Below are positions 1 through 64,000 of a stretch of DNA of 64,000 nt, in pieces. Location: NCBI RefSeq assembly GCF_900172225.1, contig NZ_FWFO01000001.1:2356001-2420000 (forward strand), in the 5' to 3' direction. Position 1 is the first letter of the stretch; each line of letters starts with the position of its first letter. The translations under genes were made by a program, and so were the position numbers. The stretch comes from Falsiruegeria litorea R37. GTDB taxonomy: Bacteria; Pseudomonadota; Alphaproteobacteria; Rhodobacterales; Rhodobacteraceae. The notes beneath the pieces were generated by a model that was given only the letters and a program-made list of their open reading frames with translations, was not told where the DNA came from and did not search any database.

Positions 1-380
1 ACATCCCGGACGTCAAACACGTGTACAACTATGAACTGCCCAACGTGCCGGACGCCTATGTGCACCGCATTGGCCGTACAGCCCGCGCGGGCAAGGACGG
101 CGCGGCGATTGCATTTTGCGCACCCGATGAGATGGACGAGCTGCGCGCCATCCAAAAGACGATTGGTCAACAGATCCCGGTTGCCTCGGGCCGCCCTTGG
201 CAACCGCTCGAGGAAGAGGCCAAACCTCCGCGTGGCAAAGGCCCGCGCCGGGGGGGCAATCGCGGTGGCAATCGGGGCGGGCCTCAAGGTGGCCCTGGAG
301 CGAAACCGGGTGGCGGCAACAACCGCCGCCGTCGTGGGTCAAAACGCGGCGGCAAGCCAAGTCCACGTTCCGCAGCATGA
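1..380 (+). CDS. DEAD-box ATP-dependent RNA helicase, C-terminal end (partial)
   Basis: The frame is already open at the window edge (codons from base 3) and ends at TGA 378-380, so only the last ~125 residues are seen. They begin near the end of the second RecA-like domain and include the helicase motif VI sequence [10 protein letters not shown], which contacts ATP and RNA in superfamily 2 helicases. After it comes a basic Arg/Gly/Asn-rich tail with repeated GGNRGG blocks, as in RhlE-type helicases of proteobacteria that remodel ribosome or mRNA structure. The tail type suggests RhlE, but the fragment cannot separate RhlE from other DEAD-box paralogues, so no symbol is given. A terminator hairpin follows 11 bases after the stop. 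Confidence 0.92.
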
Positions 381-390
381 TCCAAAGCCA

Positions 391-420
391 AAAAATGCGC
401 CCCGATCCGGGCGCATTTTT
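391..420 (+). terminator. Rho-independent terminator after the helicase gene
   Basis: Perfect 12-bp inverted repeat: 391-402 (AAAAATGCGCCC) pairs with 409-420 (GGGCGCATTTTT) around a 6-base loop, followed by further T-rich sequence. It lies 11 bases after the helicase stop. The A-tract on the left arm means it could also work on the minus strand. Confidence 0.85.
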
Positions 421-587
421 CTTTTTCAGAATACAAAGTGTTTCGCACAACTGGTTGGACAGACTGCAGAAACCGTGCCAAGCTCGACCAAGTCATGACA
501 ATATGACCTGATTTGAGCCCAAAAACCGCGGCATTCAGCCGGTAGACCCCTATCTGAGCAAAAAATCGAGTTTCTGAGGACACAGCA

Positions 588-2357
588 ATGCTGAACCCCG
601 GTGACCTGATCTTTGTCGGTTGGGACGCAGACAACGAAGACGTCGCTTTTGCCACCACCGCGGATATCGCGGGCGGTGAGGTGATTTACTTCACCGACAG
701 CGAATGGAACGGCACCAGTTTCCTGCCCGGGGAACAGCTGATTGAATGGACGGTTCCCGCCGAAGGGATCCCCGCTGGCACGATCCTGACCCTGGACATG
801 ACACCCGGCGGCAGCGCTGTTGTCACGGTGGGCGGATCGCTGAGCGGCGAAGTCTCGGGCAGCATCGACTATATTCGCGGCGGCGGCCAACTGGCGTCCA
901 ACAATGAAATGTTGTGGGCTTTTCAAGGCACCCGCGTCGGCAATGACGTCACGCCGGAAAACTTCATCAGCGTGATCGGAAACGAGGCTGACGGCGGCGA
1001 CCGGGCGACGCCCAATCTGGACAACACAGGCCTGAGCCAGGAAAACGGCGCGATCATCATCGATGGCGACCATGACTATATGGTTTTCGATGGCTTTGAC
1101 GCCCTGCCCGACCCGATCAGCGCCCCCGGCGCAATCGCGGCCATCTCAGACACATCGAATTGGGCGGTTGCCGGACCTGGGCGAAACTTCGACAATGACA
1201 ACCCGAATCCGGGCGGCGGCTTCAATATCTCGTCGCCACGGGTGTTCGACCCGGCGAACGTCACAACGCTTTACTTTAGCGGCGCGAACGTGGCGTTTTT
1301 TGACAGTATCTCGTCAAGCGACGGGAATGTCTCGGCCGACATCTCGGTATCCGAACAACCTTTCCTGCCAACCGACATCATTGAAATTGACATCCTGAAT
1401 TCGAGCATCCGACCCGATGGCGAGTTTGATTTTGACGAGGTGATCTTTGTCTCGATCCGCGTACGGCGCGGGGATGATGTCTATGAGTTCCAGGTCGCAG
1501 ACGGCTCAAAAATCAAGGAAAGCGGGGCAAGCAATTCCGATCCTGGGCAATCTGTTGAACAGGGTGACACGTTTTTCACAACCAACGACGACGTCAGCGG
1601 GCCGTCTGGACCGTCTCCGTTCCCATCCGACTTGTCCGGAAAAATGGTCTTTTCCTTGAACGACACATTCACCGAAGGAGAAGTCACCAACATCGTCCGC
1701 GAAGAAGAGGTTCTGGATGAAAACGGCGATCCGGTTGGAACCGAAAACGCCAACTTTTTCGTCGGCACCAGCCTAGACCCCGATCCGCCCATTCCCTGCT
1801 TTGTTGCAGGCACGCGCATCATGACGGACATGGGGCCAGTGCCCATCGAGGACCTGCGACCTGGCGACAAAATCGTCACCCGCGACCACGGGTTGGTCCC
1901 TTTGCGGTGGGTTGGCGGGCGTGAAGTTCCCGCCCAAGGCCCCTTTGCGCCCATCCGGTTCAAAGCGGGCAGTTTGAACAATGACCGCGATCTTTTGGTC
2001 TCTCCTCAGCACAAGATGCTTTTGACGGGATGGAAAGCTGAGCTCTATTTTGGCGAACCCGAAGTTCTGATTGCCGCCAAATACCTGTGCAACGACAAAG
2101 ATGTTCGCCGCGACACCGACATGAGCACGGTTCACTACCTGCACCTTTTGCTCGATCGGCACGAAGTCATTTATGCGAATGGATGTGCCAGCGAAAGCTT
2201 GGATCCCGCCTATTTGGCTGAATGGCCCGAGGATGACAAAAACAGCATCGAAATTGCCACTCTGTTTCCCGAGCTTTTTGCCACCCATTATCCGCATCAC
2301 AAAACTGCCCGCGCGTCATTGAAACACTATGAAGGCGCACTGTTTTCGACGTCATGA
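588..2357 (+). CDS. Hint-domain protein with an N-terminal beta-rich domain
   Basis: 589 residues; the ATG at 588 follows GAGGA (576-580). The C-terminal part, from about residue 402, is a Hint (hedgehog/intein) domain of the type common in roseobacters. It begins with Cys404 in the block PCFVAGTRI, then PIEDLRPGDKIVTRD, a downstream LVSPQHKMLL block and an ANGCASESL block. Hint domains use the first cysteine for an N-S acyl shift and self-cleavage. The N-terminal ~190 residues are acidic and beta-rich (GDLIFVGWDADNEDVAF, YFTDSEWNG), resembling N-terminal domains of secreted calcium-binding-type proteins. Residues ~200-390 are also acidic and unrecognised. No Sec signal and no glycine-rich type I repeats are visible, so the export route is unknown. 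Self-cleavage is inferred from the family. Confidence 0.85.
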   Translation: MLNPGDLIFVGWDADNEDVAFATTADIAGGEVIYFTDSEWNGTSFLPGEQLIEWTVPAEGIPAGTILTLDMTPGGSAVVTVGGSLSGEVSGSIDYIRGGGQLASNNEMLWAFQGTRVGNDVTPENFISVIGNEADGGDRATPNLDNTGLSQENGAIIIDGDHDYMVFDGFDALPDPISAPGAIAAISDTSNWAVAGPGRNFDNDNPNPGGGFNISSPRVFDPANVTTLYFSGANVAFFDSISSSDGNVSADISVSEQPFLPTDIIEIDILNSSIRPDGEFDFDEVIFVSIRVRRGDDVYEFQVADGSKIKESGASNSDPGQSVEQGDTFFTTNDDVSGPSGPSPFPSDLSGKMVFSLNDTFTEGEVTNIVREEEVLDENGDPVGTENANFFVGTSLDPDPPIPCFVAGTRIMTDMGPVPIEDLRPGDKIVTRDHGLVPLRWVGGREVPAQGPFAPIRFKAGSLNNDRDLLVSPQHKMLLTGWKAELYFGEPEVLIAAKYLCNDKDVRRDTDMSTVHYLHLLLDRHEVIYANGCASESLDPAYLAEWPEDDKNSIEIATLFPELFATHYPHHKTARASLKHYEGALFSTS

Positions 2358-2853
2358 CGCAATTTCAAGCGTCCGGGTGTACGTCTGCTGGCTAAAACTT
2401 ATGGGATATGCGGAATTGGGCGCGGATCACCTGAAAGAAGATCTGACGCCTGAAAAGAATGCTTGAGGCACCGCAAGCTTGGCAACGCCACGAAGCCCTG
2501 AAAACAAGGATAAACAAAGCACGTGCACGCATATCAACAGCGTGCAAGCGGCCTCTCTGACGATCAGGATTCCGCGTCCAAATCCGTCAGCGCCCTCACG
2601 AGGGGGGTGGACGGCATGAGCCGCGCTGCGACGAAGACCACGGGTTTCGGGGACTGGTCCTTCCGCTATACGGAAACCAGTTTTGACCTGAGGGAGAATT
2701 TTGCACGATCTTTCGGGCAGGTCTTTCTTGCTACAATTTCAATCCGCACCGGGTTGTAGTCGATGCGTTCCATGCCAGGGTTTCTGGCCCGCCAGGGGAC
2801 TTGATGTACCGCAGGTTAAACGAGACAAAATTCACGTTCGAAAAAGGGGACCA
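2358..2853. other. 496-base stretch without a supported gene
   Basis: This lies between the Hint gene and the convergent nuclease-fold gene. The only open frame is a GTG-started 78-codon ORF (2523-2759) with no good ribosome binding site and no recognisable motif. No strong hairpin terminator or repeat stands out. It may hold degraded sequence. Confidence 0.5.
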
Positions 2854-3540
2854 CTAGGCTTGCACCAAGTCTGCCCAGATCGGCAGATGGTCAGAAGCAA
2901 TATTCGCCGGACGATCCGAGTGCACGCCGTGGCCGTTGGCGTTCAGGCCGGGACCTAGCGCGATACGATCCAGAGGTCCCAACGGTTGCGGCGAGGGAAA
3001 GCTGGGCAGCGGCGGCAGGAACCGCATTTTGGGTGCCAGGTGGTCCAGCACTGGCTGGCGCGACCATTCGTTGAAATCCCCGGCCCAGACGGTAGGCATT
3101 TCGGGCAGATTCTGAATATGGCGGCTGATGTGCATCACCTGCTGCTGGCGCGAATGGGATAATAGCCCCAGATGCGCCCCCACCACGCGCAGCGGACCGA
3201 TGGGCGTGTCAAAGTTGACCCAGACGGCCCCGCGGGGCTCCATCCCTGGCAGCGCCATTTGCCCCGTCTCCAGCTCACGCAGCCCCTCACCTCGCCAGAT
3301 CACCGCATTGCCATGCCAGCCCAGACTACCTGCGCCGCCGAGGTCGACAATGTTCCACCCGGCCTCGTCCAGCACAAAATGCGGCAGGGCCGCAGGGCGT
3401 GGCGGCAGGCGCTTGTCAGCTTCTTGCAGCACCACAATCTGCGCCCCGATCCGATCCAGCACCTGCAGGATTCGGCGTGGCAGGCGACGAAAGTCGAGGC
3501 CCACACATTTCTGGATATTGTAGCTGGCCAGTCGAAGCAT
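2854..3540 (-). CDS. Endonuclease/exonuclease/phosphatase (EEP) family protein
   Basis: About 228 residues from the chosen ATG at 3540, where the EEP fold begins (MLRLASYNIQK). A longer frame to 3663 would overlap the divergent transporter's leader. EEP signatures are in order: SYNIQK near the N-terminus, the metal-binding Glu in VLQEADK, a histidine in VGAHLGLLSH, the catalytic GDFNEW and the terminal SDHLPIWADL (Asp-His pair). These residues coordinate Mg2+ for phosphodiester or phosphomonoester hydrolysis in enzymes such as exonuclease III, sphingomyelinases and inositol phosphatases. It lacks a signal peptide, so it is probably cytoplasmic. The substrate cannot be told. It is distinct from the xth gene at 32.8 kb. 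Confidence 0.85.
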   Translation of the reverse strand: MLRLASYNIQKCVGLDFRRLPRRILQVLDRIGAQIVVLQEADKRLPPRPAALPHFVLDEAGWNIVDLGGAGSLGWHGNAVIWRGEGLRELETGQMALPGMEPRGAVWVNFDTPIGPLRVVGAHLGLLSHSRQQQVMHISRHIQNLPEMPTVWAGDFNEWSRQPVLDHLAPKMRFLPPLPSFPSPQPLGPLDRIALGPGLNANGHGVHSDRPANIASDHLPIWADLVQA

Positions 3541-3676
3541 TGAGGTTTGTCCAAAATCGAATTGAGCTTCAATCTGGGGGATGTTGCTGGATAGGTCCAA
3601 GGGACGCAAGGTCTCACCCCTTTTGTGCCCCTTGAAACCTGTTGACATAACAACACATTGCACATCCTGTGGGCAT

Positions 3677-4552
3677 ATGGATCAAAAACGCCCCATAGAC
3701 GCCACTGGTGCCGCCGCGCTGATCGGGATTGCCCTGCTACTTGCCTTCAACCAAGTGGTGATCAAGGTCACCGGCACCGGCTTTGGCCCGGTGTTTCAGG
3801 CTGGTCTCCGCTCGGCTATTGCCTTGGCTTTTCTGTTGGCATGGATGTGGTTTTTTCGAAAACGGATCGAGCTGCCGCGAACGGCCCTATTGGGCGGGCT
3901 TTTGACGGGGCTGCTGTTCACGGTCGAGTTCATCTGCCTCTATTCCGCGCTGGACGTGACGACCGTGTCGCGCACGTCAATCCTGTTCTATTCCATGCCT
4001 GTGTGGCTCGCTCTGGCAGGCCATGTGTTTTTGCCTGGAGAGAAACTGAGCAGCCTCAAGGTTTGGGGTTTGGTGCTGGCTATGGGTGGGATCATCGTGG
4101 CCTTTGCCGAGCGAGATGGCGGACAGGTGAGCCTTGCGGGTGATCTGTATTCCCTGCTGGGCGCCATCTGCTGGGCCGGAATCGCGCTGGTGGTTCGGAT
4201 GACTGACCTGTCAAAAGCAAGCGCCGAAATGCAGCTGATGTGTCAGTTGGTGGTCTCGGCGCCCTTGCTGTTGTTGGCCGCGCCGCTTTTTGGAGAGATG
4301 GTGCGCGATGTACAGCCCCTTCATATTGCGGGACTTGCGTTTCAGGCCATCGGCGTTGTGGGATTGGGGTTCATGGCCTGGTTCCGTCTGCTGGCTATCT
4401 ATCAGGCCAGCGGTGTCGCCTCGTTCAGCTTTCTGTCACCAGTTCTTGCGGTTCTGTTGGGGTGGGCGTTGCTGGGCGAAGAGATCGGGTTGCAGATCTG
4501 GGCCGCTTTGGCGCTGGTGGCGGCCGGGATCTATCTGATCAATCGGTCTTGA
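3677..4552 (+). CDS. EamA-family (DMT) transporter
   Basis: About 291 residues from ATG 3677 (MDQKRPIDATG). The frame is open back to 3581, but the membrane protein starts here. It has ten predicted hydrophobic segments in two five-helix EamA halves. The halves begin near AALIGIALLLAFNQVVIK and near GDLYSLLGAICWAGIALVV, and the second ends in the usual LLGEEIGLQIWAALALVAAGI block. Drug/metabolite-transporter family members export small metabolites or amino acids across the inner membrane; the substrate here is unknown. It is transcribed divergently from the EEP gene with ~136 bases between starts. The ribosome binding site is weak, so the start is uncertain. Confidence 0.88.
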   Translation: MDQKRPIDATGAAALIGIALLLAFNQVVIKVTGTGFGPVFQAGLRSAIALAFLLAWMWFFRKRIELPRTALLGGLLTGLLFTVEFICLYSALDVTTVSRTSILFYSMPVWLALAGHVFLPGEKLSSLKVWGLVLAMGGIIVAFAERDGGQVSLAGDLYSLLGAICWAGIALVVRMTDLSKASAEMQLMCQLVVSAPLLLLAAPLFGEMVRDVQPLHIAGLAFQAIGVVGLGFMAWFRLLAIYQASGVASFSFLSPVLAVLLGWALLGEEIGLQIWAALALVAAGIYLINRS

Positions 4553-4652
4553 GGCAACGGTGCTCTCCCGCCCTCGCGGCATGCCCTGACGGGCCCTTGC
4601 TCCGTTGGGCCGGGCGCCAAGCCTTGCGGCTCGGCGCGGTTGCGACCCGGGT

Positions 4653-6071
4653 TCAAGTGCCGCAGAACGTGGCCTGGACAACCTCATTTTCCGCAGGCGG
4701 GCTTTGCAATTCTGCGTGATCGGGTTGGTCTGCATAGGGGGTGGTCAGGACCTGCTGCAACCTTTGGAACGGCGCATAGTCCCCGGCAACCGCTGCCTGA
4801 ATCATCTGTTCCACACGATGATTGCGCGGGATGAACGCCGGGTTGGTCGCAGCGATCAACGCCAGCGGGTCCGCCTCGCCCTTGGCCCGCGCCTGCCAGG
4901 TTGCGAGCCAGGTATCATAAGCCGCTGGATCCAGGAATTGATCGCGCCCCTCGGCCCGCCCCAACACACGGAAAGTATTGGTGAAATCCGCCTGGTTCTG
5001 CGCCATGCGCTGGAGCAGGTCCGCGATCAGCGCATCATCACCCTTTTGCGCGGTGTTCAATCCCAACTTGCAACGGAACTTTGCCAGCCACGCCTCTTGC
5101 AGCAGATCCGGCATCGCATGCACGATTTCGGTTGCTTCTTCAACTGCCGCCGCGCGGTCGGGCATCTGCTGGATCAGAGATGTCGCCAGCTGCGCCATAT
5201 TCCACACGGCAATATCGGGCTGGTTGGAATAGGCATAGCGCCCCATCCGGTCGATCGAGCTGTAGACCGTGTTGGGATGATAACTGTCCATGAAGGCGCA
5301 CGGCCCATAGTCGATGGTTTCCCCGGCAATCGAGCTGTTGTCGGTGTTCATCACCCCGTGAATGAAGCCGACGCCCATCCACCGGGCAATCAGCGCCACC
5401 TGAGCATCCCTTACCGCGCGCAATAGGTCCATCGGCCCCTCTGCATCGGGGTAGTGACGCGCAATGGCATAATCGGTGAGTTGCTTGAGGCTGCCCATCT
5501 CGCCTCGGGCAGCAAAGATTTGAAACGTGCCCACCCGCAGATGACTGGAGGCCACGCGTGCCAGAACCGCACCGGGCAAAGGCGCCTCGCGCAGAACTGT
5601 TTCGCCGGTCTCGACCGCAGCCAAGGCGCGCGTCGTGGGAATGCCAAGCGCATGCATCGCCTCGGACACCACATATTCGCGCAGCACCGGCCCTAGCCAG
5701 GCACGCCCGTCCCCTTGTCGTGAATAAGGCGTTCGGCCCGACCCTTTGAGCTGCAGGTCGCGCCGCAGCCCATCAACGCCCACTGTTTCGCCCAGCAACA
5801 CCGCGCGCCCGTCGCCAAGTTGCGGGTTGTAGTGGCCGAACTGATGGCCCGCATATAGCTGTGCGATCGGGTCTGCGCCCTTAGGCACCTGGTTACCGGC
5901 AAAAACCTGTGCCATCTCCTCGACCTCACCGGGGGTGATGCCCATCACCGCGGCCAGATCGGTATTGAATGCCACCAGCCTCGGCGCGCGCACCGGAACG
6001 GGCGCTTGTTTGGAATAAAACACGCCCGGCAGACGCGCATAAGAGTTGTCGAAGGGGATCATCAGTGTCAT
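4653..6071 (-). CDS. selO: SelO (YdiU/UPF0061) protein adenylyltransferase
   Basis: About 472 residues from ATG 6071 ([16 protein letters not shown]); an ATG at 6083 is also in frame. SelO is a pseudokinase that transfers AMP from ATP to proteins during redox stress. Family blocks are present: [67 protein letters not shown] and DYGPCAFMD. The protein ends in FCGT. This keeps the C-terminal cysteine that replaces selenocysteine in animal SelO and is thought to act in redox control. Its length fits the bacterial family. It is divergent from the cupin gene, with ~90 bases between starts. Confidence 0.95.
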
Positions 6072-6162
6072 GCGCCGCAACATAAGGGCGGATCACACGA
6101 TTGCCATAGCACAATCCGATTGGGCCGGGCATAGTCCCGAAAAACCAAGCCCCGAGGCCCCC

Positions 6163-6582
6163 ATGACCCCAGAGCAGATCATCAACCACCTGCAGCTCTC
6201 TCCCCACCCCGAAGGCGGCTGGTACCGTCAGACCTGGGTGGCCGAAAATGAAGGCCGCGCCACCGGCACCTGCATCTATTTCCTGCTGAAGGCGGGGGAA
6301 AGCAGCCATTGGCACCGGGTCGATGCGACCGAGATCTGGCTTTATCACGCGGGCGCGCCCCTGATCCTGTCGATGAGTGCGACAGATGACGGCCCGGCGC
6401 AGGATCACCTGCTGACCCCCGACTTGAACCAGGGTTCACCGCAACTGATCGTGCCCGAAGGCCACTGGCAGGCGGCACGCAGCACCGGCGACTACACGCT
6501 GGTCAGTTGCACCGTATCGCCCGGATTCCGATTCGAGGGGTTCGAATTGGCGGACAAGAGCTTTGACATCCCGCGCGCGTGA
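6163..6582 (+). CDS. Cupin_5 (DUF985) family protein
   Basis: 139 residues from ATG 6163, chosen because GAGG lies just upstream; the frame also runs back to 6046 into the selO start. It shows the DUF985 pattern: an N-terminal LQLSPHPEGGWYRQTW block, then IYFLLKAGESSHWHRVDATEIW with the cupin histidines, a VPEGHWQAAR block and the terminal VSPGFRFEGFEL. DUF985 cupins have a small beta-barrel fold and are mostly uncharacterised; some relatives bind or epimerise sugars. Gene context does not reveal the substrate. Confidence 0.88.
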   Translation: MTPEQIINHLQLSPHPEGGWYRQTWVAENEGRATGTCIYFLLKAGESSHWHRVDATEIWLYHAGAPLILSMSATDDGPAQDHLLTPDLNQGSPQLIVPEGHWQAARSTGDYTLVSCTVSPGFRFEGFELADKSFDIPRA

Positions 6583-6622
6583 ATTGCTTGCCAAAAGCGC
6601 CTCCCGCTGACAGGCTCGCCTC

Positions 6623-7513
6623 ATGGACCACCGCACTCTGATCGCCAAACTTCCGCCCGAGACAAAGGCGAAACTCACCAAACGCTCGAACCGGGCGGGG
6701 TTGATACATTTGACTCTGTACGGAATTGCCCTCGCGCTTTGCACGCTTGGCATTGGACTCCAGATACCGTTCTGGGGACTGCTGATCCTGCCTCAGGGCA
6801 TCCTCTTGGTGTTTCTCTTCACGCTCAGTCATGAATGCACCCACCAGACCCCGTTCAAAAGCCGCTGGCTGAACGAGGTCGTGGGACACGCCGTCGGTCT
6901 GCTGATCGCCCTGCCCTTTGTCTGGTTCCGCTATTTTCACCTGGCCCATCACAAATGGACCAACGACCCCGAGCGTGACCCGGAATTGGCGGGCAAACCA
7001 CGCCCGGGCAACTGGCCCGATATGCTGGTCTACCTCAGCGGCTGGTTCTATTGGACTGGGATGGCAAAAACGCTTGTCGCCAACGCAAAGGGAGAACTGG
7101 ACGCCCCCTACCTGCCGGAGCGCCAGCATGGGGCCATGCAACGCGAGGCGCGCGTTCTGCTGAGCCTCTATGCGCTTGGTGCCCTTAGCCTGATCTGGTC
7201 ACCGCTGCTCATTTGGGCTTGGCTCTTGCCGCTGATCGTGGGCCAGCCGGTTCTGCGGCTCTATCTGCTCGCGGAACACGGGCTCTGCCCGCCCGTGGCC
7301 AACATGCTCGAAAACTCACGCACCACCTTTACCAACCGGATTGTGCGGTTTCTAGCCTGGAACATGCCCTATCATGCGGAACACCACAGCTTTCCCAACG
7401 TGCCGTTCCACCAACTCCCGGCCTTTCACCGCTGGACCCAAGAGCACCTGAAATCCACCTCAAACGGCTACACCGAATTCACTGCAGACTATGCCCGCAG
7501 CCTAACGCGCTGA
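6623..7513 (+). CDS. Membrane fatty acid desaturase-type protein
   Basis: 296 residues. The three histidine clusters that bind the di-iron centre of membrane desaturases and hydroxylases are present: HECTH near residue 72, HLAHH near 112 and HAEHH near 252. Between them are two pairs of hydrophobic helices (GLLILPQGILLVFLFTL, VVGHAVGLLIALPFVWF, and LLIWAWLLPLIVG). The fold implies oxidation of an acyl chain or a carotenoid-like substrate at the inner membrane with O2. Which chain and position cannot be told. It starts 40 bases after the cupin gene on the same strand, so they may be co-transcribed. Confidence 0.9.
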   Translation: MDHRTLIAKLPPETKAKLTKRSNRAGLIHLTLYGIALALCTLGIGLQIPFWGLLILPQGILLVFLFTLSHECTHQTPFKSRWLNEVVGHAVGLLIALPFVWFRYFHLAHHKWTNDPERDPELAGKPRPGNWPDMLVYLSGWFYWTGMAKTLVANAKGELDAPYLPERQHGAMQREARVLLSLYALGALSLIWSPLLIWAWLLPLIVGQPVLRLYLLAEHGLCPPVANMLENSRTTFTNRIVRFLAWNMPYHAEHHSFPNVPFHQLPAFHRWTQEHLKSTSNGYTEFTADYARSLTR

Positions 7514-7544
7514 CCCTTCTTCTTGTTGGAAATACGGCGGGGGA

Positions 7545-7572
7545 GTCGCAAAGCGACGGGGGCAGAGCCCCC
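7545..7572. repeat. Two small adjacent hairpins
   Basis: GTCGC-AAA-GCGAC (7545-7557) is followed directly by GGGGGC-AGA-GCCCCC (7558-7572). They lie in the gap between the convergent desaturase and anmK genes. They are GC-rich without a clear T-tract and may act as a bidirectional transcript end or be an intergenic repeat unit. Confidence 0.5.
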
Positions 7573-7588
7573 TGACCTGCTATCCAAC

Positions 7589-8692
7589 TTACGGAACACT
7601 GACGATCCCGCCACCAACCAAGGCGCCAACGCCTGTGGTGCCGGGGCATGAGGTCGGCATACCCCGCGTCACCCGGACCGCGAGATAGGCAAAGGCCTGC
7701 GCCTCGAGCATGTCGCCGTCCAAACCCACGGCCTCGACCGGTTCAACCGGGCAATCGAGCGAGACGCGCAGCATCTCCATCAGCACGGGATTGTGACGGC
7801 CACCGCCAGTGACCAGTACGCGGGTGGGAGGTTTGGGGCAATGCTCCATCCCCTGAACCACACCAGCGGCGCACATGCCGGTCAGCGTGGCCACGGCGTC
7901 GGCATCTCCCAGCTCGGCCACCAAACCAATCATTTCGGCAAAATCGTTCCTGTCCAATGACTTCGGCGGCATTCTTGAAAAGTATGGCTCTGCCAGAAAG
8001 AGCTCCAAGGCACCGGTTTCAACTTCGCCGCCCGCAGCAATGGCGCCGTCCTTGTCCATCGGCAATCCAAGGCGCGCCTGCACCAGATCGTTGATCGGCG
8101 CATTCGCCGGGCCGGTGTCAAACGCCAGCAAGGCGCCGGACTGTTCCGGTTTATCAAAGGAAGGATCGACATAGGTCAGGTTGCCCACCCCGCCAAGGTT
8201 GAGGAAACACAGGGGCGCCTCAGCCCCAATCCATTTGGCACAGGCAAAGTGAAAGAACGGCGCCAGCGGTGCGCCCTCGCCGCCCATTGCAACATCATCG
8301 GACCGGAAATCCCAGACCACCGGGCGGTTCAACGCCTGCGCCAGCTCTGCCCCGTTGCCAACCTGCAAGGTTCGGCGTCGTTGCGGGTCATGCGCCAGGG
8401 TCTGACCGTGAAAGCCCACAAGCTCGACCTCTTTGAACCCAGACAGAGCCTTAGCATGTGCCTGTATCACCAACTCTGCGGCCGCATCGACTGCGTCACC
8501 GGTCCACTGTCCCAGACCGGCCCTCAACACCTCACGCTGTTCAGGGGTGTAGCCCTGATAACCGCTTGGCCCGAACTCGAAGATACGCGATCCATCGGTC
8601 TGGACCACAGCCGCATCCACCCCATCGAGTGAGGTGCCCGACATCGCCCCCAAGGCCCGGATCGGCCCGTCTTCTCTGATGGCCCTGCTCAT
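7589..8692 (-). CDS. anmK: Anhydro-N-acetylmuramic acid kinase
   Basis: 367 residues, full family length. AnmK phosphorylates and opens 1,6-anhydro-MurNAc released from peptidoglycan to give MurNAc-6-P for recycling. The N-terminal phosphate loop reads [14 protein letters not shown] (residues ~16-29), with the family blocks [49 protein letters not shown] and VTGGGRHNP. It pairs functionally with nagZ at 23.6 kb, which produces anhydro-MurNAc peptides. It runs divergently from tyrS with 107 bases between starts. Confidence 0.96.
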
Positions 8693-8799
8693 GGCCTAAT
8701 CCTTTGTTGTCCCACCCCGCAAAAACAAACGGAAAATGGTTTCCCTCTCGTGCCTTTGCGCTCTATACACTGCCCCGCAACACAAACCCGAGGCAAGAC

Positions 8800-10047
8800 A
8801 TGACCTACCATCCCAAATCGGATTTCATCGCTGTGATGATCGAGCGCGGTTTTTTGGCTGACTGCACCGATTATCAGGGCCTTGATGAGGCACTGATCAA
8901 GGGTGTGCAACCGGGTTATATCGGCTTTGATGCGACGGCCAAGTCGTTGCATGTGGGCTCGCTCATCCAGATCATGATGCTGCGGTGGCTGCAAAAGACC
9001 GGCCACAAGCCGATTACGCTGATGGGCGGCGGCACCACCAAGGTGGGCGACCCCTCGTTCCGGGCGGATGAACGCCCGCTGCTGACCGAAGCGCAGATCG
9101 ACGACAATATCGCCGGCATCAAAAAAGTGTTCTCGGCCTACATCGACTATGACAGCGGCGCCGAAAACGCGGCCCTGATGTTGAACAATGCGGAATGGCT
9201 GGACGATCTAAACTACCTTGAATTCCTGCGCGACATCGGGCGGCATTTCTCTGTCAACCGGATGTTGTCGTTTGAAAGCGTGAAATCCCGCCTGGATCGT
9301 GAGCAATCGCTGTCGTTCCTGGAATTCAACTACATGATCCTACAGGCCTATGACTTCATGGAGCTGCATCGTCGCTATGGCTGTGTGCTGCAGATGGGCG
9401 GCTCGGATCAATGGGGTAACATCGTAAACGGCATCGACCTGACCCGTCGCACCATCGAGGGTGAGGTATTTGGCCTGACTTCTCCGCTGCTGACGACCAG
9501 CGACGGCAAGAAGATGGGTAAGTCACAAGACGGCGCGGTCTGGCTGAACGCAGACATGCGTAGCCCGTATGAATTCTGGCAGTTCTGGCGCAACACCACG
9601 GATGCCGACGTGGGCCGGTTCCTCAAGCTCTACACCGAAATGCCGGTGGACGAATGCGAACGTCTGGGGGCATTGGCCGGATCCGAGATCAACGATGCCA
9701 AAGTCATCCTGGCAAACGAAGTGACCACACTGTGTCACGGCGCCGATGCGGCAGCTGCGGCAGCAGCCACAGCCCGCGAAGTGTTCGAAAATGGAGGTGT
9801 TGGCGACGATCTTCCAACGCTGACCTTAGAGATTGGTGATCTGCCAGTGTCCATCGTGCAGTTGATTGTTAAATCGGGTCTGGCCAAATCCGGCAAGGAA
9901 GCCAAACGCTTGATCGCCGAAAACGGCGCCAAGCTGGATGATGCCCCGTTGACTGATGGTGGTTTGATGATCGACGCAGGCGCTTTGTCCTCCCCCATCA
10001 AACTGAGCGCAGGCAAAAAACGCCACGCGCTGGTGCAACTGAGCTAA
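8800..10047 (+). CDS. tyrS: Tyrosyl-tRNA synthetase
   Basis: 415 residues from ATG 8800 (MTYHPKSDF); the frame extends back to 8704, but homologous sequence starts here. This class I synthetase charges tRNA-Tyr. The HIGH-type signature is HVGS at residue ~51 and the KMSKS-type loop is KMGKS at ~238-242. The tyrosine pocket block GGSDQWGNI is intact. The C-terminal ~65 residues form an S4-like RNA-binding domain ([20 protein letters not shown]). A pair of palindromic hairpins follows at 10084. Confidence 0.97.
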
Positions 10048-10083
10048 CGCTCGGATCGAAAAGCACCTTTATCCGTATCGCGC

Positions 10084-10130
10084 CCGGAAACTTTCAAAGT
10101 TTCCGGACCGATTTCTTTGCAAGAAATCGG
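10084..10130. repeat. Tandem palindromic hairpins downstream of tyrS
   Basis: The first is an 11-bp perfect palindrome, 10084-10094 with 10096-10106 (centre 10095; CCGGAAACTTT / AAAGTTTCCGG). The second is a 10-bp stem, 10108-10117 with 10121-10130 (CCGATTTCTT / AAGAAATCGG), with a 3-base loop. One base separates them. They lie between the converging tyrS gene and the small minus-strand ORF. They could be a transcript end or copies of an interspersed repeat. Confidence 0.75.
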
Positions 10131-10145
10131 AACCAGCGCCAAGTT

Positions 10146-10274
10146 CTAACCCCAGAGCCAACCTACAAGCGTCAGCACCACAAACACGGGACCTGACAAC
10201 GCCGTCGCCAGCAACAAGGCCGCGGCCTTGGTCACTCGGGGGCTGGCCACCGACTTTCCATACACAGTTTTCAT
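10146..10274 (-). CDS. Putative 42-residue membrane protein
   Basis: A short open frame reads MKTVYGKSVASPRVTK followed by one hydrophobic segment of about 22 residues and the end GWLWG; an ATG at 10283 would add three residues. The pattern of a basic N-terminus, one membrane helix and a short aromatic tail is typical of real small bacterial membrane proteins. The frame fills the gap between tyrS and the acetyltransferase gene. I see no motif giving a function. Support is composition only. Confidence 0.4.
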   Translation of the reverse strand: MKTVYGKSVASPRVTKAAALLLATALSGPVFVVLTLVGWLWG

Positions 10275-10321
10275 GAGCAGCATTAACCGTGATTTAGGTT
10301 TCGGATGGGTTAACTGGGCTC

Positions 10322-11188
10322 ATGTTCGATTTTGCCGCCGCTGCTCCCCATCCCGCCCTGCAACAAAGCCCGGAATTTGCCTCGGCGCTGGCGTACACCG
10401 GTCGCGCACCGTTGAAGCTTTCGGACGGCACTCTTGCCTTGCAACGTGGCCCGCTTCTGATGCTTCCTCGGTATCAAGCCCCTGCCCGTGTCTTGCCAGA
10501 CATATTGGTCAACCAGCGGCGTCCCGTCCTTCTGAATCCGGATTTTCGCGATCCCGATATTGAAAAAATCGGCGCGGTTCCTCTGATCGGCCCCGCAACC
10601 ACAGCAGAGTTGAGTTTGACAGGAGATTTGCGCGCCCAGTTGCATCAGAAATGGCGCAACCGTCTGAAACACGCCGAAATGCAGAACCTGCGTGTGACGC
10701 GGCAGAACATGCCGATTGACCCTGCACATTGGCTGCTTTCAGCAGACGCGGCACAGCAGAGAACGCGTCGTTATCGCAGTTGGCCCGCCCCCCTTAACTG
10801 TGCATTCGCAAAAGCCAATCCTGGTCAGGCCAAGTTGTTCACCGCCTTTGCAGGCAAGACACCGCTCGCCGGGCTTTTATTGCTGCGGCACGGATCGGTT
10901 GCCACCTACCAAATTGCTCACACAACCGCACGAGGGCGTCATCATTCCGCGCAAAACCTGCTCTTGTGGTGCGCAATGACCTGGGCCGCGCGCAAGGACA
11001 TGCAGCGGCTGGATCTCGGCCTGATCTCGACCGAAGACGCGCCGGGACTGGCGCGCTTCAAGCTGGGCACCGGCGCCAAACCCCGCAAACTTGGCGGCAC
11101 GTGGATTTGGTGGCCGCCCTTGGGCAAAACGCTGCGTCCCCTCGCCGCGTGGGACGCCAAGCTGATGCGTGATGACTGGACAGGCTGA
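10322..11188 (+). CDS. GNAT/FemAB-like acyltransferase
   Basis: 288 residues. The C-terminal half resembles the GNAT-fold acyltransferases related to FemAB and BioF2: KWRNRLKHAEMQNL in the middle, then a strand-rich block with LLLLRHGSVATYQIAH, an ARGRHHSAQNLLLW helix, RLDLGLISTEDAPGLARFKLGTGAKP and a W-rich end. This last block (domain motif GLxxFKxGTGA) is what these proteins use in acyl-CoA or aminoacyl transfer. No signal peptide, so probably cytoplasmic. The substrate is unknown. Confidence 0.75.
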   Translation: MFDFAAAAPHPALQQSPEFASALAYTGRAPLKLSDGTLALQRGPLLMLPRYQAPARVLPDILVNQRRPVLLNPDFRDPDIEKIGAVPLIGPATTAELSLTGDLRAQLHQKWRNRLKHAEMQNLRVTRQNMPIDPAHWLLSADAAQQRTRRYRSWPAPLNCAFAKANPGQAKLFTAFAGKTPLAGLLLLRHGSVATYQIAHTTARGRHHSAQNLLLWCAMTWAARKDMQRLDLGLISTEDAPGLARFKLGTGAKPRKLGGTWIWWPPLGKTLRPLAAWDAKLMRDDWTG

Positions 11189-11241
11189 CATCCGCGTGAT
11201 TATTTGAACAAATGTTCATATCACGGGGAGAGGAACCCAAA

Positions 11242-11997
11242 ATGGAACTGTCCAATACGGCCGCAGTAGTAACTGGCGGCGCGTCCGGTCTGGGCGAAGC
11301 CACCGCCCGACACTTTGCCAGCAAGGGCGCACTGGTCACCATCCTGGACCGCGACGCCGAGCGCGGCCCCAAAGTCGCCGAAGAGATCGGCGGCTATTTT
11401 GCCGAGACAGACGTCACTGACGAGACATCCGTTGCCGCAGCCATCGCACATGCCATGGACAAGATGGGCAAGATCACCGCCTGCGTGAACTGCGCCGGCA
11501 TCGCCTATGGCATCAAGACCGTTGGCAAGGATGGCCCGCACCCATTGGATGCGTTCCAGCGCACCATCGACATTAACCTGGTGGGCACCTTCAACGTCTC
11601 GCGTCTGGCCGCGATGGAAATGGGCCGGAACGAGCCGGAACCCGATGGCGCACGTGGCATAATCATCAACACCGCCTCGATCGCCGCCTTTGACGGTCAA
11701 AAAGGCCAGGCCGCCTATTCCGCCTCCAAGGGGGGTGTGGTGGGGATGACCCTGCCCATGGCGCGTGATCTGGCCTCGAGCGGCATTCGCGTGAACACCA
11801 TCGCGCCGGGCATTTTCATGACGCCGATGCTTGCAGGCCTGCCCGAAGACATTCAGGCGTCGCTGGCCGCCGATGTGCCGAACCCTGCACGTTTGGGTGA
11901 TCCGGCGGAATACGGGCGTCTGGCCGGGTTCATGGTCGAGATGGGTTATCTGAACGGCGAAGTGATCCGCCTGGACGGCGCACTGCGGATGCGGTGA
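11242..11997 (+). CDS. Short-chain dehydrogenase, 3-hydroxyacyl-CoA dehydrogenase type
   Basis: 251 residues from ATG 11242, preceded by GGGGAGAGG. It is a classical SDR: NAD-binding TGGASGLGEA near residue 11, NCAGIAYG, active-site serine in NTASIAAFDG, YSASKGG catalytic Tyr/Lys, and APGIFMTPML after it. The overall pattern matches bacterial relatives of 17-beta-HSD10, which oxidise short-chain 3-hydroxyacyl-CoAs with NAD+ in fatty acid and isoleucine breakdown. No beta-oxidation partner is adjacent. It converges on the next gene with only two bases between stops. Confidence 0.88.
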   Translation: MELSNTAAVVTGGASGLGEATARHFASKGALVTILDRDAERGPKVAEEIGGYFAETDVTDETSVAAAIAHAMDKMGKITACVNCAGIAYGIKTVGKDGPHPLDAFQRTIDINLVGTFNVSRLAAMEMGRNEPEPDGARGIIINTASIAAFDGQKGQAAYSASKGGVVGMTLPMARDLASSGIRVNTIAPGIFMTPMLAGLPEDIQASLAADVPNPARLGDPAEYGRLAGFMVEMGYLNGEVIRLDGALRMR

Positions 11998-11999
11998 TG

Positions 12000-12539
12000 T
12001 CAGCGGGCGGTGTGAAACTCGGACACGCGCCGCCCACTGCCCAAGGCCTTCAGGATGGCATCGACATTCGTCTGAATTGGTGCCGTCCCGTCCACCGTGA
12101 TGTCATAGGTTCGACCGACATGAACCGACGCATGATCCAGCGCCGCGCTGCCAATCGGACGGTCGCCCCGCTCGCGCTCACGCGTGTTGAGCACATCCAG
12201 ATCGCAGTAAACGCCAACAAAGAGCACATCATGCGATGCAAGAGAGTGCTTTAACGCTTCGATCCAAGCACTATCTTCCAGAAGATGTTCGAAAATCAGG
12301 TTGTTACCTGCATCTGCTGCGGCAGAGGCCATTGCATGCAGTCCGTCGAACGCGCGGGCCCGATGCGCTTTCCGATCCAGATCACCGGTCCGGAACCGAT
12401 CCATTGGCAGGATGCCGCTGTCACGCAGATGATCGAGCGAGATGTGCCAGAACGGCGCATCAGCCTGTGCTTGCAACGCCCGCGCCAAGGTGGATTTGCC
12501 GCTGCTTGAGGGGCTGTTCAAAAGGATGACCTGAGCCAC
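12000..12539 (-). CDS. Chloramphenicol phosphotransferase-like P-loop kinase
   Basis: 179 residues starting at GTG 12539. An N-terminal P-loop reads NSPSSSGKST (residues ~8-17). It is followed by FWHISLDHLRD (the Asp likely acts as base), NLIFEHLLEDSAW and GVYCDLDVLNTRERERGDR, the layout of the CPT family. Family members phosphorylate small hydroxyl compounds; the founder modifies chloramphenicol, but most relatives have unknown substrates, so resistance should not be assumed. The start abuts the stop of the upstream acetyltransferase gene, giving a likely ABC-F/GNAT/CPT operon. Confidence 0.85.
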   Translation of the reverse strand: MAQVILLNSPSSSGKSTLARALQAQADAPFWHISLDHLRDSGILPMDRFRTGDLDRKAHRARAFDGLHAMASAAADAGNNLIFEHLLEDSAWIEALKHSLASHDVLFVGVYCDLDVLNTRERERGDRPIGSAALDHASVHVGRTYDITVDGTAPIQTNVDAILKALGSGRRVSEFHTAR

Positions 12540-12965
12540 TTACCGCTCCCAGGCGAATTCGATCTCGACCAACCCGTCGTCCCCATCCCGCTGCGCGCCG
12601 GTCGGCGCGAACCCTTCGCGCCGATAAAACCGATGCGCGCCGGTGTTGGGCAGATGCGACCAAAGCATCACGCGGTCCCGCCCCTGTTTGACCTGATCCA
12701 ACAGCGCCTTGCCAACGCCCGATCCGGGCGCAGCAGTATAGAGGCCCATGACGCAGCCCTCCTCCACGTTGAAGGACAGATAGCCCGCGACCGGATCGCC
12801 CACGACCCAGAACTCGCGTAAGGGGATGCCTGCGTGGATCATGTCTTCGATGGCTTGAGCGCTGTGAATCCGCTCGATCCAAGGCGTTGCGTCGATCCAG
12901 CCGTTCACGATTGCGGCGCACGCCCGTGCATCGTCTTGTGTGGCCAGTCGGATCGGATGCGTCAT
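12540..12965 (-). CDS. GNAT family N-acetyltransferase
   Basis: 141 residues from ATG 12965, which overlaps the TGA of the ABC-F gene (ATGA), indicating translational coupling; the frame also runs upstream to 12995. GNAT elements: an IRLATQDDARACAAIVN start, the acetyl-CoA pyrophosphate loop AAPGSGVGKALL, and the C-terminal NTGAHRFYRREGF block. The protein acetylates an unknown amine. A match between neighbours and substrate is not visible. Confidence 0.88.
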   Translation of the reverse strand: MTHPIRLATQDDARACAAIVNGWIDATPWIERIHSAQAIEDMIHAGIPLREFWVVGDPVAGYLSFNVEEGCVMGLYTAAPGSGVGKALLDQVKQGRDRVMLWSHLPNTGAHRFYRREGFAPTGAQRDGDDGLVEIEFAWER

Positions 12966-14767
12966 GCTTCGGCCTTTTCTTCCAGTTCCAGCCATTCCTC
13001 TTCGGCAGTGGCGAGCTTTTCCTGGCGCTGCATCAAAGCCTCGGTCGCCTTTTGGAACTTCACCGGTTCGCGAGTGAACAGCTCAGGGTCAGCCATCAGC
13101 TCTTCGAGCTTGGCAATCTCGGCCTCCAGGCGTTCGATCTCGGCCGGCAGTTTCTCCAGCCGGTGTTTTTCGGTGTAGGACAACCCCGATTTCGGCTTAG
13201 CCTCTTGCTTGATCTTCGGCTTGTTAGCTTTTGGTTTTGCAGCCTTTTCGCCCTCCAACGGCCCACGTTGCGCGATGTAGTCGCTCCAACCACCTGCATA
13301 GACAGTCGCCTTGCCGTTCCCTTCCATCGCGATGGTCGTGGTGGCCACCCTGTCCAGAAAATCGCGATCGTGGCTGACCAACAGGACGGTGCCGTCATAG
13401 TCATCGAGCAGCTCTTGCAGCAGGTCGAGCGTTTCAACATCCAGATCGTTTGTCGGTTCATCCAGCACCAACAGGTTCGAGCTTTGCGCCATCAGCTTGG
13501 CCAGCAGCAGTCGCGCCTTTTCCCCGCCCGAGAGCGAGCGCACCGGCGCGCGGGCCTGTCGTTCATCAAACAGAAAGTCCTTGAGGTAACCCACAACGTG
13601 CTTCGGCGTGCCCCGCACCATGACCTGATCGGCTTTGCCCGACACCCGCATGTCCGGATCGCCGGTCAGGCTGTCCCAAAGGCTCATGTCGGGGTCCAGC
13701 TGCGAGCGGGTCTGGTCGAAGACGGCAATCTCCAGGTTTGTGCCCTGCTTGACCGTGCCTTCATCCGCTGTCTCCTGTCCCAGAAGCAGTTTCAAGAGCG
13801 TGGTCTTGCCCACACCGTTCGGCCCAACAAAGGCCACCCGGTCGCCGCGCTGCACGGTCAGATCAAAACCGCGCGCGATCTGTTTGTCGCCAAAGCTTTT
13901 GGCAATCCCTTGCGCCTCGATCACCTTGCGGCCCGATTTGGGCGCGGCGTCCAGTGCGAAGTCTGCCGTACCTTGCCGCTTGATCTGGCCAGCTTTTTCG
14001 GCGCGGAGCGCCTGCAATGCGCGCACCCGGCCCTGATTGCGCTTGCGGCGGGCGCTGATGCCTTCTACGGCCCACCGGGCTTCGGACTTGATCAGACGAT
14101 TCAGCTTGTGGCGCTGCATGTCTTCTTCTTCCCAGACCTGATCGCGCCAGGCCTCAAACGCCTCGAACCCTTTTTCCTGTCGCCGCACCTGTCCCCGGTC
14201 GATCCAGAGTGTCGCGCGGGTCAGCGCCCGCAAGAACGCCCGGTCGTGCGAGATCAGAACGAAACCCGCCCGAGTCGTGCCCAACTCGCGTTCCAGCCAG
14301 GCGATCGCCTCGATATCCAGGTGGTTGGTCGGCTCGTCCAACAGCATTAGATCGGGCGCTTCGGCCATCAGCTTGGCCAGGGCCGCCCGGCGGCGTTCGC
14401 CGCCTGACGCGGTTTCCACGGCGCGTGCCGGATCGAACTTCAACCCCTCGCCTGCGCGTTCCACTTTATAGAGTTCGCCCGGCTCCAGCGCGCTGGTGGC
14501 ATAGTCACCAAGCGTAGCAAACCCCTCCATCGTGGGGTCCTGCTCCATGTAGCCCACGGATTTTCCGGGCGGCACGACGATGGTGCCCTCGTCCGGTTCG
14601 ACAAGGCTGGCCATGACCTTCATCAGGGTGGATTTGCCCGAGCCGTTGCGGCCAACAAGCGCCACACGGTCGCCTGGTTGAACAACCAGATCAAGCTCGG
14701 AAAACACCGGGTTGCCGCCGAAGGTCAGCGAAATTCCGGACATCTGCAAAAGAGGTATCGTCGACAT
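12962..14767 (-). CDS. uup: ABC-F family ATPase, Uup-like
   Basis: 601 residues with two ABC ATPase domains and no membrane segments. Walker A motifs are GRNGSGKST (~39-47) and GPNGVGKTT (~315); the signature motifs are ASGGERRR and LSGGEKAR; the Walker B/ABC-F blocks are LLDEPTNHLD and VLDEPTNDLD. The linker between domains and a C-terminal Lys/Glu-rich coiled coil (from ~residue 530) fit Uup rather than EttA. ABC-F proteins bind the ribosomal E site or branched DNA; Uup affects transposon excision and ribosome function. The Uup name is inferred from the C-terminal coiled coil. Confidence 0.88.
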   Translation of the reverse strand: MSTIPLLQMSGISLTFGGNPVFSELDLVVQPGDRVALVGRNGSGKSTLMKVMASLVEPDEGTIVVPPGKSVGYMEQDPTMEGFATLGDYATSALEPGELYKVERAGEGLKFDPARAVETASGGERRRAALAKLMAEAPDLMLLDEPTNHLDIEAIAWLERELGTTRAGFVLISHDRAFLRALTRATLWIDRGQVRRQEKGFEAFEAWRDQVWEEEDMQRHKLNRLIKSEARWAVEGISARRKRNQGRVRALQALRAEKAGQIKRQGTADFALDAAPKSGRKVIEAQGIAKSFGDKQIARGFDLTVQRGDRVAFVGPNGVGKTTLLKLLLGQETADEGTVKQGTNLEIAVFDQTRSQLDPDMSLWDSLTGDPDMRVSGKADQVMVRGTPKHVVGYLKDFLFDERQARAPVRSLSGGEKARLLLAKLMAQSSNLLVLDEPTNDLDVETLDLLQELLDDYDGTVLLVSHDRDFLDRVATTTIAMEGNGKATVYAGGWSDYIAQRGPLEGEKAAKPKANKPKIKQEAKPKSGLSYTEKHRLEKLPAEIERLEAEIAKLEELMADPELFTREPVKFQKATEALMQRQEKLATAEEEWLELEEKAEA

Positions 14768-14807
14768 GACTGCTGACTATGTCAGCGGAAGGTCCGTTGC
14801 AACAAGA

Positions 14808-15608
14808 TCAAGTAACGCCGCCCGCCACACCGCGCAGCAGTTTCTTGCGGGCGGGTGGAATCGCCTGAATCTCGACCCCGGTGAAGACGTGCAACGTGTT
14901 CATCTGACTGTCGACGACCGCATGGTCGCTAACCCAGCCGCCCATCATCAGATAGGTGCGCAGCAAGGGTGGCATCCTGAGCATCGCCTTTTTGGCGTCC
15001 GGCTTGCGGCGCAGCCGCGCGGCATAGCGGAACACATTGGGTGCCTTGACCCGCGGCAGCCAGCGCTTGGGAGCAAGGTGCCGATGCTTGAGCATGGCAA
15101 AAGCATCCAGATACTCTTCGGTCGCGGTGCCCGCAAAGGATGAGCAGCCAAACAGCATCTCGATCCCGTTGTCGTCGACAAATGTGGTCATCGCGCCCCA
15201 GGCCACACGCAGGATATCTGGATCGTTGAGCGATGGATCGATGCAGAACCGCCCCATCTCGACCATGCGTCCCTGAAAGTCACCAAGCGCAGAAAGATCG
15301 TAGTACTGCGCCGAATAGCTGCTGGTGACCTCATGCCCACCGTCCATGATGAGCATCCGGAAACAGCACATCAACTGCCCCGTCTCGGTGTCTTCGATCA
15401 GGATATGCGCGCAAATGTCATCAAATCTATCTCGGTCCAGCGAAGCGGTTCCAAAGGCCCCTGTCCGCAACTTTTGCGCCGCCAGGATGTCATCGGCCCC
15501 TTGGCCAATACGAGCGCGATATCGACCTCTGCTCAACAGTGTCCCAGATGCCAAGATCCCGTCCTCCGCACGATCATGCCAAAACCGTAGCCAAGCCCCG
15601 CCTAGCAT
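14808..15608 (-). CDS. olsB: OlsB-like ornithine N-acyltransferase (GNAT fold)
   Basis: Up to 266 residues. The sequence follows the OlsB pattern: RGRYRARIGQGADDILAAQKLR, then FDDICAHILIED, a strand containing CCFRMLIM, GRMVEMGRFCIDPS, and FGCSSFAGTATEEYLDAFAMLKHRHLAP. OlsB transfers a 3-hydroxyacyl chain from ACP to ornithine, making lyso-ornithine lipid for the membrane. OlsA, which adds the second chain, is not adjacent. The first ATG (15608) has no good ribosome binding site, so the true start may be ~20 residues further in. Confidence 0.85.
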   Translation of the reverse strand: MLGGAWLRFWHDRAEDGILASGTLLSRGRYRARIGQGADDILAAQKLRTGAFGTASLDRDRFDDICAHILIEDTETGQLMCCFRMLIMDGGHEVTSSYSAQYYDLSALGDFQGRMVEMGRFCIDPSLNDPDILRVAWGAMTTFVDDNGIEMLFGCSSFAGTATEEYLDAFAMLKHRHLAPKRWLPRVKAPNVFRYAARLRRKPDAKKAMLRMPPLLRTYLMMGGWVSDHAVVDSQMNTLHVFTGVEIQAIPPARKKLLRGVAGGVT

Positions 15609-15642
15609 ACAAGATGTGACACCGTGGTGACGACCTATGGGG

Positions 15643-16113
15643 TTACTGGTTCAGGACCGAGCCAGGGTTGAAGTTGCCCAGGTTGCCAAGCAGCTGACGC
15701 AGGAATGTCTTGTCCTCGATGCTCGAATCCGTCACGCGGCGTTCCAGCGGAATCACGCGGCCATCTGCCAGGCTGAAGCGCTCGATGTTGCGCACCACGC
15801 CACGTTGATCAAAGCTGATGGCGACCAACTGGCGCGACACCACTTGTGGCTTTGCCGGACCATAGTGGCGCATCCGGGTCGAGACATAATAGTATCCGCT
15901 CTCTTCAAGAACGCCTGCAGAACTGGGAGCGCCAACCGCTTGGATCACGCTGTCACGGGTGTCCACACCGACCTGCACCTGCGCCAGATCCTCTTCGGAC
16001 GGTACATAGCCGTGGTTGCGGTAAATCGAAGTACAGGCGGTCAGGACAGCGACCGTTGCACCCAAAATTGCAATACGGTACGCCGGTTTCAGCAGGTCTG
16101 CGGTCTTGAACAT
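15643..16113 (-). CDS. bamE: BamE/SmpA outer membrane assembly lipoprotein
   Basis: About 156 residues from ATG 16113, chosen because AGAGGG lies just upstream. A signal peptide with lipobox LTAC (Cys27) indicates a lipoprotein. The mature part carries the BamE/SmpA fold signature: SEEDLAQVQVGVDTRDSVIQAVGAPSS, then YYYVSTRMR and a LVAISFDQRGVVRNIE strand. BamE supports BamA and BamD in inserting beta-barrel proteins into the outer membrane. It is divergent from yceD with ~84 bases between starts. Confidence 0.93.
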   Translation of the reverse strand: MFKTADLLKPAYRIAILGATVAVLTACTSIYRNHGYVPSEEDLAQVQVGVDTRDSVIQAVGAPSSAGVLEESGYYYVSTRMRHYGPAKPQVVSRQLVAISFDQRGVVRNIERFSLADGRVIPLERRVTDSSIEDKTFLRQLLGNLGNFNPGSVLNQ

Positions 16114-16197
16114 GTCTGCCCTCTTGCCTTGGCTCATTACGCCTTTTATCCCGATTACAGAAACCGAGCCTCTGGTTCAACCAACGAAAGTCGTTTC

Positions 16198-16734
16198 ATG
16201 TCCGACAAAACTGTGTGGCGGGTCGCAGATCTGCCGCAAAACGCGCCCACCACTTTTTCCCTGCGCCCCGATGCGGACACCCTGCGCCAGATCCAGGAGG
16301 ATCTGGGATTGTTGGGCCTGCGCAAGCTCAGCTTTGCCGGGCAGATCACCGCCAGTGGCAAGAAAGATTGGGAAATTCGCGCAGATCTGGGCGCAACCGT
16401 GGTCCAGCCCTGCGTGGTGACGCTGGATCCGGTGGCGACACGTTTGGACAAACAGGTACGACGCATCTTGCTGGCTGAATGGATCGATTCCGAAGAGGCC
16501 GAGGTCGAAATGACCGAGGACGAAGAAGCAGACCAATTGGGCGCGGAAATCGATGTCTTTGCCGTGATGGTCGAAGCCTTGGCATTGAATCTGCCCGAAT
16601 ACCCTCGTGCTGACGGCGCTGAACTGGGTCAGCTGAATGTCACCGAACCCGGCAAGACCGCGATGACAGACGACGATGTCAAACCCTTTGCCGGTCTTGC
16701 AGAATTGCGCGATCAGTTGAAAAAAGAGGAATGA
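16198..16734 (+). CDS. yceD: DUF177 (YceD) family protein
   Basis: 178 residues from ATG 16198 (MSDKTVWRVADLP). It shows the YceD/DUF177 layout: a folded N-terminal part with GKKDWEIRADLGATVVQPCVVTL (one cysteine), then an acidic stretch (EEAEVEMTEDEEAD), and IDVFAVMVEALALNLPEYPR, ending in ...FAGLAELRDQLKKEE. DUF177 proteins are linked to 23S rRNA accumulation and are almost always encoded just before rpmF, as here. Confidence 0.93.
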   Translation: MSDKTVWRVADLPQNAPTTFSLRPDADTLRQIQEDLGLLGLRKLSFAGQITASGKKDWEIRADLGATVVQPCVVTLDPVATRLDKQVRRILLAEWIDSEEAEVEMTEDEEADQLGAEIDVFAVMVEALALNLPEYPRADGAELGQLNVTEPGKTAMTDDDVKPFAGLAELRDQLKKEE

Positions 16735-16778
16735 CAGAGCCCGCAAAAGCTGTCATAGCAGGCCTGCAGAAAAACCCC

Positions 16779-16806
16779 TTGCGCAAACCGAGAATCGCAG
16801 TATTTT
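16779..16806 (+). promoter_or_regulatory. Candidate sigma-70-type promoter for rpmF
   Basis: TTGCGC (16779-16784) and TATTTT (16801-16806) are separated by 16 bases, in the 203-base gap upstream of rpmF. It is a weak match to the -35/-10 consensus, so the assignment is tentative. Confidence 0.3.
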
Positions 16807-16937
16807 CGCGCGCTCATCGGAATTACGGTTGGACAGTGCTTCGGCTTTTGCCTAAACGCGCGTCACACCAAGAGAACGAACACTGAAACTCGGCCGCGGA
16901 CAGCAGTCCCAAGCCCACTTATGCAAAGGTTGAGACA

Positions 16938-17144
16938 ATGGCTGTCCAACAGAACAAAGTATCCAAGTCGCGCCGCAACAACCGTCGTGCGCACGATGCT
17001 CTGGTTGCTGCTAACCCGAACGAATGCCCCAACTGTGGTGAGCTGAAGCGCCCCCACCACGTCTGCGCAGCGTGCGGCCACTATGACGACCGCGAAGTCG
17101 TTGCACAGGCCGACGAGATCGATCTGGAAGACGACGCAGCCTAA
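16938..17144 (+). CDS. rpmF: 50S ribosomal protein L32
   Basis: 68 residues. It has the L32 start [19 protein letters not shown], and a zinc ribbon [18 protein letters not shown] (four cysteines), ending in an acidic tail. L32 is a small structural protein of the large ribosomal subunit. It sits in the conserved yceD-rpmF-plsX-fabH order. Confidence 0.98.
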
Positions 17145-17171
17145 GTCCTTGCAGGTACAGGCCACGCAATA

Positions 17172-18287
17172 ATGACGGCTCAGCCCGATCAGATCGGCAC
17201 TCCCGCCGGGCGCATCATTATCTCGGTTGACGCAATGGGCGGAGACGCCGGTGCGTCGGTCGTGGTGGCAGGTATTGCACAGTCAGCAGACAAGAACCCG
17301 GACATCGGGTTCATCCTGCACGGCCCCGAGGACACATTGCGCCCATTGGTCGCCAAGCGACGCATCCTGGACGGACGCGTCGCTTTTCGCGATTCCCAGG
17401 ACGTTGTCACGATGGAGGACAAGCCCAGCCAAGTTGTGCGCAAGGGCAAAGGCACCTCGATGTGGTCGGCGCTGGAATCAGTGCGCAAGGGCGAGGCCGC
17501 CGGCGCTGTGTCTTGTGGCAACACCGGGGCCTTGATGGCGCTCAGCATGATGCGCCTGCGCAAATTGCCAGGCGTCAACCGCCCCGCAATTGCGGTTCTG
17601 TGGCCATCCTTGAACCCACAAGGGTTCAACGTGATGCTGGACGTTGGTGCCGATATTCGCGCCGATGCGCAGGACTTGCTTCAGTACGCGCTGATGGGTG
17701 CCTCCTACGCTCGCAACGGCCTTGAACTGAAACGCCCGCGCATCGGCCTGCTGAACGTAGGCACCGAAGAACACAAAGGGCGCCCCGAGCTGAAAGAGGC
17801 GCATGCGTTGATTTCGAACTTTGCCGACGCCGCGAATTTCGAATTTGTGGGTTTTGTCGAGGGCAGCGACATTCCCGGCACCAAGGCTGACGTTATCGTG
17901 ACGGACGGCTTCACCGGCAACGTCGCGATCAAGACCGGCGAAGGCACCGCCAGCCTGATTGGCCAGTTGTTGCGCGAGGCGTTCAAGTACTCACCGCTAT
18001 CTCGGCTGGCCTCGGTTCTGGCCATCACATCACTTAACCGCTTGAAAAAGCGGATTGACCCCCGCCGGGTCAATGGCGGGGTTTTCCTGGGCCTGAACGG
18101 CACTGTGGTGAAATCCCACGGCGGCGCGGACGCAACAGGCGTCTCGTCAGCCGTCAAGCTGGCGTTCACGCTGGCACAATCGGGTTTTGCCGAAAAACTG
18201 GCTGCACGGGTTGCATCCACCGTCGAGCTTACCCAAGATGAGGCTCACCCAGCGTCAAAAGACGCAGAAGGACAAGAAGGGCAATAA
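17172..18287 (+). CDS. plsX: Phosphate acyltransferase PlsX
   Basis: 371 residues. PlsX converts acyl-ACP plus phosphate to acyl-phosphate, the acyl donor for PlsY in phospholipid synthesis. Signatures are IISVDAMGGDAGASVVV at the N-terminus, then GAVSCGNTGALMALSMMRL, ALMGASYARNGLELKRPRIGLLNVGTE blocks, DVIVTDGFTGNVAIKTGEG, and GGVFLGLNGTVVKSHGGAD. It begins 27 bases after rpmF and is 6 bases ahead of fabH, consistent with one operon that couples membrane lipid and protein synthesis. Confidence 0.97.
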   Translation: MTAQPDQIGTPAGRIIISVDAMGGDAGASVVVAGIAQSADKNPDIGFILHGPEDTLRPLVAKRRILDGRVAFRDSQDVVTMEDKPSQVVRKGKGTSMWSALESVRKGEAAGAVSCGNTGALMALSMMRLRKLPGVNRPAIAVLWPSLNPQGFNVMLDVGADIRADAQDLLQYALMGASYARNGLELKRPRIGLLNVGTEEHKGRPELKEAHALISNFADAANFEFVGFVEGSDIPGTKADVIVTDGFTGNVAIKTGEGTASLIGQLLREAFKYSPLSRLASVLAITSLNRLKKRIDPRRVNGGVFLGLNGTVVKSHGGADATGVSSAVKLAFTLAQSGFAEKLAARVASTVELTQDEAHPASKDAEGQEGQ

Positions 18288-18293
18288 CAACCC

Positions 18294-19265
18294 ATGACAG
18301 GCCGCGCAGTCGTCACAGGTGTCGGGCACTATCTGCCTGAACGCATCGTTCCCAATTCCGAGTTCGAAGCGACGCTTGATACGTCCGATGAATGGATTCG
18401 CGCCCGCTCGGGCATCGAGCGGCGCCATTTTGCAGCCGAGGGTGAGACCACCTCGCAACTGGCTGCCAATGCAGCACGCGCCGCTCTGGCCGACGCAGGA
18501 CTGGACCCCGACGACATCGACGCCATTGTGGTGGCCACATCAACCGCCGACCTGACCTTTCCATCTGCCGCGACCATGGTCCAGTCGGCTCTGGGAATGA
18601 CCCGCGGCTTTGCGTTTGATGTGCAGGCCGTTTGCGCAGGCTTCGTCTATGCGCTCAGCAATGCAAACGCGCTGATCGTCTCGGGCCAGGCGGATCGCGT
18701 GCTGGTGATCGGCGCCGAAACCTTCTCGCGTATCATGGACTGGACGGATCGTTCGACCTGTGTGCTGTTTGGCGATGGTGCCGGGGCACTGGTGCTGGAA
18801 AAGCAGGACGGCGCAGGCACCGCCCAGGATCGTGGCATTCTGTCGGTCGATCTGAATTCTGACGGTCGCTACAAGGATCTGCTCTATGTTGATGGCGGCG
18901 TATCGACCCATACGACCGGCCATCTGCGCATGCAGGGCAACCAAGTTTTCCGCCATGCCGTTGAAAAACTGGCAAAAACCGCCGAATCGGCTCTGGATAA
19001 AGCTGGCCTTGGCAGCGCGGATGTAGATTGGATCGTGCCACATCAGGCCAACATCCGTATCATCCAAGGCACCGCCAAGAAAATGGGCCTGCCCATGGAT
19101 AAGGTCGTTGTCACTGTTCAGGACCACGGCAACACCTCTGCGGCCTCGATCCCACTGGCTTTGTCTGTGGGCAAGGCGCGCGGTCAGATCAAACAAGGCG
19201 ACTTGGTTGTCACCGAAGCCATTGGCGGCGGTCTGGCCTGGGGTGCGGTGGTCCTGCGCTGGTGA
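18294..19265 (+). CDS. fabH: 3-oxoacyl-ACP synthase III
   Basis: 323 residues. FabH condenses acetyl-CoA with malonyl-ACP to start type II fatty acid synthesis. The Cys-His-Asn triad is visible: Cys114 in QAVCAGF, His250 in VPHQAN and Asn280 in HGNTSAAS. The ends GVGHYLPERIVPN and GGGLAWGAVVLRW match the family. It is 6 bases downstream of plsX. Confidence 0.98.
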   Translation: MTGRAVVTGVGHYLPERIVPNSEFEATLDTSDEWIRARSGIERRHFAAEGETTSQLAANAARAALADAGLDPDDIDAIVVATSTADLTFPSAATMVQSALGMTRGFAFDVQAVCAGFVYALSNANALIVSGQADRVLVIGAETFSRIMDWTDRSTCVLFGDGAGALVLEKQDGAGTAQDRGILSVDLNSDGRYKDLLYVDGGVSTHTTGHLRMQGNQVFRHAVEKLAKTAESALDKAGLGSADVDWIVPHQANIRIIQGTAKKMGLPMDKVVVTVQDHGNTSAASIPLALSVGKARGQIKQGDLVVTEAIGGGLAWGAVVLRW

Positions 19266-19387
19266 TCCACCACAATTGACCCTGCGGCACCTTGGCGCGA
19301 TCCGGCGCAAAGTCCCTAACGCAATTCATTGATATTGACAGGGAAATTCCCGACCCCCTATGCTCTGCCAAGAACATGGGGGACGGT

Positions 19388-19690
19388 ATGGGCGAAAAAA
19401 CACTTACACGCATGGATCTGAGCGAAGCGGTTTTCCGCGAGGTTGGCTTGTCGCGCAACGAAAGCGCGCAGCTGGTGGAAAGCATGCTTGAACATATGTC
19501 GGATGCTCTGGTTCGTGGTGAACAGGTAAAGATTTCTTCATTCGGCACATTTAGCGTGCGGGATAAATCGGCCCGCATCGGCCGGAACCCGAAAACGGGC
19601 GAGGAAGTGCCAATTCAACCCCGCCGCGTTCTGACCTTTCGGCCTTCGCATTTGATGAAAGACCGGGTCGCGGCTGGAAACCGAAAATAG
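19388..19690 (+). CDS. ihfA: Integration host factor subunit alpha
   Basis: 100 residues from ATG 19388, preceded by GGGGGA; an in-frame ATG at 19376 is less likely. It has the HU/IHF fold: [46 protein letters not shown] with the DNA-intercalating RNPKTG arm, and [19 protein letters not shown] bends DNA at specific sites in replication, recombination and transcription. It is followed 18 bases later by the MerR regulator. Confidence 0.95.
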
Positions 19691-19708
19691 CTTTAGGAAT
19701 TAGAACAC

Positions 19709-20521
19709 ATGAGCAAATCACCTGACGCCTTTCGCACCATCAGCGAAGTTGCGGATTGGCTGGGGATACAGGCCCATGTGTTGCGATTCTGGGAAAGCAA
19801 GTTCACCCAAGTCAAACCGGTTAAGCGCGCAGGTGGCCGCAGGTATTATCGCCCGGCAGACATGTTGTTACTTGGCGGTATCAAGCGTCTTTTGCACGAT
19901 GACGGGCTGACCATCAAAGGCGTTCAGAAGATCCTGCGCGAACAAGGCGTCTCGCATGTCTCTGAGCTGTCGCAGGGTTTGGATGAAACCGCTGCCGCTG
20001 CCCCGGTAGAAGCAGACGACACGGTTGTTCATCTGCATGCTCACCCTGTCGGGGATGACGCAGACGACGGGCAGATTGGCTTGGACCTGCCAGAACCGGA
20101 CGCTTCGGAAGAAGCACCTGTTCAAGAGCTGCCGTCGTTCCTGACCAAACCGTCGAGAATCAAAACCGAATTGCCGGCTGAAGCCGAACCGCAGCAAGCG
20201 TCCCTGGAAATCGAACCGACCGAAGAGGCCGCCGAGGTCATTGAAGAGAAAGTCACCTCTCCCGCCGCTGCAGAATCAACTGAAGGCGACTCTGTAGAGG
20301 CTGTAATGGGTGAGGTTGATACAGTCGACGCACCGCTCAAGCCGATCCTTGTCACCGTCGCTGACGTACCTGCTGACGACCAGATCGAAGCGGACGCTGG
20401 TCTGCTGTCCAGGCTGACGGCCCTTGAAACATTGACGCCCAATCAGCTGGGTGGCGTGAAACATGTAGCGGTCGAGTTGCGTGCTTGGGTCGAGCAACAA
20501 GAGGCAATTTCGGCTGGATGA
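19709..20521 (+). CDS. MerR-family transcriptional regulator with acidic C-terminal tail
   Basis: 270 residues. Residues ~8-80 form a MerR winged helix-turn-helix: [22 protein letters not shown], then [21 protein letters not shown] and [11 protein letters not shown]. The remaining ~190 residues are acidic, Glu/Asp/Ala/Pro-rich and low in complexity, with no ligand domain. The last ~35 residues ([19 protein letters not shown]) may form a helix. This MerR form next to ihfA is common in alphaproteobacteria; its target is not known to me. The long disordered tail is its odd feature. Confidence 0.85.
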
Positions 20522-20580
20522 AAAAAGGCAATGATTTCCTCTTGCCCCTGCCGTGAAAACCGTTATGAAGCCCACATCGT

Positions 20581-20657
20581 CGGGCTATGGCGCAGCCTGG
20601 TAGCGCGTCCGTCTGGGGGACGGAAGGTCGCAGGTTCGAGTCCTGCTAGCCCGACCA
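20581..20657 (+). tRNA. tRNA-Pro (anticodon GGG), CCA encoded
   Basis: 77 bases. The acceptor stem is CGGGCTA pairing with TAGCCCG, and the D-stem GCGC pairs with GCGC around AGCCTGGTA. The anticodon arm is TCCGT-CTGGGGG-ACGGA with anticodon GGG. The T-arm is GCAGG-TTCGAGT-CCTGC, and the 3' end ACCA is encoded. Confidence 0.96.
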
Positions 20658-20742
20658 AATCACACCGACGATACAATCTGAGGCGACCCCGAATGGGGAG
20701 CCGGACCGGGTGCCGGGGCCTCTGCCAAGGGGGAGAGGCTGG

Positions 20743-21819
20743 ATGACAGGCGTGTGTCCAAATCAGCAAATCGAGACCATGATCGCCAATGGCGCCATCG
20801 GGGCCGAGGTTGGCGTTCTGCCTGAACAAATCCAACCTGCAAGCCTGGATCTGCGTTTGGGCACAGTGGCTTACCGCGTGCGTGCCTCGTTCCTGGCTGG
20901 CGACGGAAACACCGTCGCCGAACGGCTAAGCGAGTTCGAGATGCACCGCATCGACCTTCGCCAGGGCGCGGTTCTGGAGAAGGGCTGCGTCTATTTGGTC
21001 CCTCTGCTCGAGTCATTGAACTTGCCCGACGACATGAGTGCCGTTGCCAACGCCAAAAGCTCCACCGGGCGGCTCGATCTGCTGACGCGGACAATCACCG
21101 ACGGCGGGACCGAATTCGACCGCGTGCCAGCAGGCTACACAGGGCCGCTCTATGCCGAAATCTGCCCCCGCTCATTCTCGGTTCTGGTTCGGCCGGGCAT
21201 GCGGCTTAACCAGATCAGATTCCGGCAGGGCCAGGCAGTTCTGTCAGACGATGAATTGACCGCGCTGCACGCGCAAACGCCGCTGGTGGATGGCGACGCT
21301 GTGATTCAGGACGGCTTGGGCTTTTCAGTCGATTTGCGCCTAAAAGACACCGATTTGGTGGGCTATCGTGCCAAACCCCATACCGGTGTCATCGACCTGG
21401 ACCGGATCGGGCAATACGACCCGGCAGAGTACTGGGAAGAGGTTCGCAGTTCGGACGGGCGCATCATCTTGGACCCTGGCGCCTTTTACATTCTGGTCAG
21501 CCGCGAGGCCGTGCACATTCCACCCCAATACGCCGCTGAAATGGCGCCTTATCTGGCGATGGTCGGGGAATTCCGGGTGCACTATGCAGGCTTCTTCGAT
21601 CCGGGGTTCGGCCATGCCGCAGCAGGCGGCACCGGCTCACGCGGCGTGCTTGAAGTCCGCTGTCACGAGGCACCATTTGTTCTGGAACATGGCCAAGTGG
21701 TCGGACGGTTAGTTTACGAGAAGATGTCGGAGCTGCCCACCCAGCTTTACGGATCAGGCATTGCATCGAACTATCAGGGACAGGGCCTGAAGCTGTCCAA
21801 ACACTTCAAAAGCGCCTGA
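20743..21819 (+). CDS. dcd: 2'-deoxycytidine 5'-triphosphate deaminase (long, duplicated DCD type)
   Basis: 358 residues from ATG 20743, preceded by GGGAGAGG; the frame extends upstream into the tRNA trailer. It is the double-length alphaproteobacterial form with two dUTPase/DCD-like halves. The first half has QIQPASLDLRLG and NAKSSTGRLDLLTRTITDGG. The second has GAFYILVSREAVHIPPQYAAEM and HYAGFFDPGFGHA, then a catalytic-type EVRCHEAPFVLEHGQ. The enzyme converts dCTP to dUTP for dTMP synthesis. The family is usually encoded as a single gene; no operon partner is seen. Confidence 0.88.
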   Translation: MTGVCPNQQIETMIANGAIGAEVGVLPEQIQPASLDLRLGTVAYRVRASFLAGDGNTVAERLSEFEMHRIDLRQGAVLEKGCVYLVPLLESLNLPDDMSAVANAKSSTGRLDLLTRTITDGGTEFDRVPAGYTGPLYAEICPRSFSVLVRPGMRLNQIRFRQGQAVLSDDELTALHAQTPLVDGDAVIQDGLGFSVDLRLKDTDLVGYRAKPHTGVIDLDRIGQYDPAEYWEEVRSSDGRIILDPGAFYILVSREAVHIPPQYAAEMAPYLAMVGEFRVHYAGFFDPGFGHAAAGGTGSRGVLEVRCHEAPFVLEHGQVVGRLVYEKMSELPTQLYGSGIASNYQGQGLKLSKHFKSA

Positions 21820-21828
21820 TACGATCTG

Positions 21829-22068
21829 CTAGGATTGATTGTTCTGACGCGCTGCGCGCCGCGCTTGACGGATGGCGCGAATGCGTTCGCGTTCAATCTG
21901 CTCGGGCGTGGGTTCAGTCTCGACCTTGGGGTTGGCGGATTTGGGCGGCTTCGGGGGCTTGGGGCGGCCGATCTTGGACGCGGCATCAAACCCGGCATTC
22001 ACCCCGGTATTGATCAAGCGACGCATCACCGTCCGCATGATCATGTTGATAATCTGGTTCGTGTTCAT
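21829..22068 (-). CDS. Small conserved-type protein, function unknown
   Basis: 79 residues. It starts with MNTNQIINMIMRTVMRRLINTG, an amphipathic or membrane-associating helix, then a proline/lysine linker (KPPKPPKS) and a charged C-terminal helix rich in Arg and Glu. It follows scpB on the same strand after 69 bases, the place where tat genes sit in some relatives, but it does not resemble TatA beyond the helix-plus-charged-tail pattern. I cannot assign a function. Confidence 0.6.
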   Translation of the reverse strand: MNTNQIINMIMRTVMRRLINTGVNAGFDAASKIGRPKPPKPPKSANPKVETEPTPEQIERERIRAIRQARRAARQNNQS

Positions 22069-22137
22069 GGCTTTTGCCTTTGGTGTCTGCTCGCGCGCAG
22101 TTTACACGATTTCCACCCGTTTTCCACGGCCCATAGG

Positions 22138-22794
22138 TCACTCTTCTTCAAAGAGCTCGGGCTGGCCGTCATCTCCGTCTTCCTCGCGGCGGTCATCCCC
22201 CAGAGGCATTGACCCCGGTGGTGGGCGGTTTTCCAACAATCCAGCGGCACGCAGCTCCTTGAGACCCGGCAAATCGCGCGCGCTTTCCAATCCAAAATGG
22301 TCCAGGAACACTGGCGTGACCACAAAGGTCACCGGTCGGCCCGGCGTCATTCTCCGGCGCCCCAACCGAACCCATTCCATTTCAATCAACTGGTCGATAG
22401 TACCACGCGACACCGACACGCCGCGGATCTCTTCGATTTCAGCCCGTGTACAGGGTTGATGATAGGCGATGATTGCCAAGGTCTCGATCGCGGCCCTGCT
22501 CAGCTTGCGGGTCTCAACTGTTTCCTTTTGCATCAAAAAACCCAGATCCGGAGCCGTGCGCATGGCCCAGGCCTCGCCGACACGGACAACGCGCACGCCG
22601 CGTCCCTCATACCGGCTGCGAAGATGTTCCAGAGCCTGGCCCGCATCACAGCCATGCGGCATGCGGTGCTCAAGATCGCGCACGGTTACGGGCTCGGCGC
22701 TGGCAAACAGCACCGCTTCGACCATACGTTCCTGTTCGGCCATGGGCGGCGCCTCGAACAGGCTGTCGATTGCGTCTTCTGTTTTGTCCGTCAC
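22138..22794 (-). CDS. scpB: Segregation and condensation protein B
   Basis: 218 residues. ScpB is a dimeric winged-helix protein that joins ScpA and Smc to form the bacterial condensin complex that compacts and separates chromosomes. Family blocks are MVEAVLFASAEPVTVRDLE, LSRAAIETLAIIAYHQPCTRAEIEEIRGVS and PGRPVTFVVTPVFLDHFGL. Its ATG overlaps the scpA stop by 4 bases, indicating translational coupling. Confidence 0.95.
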   Translation of the reverse strand: MTDKTEDAIDSLFEAPPMAEQERMVEAVLFASAEPVTVRDLEHRMPHGCDAGQALEHLRSRYEGRGVRVVRVGEAWAMRTAPDLGFLMQKETVETRKLSRAAIETLAIIAYHQPCTRAEIEEIRGVSVSRGTIDQLIEMEWVRLGRRRMTPGRPVTFVVTPVFLDHFGLESARDLPGLKELRAAGLLENRPPPGSMPLGDDRREEDGDDGQPELFEEE

Positions 22795-23582
22795 GCGTCA
22801 TCTTTCCTTTTGCGAAGATGGATCGGGGCAAATGTATCGGACTGTTTGATTTCCAAATGCCCCTCTTTGACCAGCTCAAGCGAGGCGGCAAAGGTCGCCG
22901 CAGTCGCTGATCGCCGCCGCATAGGGTCCGCGCCCCAGCCATCGGGCAGATAGCTGACCATATCGGTCCAACTGCCCGCAAAGCCTATCAGGCCCCGCAT
23001 CCGGTCCAGCGCCTGTTCCATGGTAAAGACCGAATCCCGGTCCATCACAAAGGGGCGGAATTCATCGCGGGTGCGGATCCGGGCATAGCCCTGCATCAAA
23101 TCCAGCAGGGTTGCGGAATAGGTCACGGTCCGGATGCGGGTCACATCCTCGCCCTGCCCGCGCGCAAAAAAATCGCGCCCCAACCGATCCCGTGCCATTA
23201 GCCGGGCGGCAGAATCACGCATGGCTTGCAGGCGTTCCAGTTGGAAGGCCAGATGCGCGGCCAGCTCTTCGCCCGTTGGCCCCTCTTCCGAAGGGTCCGG
23301 CGGCAGCAGCAGACGCGATTTCAGAAAAGCCAGCCAGGCCGCCATCACCAGATAGTCTGCGGCCAGTTCGATCCGCAGTTCCTTAGCCTTTTCGACAAAG
23401 GCCAGATATTGCCGCGCCAGTTCCAAAACCGAGATTTTGCGCAGATCCACCTTTTGAGTGCGCGACAGGGTCAACAGCACATCCAGCGGTCCCTCGAACC
23501 CGTCCACGTCGACGATCAGCGCCTCGGCTGCAAGCCGTTCGGCCACCGATGTCTGATCTTCGGTGAAAAGGTTATCCGTCAT
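22791..23582 (-). CDS. scpA: Segregation and condensation protein A
   Basis: 263 residues. This kleisin bridges the two heads of the Smc dimer. Visible blocks are VDGFEGPLDVLLTLSRTQKVDL at the N-terminus (Smc neck-binding helix), ELAADYLVMAAWLAFLKSRLLLP and the C-terminal ATFAASLELVKEGHLEIKQ winged helix. The N-terminus overlaps the nagZ stop by 11 bases and the C-terminus overlaps scpB by 4, so the three are co-translated in one operon. Confidence 0.95.
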   Translation of the reverse strand: MTDNLFTEDQTSVAERLAAEALIVDVDGFEGPLDVLLTLSRTQKVDLRKISVLELARQYLAFVEKAKELRIELAADYLVMAAWLAFLKSRLLLPPDPSEEGPTGEELAAHLAFQLERLQAMRDSAARLMARDRLGRDFFARGQGEDVTRIRTVTYSATLLDLMQGYARIRTRDEFRPFVMDRDSVFTMEQALDRMRGLIGFAGSWTDMVSYLPDGWGADPMRRRSATAATFAASLELVKEGHLEIKQSDTFAPIHLRKRKDDA

Positions 23583-24579
23583 ACACCTGCCCGTTCATGA
23601 GCTGAGATAGTTCCGCCTCGGCGGCCCCTATGTCAAGCTCATCGGGCTCGTGACGCGCCGCCAGGGCGCGGTCAGCGCGGATTTGCGCGGTATCCGTCAT
23701 CTCACCGGCGGCCTCTGCTGCCTCGGCGCGATCTGATAGCGGGCCATTGCAATGCAGAACCACATCGCAACCGGCAGCAATCGAGGCGCGCGAGCGCTCG
23801 GCCAGCGTCCCCTCTAGCGCCTGCATCGAGATGTCGTCGGTCATGATCAGCCCGTCAAAGCCAATGTCTTCGCGGATCAACTGCATCATGCGCGGCGATA
23901 CGGTCGCTGGTTGCGGATCGATGCGGTCATAGACCAAATGCGCCGTCATTCCCAAAGGCAGATCATTTAGCGCGCGAAACGGCTCGAAATCGGTATCGAA
24001 CAACTCTTCGGGGTCCTGATCGACATGCGGCAGGTCATAGTGGCTGTCGAGCGTCGCGCGGCCGTGTCCAGGGATGTGCTTTATGATGGGCAACACGCCC
24101 CCATCCAGATGCGCATCTGCCACGGCCCGGCCCAGGGGCGATACCTCGGCTGCCGTTTGGCCATAGCAGCGATTGCGCAGGAATTCGTGGGTTTCGTCGA
24201 ACGCGATGTCGACCATCGGCGCGCAATTGCTGTCGATGCCCATAGACAAAAGCTCATGCGCGATCAGCCGATACCGCAGATACATGGCCCGCGCAGCGTT
24301 GCCCCCGGCAATCTGTGCATGATCCAGCGGCGGCAGCCACTGCCGCGCCAGCGGTGGGCGGAGGCGCTGCACCCGCCCGCCCTCTTGGTCGATGGTGATC
24401 GGGCAATTGTAGCCCACCGTGTCGCGAAACTCGGTACATAGCGCGCGGATCTGATCGGCGCTGTCAATGTTGCGGGCAAACAGGATGAACCCAAAAGGCT
24501 TTACCGCGCGATAGAGCGCTTTTTCCTCAGCCGTCAGCCGCAGCCCTTCGGCCCCAAGGATCGAAGCGCCAAACCTCAT
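23572..24579 (-). CDS. nagZ: Beta-N-acetylhexosaminidase NagZ
   Basis: 335 residues from ATG 24579, which overlaps the SPOR gene's TGA (ATGA). NagZ (GH3 family) cuts the GlcNAc-anhydro-MurNAc bond during cytoplasmic peptidoglycan recycling. Signatures are PITIDQEGGRVQRLRPP, IKHIPGHGRATLDSH (with the family Asp/His residues) and LIMTDDISMQALEG containing the nucleophile Asp. Its product can feed AnmK, encoded at 7.6 kb. The longer frame to 24630 is rejected because it would lie within the SPOR gene. Confidence 0.95.
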   Translation of the reverse strand: MRFGASILGAEGLRLTAEEKALYRAVKPFGFILFARNIDSADQIRALCTEFRDTVGYNCPITIDQEGGRVQRLRPPLARQWLPPLDHAQIAGGNAARAMYLRYRLIAHELLSMGIDSNCAPMVDIAFDETHEFLRNRCYGQTAAEVSPLGRAVADAHLDGGVLPIIKHIPGHGRATLDSHYDLPHVDQDPEELFDTDFEPFRALNDLPLGMTAHLVYDRIDPQPATVSPRMMQLIREDIGFDGLIMTDDISMQALEGTLAERSRASIAAGCDVVLHCNGPLSDRAEAAEAAGEMTDTAQIRADRALAARHEPDELDIGAAEAELSQLMNGQVYDG

Positions 24580-25685
24580 CGAGTGGTGACCGGGATACAG
24601 TCGGCGCGTTCGGCCACCAGGGCCGAACAAAACCGGCGCGCATCGCTTAGGTCATCAAAGCCCATGGCGCGCAGACGATAGAAAGTGCGCCCCCCGCTGC
24701 TGGCCTTTTGTATCACCCGCTTTTTGCCATCCATGTAGTCGCCGAACCGGCTGTTCAAACGGTCCCATTCCGCACGCGCGACCTCGGGTGTGTCATAGGC
24801 GCCAAGCTGGGCCAGGCGCGTGCCAACCGGCAAGCCTTCGGGGTCGACGTCCAGACCGGCGGCGGTTTCCACGGCGGCATTGATGGCTGCATTCAGCGTG
24901 GCGGTTTCTGCCGCGCTGGACGGTACCGCCCGCGCCGGACGCACCTGCGGGCGCAGGGATTGCCGTACACCGGGTGCATTCAAGACCGCCGGATCGGGTT
25001 GCAGCGCGGCCAGATCGGCGGGATCGATGGCCACTTCTTCTTCGATCACATCAGTCAGAGAAACAGGGCTGGGTTGTACTATTGAGGCCAGTTGAGTTGT
25101 CTCTGCCGCGTCTTGATCACTGTCTTGGATCAGTGGCTCGACCCCCTGGGTCAGCTCTGCCACCAAGGCATCCACAGCGCCATTTTGAAACGATGTCACA
25201 GCCTCGTCAGACAAGGACACGGGTTGATCCGAAGTTTGCAGCGACACCGGCGTCGGCTCCAGATCGCCCATCGGGGCGTCGTCTTCGCTAAGCGATACAG
25301 GCTTTGGCGCCAGAACCAGACGGTCGGGCGGCGGGGCAGCCGTACCTTGCGCCGCAACTGTGTTGACCGCCAGGCCCTGATGATCGGCAGGTGTCCCGCC
25401 TGGGTTGGCAGGTTGCACCCGCATCGGCCCTTCGATGGCGCGTACAACCGGCACGCCGCTGACATCGCGGCTGACCAGTTTGTACCCCCAGATGCCCACG
25501 CCGACCACCAACGCCACAGAGGCGACCGCCCCCATCAACGCGGCGATCTGGCCGAATTTCCCTGATTCACCCTCGGGTTCGGGATAGGTGTCCTCAACAT
25601 ATTCCGACGCCTCCAATTGGGGCATCTGATAGGTGTAATTCACCTGTTGCGGGGGCACCTGCCCCGAATAATCAAAACTAGCCAT
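24576..25685 (-). CDS. SPOR-domain membrane protein
   Basis: 369 residues. One membrane helix sits at ~48-70 (IAALMGAVASVALVVGVGIWGY) after an acidic cytoplasmic N-terminus. A long low-complexity periplasmic region (Pro/Ala/Val/Ser-rich) follows. A C-terminal SPOR domain at ~285-365 contains RLAQLGAYDTPEVARAEWDRL, then GRTFYRLRAMGFDDLSDARRFC. SPOR domains bind denuded glycan at the division septum, so the protein likely takes part in division or peptidoglycan handling. Position between argS and nagZ is the usual alphaproteobacterial order. Confidence 0.9.
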   Translation of the reverse strand: MASFDYSGQVPPQQVNYTYQMPQLEASEYVEDTYPEPEGESGKFGQIAALMGAVASVALVVGVGIWGYKLVSRDVSGVPVVRAIEGPMRVQPANPGGTPADHQGLAVNTVAAQGTAAPPPDRLVLAPKPVSLSEDDAPMGDLEPTPVSLQTSDQPVSLSDEAVTSFQNGAVDALVAELTQGVEPLIQDSDQDAAETTQLASIVQPSPVSLTDVIEEEVAIDPADLAALQPDPAVLNAPGVRQSLRPQVRPARAVPSSAAETATLNAAINAAVETAAGLDVDPEGLPVGTRLAQLGAYDTPEVARAEWDRLNSRFGDYMDGKKRVIQKASSGGRTFYRLRAMGFDDLSDARRFCSALVAERADCIPVTTR

Positions 25686-25772
25686 GTCCGCCTCACTGCC
25701 CCGATTGCACGGACGTTGCCGTGCTCAGGTTCTCTTGTCGTCTGCCTCAGACCGGCGGCTTGGCGAGTTTTT

Positions 25773-27518
25773 TTATCGCATTTCTTGCGCCGGTTTCACC
25801 CCAAGAATACCAAGGCCAGCCGAAATCACAACGGCAACTGTCTGTGCCAACGCAATTTTTGCCTGACTTGTGGCGGCATCGCCATCCTGGATGAATCGCA
25901 GCTCGTGCAATTCGTTGCCACGGTTCCAAAGCGCGTGGAAATCGCCTGCCAATTCATACAGGTAGAAGGCAACGCGATGCGGCTCGTTGGTGCGGGCGGC
26001 GATCTCGACCAGGCGTGGCCATTCGGCCAGCTTCTTGGCCACCGCCAGCTCGGCCTCGTGCCCCACTTTGCCAAGATCCGCTGCTTTCAAAGTGGCTTCA
26101 TCCGTAGCAATCCCCGCCTCGGCGGCACGACGCAGAACACTTTGTATCCGGGCGTGCGCATACTGCACATAGAACACCGGGTTCTCTCGGCTCTGCTCCA
26201 GCACCTTGTCGAAATCGAAATCGAGCGAGGCGTCGTTCTTGCGCGTGAGCATCACGAAACGGGTCACATCCGAGCCGACCTGATCGACCACATCGCGCAA
26301 GGTTACAAAGTTGCCTGCACGCTTGGACATCTTGAATGGCTCGCCGTTTTTCCACAGTTTCACCAGTTGCGTCAGCTTGATGTCCAGCGGCACCTTGCCA
26401 TCGGACAGGGCCGAAACAGCCGCTTTCATCCGCTTGACATAGCCACCATGGTCGGCGCCAAACACATCAATAAGCTCGTCGAAGCCTCTGGAAACCTTAT
26501 CGAAATGATATGCGATGTCCGGTGCAAAGTAAGTCCAGCTGCCATCGGATTTCTTGACCGGGCGGTCGACGTCATCGCCATGTTCGGTCGATTTGAACAG
26601 GGTCTGCTCGCGCGGTTCCCAATCCTCGGGCTTTTTGCCCTTGGGCGGCTCCAGCACGCCCTCATAGATCAGGCCCTTGGCATCCAGGCTTTCCAACGCG
26701 GCCTCGATCAGGCCCGTGCCATAGAGAGATTTTTCCGAGAAGAAGACATCCATCTTTACGCCAAGCTGCAACAGGTCCGCGCGGATCAGATCCATCATCG
26801 CGTCGGTGGCAAAGTTTCGGATTTCTTCCAACCAAACATCTTCGCCCTTGCCGACATAGGCGTCGCCCACCTTGTCCTTGAGCGTCTGACCAACCTCGAC
26901 CAGATATTCGCCCGGATAGGTGCCATCGGGGAATTCAACCGCTTTACCGTGCGCCTCAAGATACCGCAGGTACACAGACCGCGCCAGAACATCGACCTGC
27001 GCGCCGCCATCGTTAATGTAATACTCGCGGGTCACGTCATAGCCCGAATAGTCCAACAGGCTCGCCAGAGCATCGCCAAAGACCGCGCCGCGGGTGTGGC
27101 CCACGTGCAACGGACCGGTGGGGTTGGCCGAGACATATTCGACGTTGACCTTTTTGCCCTGCCCCATGTCAGAGCGACCGTACGCCGTGCCCTGCTCAAG
27201 AACCGCGGACAGAACACCGTGCCAGGCCGCATCCGCCAGACGCAGATTCAGGAAACCCGGGCCAGCAACCTCGGCCGAGGTCACGCGCGCATCATCGGCC
27301 AGTTTGGCTGCCAGAGCATCGGCAATGTCGCGCGGCTTCATCTTGGCGGGCTTGGCCAGCACCATGGCCGCGTTGGTGGCCATGTCACCATGGGCGGCGT
27401 CACGCGGCGGCTCGACCGCGACATTGTCAAAGCTCAGCCCCTCGGGAAGGGTCCCTTCGGCCTGCATTTGCGCAAGCGCGTCCAGCACGAGGCTGCGGAT
27501 CTCGGAAAACAGGTTCAT
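25773..27518 (-). CDS. argS: Arginyl-tRNA synthetase
   Basis: 581 residues from ATG 27518, preceded by AAAGGA; the upstream frame to 27584 is unneeded. This class I enzyme charges tRNA-Arg. The HIGH motif is HVGHTRG at ~133, the KMSKS motif is KMSKRAG, and an N-terminal Add-1-type tRNA-recognition domain and a C-terminal DALR anticodon domain ([19 protein letters not shown]) are present. It heads the argS-SPOR-nagZ-scpA-scpB cluster on the minus strand. Confidence 0.97.
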
Positions 27519-27651
27519 TGCGATGTCCTTTTGCTTGGGTGGCGGTTTACCACGCAAAGCGCCAAGGTCAATGTCAGCACGCACAAGGTTTCACTTGGCC
27601 TGTGCCATTTCCCGGTTAGGGTCGGGACAGATCAACCGATTGGAGCTTTTC

Positions 27652-28209
27652 ATGACATTTGCACGAACTGCGGCCCTGTGCGTCGCCTTGCTGTCCCCCC
27701 TGCCCGCCGTGGCAGAGATCGCCGCGCCCACAGGCCCTGTTTTGGTGACATTGGGTGGTGCGGTTGGCGAAAGCAACCTACCCGCGCGCGGTGCGGATGA
27801 TGGCGGATTGTTCGGGTTTCTCGAGGTGGAATATGACGCAGCCGTTGGTCTGGATACGGCCATGTTGAGCAGCTTGACGCAACACACGATCTCGATCCCC
27901 TACGGACCTGAAGACAACCAACGGGACTATGCGTTTTCGGGGCCTGCTTTGGCGGATGTAATGACCATGGCTGGTGCCAACGGGAAAACGGCCCTGCCTA
28001 TGGCAATGGACAGCTACCAGGCCGAAATCCCCTGGGACATGATCGCGCGTCTGAATCCGATCTTGGCCACCCATGCGGACGGGATGCCGATGGGGGTTGG
28101 TGGATACGGTCCGACAATGGTCGTCTTTCCACCCACCGACAATGCCGAGGACGCCGAGGCCATCCCCGCCAAACAGGTCTGGGCCATCGCTTATATCGGG
28201 ATCCAGTAA
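27652..28209 (+). CDS. Secreted protein with a molybdopterin-oxidoreductase-like fold, function unknown
   Basis: 185 residues from ATG 27652, preceded by TGGAG. An N-terminal Sec signal (MTFARTAALCVALLSPLPAVA, cleavage after AVA) indicates export to the periplasm. The mature part has LVTLGGAVGESNLPARG, LEVEYDAAVGLDTAMLSSL, an FSGPALADVMTMAGA block and an end of TMVVFPPTDNAED...KQVWAIAYI. This resembles the minimal SUOX-like fold seen in small periplasmic proteins, without an obvious molybdopterin cysteine. The assignment is by pattern only. It converges on dgt, stop to stop. Confidence 0.65.
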   Translation: MTFARTAALCVALLSPLPAVAEIAAPTGPVLVTLGGAVGESNLPARGADDGGLFGFLEVEYDAAVGLDTAMLSSLTQHTISIPYGPEDNQRDYAFSGPALADVMTMAGANGKTALPMAMDSYQAEIPWDMIARLNPILATHADGMPMGVGGYGPTMVVFPPTDNAEDAEAIPAKQVWAIAYIGIQ

Positions 28210-29364
28210 TCAGACCCGTGCAGGATCGCTCCCGGTCAGCCGCGCGTGATCCTGCAGCGCAAAGCGATCAGTCATGCCCGCGATGTAGTCGGAAACGATC
28301 CGGGCCAGTGCGATTTCGCTGTCGGCTGCCTCGATGTCCGCGTGCCAGCGTGCGGGCATCTGCTTGGGATCGTTCAAATAAATCGGGAACAGCTCTTCGA
28401 CGACCTTGGACACTTCGGCCCGCTTCACCATCACCGACGGCGCGCGGTACATGCGGGTGAACAGGAACTCGCGGATCACTTTGAGTTGTGCCCAAAGCTG
28501 AGGTGAGAACTGTACCACCGGATAACCCAGCAGGCGCACATCTTCGACGCTTTCAGCACCGGAGCCTGCCAACAACGTCCGAGAAGTGTCGATCACATCA
28601 CTCACCATCACGCCAAACACACGCCGCAGCGCCTCGTGTCGGCGACGATAGGCGTCAGTATCGGGATACATCCGGTCCACCTCGGCATAACAGTCGCCCA
28701 CGATGGGCAGTCCGGCAATCTCGTCATCGGTGAACAGCTCAGCCCGCAACCCGTCGTGCAGATCGTGGTTGTTGTAAGCGATGTCGTCCGACAGCGCGGC
28801 CACCTGCGCCTCGGCACTGGCATGCGTGTGCAATTCCAGATCAAATCCGGTGTTGCATTCAGCCAGGGCCCAGGGCAGTTCACCGGTTACAGGCCCGTTG
28901 TGTTTTGCAATCGCCTCAAGGGTTTCCCAGGTCAAATTCAACCCGTCGAACTCGGCATAGTGCCGTTCAAGGCTGGTAACGATGCGGATGGCCTGTGCGT
29001 TGTGATCAAACCCGCCATAGGGCAGCATCACTTCGTGCAGCGCATCCTCGCCCGTGTGGCCAAAGGGCGTGTGGCCCAGATCATGAGCCAGCGCCACCGC
29101 TTCGGTCAGTTCGGGGTTCAACCCCAAAGCGCCCGCGATTGTGCGCGCCACCTGCGCCACCTCGATCGAATGCGTCAGCCGGGTGCGGTAATTGTCGCCC
29201 TCATGTTCGACAAAGACCTGTGTCTTGTGCTTGAGCCGCCGAAACGCGCTTGCATGAATGATACGATCCCGGTCCCGCATAAAGCAGGAGCGGAAACTGC
29301 TCTCCTCCTCAGGAACCAAACGCCCCCGCGCCCGGTCCGGATCCGAGGCAAAACCTGCCCTCAT
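28210..29364 (-). CDS. dgt: Deoxyguanosinetriphosphate triphosphohydrolase-like protein
   Basis: 384 residues. It is an HD-domain dNTP hydrolase: RDRIIHASAFRRLKHKTQVF near the start, RLTHSIEVAQVARTIA, and AHDLGHTPFGHTGEDAL with the metal-binding His-Asp pair, followed by SDDIAYNNHDLHDGL. The family removes triphosphate from dGTP or other dNTPs; the exact substrate of alphaproteobacterial forms is uncertain. It is divergent from erpA with 79 bases between starts. Confidence 0.93.
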   Translation of the reverse strand: MRAGFASDPDRARGRLVPEEESSFRSCFMRDRDRIIHASAFRRLKHKTQVFVEHEGDNYRTRLTHSIEVAQVARTIAGALGLNPELTEAVALAHDLGHTPFGHTGEDALHEVMLPYGGFDHNAQAIRIVTSLERHYAEFDGLNLTWETLEAIAKHNGPVTGELPWALAECNTGFDLELHTHASAEAQVAALSDDIAYNNHDLHDGLRAELFTDDEIAGLPIVGDCYAEVDRMYPDTDAYRRRHEALRRVFGVMVSDVIDTSRTLLAGSGAESVEDVRLLGYPVVQFSPQLWAQLKVIREFLFTRMYRAPSVMVKRAEVSKVVEELFPIYLNDPKQMPARWHADIEAADSEIALARIVSDYIAGMTDRFALQDHARLTGSDPARV

Positions 29365-29378
29365 GTGCAGCCTCGTCC

Positions 29379-29407
29379 TTGTCGCCTGTCCTTGAGACTT
29401 CTATATT
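29379..29407 (+). promoter_or_regulatory. Candidate sigma-70 promoter for erpA
   Basis: TTGTCG (29379-29384), a 17-base spacer and TATATT (29402-29407), within the dgt/erpA divergent spacer. Its distance to the erpA start leaves a leader of about 30 bases. Confidence 0.45.
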
Positions 29408-29443
29408 GCACAACGCAGCATAAAGAAACCGTTGGAGTCCGGC

Positions 29444-29767
29444 ATGAATCTGCCTCCCAAAGTCACAGACCGCGCCTTTGCCCGCCTTGCCGAAATTGGC
29501 GCGTCCGATCAGGGCCAAGCCCTGCGCGTGGCCGTCGAAGGTGGCGGATGCTCGGGCTTTCAGTACGAGATTGCGCTGGACGCACCCGGCACCGACGATC
29601 TGATCCTTGAGGGTCAGGGTGAAAAGGTTGTCGTTGATGCTGTTTCGCTTCCATTTCTGGAAAACGCGGTGATCGATTTCACCGAAGAACTGATCGGCGC
29701 GCGCTTTGTAATCGAGAACCCAAACGCTACATCTTCTTGCGGTTGCGGGACATCATTCTCGATGTAA
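29444..29767 (+). CDS. erpA: Iron-sulfur cluster insertion protein, HesB/ErpA type
   Basis: 107 residues from ATG 29444, preceded by GGAG. The A-type carrier cysteines are Cys36 in GGGCSGFQYE and Cys99/Cys101 in SCGCGTSF. These carry a cluster that is passed to apoproteins. The name erpA is chosen over iscA because no isc or suf genes are adjacent; the distinction is not certain. The stop codon lies inside a hairpin shared with the convergent transporter gene. Confidence 0.93.
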   Translation: MNLPPKVTDRAFARLAEIGASDQGQALRVAVEGGGCSGFQYEIALDAPGTDDLILEGQGEKVVVDAVSLPFLENAVIDFTEELIGARFVIENPNATSSCGCGTSFSM

Positions 29768-29791
29768 AACAGATAATTACGGATCTGTTTT
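29766..29791. terminator. Bidirectional hairpin holding both stop codons
   Basis: AAAACAGAT (29766-29774) pairs with ATCTGTTTT (29783-29791) around an 8-base loop. The erpA TAA overlaps the left arm and the opposing transporter's stop (29777-29779) is in the loop, so it can end both convergent transcripts. Confidence 0.7.
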
Positions 29792-30676
29792 AAAGTTACG
29801 AACAAAGGTATCCTCTGTGTGTTCCGGGGCAAACTGCTCCCACACCAGATAGAGGCCCGAGGCCATGACAATGGCCACGCCCAGAAGGGTTGCGGTTGTC
29901 GGCAATTCGCCAAAGAACACCGCGCCCAGAATCACCATCCAGACAAATTGCAGGTTCATCAGCGGCGTGACCACATAGACCGCAAGGTTACGCAGCGACA
30001 GGACCAGAACCCAGCGGGCCGAAAACAGCACGGCGGCGTAGACGACAACCCATGCCAGATCAGAAAGCGGCATCGGCACCCAGACAAAGGGCAGCGCCGC
30101 CCCCATCGCAACAAAAAGTGCCAGGTTCGGATAGAACACCTGCGCCAGCACGTTCGACTCATGTCGCCCGATGTAGCGCGACATCACGATCGAAAGCGTT
30201 CCGAACACGGCCGCGCCCAGGCCAAACAGATGGCCGTTTGTGATCGCCTGCAGACCTCCGGGGAATAGGCTGAGCACCCCGACAAACCCCGCGGTCAACG
30301 CAAACCACGCTGAAGGGCGCACTTGCTCGCGCAGGATCAGGCCAGACATCAGCCCCGACAACAGCGGCATCAACCCGATGAACAGAAAGACATCGGCCAG
30401 TGGCAGTGCCCCAAAGGCATTGAAAAAACAAACCGCTGCCAGCACCGTGGCCCCTGACCGCACCGCCATGGCCCAAGGGCTGCGGGTACGCAGACCCTGT
30501 TGCTGCGACGGCAAGCGATCCACCAACAGGCTGAGCGCCACAACAATCAGCCCGGACAGGCAAAAGAGTTGCGGAGCAGCGTAGCCGCCCGCAATCAGTT
30601 TGGTGATCGCGTCGGCGGATGAAATCAGAATGGTGTATAGCGCGACCAGAGCCGCGCCAATCAGTGAGGCCTTCAT
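29777..30676 (-). CDS. EamA-family (DMT) transporter, coupled to the unknown 357-residue gene
   Basis: 299 residues, ten hydrophobic segments in two EamA halves (LIGAALVALYTILISSADAITKLI at the start; LFGLGAAVFGTLSIVMSRYIG begins the second). The ATG overlaps the upstream stop (ATGA at 30673-30676), so it is translationally coupled to the 357-residue gene. EamA transporters typically export small molecules across the inner membrane. Its placement behind the FSSGS repeat protein and the unknown protein suggests, but does not show, that it moves something made by this locus. Confidence 0.88.
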   Translation of the reverse strand: MKASLIGAALVALYTILISSADAITKLIAGGYAAPQLFCLSGLIVVALSLLVDRLPSQQQGLRTRSPWAMAVRSGATVLAAVCFFNAFGALPLADVFLFIGLMPLLSGLMSGLILREQVRPSAWFALTAGFVGVLSLFPGGLQAITNGHLFGLGAAVFGTLSIVMSRYIGRHESNVLAQVFYPNLALFVAMGAALPFVWVPMPLSDLAWVVVYAAVLFSARWVLVLSLRNLAVYVVTPLMNLQFVWMVILGAVFFGELPTTATLLGVAIVMASGLYLVWEQFAPEHTEDTFVRNFKTDP

Positions 30677-31746
30677 AGGGTAACCCCACGCAAACCCGTT
30701 CGGGAGAAGGCGTTGAAAAAGCTTTCGAATTTGTCAGTGCTCTCTTCAGCCTCGGCCAGGATGTCATGACCTATCTCGCTCAGAGAACGCTCCACCCGCA
30801 AGCGCATCACACTCCAATCGTCGCTGCGGCTGTCCTCGAGCTGGAACAGGCATTCCGACATGTCCCGCAGCGGTCCCGGCCAGTGGGTGGCGCGATGAAA
30901 GCTCATCCGAGTGTCGCCCGCGGTATGTTTGAATACCTCTTGTCCGGACGTGGCCAGCAACCAGTTGCAGACGAAATAATCGTGGTAATCATCCTGCGGA
31001 TCTGCATGATCCTCGGTTTGGATGGCAAACCGCGTTACTTCACGTTCGATCCAACCCTCCCAAATCGGTGACGGCGTGGCCCCGGCATAGCGCAGGGCGA
31101 CACAGACCTCGGCCAAAAGATCGGCATTTTGATCGAGATAGGCCAATAGTCCGGCATACTCCAAGCTGGTGATCGCCTGTTCAGACACCTGAGGATCCCG
31201 GCGGCCGTATTCGCTCAGATAAAACAGGATGTGGGTCAGTTCATACGCTGCCTTCTTATTGGGCAGCGCAAAAGTTTCAGAACGGTTAACAAAGGCGTGC
31301 AGACGTTCGGTCAGACCGTCATCAGATCCGCTGTCCACCCCACGCCGCGATAACAAACGCCGCGCCTCGGCGCGTTGCAAGTCCGACAATTCAGCCTGGG
31401 CCAGCCCCTCGCGGGCGATCCAATGACACAGGGCCTCTCCCTTGGTGCCGCGCATCCCCAGATCTTCTAGATCGAGGCAGATCGACAGAAGAAAACGATA
31501 GTATTGAGGGAAAAACCCCAGCCGCTGTTCGATCCGGTCATAGAACCCCTGATGCGGGGTCAGGGCGTCATCGGTCAGGGACAAACCGGTGCATTCCAGT
31601 ATATTCAGCAGCTCTGCGTTCTCTTTCAGCCAGAACACATCGTCGCCGAACCTCCGGTGGCGGGCGAACCCGGCCACCAGATTGGCATTGCGCACTTTCG
31701 GGTCCAGACGTTGAACAGGCGCGTTCAGGTGGATCACATTTGTCAT
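30673..31746 (-). CDS. Unrecognised 357-residue protein of the FSSGS-repeat locus
   Basis: The ATG at 31746 follows GGAG. The protein is soluble and mostly helical, with acidic/aromatic blocks such as FPQYYRFLLSICLDLEDLGMRG (residues ~76-97), AAYELTHILFYLSEYGRRDP (~165-185) and YVCNWL-type segment DYHDYFVCNWLLATSGQEVF. There is no signal peptide, Walker motif, radical-SAM cysteine motif, HExxH or SAM loop. I do not recognise a named enzyme family; it looks like the uncharacterised Rhodobacterales type. It follows the repeat gene by 72 bases and overlaps the transporter gene by 4. Confidence 0.75.
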   Translation of the reverse strand: MTNVIHLNAPVQRLDPKVRNANLVAGFARHRRFGDDVFWLKENAELLNILECTGLSLTDDALTPHQGFYDRIEQRLGFFPQYYRFLLSICLDLEDLGMRGTKGEALCHWIAREGLAQAELSDLQRAEARRLLSRRGVDSGSDDGLTERLHAFVNRSETFALPNKKAAYELTHILFYLSEYGRRDPQVSEQAITSLEYAGLLAYLDQNADLLAEVCVALRYAGATPSPIWEGWIEREVTRFAIQTEDHADPQDDYHDYFVCNWLLATSGQEVFKHTAGDTRMSFHRATHWPGPLRDMSECLFQLEDSRSDDWSVMRLRVERSLSEIGHDILAEAEESTDKFESFFNAFSRTGLRGVTL

Positions 31747-31818
31747 GGGGTGGTCTCCGTTTCAAATGGCGTTACCTGAACGCCCCTGTTTCAACTTCTA
31801 AGGTACGTGCGCGTCAGA

Positions 31819-32424
31819 TCAGCTGCCCGACGAGAACATGTGGGTGCCGTCGCCCGCGGTGGTGTCGGCCTTGGCAACCGGAGCCGAGCCTGAGGAGAAC
31901 ATCTGCGTGCCTTCGCCTGCGGTGGCATCTGCGCTGGCCGATGGCGCAGAGCCGGACGAGAAAATCTGTGTGCCTTCACCCGTGGTCGCATCGGCACTGG
32001 CGGCAGGGGCCGAACCCGACGAAAACATCTGCGTCCCCTCACCGGTGGTCGCGTCCGCGCTTGCCGACGGGGCAGAACCGGACGAGAACATCTGCGTGCC
32101 TTCACCAGTGATCACATCTGCTGTGGCTGCAGGGGCCGAACCCGACGAGAACATTTGCACCAGGTCACCAGCTGTGGCAGAGGTGGTTACAGGCGCGGAG
32201 CCCGACGAGAACATCTCGACCGCGTCGCCTGTGATGGCCTCGGTGGTCAGGGTGGGCGCAGAACCGGACGAGAACATTTCGGTCGCGTCACCGCCAAATG
32301 CATCGGTGGTCATTGTGGGGGCAGAGCCGGACGAAAACATGGCAGTGCCCTCGCCATCAAACAGGCTGTTACGGCCAGTGATCAGAGCTTCGGTAGTTGC
32401 GGTGATCTTGTGCTGAGCAGACAT
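31819..32424 (-). CDS. FSSGS-repeat protein, 201 residues
   Basis: The ATG at 32424 follows GAGGAA at 7 bases. A 28-residue leader (starting MSAQHKITATTEALITGRNS) is followed by nine copies of (M/I)FSSGS, at residues 29, 50, 71, 91, 112, 133, 154, 175 and 196. Copies 1-8 continue with AP plus a 12-13 residue Thr/Ala/Gly/Asp-rich spacer; unit 3 is 20 residues and the others 21. The protein stops exactly after the ninth FSSGS. Spacers 4-8 are near copies (ADATTGEGTQ type), while 1-2 are diverged. There is no signal peptide or cysteine. It is followed by the unknown 357-residue gene and the transporter. No known family is recognised; a multi-core modified-peptide precursor, a scaffold or a low-complexity protein are all possible. 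Confidence 0.85.
   Translation of the reverse strand: MSAQHKITATTEALITGRNSLFDGEGTAMFSSGSAPTMTTDAFGGDATEMFSSGSAPTLTTEAITGDAVEMFSSGSAPVTTSATAGDLVQMFSSGSAPAATADVITGEGTQMFSSGSAPSASADATTGEGTQMFSSGSAPAASADATTGEGTQIFSSGSAPSASADATAGEGTQMFSSGSAPVAKADTTAGDGTHMFSSGS
31822..32340 (-). repeat. Tandem 63-base coding repeats of the FSSGS gene
   Basis: Eight units of ~63 bases (one of 60) plus a final partial unit encode the FSSGSAP periods. The first unit begins at the codon for residue 29 and the partial one ends at the gene's last codon. Units 4-8 are most similar, pointing to recent tandem duplication at the 3' end of the gene. Confidence 0.85.
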
Positions 32425-32794
32425 CGTAAGTTCCTCATTTTGCGAAGTTGAATGCCCTTTCACGCTTGCAGCTTAACCGGGAGTCTCAAACTGGTTTTTC
32501 AATCTGAGGCTGTGAGTAACAAAAGTTATCCACATTAAGAAAATTGGGCAGAATTATGGCAAAATTGGACTCTTGATTTTTCCGACATCGAACACAAAAT
32601 CTTATCCACAGGCCTGATTTTGATGAGTTTTTATCACTTTCTACCCATGATTGAATTCGAATCACATAACACATTGGCCACATTTCCGCCCCATTCCGAC
32701 CGAATCTCCCAACCCGATTCCCCCAAAATCCAACGCTTGCCCTCCCCCCCCTACATCGGCGATAGATCAAACCGCAGTCAGCCGGAGATCGCCC
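32425..32794. promoter_or_regulatory. AT-rich divergent spacer with two perfect DnaA boxes
   Basis: This 370-base spacer lies between the FSSGS gene (minus) and xth (plus). It is visibly AT-richer than its neighbours, mainly at 32500-32660. The 9-mer TTATCCACA occurs perfectly at 32526-32534 and 32602-32610, same orientation, 76 bases apart. Both divergent starts have upstream AT-rich promoter space here. The rest has no ORF I support. Confidence 0.6.
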
Positions 32795-33601
32795 ATGAAA
32801 ATCGCCACGTTCAACATCAACGGCATCAAAGCCCGGGCTCAGGCCCTGCCCGCCTGGCTCGACGAGGCGCAGCCGGACGTCGTGCTGCTGCAAGAGATCA
32901 AAACCGTAGACGAGGCATTTCCCCGCGAGCTGTTCGAAGAGCGCGGCTATAATGTCGAGACCCACGGGCAAAAGAGTTTCAACGGGGTGGCGATCCTGTC
33001 GAAGCTGCCGCTCGAGGATGTCTCACGCGGGTTGCCGGGCGATGACAGCGACGAACAGGCCCGCTGGATCGAGGCGACCGTGGTGGGCAAACAGGCGCTG
33101 CGCATCTGTGGGCTTTATCTGCCCAATGGCAACCCGGTTGAATTGCAAGAGGATGGCTCGCCCGTGCCCGGCGGTAAATACGACTACAAACTGCGCTGGA
33201 TGGACAGGCTGCACACCCGCGCACAAGAGCTGTTGGCGGACGAGATCCCTGCCCTGATGGCGGGAGATTACAACATCATCCCGCAGGCCGAGGATGCCAA
33301 ACGCCCCGAAGCCTGGACCGAGGATGCGCTGTATCGCCCTGAGAGCCGCGCCGCTTATCGCCGGATCGTGAACCTGGGCTTCACCGAAGCCTTCCGCGCC
33401 CGCACCCAAGGTCCGGGGCATTATTCGTTCTGGGACTATCAGGCCGGGGCCTGGAACCGCAACGATGGCATTCGCATCGACCATTTCCTGCTGACACCCA
33501 CGGCGGCCGACCTGCTGCAAGAATGCCAGATCGACGCCGAAGTACGCGGGCGCGAGAAACCGTCAGATCACGTGCCGGTCTGGGTCGAGCTTGATCTCTG
33601 A
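32795..33601 (+). CDS. xth: Exodeoxyribonuclease III
   Basis: 268 residues from ATG 32795, preceded by CGGAGA; the longer frame to 32651 is spacer. ExoIII/AP endonuclease cleaves DNA at abasic sites and trims 3' blocks in base-excision repair. Catalytic blocks are KIATFNINGIKAR, LLQEIKT, NGVAILSK, LYLPNGNP, AGDYNIIP, and KPSDHVPVWVEL. Its C-terminal 34 bases overlap the convergent monooxygenase gene. Confidence 0.95.
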   Translation: MKIATFNINGIKARAQALPAWLDEAQPDVVLLQEIKTVDEAFPRELFEERGYNVETHGQKSFNGVAILSKLPLEDVSRGLPGDDSDEQARWIEATVVGKQALRICGLYLPNGNPVELQEDGSPVPGGKYDYKLRWMDRLHTRAQELLADEIPALMAGDYNIIPQAEDAKRPEAWTEDALYRPESRAAYRRIVNLGFTEAFRARTQGPGHYSFWDYQAGAWNRNDGIRIDHFLLTPTAADLLQECQIDAEVRGREKPSDHVPVWVELDL

Positions 33602-34767
33602 TCCGTCACATCGTGGCGATAGAGCCAGTCAAACTGTCTGACCATCTTTTCGGGCGCAAACCGCCCCATCACGCGCATGGCCGTGTGCGCGGCAAAGCGA
33701 AGGGGCGGAAAGCTCAGGTGGTATTTCCAAGCGTTGCCATTGGCAGCCTCGATCACGCGGACGGCGCGATCGCGGCGGCGGCTTTGATAAAGCTCCAGAC
33801 CCTCGGCTTGTGATCCGGCCTTGGCAAGGCTGTCGACCAGCGTCCAGGCATCTTCGAAGGCAAGATTGGCGCCCTGTGCCAGAAACGGCAGCGTCGGATG
33901 CGCAGCATCCCCAAGAATAGCCAGGCCGTCCCCATGCCAGTGCTCGGCCACTGGATGGCGAAACAAACCCCACAGATGTACTTGATCAACGTAGTCGAGC
34001 AGGTGTTTCGCCTGTCCGCCAAAGTCCCGGAACACCTCGCGCAGGGCCTCCGGGTCGTCTTGATGGTTCCACCCTTCGGCGACCCAGGCGGCGCGCTCTT
34101 GCACCGCAACGATGTTGACCAGATCGCCGCCCCGCAGCGGGTAACACACCAAATGCCGATGCGGCGCCATAAAGACCTGCGCCTGTGGCCCCAGCCCCAA
34201 ATTGTTGGGCACGGTTGCGCGCCAGGCCACCTGGCCGGTGAACTGCGGCTCGGCCTCACCATTCAGAGCCACGCGGGCCTTGGAATGCAGCCCGTCCGCG
34301 CCTACGATCAGATCCGCCTGCATCTGCGCGCCATTGGCCAGCGATACGGCAGGCACGCGCCCTGGCACCACCTGATCAACCTTTTGCAGCAGCCGCACAT
34401 GCACGCCCGCCTTGCGCACAGCCGTGGCCAGCACGCCGATCAAATCGGCCCGGTGCACAAACAGATAGGTTTGATCGGCAGCATGACGGGCCAGATCCAA
34501 TGCCACCACAGGCGCGCCCCGCCGATAGTCGCGCAATTGAACCGTCTCGGCCTTGACCGACCGCCGCGCCAAATCGTCCGCCAGGCCAAGCGCGTGCAAA
34601 ACCGCGCCTCCATTGGGGCTGATCTGCAGACCGGCGCCGACCTCGGTGATGGCTTCGGCCTGTTCCAGCACGGTAACATCCGCACCGCGCTGTCGAAACG
34701 CAAGTGCCGCGGCCAGACCGCCGACGCCTGCCCCAACAACGATGATCTTTTGACCGTTCAGTTCCAT
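33568..34767 (-). CDS. FAD-dependent aromatic-type monooxygenase
   Basis: 399 residues from ATG 34767 (MELNGQKIIVVGAG). The FAD GxGxxG is VGAGVGGLAAALA (residues ~11-23), the DG motif ADLIVGADGLHSKAR (~155-169), and the GD motif LAILGDAAHPTLPFLAQGANLAFED follows. These are the marks of group A flavin hydroxylases such as salicylate and 3-hydroxybenzoate hydroxylases. The substrate cannot be told. It is downstream of dksA but separated from it by a strong terminator. The first 42 codons of the longer frame (to 34893) run into dksA and are not used. Confidence 0.88.
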   Translation of the reverse strand: MELNGQKIIVVGAGVGGLAAALAFRQRGADVTVLEQAEAITEVGAGLQISPNGGAVLHALGLADDLARRSVKAETVQLRDYRRGAPVVALDLARHAADQTYLFVHRADLIGVLATAVRKAGVHVRLLQKVDQVVPGRVPAVSLANGAQMQADLIVGADGLHSKARVALNGEAEPQFTGQVAWRATVPNNLGLGPQAQVFMAPHRHLVCYPLRGGDLVNIVAVQERAAWVAEGWNHQDDPEALREVFRDFGGQAKHLLDYVDQVHLWGLFRHPVAEHWHGDGLAILGDAAHPTLPFLAQGANLAFEDAWTLVDSLAKAGSQAEGLELYQSRRRDRAVRVIEAANGNAWKYHLSFPPLRFAAHTAMRVMGRFAPEKMVRQFDWLYRHDVTDQRSSSTQTGT

Positions 34768-34784
34768 ACAGGCCTCTTGAACCG

Positions 34785-34816
34785 AAAAACGCCGGAGCAA
34801 CAGGCCCCGGCGTTTT
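34785..34816 (-). terminator. Rho-independent terminator after dksA
   Basis: On the minus strand, AAAACGCCGG pairs with CCGGCGTTTT (34807-34816 with 34786-34795), an 11-base loop, and a T run follows. It ends the dksA transcript 24 bases past its stop. Confidence 0.8.
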
Positions 34817-34840
34817 GATCTTGCAATCCGCGACTGGACC

Positions 34841-35263
34841 TCAGTCGTCGCGGTGAACTTTTTCGCGCCGCTCGTGCCGCTCCTGAGCCTCAAGGCTCAT
34901 GGTAGCAATCGGACGGGCGTCCAGACGTTTGAGCGAGATGGGCTCGCCCGTTACGTCGCAGTAACCATATTCACCCTCGTCGATCCGGCGCAGGGCGCTG
35001 TCGATCTTGGCAACCAGCTTGCGCTGACGATCCCGGGTTCGCAATTCCAGCGCGCGGTCAGTCTCCTCACTGGCGCGGTCGGCAACATCAGGGATGTTGC
35101 GCGTGCTGTCCTGCAGACCTTCGATGGTGTCACGGCTTCCCGCCAGAAGTTCATTTTTCCAATTGAGCAGCTTGCGGCGGAAATACTCAAGCTGACGATC
35201 ATTCATAAAAGGTTCATCTTCGGCCGGACGGTAGTCCTCCGGCAGAAAAACTTCCTGCTTCAT
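34841..35263 (-). CDS. dksA: DksA, single-cysteine alphaproteobacterial form
   Basis: 140 residues from ATG 35263, preceded by GAGGGAG; the frame extends to 35341. DksA binds RNA polymerase and works with ppGpp in the stringent response. The coiled-coil tip DVADRAS (Asp59, Asp62, Ala64) keeps the DxxDxA motif. The zinc finger is altered: only Cys102 of the usual four remains (YGYCDVTGEPISL), the others being Thr and Ser/Ala. Alphaproteobacterial DksA of this sort is known to be functional without the zinc finger; function here is inferred. The gene is divergent from moxR. Confidence 0.92.
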   Translation of the reverse strand: MKQEVFLPEDYRPAEDEPFMNDRQLEYFRRKLLNWKNELLAGSRDTIEGLQDSTRNIPDVADRASEETDRALELRTRDRQRKLVAKIDSALRRIDEGEYGYCDVTGEPISLKRLDARPIATMSLEAQERHERREKVHRDD

Positions 35264-35712
35264 CTTGGCTCCCTCGGTATGGCCCACAACGTCCGTCATC
35301 TTGCTTCTCCAGACATTTGGCTCCCCCTTCTGCCGCAGCATTTATCTGACGCTAATAAGAATGTCACTACACAAACACAATCCGGGATCGGGGAACGGCC
35401 GAGCTGTGACAAAACCGGGTCAAACCCCAATTTAATTGGCCATTCTGCCCACCATTGTTTACCCAATGGTTACTGCCTGTTTCCTCAGGTGGCCGAAATT
35501 CGCAGTCATTTGGCCGAACTGAACTCTCACTTTGCGACTCAACAGCTGGCAGACCCCTCAATCGCCCGACAAATGACCGGAATGCTGAAATGTTCGGCAA
35601 AAATACCAGTCAAGGGACGCAGCGGCGCACCTTGTCAAACCTCCCGGACCAAACTACCCAATGTGGCAACACGCAAACTGCGCCACGATATCCGAGTGAA
35701 AGAGGGCCAAAC
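35264..35712. promoter_or_regulatory. dksA/moxR divergent spacer with two palindromes
   Basis: This 449-base region has no supported gene. It contains a 13-bp palindrome, CCAATT-T-AATTGG (35427-35439), and a 20-bp inverted repeat, ACCATTG-TTTACC-CAATGGT (35451-35470), 11 bases apart. They may be operators. Otherwise nothing is seen. Confidence 0.4.
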
Positions 35713-36558
35713 ATGACCGCACGCTTCCAGGGAACCGCCGAATATGTGGCGACAGACGATCTGACGATTGCCGTGAACGCCGCCGTGACACTGGAACGTC
35801 CTTTGCTGGTCAAGGGCGAACCAGGCACGGGCAAGACCGAACTGGCCAAACAGGTCGCAGGCGCCCTGGGTCTGCGGATGATCGAATGGAACATCAAATC
35901 GACGACACGCGCGCAGCAGGGTCTGTATGAATACGATGCCGTAAGCCGTCTGCGCGACAGCCAGCTGGGCGAAGAAAAGGTCCACGACGTCGGCAACTAC
36001 ATCAAAAAAGGCAAGCTTTGGCAGGCGTTCGAGGCGGACGAAAAGGTCGTGCTGCTGATTGACGAGATCGACAAGGCCGACATCGAGTTTCCCAACGACC
36101 TGCTGCAGGAACTCGACAAGATGGAGTTCCACGTTTACGAGACCGGCGAGACCATCAAAGCGAAACAGCGCCCGATTGTGATCATCACCTCGAACAACGA
36201 AAAGGAACTGCCCGACGCCTTTCTGCGCCGCTGTTTCTTCCACTACATCCGCTTCCCGGATGAGACCACGATGCGCAAGATCGTCGAGGTGCACCACCCC
36301 GGCATCAAAGAGGGTTTGCTGACCACCGCGCTGACGCAATTCTATGAGATCCGCGAAACGTCGGGACTGAAGAAAAAGCCCTCGACCTCCGAGGTGCTGG
36401 ATTGGCTCAAGCTGCTGCTGGCCGAGGATCTGACCGCCGAAGACCTCAAACGCGACGGTGCAAGTGCCCTGCCCAAACTGCACGGTGCACTTTTGAAAAA
36501 CGAGCAGGACGTGCATCTGTTCGAGCGGCTGGCCTTTATGGCACGCGGCCAACGCTAA
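35713..36558 (+). CDS. MoxR-type AAA+ ATPase
   Basis: 281 residues from ATG 35713, preceded by AGAGGG; the longer frame to 35455 runs through spacer and is rejected. Walker A is KGEPGTGKTELA (residues ~36-47) and Walker B is VVLLIDEIDKAD (~110); the sensor regions include IVIITSNNEKELPDAFLRR. MoxR ATPases act as chaperones with VWA-domain partners to assemble or activate metalloenzymes. The CoxE-like VWA gene two genes downstream fits such a pair. A terminator follows, so the pair is not certain to be on one transcript. Confidence 0.93.
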   Translation: MTARFQGTAEYVATDDLTIAVNAAVTLERPLLVKGEPGTGKTELAKQVAGALGLRMIEWNIKSTTRAQQGLYEYDAVSRLRDSQLGEEKVHDVGNYIKKGKLWQAFEADEKVVLLIDEIDKADIEFPNDLLQELDKMEFHVYETGETIKAKQRPIVIITSNNEKELPDAFLRRCFFHYIRFPDETTMRKIVEVHHPGIKEGLLTTALTQFYEIRETSGLKKKPSTSEVLDWLKLLLAEDLTAEDLKRDGASALPKLHGALLKNEQDVHLFERLAFMARGQR

Positions 36559-36583
36559 ATCTTAATCCAAGACCTGAGACAAG

Positions 36584-36613
36584 AAGCCCGCCCCAAAGGT
36601 TGCGGGCTTTTTT
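36584..36613 (+). terminator. Rho-independent terminator after moxR
   Basis: AAGCCCGC (36584-36591) pairs with GCGGGCTT (36602-36609) around a 10-base loop, followed by T4. It is 26 bases after the moxR stop. Confidence 0.85.
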
Positions 36614-36907
36614 GTGTCAGTCTGCATCAAGCTCTTTGATACAAAGTTGCAAACAGTTCGCACCTTGCCTTAACAGTGTCAGAATGCGACCATAGTGCTG
36701 ACGCGAAGGCGCTTCAGGGTGTAACGCATTCGCACAGCTTGCCAATTGGACCGAACCCAGAGTGACCAGACTGCACAAAAGCCGCGCCTTTGGCGCTTGC
36801 GACCGGAAAAAGCTGGCCACGGCGTCGGGCGCGCTATTTTACGTATTTGAACAATTTCATTTTGACGGGACAACGGCATCTTCCGTCTGATGCTTGGGGG
36901 TAACTTG
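36614..36907. other. 294-base spacer before the DUF2927 gene
   Basis: With the moxR terminator this gap is ~350 bases. It contains a minus-strand 67-codon frame (36617-36820, GTG start, no ribosome binding site) that I do not support as a gene. The last ~70 bases are AT-richer and may hold the DUF2927 promoter. Confidence 0.4.
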
Positions 36908-38278
36908 ATGATCCGCAAAACCGCGCTGGCCATGGTAATGATTGTTGCTGGCTGTAACACCGTCCCCCTCGAAGATACGCCAACCCGCGCTCAGATCGCC
37001 GACAGCTCTCTGCCGCCGATGAAGGCGTTTGTGACGCCGCATCCCTCGGCTCCGATCCGGTCCAACAGCAACATCGCTCAGGATTTCTTGTCACTGCATT
37101 TCCAACTGGAAAGTGGGCGTGCCTTGCCCATGTTCACCCGGTTTGAAACGCCGATCACCGTGCGCGTCACTGGACAGCCCTCGTCCACCCTGAACGGCGA
37201 TCTTGGCCGTCTGTTGGGCCGTTTGCGCCGCGAGGCCGGGGTCAACATCACGCAGGTTCGCTCGGATCAACCGGCCAATATCACCATCGAGGCGATCAGC
37301 CGATCCGAGATCCGCCGTGCGCTGCCGCAGGCCGCCTGTTTCGTCGTGCCCAACGTCTCAAGCCTGGCCGAGTTCCGCCGGGACCGTCGAAAATCGCGGA
37401 CCAACTGGCTGGAAATTGAATCGCGCGAACGCCTGGGAATTTTCCTTCCCTACAACGCCAGCCCGCAGGAAATCCGCGACTGCCTGCACGAAGAGCTGGC
37501 GCAGGCCATCGGGCCGCTCAATGACCTTTACCGCCTGCCGGATTCCGTTTTCAACGACGACAACATCCACACGGTTCTGACCGGGTTCGACATGCTGATC
37601 TTGCGGGCCACTTATGCGCCCGAATTGCGCACCGGCATGAGCCGCGAACAAGTCGCCCGCGTTCTGCCCGGCATTCTGGCGCGCATGAACCCGCGCGGAA
37701 ACTCGATCCCGGCGCAGCCAATCACCCCCACACCGCGAGACTGGATCGACGCGGTACAAAAGACCTTTGGCCCAGGTGCCTCGGCAAGTCAGCGCAAATC
37801 TTCTGCCGCCCGCTCGGTCGCGATCGCGCAGCGCGAAGGATGGACCGACAACCGGCATGCATTCAGCCTGTTCAATCTGGGTCGCGTGACCCAAGGAACA
37901 GACCCGGCCAAGGCGCAACAATATTTCGGCGCGGCACAGCAATACCTGGCCAGCATTCCCGGCACTGACCTGCACAAAGCCAACATCGCCGTCTATACCT
38001 CGGCCTATGAAATTTCGCGCGGCAACGCCCAAGGGGCGCTGCGTCAGATCAACCCGGCGATCAACATTGCCGCGCGGGCCGAAAACGCCTCGCTCATGTC
38101 GATGCTGATGCTGCTCAAGGCCGAAGCGCTGGAGATTCAGGGCCGCGGCAGCGAGGCACGCGCCGTCAGGCTGGACAGTCTGGGTTGGGCGCGGTACGGC
38201 TTTGGCTCGGACCACGCGGTTCGCGCCCGGATGCGTGAAATCTCGGCGTTGAACCCCAACAAACGAGCGGGCGGCTAA
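36908..38278 (+). CDS. DUF2927-domain lipoprotein
   Basis: 456 residues from ATG 36908, after a GGGGG stretch. The signal peptide MIRKTALAMVMIVAGC ends in a lipobox (VAGC, Cys16), so it is probably a lipoprotein. DUF2927 runs from about residue 60 to 270 (FTRFETPITVRVTGQPS, LPYNASPQEIRDCLHEELAQAIGPLNDLY, NDDNIHTVLTGFDMLILR). The C-terminal ~180 residues look like TPR-type helices (SLFNLGRVTQGTDPAKAQQYF, IAVYTSAYEISRGNAQGAL). DUF2927 has the His-Glu-like block CLHEELAQ, reminiscent of metalloprotease folds. Function is unknown; the CoxE-like gene is ~180 bases downstream. Confidence 0.8.
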   Translation: MIRKTALAMVMIVAGCNTVPLEDTPTRAQIADSSLPPMKAFVTPHPSAPIRSNSNIAQDFLSLHFQLESGRALPMFTRFETPITVRVTGQPSSTLNGDLGRLLGRLRREAGVNITQVRSDQPANITIEAISRSEIRRALPQAACFVVPNVSSLAEFRRDRRKSRTNWLEIESRERLGIFLPYNASPQEIRDCLHEELAQAIGPLNDLYRLPDSVFNDDNIHTVLTGFDMLILRATYAPELRTGMSREQVARVLPGILARMNPRGNSIPAQPITPTPRDWIDAVQKTFGPGASASQRKSSAARSVAIAQREGWTDNRHAFSLFNLGRVTQGTDPAKAQQYFGAAQQYLASIPGTDLHKANIAVYTSAYEISRGNAQGALRQINPAINIAARAENASLMSMLMLLKAEALEIQGRGSEARAVRLDSLGWARYGFGSDHAVRARMREISALNPNKRAGG

Positions 38279-38284
38279 ACGCAG

Positions 38285-38452
38285 ATGATCATTATCGGAT
38301 TTGCCCTTGTGGGGGCGGTTCTGGGCGGGATGACCGCCAAAAAACGTAACGGCACAGGGGCCGATATTGCCCAATATGCGGCCGGTTACGGAATTGCTTT
38401 TGCGCTTGTTGGGGTGGTAGCAACACTTATACTTCACCGAATGGCGCTCTGA
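38285..38452 (+). CDS. Small two-helix membrane protein
   Basis: 55 residues, starting 6 bases after the DUF2927 stop and ending 4 bases before the CoxE-like ATG. It reads MIIIGFALVGAVLGGMTAKK, then a short polar loop (RNGTGADIAQ), then a second hydrophobic segment and a short C-terminus HRMAL. The tight fit in the operon and the glycine-rich helix pair argue that it is real. No named family is known to me. Confidence 0.75.
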   Translation: MIIIGFALVGAVLGGMTAKKRNGTGADIAQYAAGYGIAFALVGVVATLILHRMAL

Positions 38453-38456
38453 TCTC

Positions 38457-39641
38457 ATGTTCCTGCCCTTTTTCGAAAACCTCCGCAAAGCTGGCATTCC
38501 CGTATCCTTACGCGAATACCTGACCTTTCTGGAGGGGATGAAACGGGGCCTGGCCACCTACGATGTCGAGGCGTTTTATTACCTCGCTCGCGTGTCGATG
38601 GTGAAAGACGAGCGTAACATCGACAAGTTCGATCAGGCGTTTGCCAACAGCTTCAAGGGTTTGGAAGAGATCAGTTTTCAGCAGGTGATCGAGGCGGTGG
38701 ACATCCCCAGCGACTGGCTGGAAAAGATGGCCGAAAAACACCTGAGCCCCGAAGAAATGGCCGAGATCGAGGCCATGGGCGGCTTTGAAAAGCTGATGGA
38801 GACGCTGCAAGAGCGGCTCAAGGAACAGCAGGGGCGCCACCAGGGCGGCAACAAATGGATCGGCACCGCCGGAACCTCGCCCTTTGGCGCCTATGGCTAC
38901 AACCCCGAGGGCGTGCGCATCGGCCAAAAAGAGAGCCGCCACAAGCGCGCGGTCAAGGTCTGGGACAAGCGCGAGTTCAAGAACCTGGACGACACGGTCG
39001 AACTGGGCACCCGCAACATCAAAGTGGCCCTGAAACGCCTGCGCCGTTGGGCCCGCGAGGGGGCCAACGAAGAGCTGGATCTGGACGGCACCATTCGCGC
39101 CACGGCCGAACACGGTTATCTGGACGTCAAAACCCGCCCCGAGCGTCACAACGCAGTCAAAGTGCTGCTGTTCCTGGACGTCGGCGGCTCGATGGATCCG
39201 CACATCAAGGTTGTCGAGGAGCTGTTTTCAGCGGCACGAACCGAATTCAAGCACATGGAATACTTCTACTTCCATAACTGTCTGTACGAAGGCGTCTGGC
39301 GCGACAACCGCCGCCGCTGGGACGCGCAGATCCCGACGCATGAGGTGCTGCGCACCTATGGGCCCGACTACAAATGCATCTTTGTGGGCGACGCCAGCAT
39401 GTCGCCCTACGAGATCGCCTATCCCGGCGGAGCCAACGAGCATTGGAACCCCGAGTCCGGTCAGGTCTGGCTGGAACGTGCCCGCGATCAGTGGAATTCG
39501 AACCTCTGGATCAATCCGGTGCCCGAGAAATACTGGGACTACACCCATTCCATCAGCATGATCCGCGAGATTTTCGCCGACAACATGGTGCCCATGACCC
39601 TGTCCGGTCTCGAACGCGGCATGAAAGAGTTGACGCGCTAA
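38457..39641 (+). CDS. CoxE-like VWA-domain protein
   Basis: 394 residues. The N-terminal ~200 residues are helical and charged (FLPFFENLRKAGIPVSLREYL, EKLMETLQERLKEQQGRHQGG); the C-terminal half is a VWA domain with the MIDAS-type DVGGSMDPHIK and YFYFHNCLYEGVW. This resembles CoxE and the protein partners of MoxR ATPases. The ATG follows the small membrane gene closely. It likely acts with the MoxR ATPase at 35.7 kb; the target is not known. Confidence 0.9.
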   Translation: MFLPFFENLRKAGIPVSLREYLTFLEGMKRGLATYDVEAFYYLARVSMVKDERNIDKFDQAFANSFKGLEEISFQQVIEAVDIPSDWLEKMAEKHLSPEEMAEIEAMGGFEKLMETLQERLKEQQGRHQGGNKWIGTAGTSPFGAYGYNPEGVRIGQKESRHKRAVKVWDKREFKNLDDTVELGTRNIKVALKRLRRWAREGANEELDLDGTIRATAEHGYLDVKTRPERHNAVKVLLFLDVGGSMDPHIKVVEELFSAARTEFKHMEYFYFHNCLYEGVWRDNRRRWDAQIPTHEVLRTYGPDYKCIFVGDASMSPYEIAYPGGANEHWNPESGQVWLERARDQWNSNLWINPVPEKYWDYTHSISMIREIFADNMVPMTLSGLERGMKELTR

Positions 39642-39737
39642 CGCGTCAAACGTTCGAACACCCTTCATATTCTGACCCATGCATGCAAAGCTGTGGCCAT
39701 CGCTGCTATGACTTTTTTTCAGACTCATGGAGGTTTC

Positions 39738-41657
39738 ATGAGACGTTTATTGCTTCTTTCCGCCGCCGCCGTTGCCTTGACCGGCCCTGCTGCTGCACAA
39801 TTTGTCCCCTCACAAGAATCGCTTCAGGGGCTTTACCCCGGCAAGGCCTATTCGCCTTACGCCAAGCGCTCATTCCCCAGCCGCGTGTTCTGGGGCGACA
39901 CGCATCTCCACACCGGGTACTCGATGGATGCCGGCCTGTTTGGCAACACCACCGGCCCCGATACGGCCTATAAATTCGCGCGCGGCGAAGAAGTGACCGC
40001 CGCCTCTGGTCAACCGGTCAAGCTGGCCCGGCCTTTGGATTGGCTGGTGGTGACGGAACATTCCGACGGCATGGGCATGATCTTTGATTTGCAGGACGGC
40101 GCGCCCAACGTTCTGGCCACCGAACAGGGCCGCCGCTGGAGCGAGGCCATCAATGAGGGCGGAGAGGCCTCGGTCGCCGCCACGCTCGACCTGATCACCA
40201 CCTTTTCCCAAGGTGAAATGGACCCCCAGCTGATCGGCGACTACTCGCCCGGTTCACCCATCTACGCGTCGGTGTGGGAGGATCTGATTCAGACGGCCGA
40301 AACCTATAACGAGCCAGGCCGGTTCACCGCCTTTCATGGGTTCGAATGGACCTCGCTGGACAAGGGCAACAACCTGCACCGCAATGTCATCCTGCGCGAC
40401 GGTGCCAACAAGGCGTTGCAGGTCGAGCCGATGGTCACCCAAGGCCCCGGTGGCACAACGGACCCAATGGGGCTTTATGCCTGGCTTGAGGATTATGTAG
40501 CCAAGACCGGCGGTCAGGCCTTTGCCCTGGCCCACAATGGCAACCTGTCAAACGGGATCATGTTCCCGACGGACGAGCGCTTTACCGGCGACATGGTGGA
40601 TGAGGCCTATGTCCAAGCGCGCGCCAAATGGGAGCCGCTGTATGAGATCACCCAGATCAAGGGCGATGGCGAGACCCACCCGGTTCTGAGCCCGGATGAC
40701 GAATTTGCCGACTATGAGACCTGGGATGCTGGCAACCTGGACCTCACCGAAGCCAAGACCGAAGAGATGTTGCGCGGTGAATACGCCCGCGAGGCGTTGA
40801 AACAGGGTTTCATGTTGGAGCAGAAGTTCGGGGTGAATCCCTATCGGTTCGGCTTTTCTGGGGCCACGGACAGCCACACATCGCTCGCAACCGCCGACAG
40901 CGACAACTATTTCGGCAAGGCCACCAATGCCGAACCGTCCCTGACCCGCATGACCCACCCGTTCACCAAGACCGATCAGGGCGAATTCCCTGGCTGGTCG
41001 CTTGTGGCCTCGGGCTATACCGGGGTCTGGGCCGAGGAAAACACCCGCGCCTCTATCTGGGACGCCATGGTCCGGCGCGAGGTCTACGCCACCACCGGCC
41101 CCCGCATGGCAGTGCGCTTCTTTGGCGGGTGGGAGTTCTCGGACGCTGACCTGCGCACCCGCAACCCGGCCTTCGTCGGCTATGACAAGGGCGTACCCAT
41201 GGGCGGTGACCTGCGCGCGGCGACCTCGGACGCGCCCACATTCATGGTCTATGCCCTGCGCGACCCCATCGGCGCCAATCTGGACCGGGTTCAGATCGTC
41301 AAAGGGTGGATGGACGCGGATGGCGCGCTGCATGAGCGGGTCTATGACGTCGCCTGGTCGGACGATCGCGAACCCGACGCGAATGGCAAAGTACCAGCGG
41401 TAGGCAACACAGTGGACGAAGCAGCCGCAAGCTGGGCCAACACCATCGGTGCCTCGGAACTGGCCGCTGTCTGGACCGACCCCGATTTCGACGCGGGCCA
41501 GCAGGCGTTTTACTATGCCCGTGTGCTGGAAATCCCCACACCCCGTTGGGTGCTCTATGACCAGGTTCGCCTAGGCGCCGAGGTTCCCGCTGATGCCGTG
41601 CGCATCGGACAAGAGCGCGCCTATACCTCGCCCATCTGGTACGCCCCCGAAGGATGA
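39738..41657 (+). CDS. DUF3604-domain secreted protein
   Basis: 639 residues from ATG 39738, preceded by GGAGG. A Sec signal ([20 protein letters not shown]) indicates export. The rest is DUF3604, seen in marine proteobacteria: [20 protein letters not shown] (PHP-like metal histidines), [44 protein letters not shown]. The histidines and aspartates suggest a metal-dependent hydrolase. The reaction is not known to me. The start at 39693 with a longer leader is less likely. Confidence 0.9.
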
Positions 41658-41711
41658 TCACAATGCGGGCAGGTCCCTTGCCTGCCCGCCCCATCACCCC
41701 ATCTTTGAGAC

Positions 41712-42398
41712 ATGATCAGGTTCACCCCAATCCTGCTGGCCATTTTGTATGCGTTGGCGATGTACCGGTTCTCGGTTTGGCGCACCAACCGCGAGCTTGA
41801 CGCGCGATCGACCGAGTTGGCCGATCCGGGGCTAAAGGCACTGACCGACCGGCTGGCGGTGGCGCTCGATCTGAAACGGGTTCCGGTCTACATCTATGAA
41901 ATCGATCCGGTAAACGGTCTGGCCGCTCCGGACGGGCGCATCTTCATCACGCGCGGGTTTTACCGGAAATACCAAAGCGGAGAGATCACGGGGCCGGAAA
42001 TGGCCTCGGTCATCGCACATGAGATGGGGCATGTGGCGCTTGGGCATTCGCGCCGCCGGATGATCGACTTTTCCGGTCAGAACGCCATGCGCTCGGCACT
42101 GGCGATGATCCTGGGCCGGTTCATCCCTTTTGTCGGGGCCTGGATTGCGGACGGGTTGATGACCCTGTTGGCCGCGCGACTGTCGCGTTCGGATGAGTAT
42201 GAGGCCGACGAATACGCCGCCGCCCTGCTGACCAAGGCCGGCATCGGCATCGGCCCGCAAAAATCGCTGTTCCACAAGCTCGAAGAGCTGACCGGCCAAC
42301 GCGCAGGCGTCACGCCTGCATGGTTGATGAGCCACCCAAAGACCCACGAACGCATCGCAGCTTTGGAAGTGCTGGAAACCCGGTGGGATCAGGCTTAA
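41712..42398 (+). CDS. M48-family metallopeptidase, membrane-anchored
   Basis: 228 residues. One N-terminal membrane helix (MIRFTPILLAILYALAMYRF), then a HEMGH zinc motif at ~110 within ASVIAHEMGHVALGHS, and the third zinc Glu in EYEADEYAAALL. These fit M48 (HtpX/Oma1/BepA-like) proteases. Substrates are probably misfolded membrane or envelope proteins. It is 54 bases after the DUF3604 gene and converges on the PIN gene region. Confidence 0.9.
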   Translation: MIRFTPILLAILYALAMYRFSVWRTNRELDARSTELADPGLKALTDRLAVALDLKRVPVYIYEIDPVNGLAAPDGRIFITRGFYRKYQSGEITGPEMASVIAHEMGHVALGHSRRRMIDFSGQNAMRSALAMILGRFIPFVGAWIADGLMTLLAARLSRSDEYEADEYAAALLTKAGIGIGPQKSLFHKLEELTGQRAGVTPAWLMSHPKTHERIAALEVLETRWDQA

Positions 42399-42484
42399 CC
42401 GCTCGCCTCTTGATCGCTGAGCACGCGCGCAGACACGACGCCGGGATATGCCCGCAGGACATGGGCGATCTTTGGGTCCTGACC
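42395..42484 (-). other. In-frame coding-like tail after the PIN-gene stop
   Basis: Directly after the PIN gene's TAG (42485-42487), the same frame continues with 29 sense codons to a TAA at 42395-42397. They read GQDPKIAHVLRAYPGVVS, then ARVLSDQEASG. The composition is protein-like. It may be the lost C-terminus of a longer PIN protein or another gene's remnant. Confidence 0.35.
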
Positions 42485-43027
42485 CTAGCTCGTCAGTGCC
42501 TTGGCCAGCCTCGGCAAACGTGCCTTTTTCAACAGCGGGCGCAATTCCCATTTGTCGCCGGACAGACGATTGGCCTCGCTCAGCACATTTTCGGCCACGG
42601 CAGAGATCTGTGCCGGGTTATCCCGCCAAAACTGCAAAAGCAGTGCGTCCGGGTCGATGCGATCCACGCCTTCTTCGGCCAAGATGTGCCGGGGAAAATC
42701 GCGGCGGTTGACTGTCACGATCAAATCAGCTGACGCGGCAACTGCGGTCGCCAGCACATGAACGTCTGCCGCATCCGGCAACCAGAGCCTCTGTTCGATG
42801 CCTGGTGCAGGCGCCACCTCAGCCGCCGACCAGTTGGCGCGCGTCAATGCAATCTCGGCCCTCGCCTGCGCCTCGCCCGCGGGGCCCAGCTTGACGCTGG
42901 CGCGCGACCATTCCTCGAGGATACGGGCCGACCACAGCGGTGTATAAAGCCCCGCTTTGGCCGCGCCCATCAGCATCTCGCGCATCACCGTTGGGTAGAT
43001 GACGCAGGTGTCCAGAACAGCCTTCAT
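42485..43027 (-). CDS. PIN-domain protein (RSP_2648-type)
   Basis: 180 residues. The PIN ribonuclease fold has acidic residues in VLDTCVIYPT at the start (Asp6), in a central EEWSR block and in PDAADVHVLATAVAASADLIVTVNRRDF. PIN domains cut single-stranded RNA with Mg2+ or Mn2+. No antitoxin-like gene precedes it, and it is coupled by ATGA overlap to rlmI, so a toxin-antitoxin role is not supported. It matches the stand-alone type known from Rhodobacter. Translation ends in TS-stop, followed by a coding-like tail. Confidence 0.85.
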   Translation of the reverse strand: MKAVLDTCVIYPTVMREMLMGAAKAGLYTPLWSARILEEWSRASVKLGPAGEAQARAEIALTRANWSAAEVAPAPGIEQRLWLPDAADVHVLATAVAASADLIVTVNRRDFPRHILAEEGVDRIDPDALLLQFWRDNPAQISAVAENVLSEANRLSGDKWELRPLLKKARLPRLAKALTS

Positions 43028-44235
43028 AGACGGAAGAACACCGCCTTGAGGTAACCGCTTTCCGCCAGTTGCGGCAGTTGCGGGTGATCTGGTCCGGCGT
43101 AACCGGTGTGCAGCAGCTGCGCTGAGCGCCCCGCACGCCCGATACCACGAGCCGAGGCGGCGCGGAACTTACCCAAATCAGCCGCGTGTGAACAGGAACA
43201 GAGGCCCAGATAACCGCCGTCGCGGACCAAGGGCGCGGCCAGTCGGGCCACACGTTCATAGGCGCGCAGACCTGCATCGAGCGCCTGTTTCGACGGTGCA
43301 AATGCGGGTGGGTCACAGATCACCACATCAAAACTTTGCCCTTCGTCGGCCAGTGCTGTCAGCACATCAAAGGCATCGCCCTTGCGCGCGGTGAAGCGGT
43401 CGCCCATGCTGCTCGCTTCGGCCCCCTGCTCTGCCAAGCTCAAGGCCGCGGTCGAACCATCGACCGACAGCGCCGCGCCTGCACCACCGGCGAGCATGGC
43501 CAGACCAAAGCCCCCCACGTGTGAAAAGACATCCAGCACCTTGGCGCCGGGATGCACCAACCGCGCGGCAAAGGCATGGTTCTCGCGTTGATCGAAGAAC
43601 AAGCCGGTTTTCTGCCCGCCCGTCAGATCGGCCATGTAGGTCGCGCCATTCATCGGCACCTGCACCGGGGCCTTGGGTGCGGTGCCATGCAGCACGGTGT
43701 TTACGTCATCCAGCCCTTCGAGCCCACGCGTGCGGCCAGAAGCGTTTTTCAAGATGGTGGTGACACCGGTGACCTTAGCCAGGGCTGTCGCCAGCACGTT
43801 CAGATGCGCCTCGGCCCAGGCTGCGTTGGGTTGCAACACGCAGGCGTCGCCAAAGCGGTCGATGACCACCCCCGGCAGCCCATCGGCCTCGGCGTGAACC
43901 AGACGATAGAACGGCGCGTCATACAGCTGCTCGCGCAGGCGCAAGGCACGGCTCAGGCGGGCTTCAAACCACGCGGCATTCAGTTCGGCCGCCGGATCAC
44001 GGTCCAGCATCCGCGCGATGATCTTAGAGTTCGGGTTGACCGACACCAGCCCCAAAGGCTGGCGCGCGTCATCTTCGAGCATCGCCAATGTGCCAGGCGT
44101 CAGCTTTTTGGTGCGGCGGTCGGTGACCAGCTCGTTGGCATAGACCCAAGGGAACCCATGACGCACGGCACGGGCGTTGGCCTTGGGTTTGAGTCGGACG
44201 GTCGGGCGGTCAGATACGGAAAAGGGCGCTGTCAT
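43024..44235 (-). CDS. rlmI: Class I SAM-dependent rRNA methyltransferase, RlmI-type
   Basis: 403 residues. The N-terminal PUA domain starts VRLKPKANARAVRHGFPWVYANE. A small linker domain is followed by the Rossmann methyltransferase: SAM loop VLDVFSHVGGFGLAML and the catalytic CDPPAFAPSK. RlmI makes m5C1962 in 23S rRNA in E. coli. The family resemblance is strong, but the modified base in this organism is inferred. Its stop overlaps the PIN start. Confidence 0.88.
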   Translation of the reverse strand: MTAPFSVSDRPTVRLKPKANARAVRHGFPWVYANELVTDRRTKKLTPGTLAMLEDDARQPLGLVSVNPNSKIIARMLDRDPAAELNAAWFEARLSRALRLREQLYDAPFYRLVHAEADGLPGVVIDRFGDACVLQPNAAWAEAHLNVLATALAKVTGVTTILKNASGRTRGLEGLDDVNTVLHGTAPKAPVQVPMNGATYMADLTGGQKTGLFFDQRENHAFAARLVHPGAKVLDVFSHVGGFGLAMLAGGAGAALSVDGSTAALSLAEQGAEASSMGDRFTARKGDAFDVLTALADEGQSFDVVICDPPAFAPSKQALDAGLRAYERVARLAAPLVRDGGYLGLCSCSHAADLGKFRAASARGIGRAGRSAQLLHTGYAGPDHPQLPQLAESGYLKAVFFRL

Positions 44236-44273
44236 GGCGCCCTCTTACTAAGATTGGTCTGGCTGTGAAAGGC

Positions 44274-45041
44274 TCAGATGTTGTTCAGCATCTGGAAGAA
44301 GCCAAGCGAGGCGTTCTTGTAGCCTTCGGGATTGGTCAATTCCTGCCGAATGACCTCGGCCAAGTGGTTGGTGATACGCACTTTTTGGGTCAGGCCACGG
44401 GCCTCGGCTTGCAAGGCTTGTTGACCACCAAAGGCGTCCAGATCAGCGCGCACTTCGCGAACGGGCACCAGCAGTTCGCCGGTCTTGGCGTTTTTCAGCG
44501 CCAGATCAAACGTGATCGAGTGGACGCCGCCCGTGGTATAGCGGGCCTTTTCGGTCAACGCGTGGAAGCGCTTCACCTGGATCACGACTTCAGCCGACAC
44601 CGGACCATTCAGCGGGGTCACACCGCGCACGATCGCATCCTGCACGATTTTTTGCACCTGTGCGTGGCGGTCACCAATCGGATCCTCGCGCCATACGATG
44701 TCACCGCGCGGCAGATACCGGTTGGCTTCGGACACTTTCAGCGAGCGCGGCACCAGAACGGTCACCGAATTCACGGATACCGGCGCCTGCCCCGGCACAA
44801 CACTCAGCGCACCGGACGCATCCGACGTCGCAGCACGGGTTGCGGAAATTTCGACCTGACCCGAAGCAACGGCCGGGATCGGCTGGCGTTCGGCCTGAGT
44901 CAACTCATAACCTGCGGGTGCTGCAACCGCGCCATCGGGCAGTTGTTCGTAAGGGGCGTTGCGCGTCGGGACGTCGACCGCGGCACATGCCGAGACAGTC
45001 AGCCCCAAACCCATCAGCAGAATCAGTCGCATGGATTTCAT
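44274..45041 (-). CDS. Lipoprotein of unknown function
   Basis: 255 residues from ATG 45041, preceded by GGAGAAG. The signal peptide MKSMRLILLMGLGLTVSAC ends in lipobox VSAC (Cys19). The mature part contains VTVLVPRSLKVSEANRYLPRGDIVWREDP, then VQDAIVRGVTPLNGPVSAEVVIQVKRFHALT, and LALKNAKTGELLVPV. This pattern resembles a periplasmic beta-sheet lipoprotein common in Rhodobacterales. I cannot give it a role. It sits alone between rlmI and the 91-residue gene. Confidence 0.75.
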   Translation of the reverse strand: MKSMRLILLMGLGLTVSACAAVDVPTRNAPYEQLPDGAVAAPAGYELTQAERQPIPAVASGQVEISATRAATSDASGALSVVPGQAPVSVNSVTVLVPRSLKVSEANRYLPRGDIVWREDPIGDRHAQVQKIVQDAIVRGVTPLNGPVSAEVVIQVKRFHALTEKARYTTGGVHSITFDLALKNAKTGELLVPVREVRADLDAFGGQQALQAEARGLTQKVRITNHLAEVIRQELTNPEGYKNASLGFFQMLNNI

Positions 45042-45182
45042 TGTCTCTTCTCCTTCAACGAGCCCCAAATGAGACTCTTTGCACCTTTGATGGAGTAAGA
45101 TTTGCTCCCCAATTGAGGCAACTTTGAGACAATTTCTGACCGATTTAGAGATTGTTCACGGTCCCACGACCGGTTTTTCAAC

Positions 45183-45458
45183 TCAGTCTCGGGGTCTGGA
45201 GCGCCAACCGCCGCGCCGTTTTGGAGCCGTCATCCGGGTCATGCCTTCGCGCAGAACATGGGTCATCGGGTGGTCGTCGGGCTGCTCGGCGTAACGCTCG
45301 AGCAGCGCCGCGATCGCCTCACGGGAATCCTGCCCGTCCGGCAGGCTCAATGCCCAATCCAGAAAGATGCTGCGGCACTGCGAGGCCACGATGCCCTCGA
45401 TCCGATAGGCTTCGCGGATCAGCCCCTTGGGGTCCAACACGTCCCGTTGATCTTTCAT
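45183..45458 (-). CDS. Conserved-type small protein coupled to glnE
   Basis: 91 residues from ATG 45458, which overlaps the glnE TGA by 4 bases (ATGA), so it is translationally coupled. It reads MKDQRDVLDPKGLIREAYR, then ASQCRSIFLDWALSLPDGQ, and a basic end with RRGGWRSRPRD. Soluble and helical, no recognised motif. The downstream position in alphaproteobacteria suggests a link to nitrogen control, but this is only inference. Confidence 0.75.
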   Translation of the reverse strand: MKDQRDVLDPKGLIREAYRIEGIVASQCRSIFLDWALSLPDGQDSREAIAALLERYAEQPDDHPMTHVLREGMTRMTAPKRRGGWRSRPRD

Positions 45459-48250
45459 GCCTGCCCCCTGTCCAATGTCGTCGTGTCCAACGCTGCAGTG
45501 ATCACCGCATTTGCCTGCGCATAGCCATCGGCCAGGGCCGCTTCGAGTTCCGAGAGCTGATCGAAACCGGCGCTGCGGCACAGAAACGCGCCGCCCCCTT
45601 CGCCGATCTTCTCGACTTCGATCCCCTGCCCCGACAGCAACCGCGCCGCCGTTTGCACCGACCAGCATAGGTCATAGGTGTCCTTGAGCGTTTGGGCATC
45701 CGCGACATTCAGCACCCCAACAGCGACCGCCGCGTCTAGGCCAGAATGCACATCGCGCGCCGGATTGCCCGCCAGCAGGCTGCCGGTCTGGGCCATCAAC
45801 TCGATATCCAGCATCCGCCCCGGCCCGGTCTTGGCGTCCCAAATATCAGTTGGGTGCTTTGCGGCGGCCAGGCGCGCGCGCATTTCGGTCACATCAGTCA
45901 GAACCTTGGTGCGATCTCGGGGGGATATCAGAACCTCCTGCCGGAACGCCTCGATATCCGCGCCCAGGCTCGCATCGCCAGCCACAGCGCGGGCGCGGGT
46001 CAGGGCCAGATGTTCCCACACCCAGGCCTCGTTCTGCTGATAGTTGGTAAAGCTGCTCCAACTGGTGGCAACCGGCCCCTGACTGCCCGAGGGGCGCAGG
46101 CGCATGTCCACCTCATAAAGCCTGCCCTGCGCCATCGGCGCCGTCAGCGCCGTGATCAGCGCCTGGGTGAAGCGCGCAAAATAGGGCCGTGTCGACAGCG
46201 GGCGCTTGCCGTCGGACATCTCGACCCCTTGCGGGTCATAGATCACGATCAAATCCAGGTCGGACGTCGAGTTGAGCCGCTCGGCCCCCAGCGACCCCAT
46301 GCCCAGAACCGCCATGCCCCGCCCCGGCGCAGGCCCATGCTTGGCCTCGAACTGCGCCGTGACAATCGGCAGGATAGAGGCGATCACGGCACTCGCCAGA
46401 TCGGAGTACTGGCGGCCCGCTGTCGCCCCGTCGATCAGACCGCGCAGATGATGCACACCAACACGGAAATGCCATTCCTTGGTCCAGCGCCGCGCCGTGT
46501 CGAGCTGGCGCTCATAGTCTCCCTCAGCAGCCAATGCGTCAGACAGTTCGGCCTGCAGCACCTGTTCCCCCGGCCAGTCATCAAAGAACGACCCTCCGAT
46601 CACCGCATCGAACACGGATGCATTGCGTGACAGGTGCCCAGCCAACGCATGCGAGGTGCCCACGATATCCACCAACAGGTCGATAAGCTGTGTGTTGGCT
46701 TCGAACAGGGAAAAGAGCTGCACCCCTGCGGGCAACCCGGCCAGAAACCCGTCCAAGGCCATCAGCGCCTCGTCCGGTTTGGCGGTGCGCGACAGGCGCG
46801 ACAGCAACTCGGGCTTGATGCGTTCGAAAATCTGCGCGCCGCGTTGCGAGCGCAGCGCCGGGTACGTGGGCCACCGGGCGATGATGTCGGTGTCGAACGC
46901 GACCGGAGCCGCCTGCGGCTCAGGCGCTGCATCTGGCGCAAAAAATCCTTCGGTCAGGTCGTGAACCTCGGTCAGGCGATCCTTGAGGTTGGCTTGCAGC
47001 TCCACCAGATCCAGGTCCATCAGACAGGCCACCCGTTCCATGCCGTCCTGCGATTTTGGCACGCGGTGGGTTTGCGCGTCATGCACCATCTGAATGCGGT
47101 GTTCCACATCGCGGTGCGCGCGGTAGTGATTGGTGAGCTTTTCGGCCACGTCCTGCGGGATCCAGCCCTTGGCCGCCAGCGCCGCCAGCCCCGGCACGGT
47201 GCCGCGCACCCGCAGATCACGGTCGCGCCCGCCTGCGATCAACTGACGGGTTTGGGTGAAAAACTCGATCTCGCGAATGCCGCCCCGGCCCAGCTTCATG
47301 TCGTGACCCGGCACGGTGATCGGCCCGCCGGTGCCTTTGTTCTCCCGGATGCGCAGGCGCATGTCGTGGGCGTCCTGAATGGCGGCAAAGTCCAGATGCC
47401 GCCGCCAGACAAACGGCGTGAGCGTTTGCAGGAATGCCTCGCCCGCCGCGATGTCCCCGGCACAGGCCCGCGCCTTGATGTAAGCCGCCCGCTCCCAGGT
47501 GCGGCCCAGGCTCTCGTAATACCGCTCGGCCGCCTCGGTCGCCAGGCACACGGGCGTCACCGCCGGATCGGGGCGCAGGCGCAGGTCAGTACGAAAGACA
47601 TAGCCATCCGCCGTCCGATCGCTGAGCGTGGCGCAGAAGTTCCGCGTCGCCCGCACCATGCCCTGGCGGGCTTCATAAAAGTCGTCGGGGTCATAGCGGG
47701 TTTCGTCAAAGAGCACGATAAGGTCGATGTCCGAGCTGTAGTTCAGCTCATGCGCGCCCATTTTGCCCATGGCCAGGATGACCATGCCCGCTGCCGTCTC
47801 GATGTCATCCTCGGTTTGTCCGGGCAGCTTCTTGCGGCGGATCAACGTGGCAATCTCGGCCTTTGCCGCCACATCCGCCGCCAAAGCGCCAAAATCCGTC
47901 AGCGCCGTTGTCACCTGCTCCAGCGTCCAGCCACCGGACAGGTCCGCCAAAGCCGTGAGCCCGGCAACCCGCCGCTTGGCCTGCCTGAGCCCCGGTTTGA
48001 GCTGATCAAACGACAGCGCGCGACAGTCGGCAAAGACCCGCGCCACAGCACCTTGGGGATCATCCAGCGCTTCGGTCAGCCACACGGCCTCCTGCTCGAG
48101 CACGCTTTTGAGGTACGGGCTGGTGCCCCCCGTACCCGCGATCAACGCGGCGCGGTCAGACGACAGGTCCGGGAACCGCGTCAGCGTCTCGGCGCCTAGA
48201 TCAGGGTCAAAAGGTCGGGGCGTGCGGGAGATGTGCAGCGGTGAAGTCAT
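45455..48250 (-). CDS. glnE: Bifunctional glutamine-synthetase adenylyltransferase/deadenylyltransferase
   Basis: 931 residues from ATG 48250 (MTSPLHISRTPRPFDPD); the upstream 40 codons are not needed. Two nucleotidyltransferase domains are visible: the N-terminal one with NYSSDIDLIVLFDE (deadenylylation side) and the C-terminal one with NSTSDLDLIVIYDP (adenylylation side), each followed by a helical domain. GlnE adjusts glutamine synthetase activity in response to PII. Length fits the family. Confidence 0.96.
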   Translation of the reverse strand: MTSPLHISRTPRPFDPDLGAETLTRFPDLSSDRAALIAGTGGTSPYLKSVLEQEAVWLTEALDDPQGAVARVFADCRALSFDQLKPGLRQAKRRVAGLTALADLSGGWTLEQVTTALTDFGALAADVAAKAEIATLIRRKKLPGQTEDDIETAAGMVILAMGKMGAHELNYSSDIDLIVLFDETRYDPDDFYEARQGMVRATRNFCATLSDRTADGYVFRTDLRLRPDPAVTPVCLATEAAERYYESLGRTWERAAYIKARACAGDIAAGEAFLQTLTPFVWRRHLDFAAIQDAHDMRLRIRENKGTGGPITVPGHDMKLGRGGIREIEFFTQTRQLIAGGRDRDLRVRGTVPGLAALAAKGWIPQDVAEKLTNHYRAHRDVEHRIQMVHDAQTHRVPKSQDGMERVACLMDLDLVELQANLKDRLTEVHDLTEGFFAPDAAPEPQAAPVAFDTDIIARWPTYPALRSQRGAQIFERIKPELLSRLSRTAKPDEALMALDGFLAGLPAGVQLFSLFEANTQLIDLLVDIVGTSHALAGHLSRNASVFDAVIGGSFFDDWPGEQVLQAELSDALAAEGDYERQLDTARRWTKEWHFRVGVHHLRGLIDGATAGRQYSDLASAVIASILPIVTAQFEAKHGPAPGRGMAVLGMGSLGAERLNSTSDLDLIVIYDPQGVEMSDGKRPLSTRPYFARFTQALITALTAPMAQGRLYEVDMRLRPSGSQGPVATSWSSFTNYQQNEAWVWEHLALTRARAVAGDASLGADIEAFRQEVLISPRDRTKVLTDVTEMRARLAAAKHPTDIWDAKTGPGRMLDIELMAQTGSLLAGNPARDVHSGLDAAVAVGVLNVADAQTLKDTYDLCWSVQTAARLLSGQGIEVEKIGEGGGAFLCRSAGFDQLSELEAALADGYAQANAVITAALDTTTLDRGQA

Positions 48251-48417
48251 GCCCGCAGGGTGACCATCCCCCGCCGCCCGCGTCAATGCGTCAAAGCGGC
48301 GAAACACGCCTCTGATCCGCTGCGCTGACTTATGGCCTTTCTGAGCTTGCAATAGTTCTGTAAGAATCACGAAATAAACAGCCGTTCAATTCATTGATGT
48401 TGGGGAGGAGGCACCAC

Positions 48418-49560
48418 ATGGATTTCGCGCTTACCGAAGAGCAGACCGCCATTTTTGATATGGCCTATCAGTTCGGACAAGAGCACATCGCACCTTTTGC
48501 CCGCCAGTGGGAGGCCGAGGGCACCATCCCGAAAGAGCTGTGGCCCCAAGTGGGCGAGTTGGGCTTCGGCGGGCTTTATGTCTCGGAAGAGGTCGGCGGT
48601 TCGGGCCTCACCCGGCTGGATGCGACGCTGGTGTTCGAGGCGCTCAGCATGGCCTGCCCCTCGGTCGCGGCCTTCCTGTCGATCCACAACATGTGCGCCA
48701 AGATGCTCGACAGCTTTGGCGATGACGCGCTGAAAGAGCGGATCATGCCGGATGTGCTGAGCCTGAACACGGTGCTCAGCTATTGCCTGACCGAACCCGG
48801 ATCAGGCTCAGACGCCGCCGCGCTGAAGACCCGCGCGGAACGCACGAACGAGGGCTATACGCTCAACGGGACCAAGGCATTCATCTCGGGTGGTGGCTAT
48901 TCCGACGCCTATGTCTGCATGGTGCGCACGGGTGAGGATGGGCCAAAGGGCGTTTCGACCGTCTATGTCGAGGATGGCACCGAGGGCCTGAGCTTTGGTG
49001 GGCTCGAGGACAAGATGGGCTGGAAAAGCCAGCCAACCGCGCAGGTGCAGTTTGACGATTGCAAGGTGCCTGCGGGCAACCTGGTCGGAACCGAAGGCGA
49101 CGGCTTCAAATACGCCATGATGGGTCTGGATGGGGGGCGTTTGAACATCGCCTCTTGCTCTCTGGGCGCGGCGCAAACGGCCATGAACCTGACGCTGCAA
49201 TACATGTCCGAGCGGCAGGCATTCGGCAAATCCATCGACCAGTTCCAGGGCCTGCAATTCCGCCTGGCCGATATGGAAATCGAGCTGCAAGCCGCCCGCG
49301 TGTTCCTGCGCCAAGCGGCGTGGAAGCTGGATCAGGGCGCGCCGGATGCGTCGAAACACTGCGCCATGGCCAAGAAGTTCGTGACCGAAGCCGGATCGAA
49401 GATCGTAGACCAATGCCTGCAGCTGCACGGCGGATATGGCTATCTGGCCGACTACGGGATCGAAAAGCTGGTGCGTGATCTGCGGGTGCATCAGATCCTG
49501 GAAGGCACCAACGAGATCATGCGCGTGATCACCGCCCGCCACCTGCTGGCCAATAGATGA
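48418..49560 (+). CDS. Isobutyryl-CoA dehydrogenase-type acyl-CoA dehydrogenase
   Basis: 380 residues from ATG 48418, preceded by GGGGAGGAGG. It has the acyl-CoA dehydrogenase fold: CLTEPGSGSDAAALKT, the FAD-binding AFISGGGYSDAYVCM region, MSERQAFGKSIDQFQGLQF, and the end ILEGTNEIMRVITARHLL with the catalytic Glu region. Neighbours in valine degradation (the hydrolase-dehydrogenase gene below) point to ACAD8-type oxidation of isobutyryl-CoA to methacrylyl-CoA. The stop overlaps the ATG of the next gene. Confidence 0.9.
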   Translation: MDFALTEEQTAIFDMAYQFGQEHIAPFARQWEAEGTIPKELWPQVGELGFGGLYVSEEVGGSGLTRLDATLVFEALSMACPSVAAFLSIHNMCAKMLDSFGDDALKERIMPDVLSLNTVLSYCLTEPGSGSDAAALKTRAERTNEGYTLNGTKAFISGGGYSDAYVCMVRTGEDGPKGVSTVYVEDGTEGLSFGGLEDKMGWKSQPTAQVQFDDCKVPAGNLVGTEGDGFKYAMMGLDGGRLNIASCSLGAAQTAMNLTLQYMSERQAFGKSIDQFQGLQFRLADMEIELQAARVFLRQAAWKLDQGAPDASKHCAMAKKFVTEAGSKIVDQCLQLHGGYGYLADYGIEKLVRDLRVHQILEGTNEIMRVITARHLLANR

Positions 49561-49964
49561 CACCAGGCTGGTACAAAACCCTGAAACGCTCGACCCTGTA
49601 TCGGGCGTTTCTCGTTCACCGTGTGTGGACGGCCAAGGCGATTTCAGCGTCAGGGATTTTGTACTGCTTTCCACTTATCACATTGCTCGCCGTTTGGTGG
49701 TTTCTGCCCGTGACGGTGCTGTCAGTGTCCTGGCTTCATGTCGCAACGTCTGCCGGAGTGTCAGAGCACGCAATGCTAGGACTTGCACTTTTGCAGCCGG
49801 CATACGTCGTGGTAGCGGGCCCTATCGTGCTCCGAGCCTTGCATGACACACTCCGTGGCTACTTTGCTGGTTTCTCGGCAGTGTTTGGCAACACCACCTC
49901 GCTTATCAGCCTGCTACAGGACACACAGAACGAATTGAAACATTGGGGACATCACCATGTCTGA
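49557..49964 (+). CDS. Unrecognised membrane protein inside the valine operon
   Basis: 135 residues. The ATG overlaps the dehydrogenase stop (ATGA) and the end overlaps the next ATG by 8 bases. Two hydrophobic segments lie at ~29-56 (SASGILYCFPLITLLAVWWFL, then LSVSWLHV) and ~72-93 (MLGLALLQPAYVVVAGPIV). The C-terminus is polar and ends KHWGHHHV. The base composition appears less GC-rich than its neighbours. No family is recognised. The tight overlaps imply that it is translated with the operon. Confidence 0.65.
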   Translation: MTPGWYKTLKRSTLYRAFLVHRVWTAKAISASGILYCFPLITLLAVWWFLPVTVLSVSWLHVATSAGVSEHAMLGLALLQPAYVVVAGPIVLRALHDTLRGYFAGFSAVFGNTTSLISLLQDTQNELKHWGHHHV

Positions 49965-51876
49965 CATCGACATCCGCGTCACCGGCCGTGCGGGCCGCAT
50001 CACTCTGACCCGGCCGAGCGCCCTAAACGCGATGAGCTATGACATGTGCATGGCCATCGACGCGGCCCTGCGCAATTGGCGCGAGGATGACGCGGTTGAT
50101 CTGGTGATCTTTGACGCCGAAGGCGACAAGGCGTTCTGTGCGGGCGGTGACATTGCCGAGCTCTATGATACCGGCACCAGGGGCAACTATGAGTATGGCC
50201 GCACCTTCTGGCGCGACGAATACCGGATGAACGCGCTGCTGTTCGAATACCCCAAGCCTGTGGTCAGCTTCCTGCAAGGGTTCACCATGGGCGGCGGGGT
50301 TGGCATTGGCTGTCACGGCTCGCACCGAGTGGTCTGCGAAACTTCCAAAATCGCCATGCCGGAGAACGGAATTGGCCTGGTCCCGGATGTGGGCGGCACT
50401 TTGATGCTGGCCTTGGCACCGGGGCGCTTGGGCGAATACCTCGGGCTCACGGCAGGGCGCATGGGCCCCGGCGATGCGATCTTTGCCGGGTTCGCCGATC
50501 ACTATATCCCCCGCGACATCTGGGGCGATCTGATCGCCATGCTCGAGGCCTCGGGCGACGCGTCCCACGTGGAAACCCATGCGCAGCCTGCCACCGACAG
50601 CACGCTCGAGGCGCAGATGCCTCAGATTGACGAGGCATTTGGCGGCGAGAGCCTGGGTGACATCCTGAACACGCTGCGCACGCTGGATAGCGATTTCGCC
50701 GCCGACACGCTCAAGACAATGTCGCGCATTTCACCCCTGTCGATGGCCTGCACCATCGAGATGCTGCGCCGCCTGCGTGGCCCGTCGCTGACCATCCGCA
50801 AGGCGCTGGAGCTGGAATACCGCTTTACCTATCGCGCAATGGAGCATGGGGATTTCTTGGAAGGCATCCGCGCGCAGATCATCGACAAAGACCGCAACCC
50901 GGCCTGGCAGTTTGCTGATCAGAACGTTCCCGTTGCGGCGGTGTCGAAAATGCTGCAGCCATTGGGCAAGGACGCATTGTCATTCGAGGAGGAGAAACAG
51001 GGTATGAAGATCGGGTTCATTGGACTTGGAAACATGGGTGGCCCCATGGCCGCCAACCTGGCCAAGGCAGGCCACGACGTCACCGGCTTTGACATGGCAG
51101 ATGTCGCGATCGACGGTGTGAGCATGGCCGACAGCGCCGCTGCAGCAGCGGCAGGCGCGGATGTTGTGATCACCATGTTGCCCAATGGTCAGATCCTGCG
51201 CGCGGTGGCCGCAGATGTGATCCCGGCTATGGCAGCAGGTGCGGCCCTGGTCGATTGCTCGACCGTTGACGTCGACAGCGCCCGTGCGGTTGATGCCGAT
51301 GCGGCGGCGGCTGGCCTTCTGTTTGTCGATGCGCCGGTTTCGGGCGGCATTGGCGGGGCTGCTGGCGGCACGCTCACCTTCATGGCGGGCGGCAGTGCGG
51401 ATGCTTTTGCCAAGGCCGAGCCTCTGTTCGATGTCATGGGCCAAAAGGCCGTGCATTGCGGTGATGCAGGGGCCGGTCAGGCGGCCAAGATCTGCAACAA
51501 CATGATCCTGGGCGTCACCATGATCGCCACGTGTGAGGCCTTTGCTCTGGCGGACAAGTTGGGCCTTGATCGGCAAAAGATGTTCGATGTGGTGTCGACC
51601 TCGTCTGGCTACAGCTGGACGATGAACGCCTATTGCCCGGCGCCTGGCGTTGGCCCGCAAAGCCCCGCCGACAACGATTATACCCCCGGGTTTGCCGCCG
51701 ACCTGATGCTCAAGGACCTGCGCCTGTCGCAGCAAGCGGCCGAAAGCGCCGATGCGGACACGCCGATGGGTCAACTGGCACAGGCGCTTTATGCGCAGTT
51801 TGTCGAAGGCGAGGACGGCGCAGGCAAAGACTTCAGCGCCATGCTGCCCCGGTTCGAAAAGCGCGGGCGCGAATAA
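49957..51876 (+). CDS. Fused 3-hydroxyisobutyryl-CoA hydrolase / 3-hydroxyisobutyrate dehydrogenase
   Basis: 639 residues in one frame. Residues 1-349 are a HIBCH crotonase: LNAMSYDMC, FCAGGDIAELYD, FLQGFTMGGGVGIGCHGSHR, MPENGIGLVPDVGGT (catalytic Glu and Asp). Residues 350-639 are a complete 3-hydroxyisobutyrate dehydrogenase (mmsB type): MKIGFIGLGNMGGPMAANLAK, DAPVSGGIGGAAGGTLTFM, GQAAKICNNMILGV with the catalytic Lys. These catalyse consecutive valine-degradation steps. At the joint the codon 50998-51000 is CAG, in GAGGAGGAGAAACAGGGTATG. A ribosome binding site (GGAGGAG) and the ATG of the second part are kept, so separate translation is also possible. Related organisms usually have two genes. 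Sequencing error at the joint cannot be excluded. Confidence 0.88.
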   Translation: MSDIDIRVTGRAGRITLTRPSALNAMSYDMCMAIDAALRNWREDDAVDLVIFDAEGDKAFCAGGDIAELYDTGTRGNYEYGRTFWRDEYRMNALLFEYPKPVVSFLQGFTMGGGVGIGCHGSHRVVCETSKIAMPENGIGLVPDVGGTLMLALAPGRLGEYLGLTAGRMGPGDAIFAGFADHYIPRDIWGDLIAMLEASGDASHVETHAQPATDSTLEAQMPQIDEAFGGESLGDILNTLRTLDSDFAADTLKTMSRISPLSMACTIEMLRRLRGPSLTIRKALELEYRFTYRAMEHGDFLEGIRAQIIDKDRNPAWQFADQNVPVAAVSKMLQPLGKDALSFEEEKQGMKIGFIGLGNMGGPMAANLAKAGHDVTGFDMADVAIDGVSMADSAAAAAAGADVVITMLPNGQILRAVAADVIPAMAAGAALVDCSTVDVDSARAVDADAAAAGLLFVDAPVSGGIGGAAGGTLTFMAGGSADAFAKAEPLFDVMGQKAVHCGDAGAGQAAKICNNMILGVTMIATCEAFALADKLGLDRQKMFDVVSTSSGYSWTMNAYCPAPGVGPQSPADNDYTPGFAADLMLKDLRLSQQAAESADADTPMGQLAQALYAQFVEGEDGAGKDFSAMLPRFEKRGRE

Positions 51877-51995
51877 CACGCGCCTGCAACGGTGCGTGCC
51901 GAGCGTTGGCGCGCACCAAACCACTTTCTGTCGCAAACAGACAACGCCTCTGCCTGCTCTCCTTCTAGGCTCGGTCCAAACGACCGGAGTCTCAG

Positions 51996-53339
51996 ATGCC
52001 CACATTCGACCGTTTCGCCGCTGACCTGACCTACGCCGACCTACCCGCGCCGGTCCTGCAGGTCCTGCGCCGCAGCTTTCTGGACACAATGGGCGTCGCG
52101 GCTGTCGGGTCGACCACGCCGCTGGCGTCCATCGCCCGAAAGGGCGCCACCGCGCTGTTTGGCGTGTCTGACGCAGGTCCGGCGCGCATGATGATGGACG
52201 GCACGCCCGTCAGCCCCGCAGGGGCGGCCATGGCCGGGGCCTTCACCATCGACAGCATCGACGCGCACGACGGCACATCCCCCTGCAAAGGTCATGCCGG
52301 ATCGGCGATCTTTCCTGCCCTCATGGCTGTCGCAGACGCGCAGGTACAGCCCGCCACAGGGGCAGATTTCGCCACCCTGCTCGCCATCGCGTACGAGGTC
52401 AGCTATCGCGCGGGCCTTGCGCAGCATGCCACCTGCGCCGACTACCACACATCCGGAGCTTGGACTGCTGTTGGTGTCGCTGCCGCCGTGGCACGGCAAT
52501 TGGGTGCCGGGGCAGAAATCATCCGACACGCCGCCGGGATCGGGGAGTACCACGGGCCCCGCAGCCAGATGATGCGCTGCATCGATCACCCCACCATGGT
52601 GCGCGACGGTGTGGGTTGGGGCGCGCCATCGGGCGTAACGGCGGCCTATCTCGCCACCATGGGCTTCACCGGCGCCCCTGCCCTGACCTGCGAAGGCGAC
52701 GATGCCGCCGCATTCTGGTCCGATCTGGGGGACAGATGGCAGTTGGTCGAGGACACCCATTACAAGCCCTACCCCTGTTGCCGATGGGCCCACCCGGCGC
52801 TGGATGCCGCCGCCGAGCTGATGTCCGCGCACAACCTGATCCACAACCAAGTGGCCGAGGTCGAAATCCGCACCTTCCACAATGCCACCCGTCTGGCGGG
52901 TCATGAACCGGCCACACCGGATGAGTTCGCCTATTCCATCGCTTTCCCGGTCGCGACGCAGATCGTGCGCGGTCAGGTCGGCGTGCCGGAACTGGCCCCG
53001 GAAACCCTGACCGACCCCGATATTCTGCGCCTGAGTCGGGCAACAACCCTGATCGACGATCCGCATTTCACCAAGATCAGCGTCGGCAAACGGTGGGCGC
53101 AGGTGACGCTGGTGCTGCAGGATGGCACCCGGCTGACGTCCGAGCCGCGCACGCCGCGTGGTGACACCGACCTGCCGCTGAGTGACCGGGAAATCTCGGA
53201 CAAGTTCCACCTGTTTGCCGATCCTGTTTTGGGTCGGACACGCGCAGATGAGATCGAAGATCTGAGCACACGGTTTGACAGCCTTTCGGCGCAAGAGGTC
53301 TCGCGCCTTTTGGACCTGTGTCTAAACGCCCCCGGTTAA
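51996..53339 (+). CDS. MmgE/PrpD-family protein
   Basis: 447 residues. It matches MmgE/PrpD (2-methylcitrate dehydratase and relatives): LRRSFLDTMGVAAVG near residue ~27, SIDAHDGTSPCKGHAGSAIFPAL around ~88, a second helical part with YPCCRWAHPALDAAAEL, and FSYSIAFPVATQIVRGQVG-type end. The family includes 2-methylcitrate and aconitate-like dehydratases and cis-aconitate decarboxylase; the substrate here is open. No prpBC genes are adjacent. It lies ~120 bases after the valine genes and converges with the XRE regulator by an 18-base overlap. Confidence 0.88.
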   Translation: MPTFDRFAADLTYADLPAPVLQVLRRSFLDTMGVAAVGSTTPLASIARKGATALFGVSDAGPARMMMDGTPVSPAGAAMAGAFTIDSIDAHDGTSPCKGHAGSAIFPALMAVADAQVQPATGADFATLLAIAYEVSYRAGLAQHATCADYHTSGAWTAVGVAAAVARQLGAGAEIIRHAAGIGEYHGPRSQMMRCIDHPTMVRDGVGWGAPSGVTAAYLATMGFTGAPALTCEGDDAAAFWSDLGDRWQLVEDTHYKPYPCCRWAHPALDAAAELMSAHNLIHNQVAEVEIRTFHNATRLAGHEPATPDEFAYSIAFPVATQIVRGQVGVPELAPETLTDPDILRLSRATTLIDDPHFTKISVGKRWAQVTLVLQDGTRLTSEPRTPRGDTDLPLSDREISDKFHLFADPVLGRTRADEIEDLSTRFDSLSAQEVSRLLDLCLNAPG

Positions 53340-54071
53340 CGCCAAACGCGTCGCGTCATCGGCGGGGAACATCAACTCTACCTTCAGCTCGGACATCGCC
53401 AGATCACCGGTTGTGCCGAACTGTGCGATGGTCGAAAAGAACGACAACAGCTGATCGCCCATCCGATAGCGCGCCGGTATGACCGCTGGCAGAACCGCGT
53501 CATCCCTGGACACTCGCGCCTGCAATGCTTCGACCGCCCGTTCGATCACCGGATCGCGACCAAAATGCGTAAGTTCCGTCCTGAGCCGTGCCAATGTGTG
53601 CCGCTCAACCTCTTCCAGGTTGTCCAACGCGCCGCGCAAAGCTTCATTGCTCACCAAAGCCTCGATCAGGCTGTCCCCAAGCTGCAAACCCGACGCGCTC
53701 AACATCATCGCCGCCGGGCCATTCATCTCCTCCAACTGCCAATGCCGGTTCAACGCCATCGCGGGGTATGGCGCGTGATTGTCCAGCATCCAGGCCACCG
53801 CCTCTTTCAGTGGTTTCAAATCCTCGGCGTCGGGGGAGCGCGAGGCATAGGCCGGGGCCATGCCCGCCGCAGTCAGCAATTGGTTGCGGCCCGCATTGGG
53901 CACGCTCAACTCATCGCACAGCCGCAGCACCATACCCCGGCTGGGTCGCGCGCGTCCGGTTTCCAGAAACGACAGATGCCTTGCCGACACACCTGCCGAC
54001 AGGGCCAGATCCATCTGGCTCATCCGACGCGTTGTCCGCCATTCTTTTAACGCAGGACCAAAATCAGCCAT
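53322..54071 (-). CDS. XRE-family transcriptional regulator with MmyB-like ligand domain
   Basis: 249 residues. The N-terminal HTH (WRTTRRMSQMDLALSAGVSARHLSFLETGRARPS, shown here in parts: MSQMDLALSAGVSA and HLSFLETGRARPS) is followed by a linker and an MmyB-like domain (NHAPYPAMALNRHWQLEEMN, TGDLAMSELKVELMFPADD). Such regulators bind a small ligand and control neighbouring genes. The gene is divergent from the small membrane protein, with a palindromic operator candidate between them. Confidence 0.88.
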   Translation of the reverse strand: MADFGPALKEWRTTRRMSQMDLALSAGVSARHLSFLETGRARPSRGMVLRLCDELSVPNAGRNQLLTAAGMAPAYASRSPDAEDLKPLKEAVAWMLDNHAPYPAMALNRHWQLEEMNGPAAMMLSASGLQLGDSLIEALVSNEALRGALDNLEEVERHTLARLRTELTHFGRDPVIERAVEALQARVSRDDAVLPAVIPARYRMGDQLLSFFSTIAQFGTTGDLAMSELKVELMFPADDATRLALTGGV

Positions 54072-54117
54072 GGGGCACCTCCGTGGAACAGTCTACGCGG
54101 ACCGCGCCGAAATGCAC

Positions 54118-54143
54118 TTACCTGAGAGGTAATTGTTTTACCT
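54118..54143. promoter_or_regulatory. Operator-like palindrome between the XRE regulator and its divergent neighbour
   Basis: TTACCT-GAG-AGGTAA (54118-54132) is a perfect 15-bp palindrome, and a third half-site TTACCT follows at 54138-54143 after TTGTT. It lies 47 bases upstream of the regulator start and 47 bases upstream of the next gene's start, so it is a probable binding site for the XRE regulator. Confidence 0.6.
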
Positions 54144-54189
54144 ATGTGACACCGGCAAGGGTAGAGAGGATCAAACAGGAGACCCTGAC

Positions 54190-54636
54190 ATGACCGACAC
54201 CAAAACCGTCCTCACTACGACCCAGTGGCTCAAATCCGCAGCCGTGGTCTGCATCGCGATCGGATTGGCCATGGCGATGGCCCCTTTCACCTTTCTTGCC
54301 CCCGCTCTGAGCTTCTTTGTGGACCTGGCCCATCTGCCGCTCGACGGTGCGCAACAGATCGACACCGATACCGAGGCCCTGCTGAGCGCCATCAGTGGTG
54401 GGTTGCTGTGTGGATTGGGTGCCGCCGTCTGGCTGATCGCCGATCACCTCTATGCGCGCGATCCCACCTTGGCGCGGCGCATGATCACTCTCACTCTGCT
54501 GGCGTGGTTCATTCCCGACAGCCTGGGCTCACTCGCGGCCGGGGCCTGGTTCAACGTGGTGATGAATTCGGGTTTTCTGGCGCTTTTCCTTGTGCCGATC
54601 CTGATGTCACGCACAAGCCAAGAGGCGGCCGCTTGA
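54190..54636 (+). CDS. Four-helix membrane protein, likely XRE target
   Basis: 148 residues from ATG 54190, preceded by AGGAG. Four hydrophobic segments: AAVVCIAIGLAMAMAPF, SAISGGLLCGLGAAVWLIA, MITLTLLAWFIPDSLGSLAAG and VVMNSGFLALFLVPILM. It resembles unnamed small membrane families found in alphaproteobacteria. The divergent placement with the XRE gene over a shared palindrome suggests it is the main regulated gene. Function unknown. Confidence 0.75.
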   Translation: MTDTKTVLTTTQWLKSAAVVCIAIGLAMAMAPFTFLAPALSFFVDLAHLPLDGAQQIDTDTEALLSAISGGLLCGLGAAVWLIADHLYARDPTLARRMITLTLLAWFIPDSLGSLAAGAWFNVVMNSGFLALFLVPILMSRTSQEAAA

Positions 54637-54671
54637 ACCGCCCCTTCACCTTTTCAGAAATGCTCCGGAAA

Positions 54672-54688
54672 GAGGGGCAAAGCCCCTC
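54672..54688 (-). terminator. Short hairpin after uvrA
   Basis: GAGGGGC-AAA-GCCCCTC (54672-54688) lies between the convergent four-helix gene and uvrA. On the minus strand it is followed by TTTCC, a weak terminator. Confidence 0.5.
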
Positions 54689-54694
54689 ATCCAA

Positions 54695-57553
54695 TCATTC
54701 CGCCGCGACCCGTTCCGGGTTCAGCATCGGTTTCAGGTAATGCCCTGTATGGCTGCCCTCACAATCAGCAACCTCCTCGGGCGTGCCCTGGGCCACGATC
54801 CGGCCACCGCCATCACCCCCCTCGGGACCGATATCGATGATGTGGTCGGCGGTTTTCACCACATCAAGGTTATGTTCGATCACAACCACGGTATTGCCCT
54901 GATCGACCAATTTATGCAGCACTTCCAACAGCTTGCGGACGTCTTCGAAATGCAGACCGGTTGTTGGCTCATCCAGGATATAAAGCGTCCGGCCGGTCGA
55001 GCGCTTGGACAGTTCCTTGGACAGTTTCACCCGCTGCGCCTCGCCCCCTGACAGCGTGGTCGCCTGCTGACCCACCTTGATATAGCCAAGCCCGACACGG
55101 GCCAATGCATCCATCTTGTCGCGGATGCTCGGCACCGCCTTGAAGAAGTCTTGCGCGTCTTCGACTGTCATATCCAACACGTCGGCAATGGACTTGCCTT
55201 TGAACTTGATCTCAAGCGTTTCACGGTTGTAGCGCGCGCCCTTGCAGGTCTCACACGTGACGTAGACATCCGGCAGAAAGTGCATTTCGATCTTGATCAC
55301 ACCATCGCCCTGACAGGCCTCGCATCGGCCGCCCTTGACGTTGAAGCTGAAGCGACCGGGTTTGTAACCACGCGCCTTTGCTTCGGGCAGACCGGCAAAC
55401 CAGTCGCGGATCGGCGTGAAGGCCCCGGTGTAAGTCGCTGGATTTGAACGGGGCGTTCGCCCGATCGGACGCTGATCGATGTCGATGACCTTGTCCAGAT
55501 GCTCCAGACCCTTGATTGTCTCGCACGGTGCGGGCGTCTGCCGCGCGCCGTTCAGGCGCATGGACGCGGTCTTGAACAGCGTCTCGATCGTCAGGGTGGA
55601 CTTGCCCCCACCCGACACGCCGGTCACGCAGACAAACTTGCCAAGCGGGAAGTCGGCCGTGACCTTTTTCAGGTTGTTGCCGGTCGCCTTGACCACCGTG
55701 AGCGTCTTGCCGTTCCCTGCGCGCCGCTCTACGGGGACCGAAATTTCGCGCACACCGGACAAATATTGCCCGGTGATCGAGGCTGCATCATTTGTGATGT
55801 CCGCAGGCGTCCCGTGGCTGACCACCTGTCCACCATGCACACCGGCTCCCGGACCAATATCGAACACATAATCGGCCTCGCGAATGGCCTCTTCATCATG
55901 TTCGACCACGATCACCGTGTTGCCCTGATCGCGCAGGTTCTTGAGCGTCCCCAGAAGCCGGTCATTGTCGCGCTGATGCAAGCCGATGGACGGCTCGTCG
56001 AGCACGTAAAGAACTCCGGTCAGCCCCGAGCCGATCTGGCTGGCCAGACGGATCCGCTGGCTTTCGCCCCCCGACAGTGTGCCACTTGAACGTGACAGCG
56101 TAAGGTATTCCAATCCCACGTTATTCAGGAACCCAAGACGCTCGCGGATCTCTTTCAGGATGGCGCGGGCAATCTCATTTTTCTGCTGGCTCATGTGCCC
56201 GGGTGCGCTTTCAACCCAAGCCAACGCCTCGCGGATCGACATCTGCACCACCTGCCCCACATGCAGGCCCGCGATCTTGACCGCAAGTGCCTCGGGCCGC
56301 AGGCGGTACCCTTCGCAGGTGCCGCAGGGACGGTTGTTCTGGTAGCGTTCGAACTCTTCGCGAATCCAGTTCGAATCCGTCTCGCGATAGCGGCGCTCCA
56401 TGTTGGGAATGACGCCTTCGAACACGCGGGTGACTTGATAGACGCGGCCCCCCTCGTCATAACGGAACTCGATTTCTTCTTCGCCCGAACCGTACAAAAA
56501 CACCTGCTGCACCTTCTTGGGCAGGTCTTTCCACGGGGTGTTCTTGTCGAATTCGAAGTGTTTGGCGATGGCTTCGATGGTCTGCAAGAAGTAGGGAGAC
56601 TTGCCTTTACGCCACGGCGCCAGCGCACCATCATAAACCTTTAGCGTCTGGTCCGGCACCACAAGACGCTCGTCAAAGAACAGCTCAACGCCTAGGCCAT
56701 CACAACTGGGGCATGCCCCGAAGGGTGCGTTGAACGAGAACAGACGTGGTTCGATCTCGGGGATCGTGAACCCACTGACAGGACAGGCAAAATTCTCGGA
56801 GAACGTGATGCGCTCCGGGTCACCTTCACGCGGCGCGGTTTCCAGAATTGCGATACCATCGGCCAGATCAAGCGCGGTGCGCAGGCTGTCGGCCAACCGG
56901 GTTTCCATCCCCTCTCGCACCACCAGACGGTCGACCACAACGTCGATGTCATGACGGAATTTCTTGTCCAGTGTGGGCGGCTCGTCCAGTTCGTAGAACT
57001 CACCATCGACCTTCACCCGCTGAAACCCCTGTTTGCGCAGTTCCAGAAATTCCTTTTTGTACTCCCCCTTGCGGTCACGCACGATGGGGGCCAGCAGATA
57101 ACCGCGCGTCCCGTCTTCCATCGTCATGATCCGGTCAACCATGTCCTGCACTTGCTGTGCCTCAATCGGCTGGCCGGTGGCAGGACTGTAGGGTGTGCCT
57201 GCCCGCGCAAAAAGCAAGCGCATATAGTCGTAGATTTCGGTCACGGTGCCGACGGTCGAGCGGGGGTTTTTCGACGTTGTCTTCTGTTCGATAGAGATGG
57301 CGGGACTAAGACCGCTGATGTGATCCACGTCGGGTTTTTCCATCATATCAAGGAACTGGCGCGCATAGGCCGACAGGCTTTCGACATAGCGCCGCTGCCC
57401 TTCGGCATAGATCGTGTCGAACGCCAGCGAGGATTTACCAGACCCTGAAAGACCGGTGATCACCACCAGTTGATCCCGCGGGATATCAACGTCGATGCCT
57501 TTGAGGTTGTGTTCGCGTGCGCCGCGCACCTCGATGTTCTTCAGCTCAGCCAT
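54695..57553 (-). CDS. uvrA: Excinuclease ABC subunit A
   Basis: 952 residues from ATG 57553, preceded by AGGGGG. UvrA is the damage-sensing ATPase of nucleotide excision repair. Walker A motifs are GLSGSGKSS (~residue 30) and GVSGGGKST in the second half. Zinc cysteines include CPSCDG and CEACQGDG with [10 protein letters not shown]. Signature motifs are [12 protein letters not shown] and [13 protein letters not shown] LexA-type box is upstream at 57621-57635. Confidence 0.97.
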
Positions 57554-57939
57554 CCGGGCCCCCTGCACTCAAGTGGTTAAGAGATAGTGGAGCGTGGCTG
57601 AGTCTCCAACCCAAAAATGCGAACAAAGTGTGAACCTGTGAAAATTCGCCATAGGTGACTATCAGGTATTTTGCGCAAGGCTCCGCCTTTGAGGATTCAT
57701 TGCTTGGCCCGGATGGCGACAGGTGCAAAACCGCCGTCCTCCAGCAAGCTCTCGCACATCATCATCGATGGGCGTCACATTGGATCACCGGGAAGACCGA
57801 CTTGGATCGGCGGCATCGCATTGGAAGCTCGCCCCGCACACCCTGATTTTTCCTTTGGTTTTTCGAAAACACCGGTAAACTGTCCCCACAGATCATTTTT
57901 AACTCTGACATTTCGACATCAAGACGTTTGGAGGTACGC
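57554..57939. other. 386-base divergent spacer between uvrA and the VWA gene
   Basis: It holds a LexA box near uvrA (57621-57635). The rest (57640-57930) has no ORF that I support and no strong repeats. An AT-rich stretch before 57930 may hold the VWA gene promoter. Confidence 0.5.
57621..57635 (-). promoter_or_regulatory. LexA (SOS) box upstream of uvrA
   Basis: GAAC-AAAGTGT-GAAC (read on minus as GTTC-ACACTTT-GTTC) matches the alphaproteobacterial direct-repeat LexA site GTTC-N7-GTTC. It lies 68 bases upstream of the uvrA ATG, where repression of uvrA would be expected. Confidence 0.8.
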
Positions 57940-60117
57940 ATGCGCCTGCCCTTAGCATTCACCTTTTTGATCGCAGCGGCGACCGCCCCCCTGCTCGCCC
58001 AAGAGCGCCCCTCGGCCATTCTCGTTCTGGACGGGTCAGGTTCCATGTGGGGGCAGATCGATGGCACCGCAAAGATCACCATTGCCCAGGACGTGGTACA
58101 AGACTTGTTGACCGCCTTGCCGTCCGAACAGTCTCTGGGGTTGACGGTTTATGGCCATCGTCGCAAGGGCGATTGTTCGGATATCGAAACCCTGGTGACA
58201 CCCGGTTCGGGAACCCGCGATCAGATTGCAGACGCGGTGCGCGCGATCAAACCCAAAGGCAAGACACCGATGGCTGATGCCGTGGTGGCCGCCGCGCAGG
58301 CCTTGCGCCACACGGAAGAGGCCGCGACGGTCATTCTTGTATCCGACGGGATCGAAACCTGCGCACCCGACGTCTGCGCTGTGGCCCGCAAACTCGAAGA
58401 GACTGGGGTGAACTTCACCGCTCACGTGGTTGGGTTCGATGTCACTGACCCCGAAGCGTTGGCACAGATGCAATGCCTGGCGGATGAAACCGGAGGGACG
58501 TTTCGCAGTGCGGCCAATGCCTCGGAACTGGCTGCGGCTTTGACCACTGTGGCCGCTGCTCCGCCCGAACTTGAGCCTGAGCCTGAGCCGATTACGACCA
58601 CATTCCGCGCTGTCGAGGGGTACGTAAACACTGCTTTCGACGATCCGGTTCTGTGGTCCCTCAGCAGCAATGGCGCAGCGGTGTTTGACGAGGTTCAAGG
58701 CAATCCCGTGGAACAGGATCTGGCAGAGGGAGCATACGTCGTGACGGCCTATCGCTTGAGCACCGAAACCGAACTCAGCCGCCAATTCGTGGCCGTCGGC
58801 GATGGTCCGATTGATGTGGTCGTGAGCTTTCCCAAGGCCCTGCCCAAGGCGCGCATCCTTGCGCCGGACAGTGCCATCGCGGGATCCACACTGTCTGTCG
58901 GATGGGGAGGTCCGAACGAGGCCAATGACAACATCCAGATTGGTCCCGCAGGTGAAGATCGTTATCTTGGCTACACGTATACCGCCGACGGCAACCCGCT
59001 TGATCTGATCCTGCCGCCTCACGCCGGCACCTATGAGTTGCGCTATGTCCTGAACGACCGGCAGGTGATCGCCACGCGCCCCATCACACTGACCGAGCCC
59101 GAGTTGGCGATGGTTCACCCGGACACGGTCGAAGCCGGATCCAGTTTTCAGGTGACATGGACCGGTCCCGATCAAAGTGGAGACAACATCCAGATCGGAC
59201 CGCGTGGCGCCGACAGTTACACCGGCTATCAGTACACCTCAAAGGGCAACCCGGTTACCTTGATCGCTCCGGCCGAGCCGGGCGAGTATGAAATCCGTTA
59301 CAGTTTCCGCGACCGAGAGAACATCTTGCGCACGCCGTTGACGGTAACAGCCACGGCGCTTGGATTGGATTTCCCGTCCGAAGTGCAAGCAGGACAGAGC
59401 TTTGACGTTGTCTGGAGCGGTCCGGACCAGGGAAGCGACAACATCCAGATCGGCCCAGCAGGGACGGACAGCTACACCAACTACCAATACACCAACAAAG
59501 GTAACCCGGTCACCCTGATCGCGCCCGCCGAACCGGGGGACTACGAAGTGCGCTACAGCTTCCGCGATCGCGAGAACATCCTGCGTGTCCCCCTCAAGGT
59601 AACAGCGATGGAATTGAGCCTGGAGTTTCCATCCTCCGTCCAGGGTGGGCAAACCATTCCAGTGGCATGGGTCGGCCCCAATCAGGGCGGCGACAACATC
59701 CAGATCGGGCCAGCCGGTACGGATCAATACACCCACTACATTTACACACGCGATGGCACCACCGTGAACCTTATCGCCCCAATCGAGCCGGGCAACTATG
59801 AGATCCGCTACAGCTTTCGAGACCGTGAGAATATCCTGCGGATGCCAGTAACGGTGACAGAGCCGGACATTGCCCTGACTGCGCCCGAAACCGTGGCACC
59901 TGGGGCGCAGTTTCAGGTGGGCTGGACAGGTCCGGATCAGGGGGGCGACAACATCCAGATCGGACCGGTCGATTCCGACAGCTACTCCAACTATGCCTAC
60001 ACGCGTGGTAAGACACCGGTGACGCTGACCGCACCCGATACGCCCGGCACCTACGAGCTGCGCTACAAGTTCCGCGACAGAGTGACGGCGATGCGGCAGA
60101 CCATCGAGGTGAAATAA
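57940..60117 (+). CDS. Secreted VWA-domain protein with five 85-residue repeats
   Basis: 725 residues from ATG 57940, preceded by GGAGG. A Sec signal (MRLPLAFTFLIAAATAPLLA) is followed by a VWA domain (~28-200) with the intact MIDAS DGSGSMWG and a TPMADAV loop. After an acidic linker (PELEPEPEP), a ~90-residue region precedes five repeats of exactly 85 residues. Each repeat has WxGP, DNIQIGP (residues 330, 415, 500, 585, 670), a YxxYxYT block, APxxPGxYE(I/L)RY and a FRDRENILR-like end. Probably a periplasmic or surface adhesion or scaffold protein. No function is assigned. A hairpin terminator follows. Confidence 0.85.
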   Translation: MRLPLAFTFLIAAATAPLLAQERPSAILVLDGSGSMWGQIDGTAKITIAQDVVQDLLTALPSEQSLGLTVYGHRRKGDCSDIETLVTPGSGTRDQIADAVRAIKPKGKTPMADAVVAAAQALRHTEEAATVILVSDGIETCAPDVCAVARKLEETGVNFTAHVVGFDVTDPEALAQMQCLADETGGTFRSAANASELAAALTTVAAAPPELEPEPEPITTTFRAVEGYVNTAFDDPVLWSLSSNGAAVFDEVQGNPVEQDLAEGAYVVTAYRLSTETELSRQFVAVGDGPIDVVVSFPKALPKARILAPDSAIAGSTLSVGWGGPNEANDNIQIGPAGEDRYLGYTYTADGNPLDLILPPHAGTYELRYVLNDRQVIATRPITLTEPELAMVHPDTVEAGSSFQVTWTGPDQSGDNIQIGPRGADSYTGYQYTSKGNPVTLIAPAEPGEYEIRYSFRDRENILRTPLTVTATALGLDFPSEVQAGQSFDVVWSGPDQGSDNIQIGPAGTDSYTNYQYTNKGNPVTLIAPAEPGDYEVRYSFRDRENILRVPLKVTAMELSLEFPSSVQGGQTIPVAWVGPNQGGDNIQIGPAGTDQYTHYIYTRDGTTVNLIAPIEPGNYEIRYSFRDRENILRMPVTVTEPDIALTAPETVAPGAQFQVGWTGPDQGGDNIQIGPVDSDSYSNYAYTRGKTPVTLTAPDTPGTYELRYKFRDRVTAMRQTIEVK

Positions 60118-60120
60118 CAA

Positions 60121-60141
60121 AGGGGGCCGTCGGGGCCCCCT
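60121..60141 (+). terminator. Hairpin between the VWA gene and lpdA
   Basis: AGGGGGCC (60121-60128) pairs with GGCCCCCT (60134-60141) around a 5-base loop, followed by CGTTTC. It lies between convergent genes and may terminate both. Confidence 0.65.
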
Positions 60142-60166
60142 CGTTTCTGCAGCTCAGATCACTGGA

Positions 60167-61561
60167 TCACATGTGGATGACGCGATCATAAGCGTCCAGA
60201 ACGCTTTCGTGCATCATCTCGGACAGGGTCGGGTGCGGGAAGACCGTGTTCATCAGATCCTCTTCGGTGGTCTCCAACTGGCGGCCCACCACATAGCCTT
60301 GGATCATCTCGGTCACCTCGGCGCCGACCATATGGGCGCCCAAAAGCTCGCCGGTCTTGGCATCGAAGATGGTCTTGACCATGCCTTCGGCCTCGCCCAG
60401 TGCAATCGCCTTACCGTTGCCAATAAAGGGGAAGCGACCGACCTTGATGTCATAACCCAGTTCTTTCGCCTTGGCCTCGGTATAGCCGACCGACGCGACC
60501 TGCGGGTGGCAATAGGTGCAGCCTGCGATGCTTTCGGGTTTAACGGGGTGCGCGTGTTTGCCCGCGATCAGATCGGCAACCATGACGCCCTCGTGGCTCG
60601 CCTTGTGCGCCAGCCAGGGCGCGCCCGCGATGTCGCCAATGGCATAGAGGCCGTCAACGCCGGTGCGGCAGAATTCATCCGTCACGACATGGGTGCGGTC
60701 GATCTTGACGCCAAGCGCCTCGAGCCCCAGCCCCTCGACGTTGCCAACGATGCCAACGGCGGAAATCACCGTGTCAAAGTCGTGTTTCTCGACCTTGCCG
60801 CCCACTTCGATATGCGCGGTGACCTTGCCCTTGCCCCGGTCAAGCTGTTTGACCATGGCTTTTTCCATGATCTTCATGCCCTGTTTGACAAAAGACTTCT
60901 TGGCAAAGGCGCTGATCTCGGCGTCTTCGACGGGCAGCACGCGGTCCATCACCTCGACTACGGTCGTGTCGGCGCCAAGCGTGTTGTAGAAGCTGGCGAA
61001 TTCGATGCCGATGGCACCCGAGCCGATCACCAGCAGTTTCTTGGGCATGCGCACCGGGTCCAGCGCATGCTTGTAGGTCCAGACCAGATCGCCGTCGGCC
61101 TCAAGCCCCGGCAGCTCGCGCGCCCGCGCGCCGGTGGCCAGGATGATGTTCTTGGCGGTCAGCTCCTCAGCGCCCTTGTCGGTCTTGACCGATACCTTGC
61201 CCTTGGCAGGGATCGTCGCCTCACCCATCACCACGGAGACCTTGTTCTTTTTCAGCAGGTGGCCAATGCCGCCCGACAGCTGCGCCGCCACCCCGCGCGA
61301 ACGTTTGACAACAGCGTCCAGGTCATAGCCGATGTTCTCTGCCTTGAGGCCAAAGTCCTTGGCGCGTTCCATCAGGTGGAACACCTCGGACGAGCGCAGC
61401 AGCGCCTTGGTCGGGATACAGCCCCAGTTCAAGCAGATGCCGCCCAGGTGTTCGCGTTCGACCACGGCCACCTTCAGGCCCAGTTGCGCACCACGAATGG
61501 CCGCAACATAGCCGCCGGGACCGGCACCAATAACAATCAGATCAAAGGATTTCGCAGCCAT
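60167..61561 (-). CDS. lpdA: Dihydrolipoyl dehydrogenase
   Basis: 464 residues from ATG 61561, preceded by GAGGAG; a GTG at 61567 is also in frame. The enzyme reoxidises dihydrolipoamide in pyruvate, 2-oxoglutarate or branched-chain dehydrogenase complexes. The FAD GxGxxG (IVIGAGPGGYVAA), the redox-active disulfide GGICLNWGCIPTKALL, the NAD-binding GSGAIGIEFASFYNTLG and the C-terminal HPTLSEMMHESV with the catalytic His are present. A palindromic operator candidate lies upstream. The partner complex genes are not in the window. Confidence 0.96.
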   Translation of the reverse strand: MAAKSFDLIVIGAGPGGYVAAIRGAQLGLKVAVVEREHLGGICLNWGCIPTKALLRSSEVFHLMERAKDFGLKAENIGYDLDAVVKRSRGVAAQLSGGIGHLLKKNKVSVVMGEATIPAKGKVSVKTDKGAEELTAKNIILATGARARELPGLEADGDLVWTYKHALDPVRMPKKLLVIGSGAIGIEFASFYNTLGADTTVVEVMDRVLPVEDAEISAFAKKSFVKQGMKIMEKAMVKQLDRGKGKVTAHIEVGGKVEKHDFDTVISAVGIVGNVEGLGLEALGVKIDRTHVVTDEFCRTGVDGLYAIGDIAGAPWLAHKASHEGVMVADLIAGKHAHPVKPESIAGCTYCHPQVASVGYTEAKAKELGYDIKVGRFPFIGNGKAIALGEAEGMVKTIFDAKTGELLGAHMVGAEVTEMIQGYVVGRQLETTEEDLMNTVFPHPTLSEMMHESVLDAYDRVIHM

Positions 61562-61593
61562 GGTCACTCCTCGCCGCAGGCGTTTTCAAAAAC

Positions 61594-61611
61594 TAGTTTA
61601 CCGTTAAACTA
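61594..61611 (-). promoter_or_regulatory. Operator-like palindrome upstream of lpdA
   Basis: TAGTTTA-CCGT-TAAACTA is a perfect 7+4+7 inverted repeat 33 bases upstream of the lpdA start, next to a T-rich run. Its position fits a regulator site at the lpdA promoter. Confidence 0.5.
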
Positions 61612-61787
61612 TTTTTTCGCACACATCAATCCCTGCCCCCTGCGACATGTGTGACGCTGGGGAAGATGACAAAAAGATGCGCTGGAATCAGCCTATACCC
61701 CTCACTTGCAAAACGCTAGAAATGCTCCAACGGCGCCCTTTTGCAGGCGTTAATGATTTGTTTTTGAATTCAAACATTGGATGCATC

Positions 61788-62213
61788 ATGGCCAAAACCC
61801 TCAAGGACCTCGCCCTCGCCCTTCTTAACGCCACGCTGATCCTGGTGGCCCTGTGCCTGTTTTTGGCCTGGAAAACAGCCACCACGGTCGACGGGTTGAC
61901 CGCGACCTTTTCCGAGAATCTGATCAAGATCACGCCACTGCGGGACGAAGTCGCCGGACTGCGCAGCGATCTTTCGGACATCCGAAACGACCTGGCCACC
62001 CTCAAATCACAGTCGGGCGAATACAGCACGGCAACCCTGATCGCCTTGCAAAACAAGGTGCAGGCACTTGAAACAAATGTTCAGGGGGCGCAGATCCGGG
62101 TTCGACAGCTGGTCGATACGCCAGAGCAGTTGATCGATCACTCGATCGAAACTGCTGCGGATGCCCTCACCCGCAGCATTTCGGATGTCAAAGGATGCGT
62201 GCCTGCAAGTTAA
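61788..62213 (+). CDS. Membrane-anchored coiled-coil protein
   Basis: 141 residues from ATG 61788 (MAKTLKDLALALLNATLIL). One membrane helix (residues ~10-28) is followed by a polar helical region with heptad-like pattern (LRDEVAGLRSDLSDIRNDLATL, then ALQNKVQALETNVQGAQIRVRQL). The function is unknown. The upstream frame (to 61647) is ignored because the membrane helix begins here. The end overlaps the convergent DUF924 gene by 4 bases. Confidence 0.7.
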   Translation: MAKTLKDLALALLNATLILVALCLFLAWKTATTVDGLTATFSENLIKITPLRDEVAGLRSDLSDIRNDLATLKSQSGEYSTATLIALQNKVQALETNVQGAQIRVRQLVDTPEQLIDHSIETAADALTRSISDVKGCVPAS

Positions 62214-62788
62214 CTTGCTGCCTGCATCTGACGCACGGTCTGACCGTACCCACCGTCCGAGACATACATGGCCTCTTGCGCGGTCGGCGTCCGGTGCAGC
62301 GCATCGTTGCGATACGGGAACCGGCCGAACTGGCGGATCACTTCGCGATGCGCCCGGGCGTGCAGCATGTTGCTGGCACCATTTTCCGGCATGCGTTCGC
62401 ACAGCAGACGCACACAGCGTTCCTGATCACACAGGTTCTCTGAATGCATCATCGGCAGATAAAAGAACTGCCGCGCTGGTTCGTCGATGCGCATGTCCCA
62501 CTTCTTATCAACCGCGCATTTGGCTGCCGCCAGAGCCGCCTTGTCGGTTTTGAATGCACGGGCATCGCCGCGGAACATGTTCCGTGGGAACTGATCCGTG
62601 AGGATGATGTAGGCCAAAGCACCGCTTGGATAGGTCAACCACATCGAGAAGCGACCTTCACAGGCGGCCTCCCACGTCGATTTGAACTTTTCGGTGATTT
62701 GGGCATCAAGCGCGTCGTCTTGTACATACCACCCAGCCGGACCAACTTCATCCAGCCAGAAACTCAGAATATCTTCGGGACCAACCAT
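62210..62788 (-). CDS. DUF924 family protein
   Basis: 192 residues from ATG 62788. A GTG at 62797 three codons earlier is also possible because GTGAGG serves either as start or ribosome binding site. The family pattern is ILSFWLDEVG, then YIILTDQFPRNMFRGDARAF, and FFYLPMMHSENLCDQE, ending in a HARAHREVIRQFGRFPYRNDAL block. DUF924 proteins are helical (TPR-like) and of unknown role. It is divergent from the MFS gene region. Confidence 0.9.
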   Translation of the reverse strand: MVGPEDILSFWLDEVGPAGWYVQDDALDAQITEKFKSTWEAACEGRFSMWLTYPSGALAYIILTDQFPRNMFRGDARAFKTDKAALAAAKCAVDKKWDMRIDEPARQFFYLPMMHSENLCDQERCVRLLCERMPENGASNMLHARAHREVIRQFGRFPYRNDALHRTPTAQEAMYVSDGGYGQTVRQMQAAS

Positions 62789-62904
62789 TGGCCTCACCCC
62801 ACTTCTAATTTCCCCCAGGGAACATAGGTATTAAAAAATGTTTTACACAATTGTTACAGTAACATATTGCAACATCCGCGACATATTTTGAAGCAAAATG
62901 CGAC

Positions 62905-64000
62905 TTATTGCGCTTCTTGCTCCTCCAATTCGGCCTCGATGGCGACTTCTTGCGCAAATTCAACCGCTACCGGCGTTGACGTTGGCGTCATGACGGTGAA
63001 GCTGCCCGTTTCCTCGACCGGGATCGCAGCGCGCTGTGTGGTGCGATACAGAGCGTAAACGGCCATGACCGCCAGCAGAGCCGCCATAAAGGCGAAAAAG
63101 CCCGGCGGTCCCAGCAAGGCGTCACCCATGAGCCAACCTGTGATCATCGGGCCCGCGATGGCCCCCAGACCGTTGATGAACACCAGCCCACCCGAAGCCG
63201 CAGCCATGTCATCGTGATCCAGATAGTCGTTGGTATAGGCAATCAGTAGCGAATAGAGCGGGTTTGACATGCCGCCAATTACAAAGGCCGACACCAACAG
63301 CATGGAAAACTGATCCCCAAACATCATGCCGACGACCGCAGCTGACCCCCCTACGGCCGCAACTCCCATAATCAAGAAGCGCCGGTCCATTCGGTCACTG
63401 ATCCATCCCAGCGGATACTGTAGAAACAACGCACCGATGTAGAAGGTCGCGATAAACAGCGACAAGTTGGTCAGCGATAGACCAATCGTGGCGCCATAAA
63501 CCGCGCTCATACCGAACTGAGCCGAGAAGATGCCCCCCAGCAAGAACATGCCAACGCAGCCCAGAGGCGAGATTTTCATGAGCTCGCGCAGGGTCATCGG
63601 TTTGGTGGTGTCAAAGGCAGGCGTGGGTGAAATCGACAGCAAAATCGGGCCGAATGAGATCGAAACCAGGATCGAGGCGATGATGAACGCCTCATACCCG
63701 CCGGGATCGCCGATCTGGATCAAGCCCTGGGCAGAGATGATACCGATCATCTGCACGATCATGTAAAGCGACAGCGCCTTGCCCCGGTTCGAATTGTCGG
63801 CTGCGTTGTTCAGCCAGCTTTCAGCGGTCACATACACGCCCGAGAAACAGAACCCGATGATCACGCGCCCCAAGATCCAGACCCACATGTTGGGCAAAGC
63901 GGGATAGAGGATCATGACGGCAGAGATGAACGAGGCCAGCGCCGCGAACACCCGCACGTGCCCAACCCGCCGGATCAGCTGCGGTGCCATGCGCGACCCG
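62905..64000 (-). CDS. MFS transporter, N-terminus beyond the window
   Basis: At least 364 residues of an MFS permease are visible; the frame is open to the window edge (GSR before MAPQLIRRVGH), so the N-terminus lies outside. About ten membrane helices remain. The conserved loop between helices 2 and 3 is at the edge (SRMAPQLIRRVG). Helices include IGFCFSGVYVTAESWLNNAA, a block typical of YcaD-like permeases, and QYPLGWISDRMDRR. The C-terminus ends in an acidic tail (EIEAELEEQEAQ-like). Substrate unknown. Confidence 0.88.
   Translation of the reverse strand, partial: GSRMAPQLIRRVGHVRVFAALASFISAVMILYPALPNMWVWILGRVIIGFCFSGVYVTAESWLNNAADNSNRGKALSLYMIVQMIGIISAQGLIQIGDPGGYEAFIIASILVSISFGPILLSISPTPAFDTTKPMTLRELMKISPLGCVGMFLLGGIFSAQFGMSAVYGATIGLSLTNLSLFIATFYIGALFLQYPLGWISDRMDRRFLIMGVAAVGGSAAVVGMMFGDQFSMLLVSAFVIGGMSNPLYSLLIAYTNDYLDHDDMAAASGGLVFINGLGAIAGPMITGWLMGDALLGPPGFFAFMAALLAVMAVYALYRTTQRAAIPVEETGSFTVMTPTSTPVAVEFAQEVAIEAELEEQEAQ

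Follow-up and report, generated by a model that had tools for sequence, protein, structure and literature searches.

Marine roseobacters carry an undescribed gene pair that consists of a protein containing a five-residue peptide in many copies and an enzyme of the Pfam family DUF6902. We read the pair, with a probability of roughly 0.57, as a multi-core RiPP-like system that yields short peptides and in which each core has its backbone altered by DUF6902, most probably through epimerization of one residue. Literature searches on roseobacter RiPP repeats and multicore epimerases returned nothing describing an array–DUF6902 system among the matches listed, no paper was found for DUF6902, and the core strings led, among the matches listed, to skin-graft abbreviations.

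The locus

The three genes lie on the minus strand of the window, i.e., the whole stretch of 64,000 nucleotides that was analyzed. They encode a 201-residue multi-core precursor with nine FSSGS cores (31819–32424), a 357-residue DUF6902 protein as the putative core-modifying enzyme (30673–31746), and an EamA transporter as an optional partner (29777–30676), the latter joined to the 357-residue gene by an ATGA overlap. The gene order, overlap, and common strand given in the initial annotation agree with these coordinates. The precursor begins with a 28-residue leader (32341–32424) ahead of the first MFSSGS. Cores 1 to 9 follow, likewise on the minus strand, at 32323–32337, 32260–32274, 32197–32211, 32137–32151, 32074–32088, 32011–32025, 31948–31962, 31885–31899, and 31822–31836, the ninth forming the protein end. 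Successive FSSGS motifs are spaced 21, 21, 20, 21, 21, 21, 21, and 21 residues apart; the preceding residue is methionine in eight of the nine and isoleucine in one (core 7), and AP follows the core in eight of nine. On recounting, the nine (M/I)FSSGS(AP) units, their spacing of 20–21 residues, the leader length, and the end at the ninth core all stood as first annotated. When the residues of the array protein were shuffled 2000 times, FSSGS arose 0.0095 times on average and at most once. A degenerate DNA search of the organism's own genome for the core pattern hit 130 places, and the array was the only cluster of its kind among the matches listed.

Comparison of the window precursor with Pfam, NCBIfam, PADLOC, and PHROGs yielded nothing convincing. 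Among six relatives' arrays searched against Pfam, that of L073 scored above the cut-offs of DUF7372 and OGFr_III and that of L081 matched DUF4245 weakly; these identities were rejected as sums over repeats, since no single stretch passes alone. A candidate RNA hairpin between the array and enzyme genes was likewise discarded (z-score 1.40; 188 of 200 shuffles folded equally well).

By Pfam, the genes on either side of the locus are ordinary. They encode an iron-sulphur biosynthesis protein, an HD phosphohydrolase, an arginyl-tRNA synthetase, and an exonuclease/endonuclease-phosphatase protein, which we take to be erpA, dgt, argS, and xthA, as well as an FAD-binding protein, DksA, and an AAA ATPase; one small flank gene has no Pfam family. 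Pfam detected neither a protease nor a RiPP recognition domain in the three genes. The leader peptidase and asparagine-synthetase-like cyclase of lasso peptide loci were absent by Pfam from the three genes and eight neighbors, and the locus was not assigned to that class.

The transporter, which had been presented as a coupled exporter, is a frequent yet dispensable partner found in 66 of 80 loci. In 11 of the 14 loci lacking it, an erpA-like gene lies 10–125 nt downstream instead; L021 is truncated where its contig ends, and neither gene is present in L020 or L040. Small metabolites are the usual cargo of EamA transporters.

The DUF6902 enzyme family

The 357-residue protein, initially described as unrecognized, is a full-length member of DUF6902 (PF21843; E 2.1e-164, 547 bits against a cut-off of 27, positions 1–351 of 351) and is homologous to a second family, DUF6895, which it also matches in Pfam (E 9.8e-23). 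A profile–profile comparison of the two families aligned 147 columns with 94% probability (E 1.1e-7). W39, R84, E119, Y168, T171, H172, G181, D209, E213, Y254, and H255 are invariant in 109 of 109 DUF6902 rows and are shared by 6 or 7 of 7 DUF6895 rows, in an alignment from which L107 and L072 of the 110 loci were dropped for length; L107 keeps all conserved residues. The AlphaFold model, of high confidence (mean pLDDT 92.8), is helical except for two short strands. A fold search against solved structures gave no significant match, the first being complement C4ADG (probability 0.97, E 0.14), a fold that we take to be an alpha/alpha toroid, and solved structures matched by sequence only at E 0.35 and 0.37.

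The literature on DUF6895 amounted to one find, a title in the reference list of PMC13352647 that names a DUF6895 epimerase modifying lasso peptides (ACS Catal. 2026). If that title is correct, the family to which DUF6902 is homologous, and with which it shares the conserved H, D, E, and YH, includes a lasso peptide epimerase, which makes DUF6902 a candidate peptide epimerase of the DUF6895 type. The two families also resemble each other in gene context: by eye, five of the seven DUF6895 genes examined (L112, L113, L121, L131, and L133) are preceded by a short ORF that combines a leader-like part with a short aromatic, core-like segment such as LVGPWFVL or GYVLAWDKYVLVV. The short ORF preceding the gene in L132 has a different end and its fit to the pattern is not clear, and L120 has no upstream ORF clearly fitting a leader–core pattern. 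The precursors differ in that those examined for DUF6895 carry one or two aromatic segments, whereas those of DUF6902 are long, near-identical arrays. As side observations, DUF6895 is fused to an APH-type kinase domain in L120 (571–3282), and in L122, the same locus as L112, DUF6895 is accompanied by an MFS transporter, an O-methyltransferase, a C39-like cysteine peptidase, and two short ORFs resembling precursors (3167–9573).

Distribution and pairing of array and enzyme

Of 295 sampled Rhodobacteraceae genomes, 82 carry DUF6902; if our reading is true, this would be the reach of the enzyme of a new ribosomal peptide class. In a class-wide sample of 385, four matches were above cut-off, all in Rhodobacteraceae, and a fifth, weak match fell in another family (L126, 5724–6809, minus strand), where it is preceded by a short ORF that has a leader-like part and ends in an aromatic segment. 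Of 361 candidate stretches in genome_contigs, 343 proved to be DUF6902; the best 80 of these 343 bear titles mostly of Rhodobacteraceae or roseobacter genera, and the closest named relatives among them, with DUF6902 91–94% identical, are Tropicibacter and Falsiruegeria, to whose group the window probably belongs. No relative was found in viral_contigs or plasmids, so there is no sign of mobility there.

An array lies upstream of DUF6902 in all 110 loci of the first set (L002–L111), in which the array of L111 is partly masked, some loci begin at a contig edge, and some are the same place from two collections, leaving 90 distinct arrays with L111 excluded. An unbiased count is provided by the 82 family genomes, which comprise 30 loci of this set (L082–L111), 51 further loci, and G139, cut by a contig end and excluded. 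An array is present in 79 of these 81 readable loci, including 49 of the 51 further ones (that of L204, which lies at the edge of its contig, was identified by eye). In the converse comparison, none of 40 genomes without DUF6902, hand-picked from the upper part of a dgt-similarity list of the 213 such genomes sampled, has an array of at least three units at the syntenic place, a scan blind to shorter arrays and to other parts of the genome; a few ORFs flagged there resemble low-complexity frames. dgt and an erpA-like gene are present at 40 of 40 empty sites, and 33 of the 40 fetched stretches also contain xthA; EamA is found at none of the 40, and in L134 the xthA–erpA gap is about 60 bp. The initial annotation had proposed to check whether the three proteins co-occur; for array and DUF6902, a near-obligate pairing is well supported. 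A precursor with leader and cores beside a dedicated enzyme, the arrangement looked for in a RiPP locus, was found.

The two loci without an array, L207 and L224, are also the only losses of H172, a residue that 158 of the 160 aligned enzyme rows retain, with repeated loci counted. The L207 enzyme has lost Y168, T171, and D209 as well, and that of L224 nearly the whole conserved set; the chance that two random H172 losses among 81 loci would hit exactly these two is 1 in 3240. Both genes occupy the same site and are apparently decaying or repurposed, and comparing them with the other loci, as natural losses of function, gives a pointer to where the active site lies. Outside the 81 loci, L072 has a five-unit FTSSM array beside a DUF6902 gene that is split by a stop codon (5967–7074) and reads N in place of H255; either an array can persist without a working enzyme, or the sequence is locally faulty.

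L072 bears on the idea of a DUF6902 without catalytic activity that serves as a binding partner or chaperone, with the array acting as a multivalent scaffold or decoy in the cytoplasm. The persistence of this array beside a broken enzyme gene would suit such a role, as would the lack of any product seen and a first fold match that, albeit not significant, is a complement fragment rather than an enzyme. The restriction of H172 loss to the two array-less loci argues against it, as do the peptidase, methyltransferase, and transporter genes in one DUF6895 locus and a core type that switches yet stays near-uniform (see below), and we consider a scaffold improbable.

Variety and selection of the cores

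The 132 distinct arrays, with 49 loci assigned by hand, hold 915 units, 857 of them identical to the consensus of their own array, and 42 core types, including FSSGS, FTSGS, FTSGL, FTSWS, FTTSC, FPSGS, FASGS, MMCCS, LSPSC, and YIAGL. These natural variants could be used for probing enzyme specificity. The core is the exact protein end in 90 of 132 arrays; the FCSAS array of L009 runs on for nine residues past the last core. Across 90 arrays, unit identity is 0.86 within an array and 0.49 between arrays.

Between neighboring cores, 1250 changes are synonymous and 70 alter the amino acid (2915 codons); between neighboring spacers, the numbers are 325 and 1216 (2153 codons). These counts, like those of the units above, locate units by core similarity and are biased to identical cores. 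With units located by flank alone, the ratio of synonymous to amino-acid changes is 919:351 in 2515 codons for cores and 343:1165 in 2107 codons for spacers; of 593 flank-located units, 500 equal the consensus, 27 are one residue off, and 66 deviate more strongly, some of the latter probably being in the wrong register. The synonymous excess in cores indicates that their uniformity is kept by selection and not by recent copying alone, and purifying selection on the core residues is well supported.

A tree of 88 enzymes requires at least 30 changes of core type. L005 and L006, whose enzymes are 94.8% identical, have FSSGS in six of six and FTSGS in seven of seven units, respectively, and the flanks of their first, second, and last units still match, which implies that the switch spread through the array either one unit at a time or by conversion. 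Mixed arrays exist, with FSTSC together with FSSGS in L025, L028, L032, and L034. The peptide is near-uniform within a genome and different between species, like a private chemical code, and the array-wide switching of this code would make the evolution of a peptide signal directly testable in bacteria.

A surface or storage repeat protein with unrelated neighbors had been held equally possible, and the low-complexity composition of the arrays, rich in Ser, Ala, and Thr, is what such a protein might show. Random association with neighboring genes would then be expected, and near-obligate pairing with DUF6902 is seen instead. A crude hydropathy test detected no signal-like stretch ahead of the first core in 89 of 90 arrays, the strongest selection falls on the core, and the core switches between species yet remains near-uniform. 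A storage or surface protein is, on these grounds, very unlikely. The multi-core RiPP-like reading of the initial annotation has gained from the same comparisons, namely the pairing in 79 of 81 loci, the lack of arrays in 40 genomes without the enzyme, and the purifying selection on cores; the exporter, in contrast to array and enzyme, is not obligatory.

Proposed function

DUF6902 likely acts on the cores. The array protein would stay in the cytoplasm, since it is without a signal-like stretch, and DUF6902 would bind each unit, with the G-[DE]-x-[TV]-x-[ML] stretch ahead of the core as a possible contact. Its conserved H172, D209, E213, and H255 would then alter the core backbone, most likely by epimerizing one residue. 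A general peptidase, which the three genes do not encode, would cut out the units, and the short product would leave through EamA or, where this is missing, by another route; cleavage, export, and any signaling by the peptides are presumed steps. Epimerization is our best single guess for the chemistry because the DUF6895 relative is called an epimerase, in a title, and because the cores share no reactive side-chain group. YIAGL contains no Ser, Thr, or Cys, and with neither hydroxyl nor thiol in this core a change at a backbone carbon fits all cores, while chemistry on one type of side chain does not; the argument draws on a few divergent arrays. If this chemistry is right, DUF6902 could serve to introduce D-residues into short peptides. 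Several findings count against the reading: the array beside a broken enzyme gene in L072, the lack of a Pfam protease in the three genes and of a significant fold match, and the absence of EamA from 14 of 80 loci.

The same architecture might serve another reaction, with DUF6902 carrying out dehydration, heterocyclization, or crosslinking, or excising the units as a peptidase. In its favor, S, T, or C occupies core position 3 in 129 of the 132 arrays, and F occupies position 1 in 127; the conserved His, Asp, and Glu would suit a metal site or acid–base catalysis, and the three genes hold no other protease. YIAGL, however, offers neither a hydroxyl nor a thiol, FTNWC and LSPSC break position 3, MMCCS, MMSCS, CFSWS, and LSPSC break position 1, and the one title on the DUF6895 relative speaks of an epimerase. 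Such alternative chemistry is possible, if on the unlikely side.

Relation to known multi-copy and epimerized peptides

Fungal Kex2-processed repeat proteins, such as ustiloxin precursors and yeast alpha-factor, contain many copies of a short peptide per precursor, with very diverse repeats and some products acting as pheromones, as described in PMC7329392. DUF6902 arrays are alike in holding many copies in one precursor; they differ in that a secretion signal and Kex2 sites are found in the fungal proteins, whose partner enzymes belong to DUF3328, whereas the arrays are without a signal-like stretch and are partnered by DUF6902.

The lasso peptide epimerase MslH, reportedly from an enzyme family unrelated to DUF6902, offers a second comparison. 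Like the activity proposed for DUF6902, it gives a ribosomal peptide a D-residue, and according to PMC10406935 its substrate is the one C-terminal Trp of a lasso precursor, unlike a multi-core array.

Upstream elements

Two copies of a DnaA-box-like element, TGTGGATAA, which is identical in sequence to the DnaA box, lie upstream of the precursor on the minus strand, the nearer about 100 nt from its start (32526–32534) and the farther another 76 bp upstream (32602–32610). They are the two copies in the 64-kb window, against 0.11 expected. All 74 perfect copies in 76 loci lie at most 300 nt upstream of an array and none elsewhere; 44 of the 76 loci have at least one, and 32, including all 11 FTSGL arrays, have none. 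With one mismatch allowed, the element is present in 51 of 76 loci as compared with 35 of 760 random 300-nt pieces. Where two copies share a direction (26 loci), they are exactly 76 bp apart in 20, and in a second locus set the 76-bp result is 19 of 36. The element was not found near xthA at any of 33 empty sites, and the organism's own genome has 16 copies against 14 of a reversed control, so it is not enriched genome-wide.

A bolder reading is a bacterial counterpart of alpha-factor, a species-specific, multi-copy D-residue pheromone controlled by DnaA, or by another factor that recognizes its box, and tied to the replication state. We regard this as doubtful; were it true, a five-residue code would switch across a whole array as species diverge. 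A further element, TGCAAGCG, about 40 nt upstream of the precursor start (32463–32470, minus strand), is present in 32 of 86 upstream stretches, and the shorter TGCAAGC also occurs in 4 of 33 empty sites.
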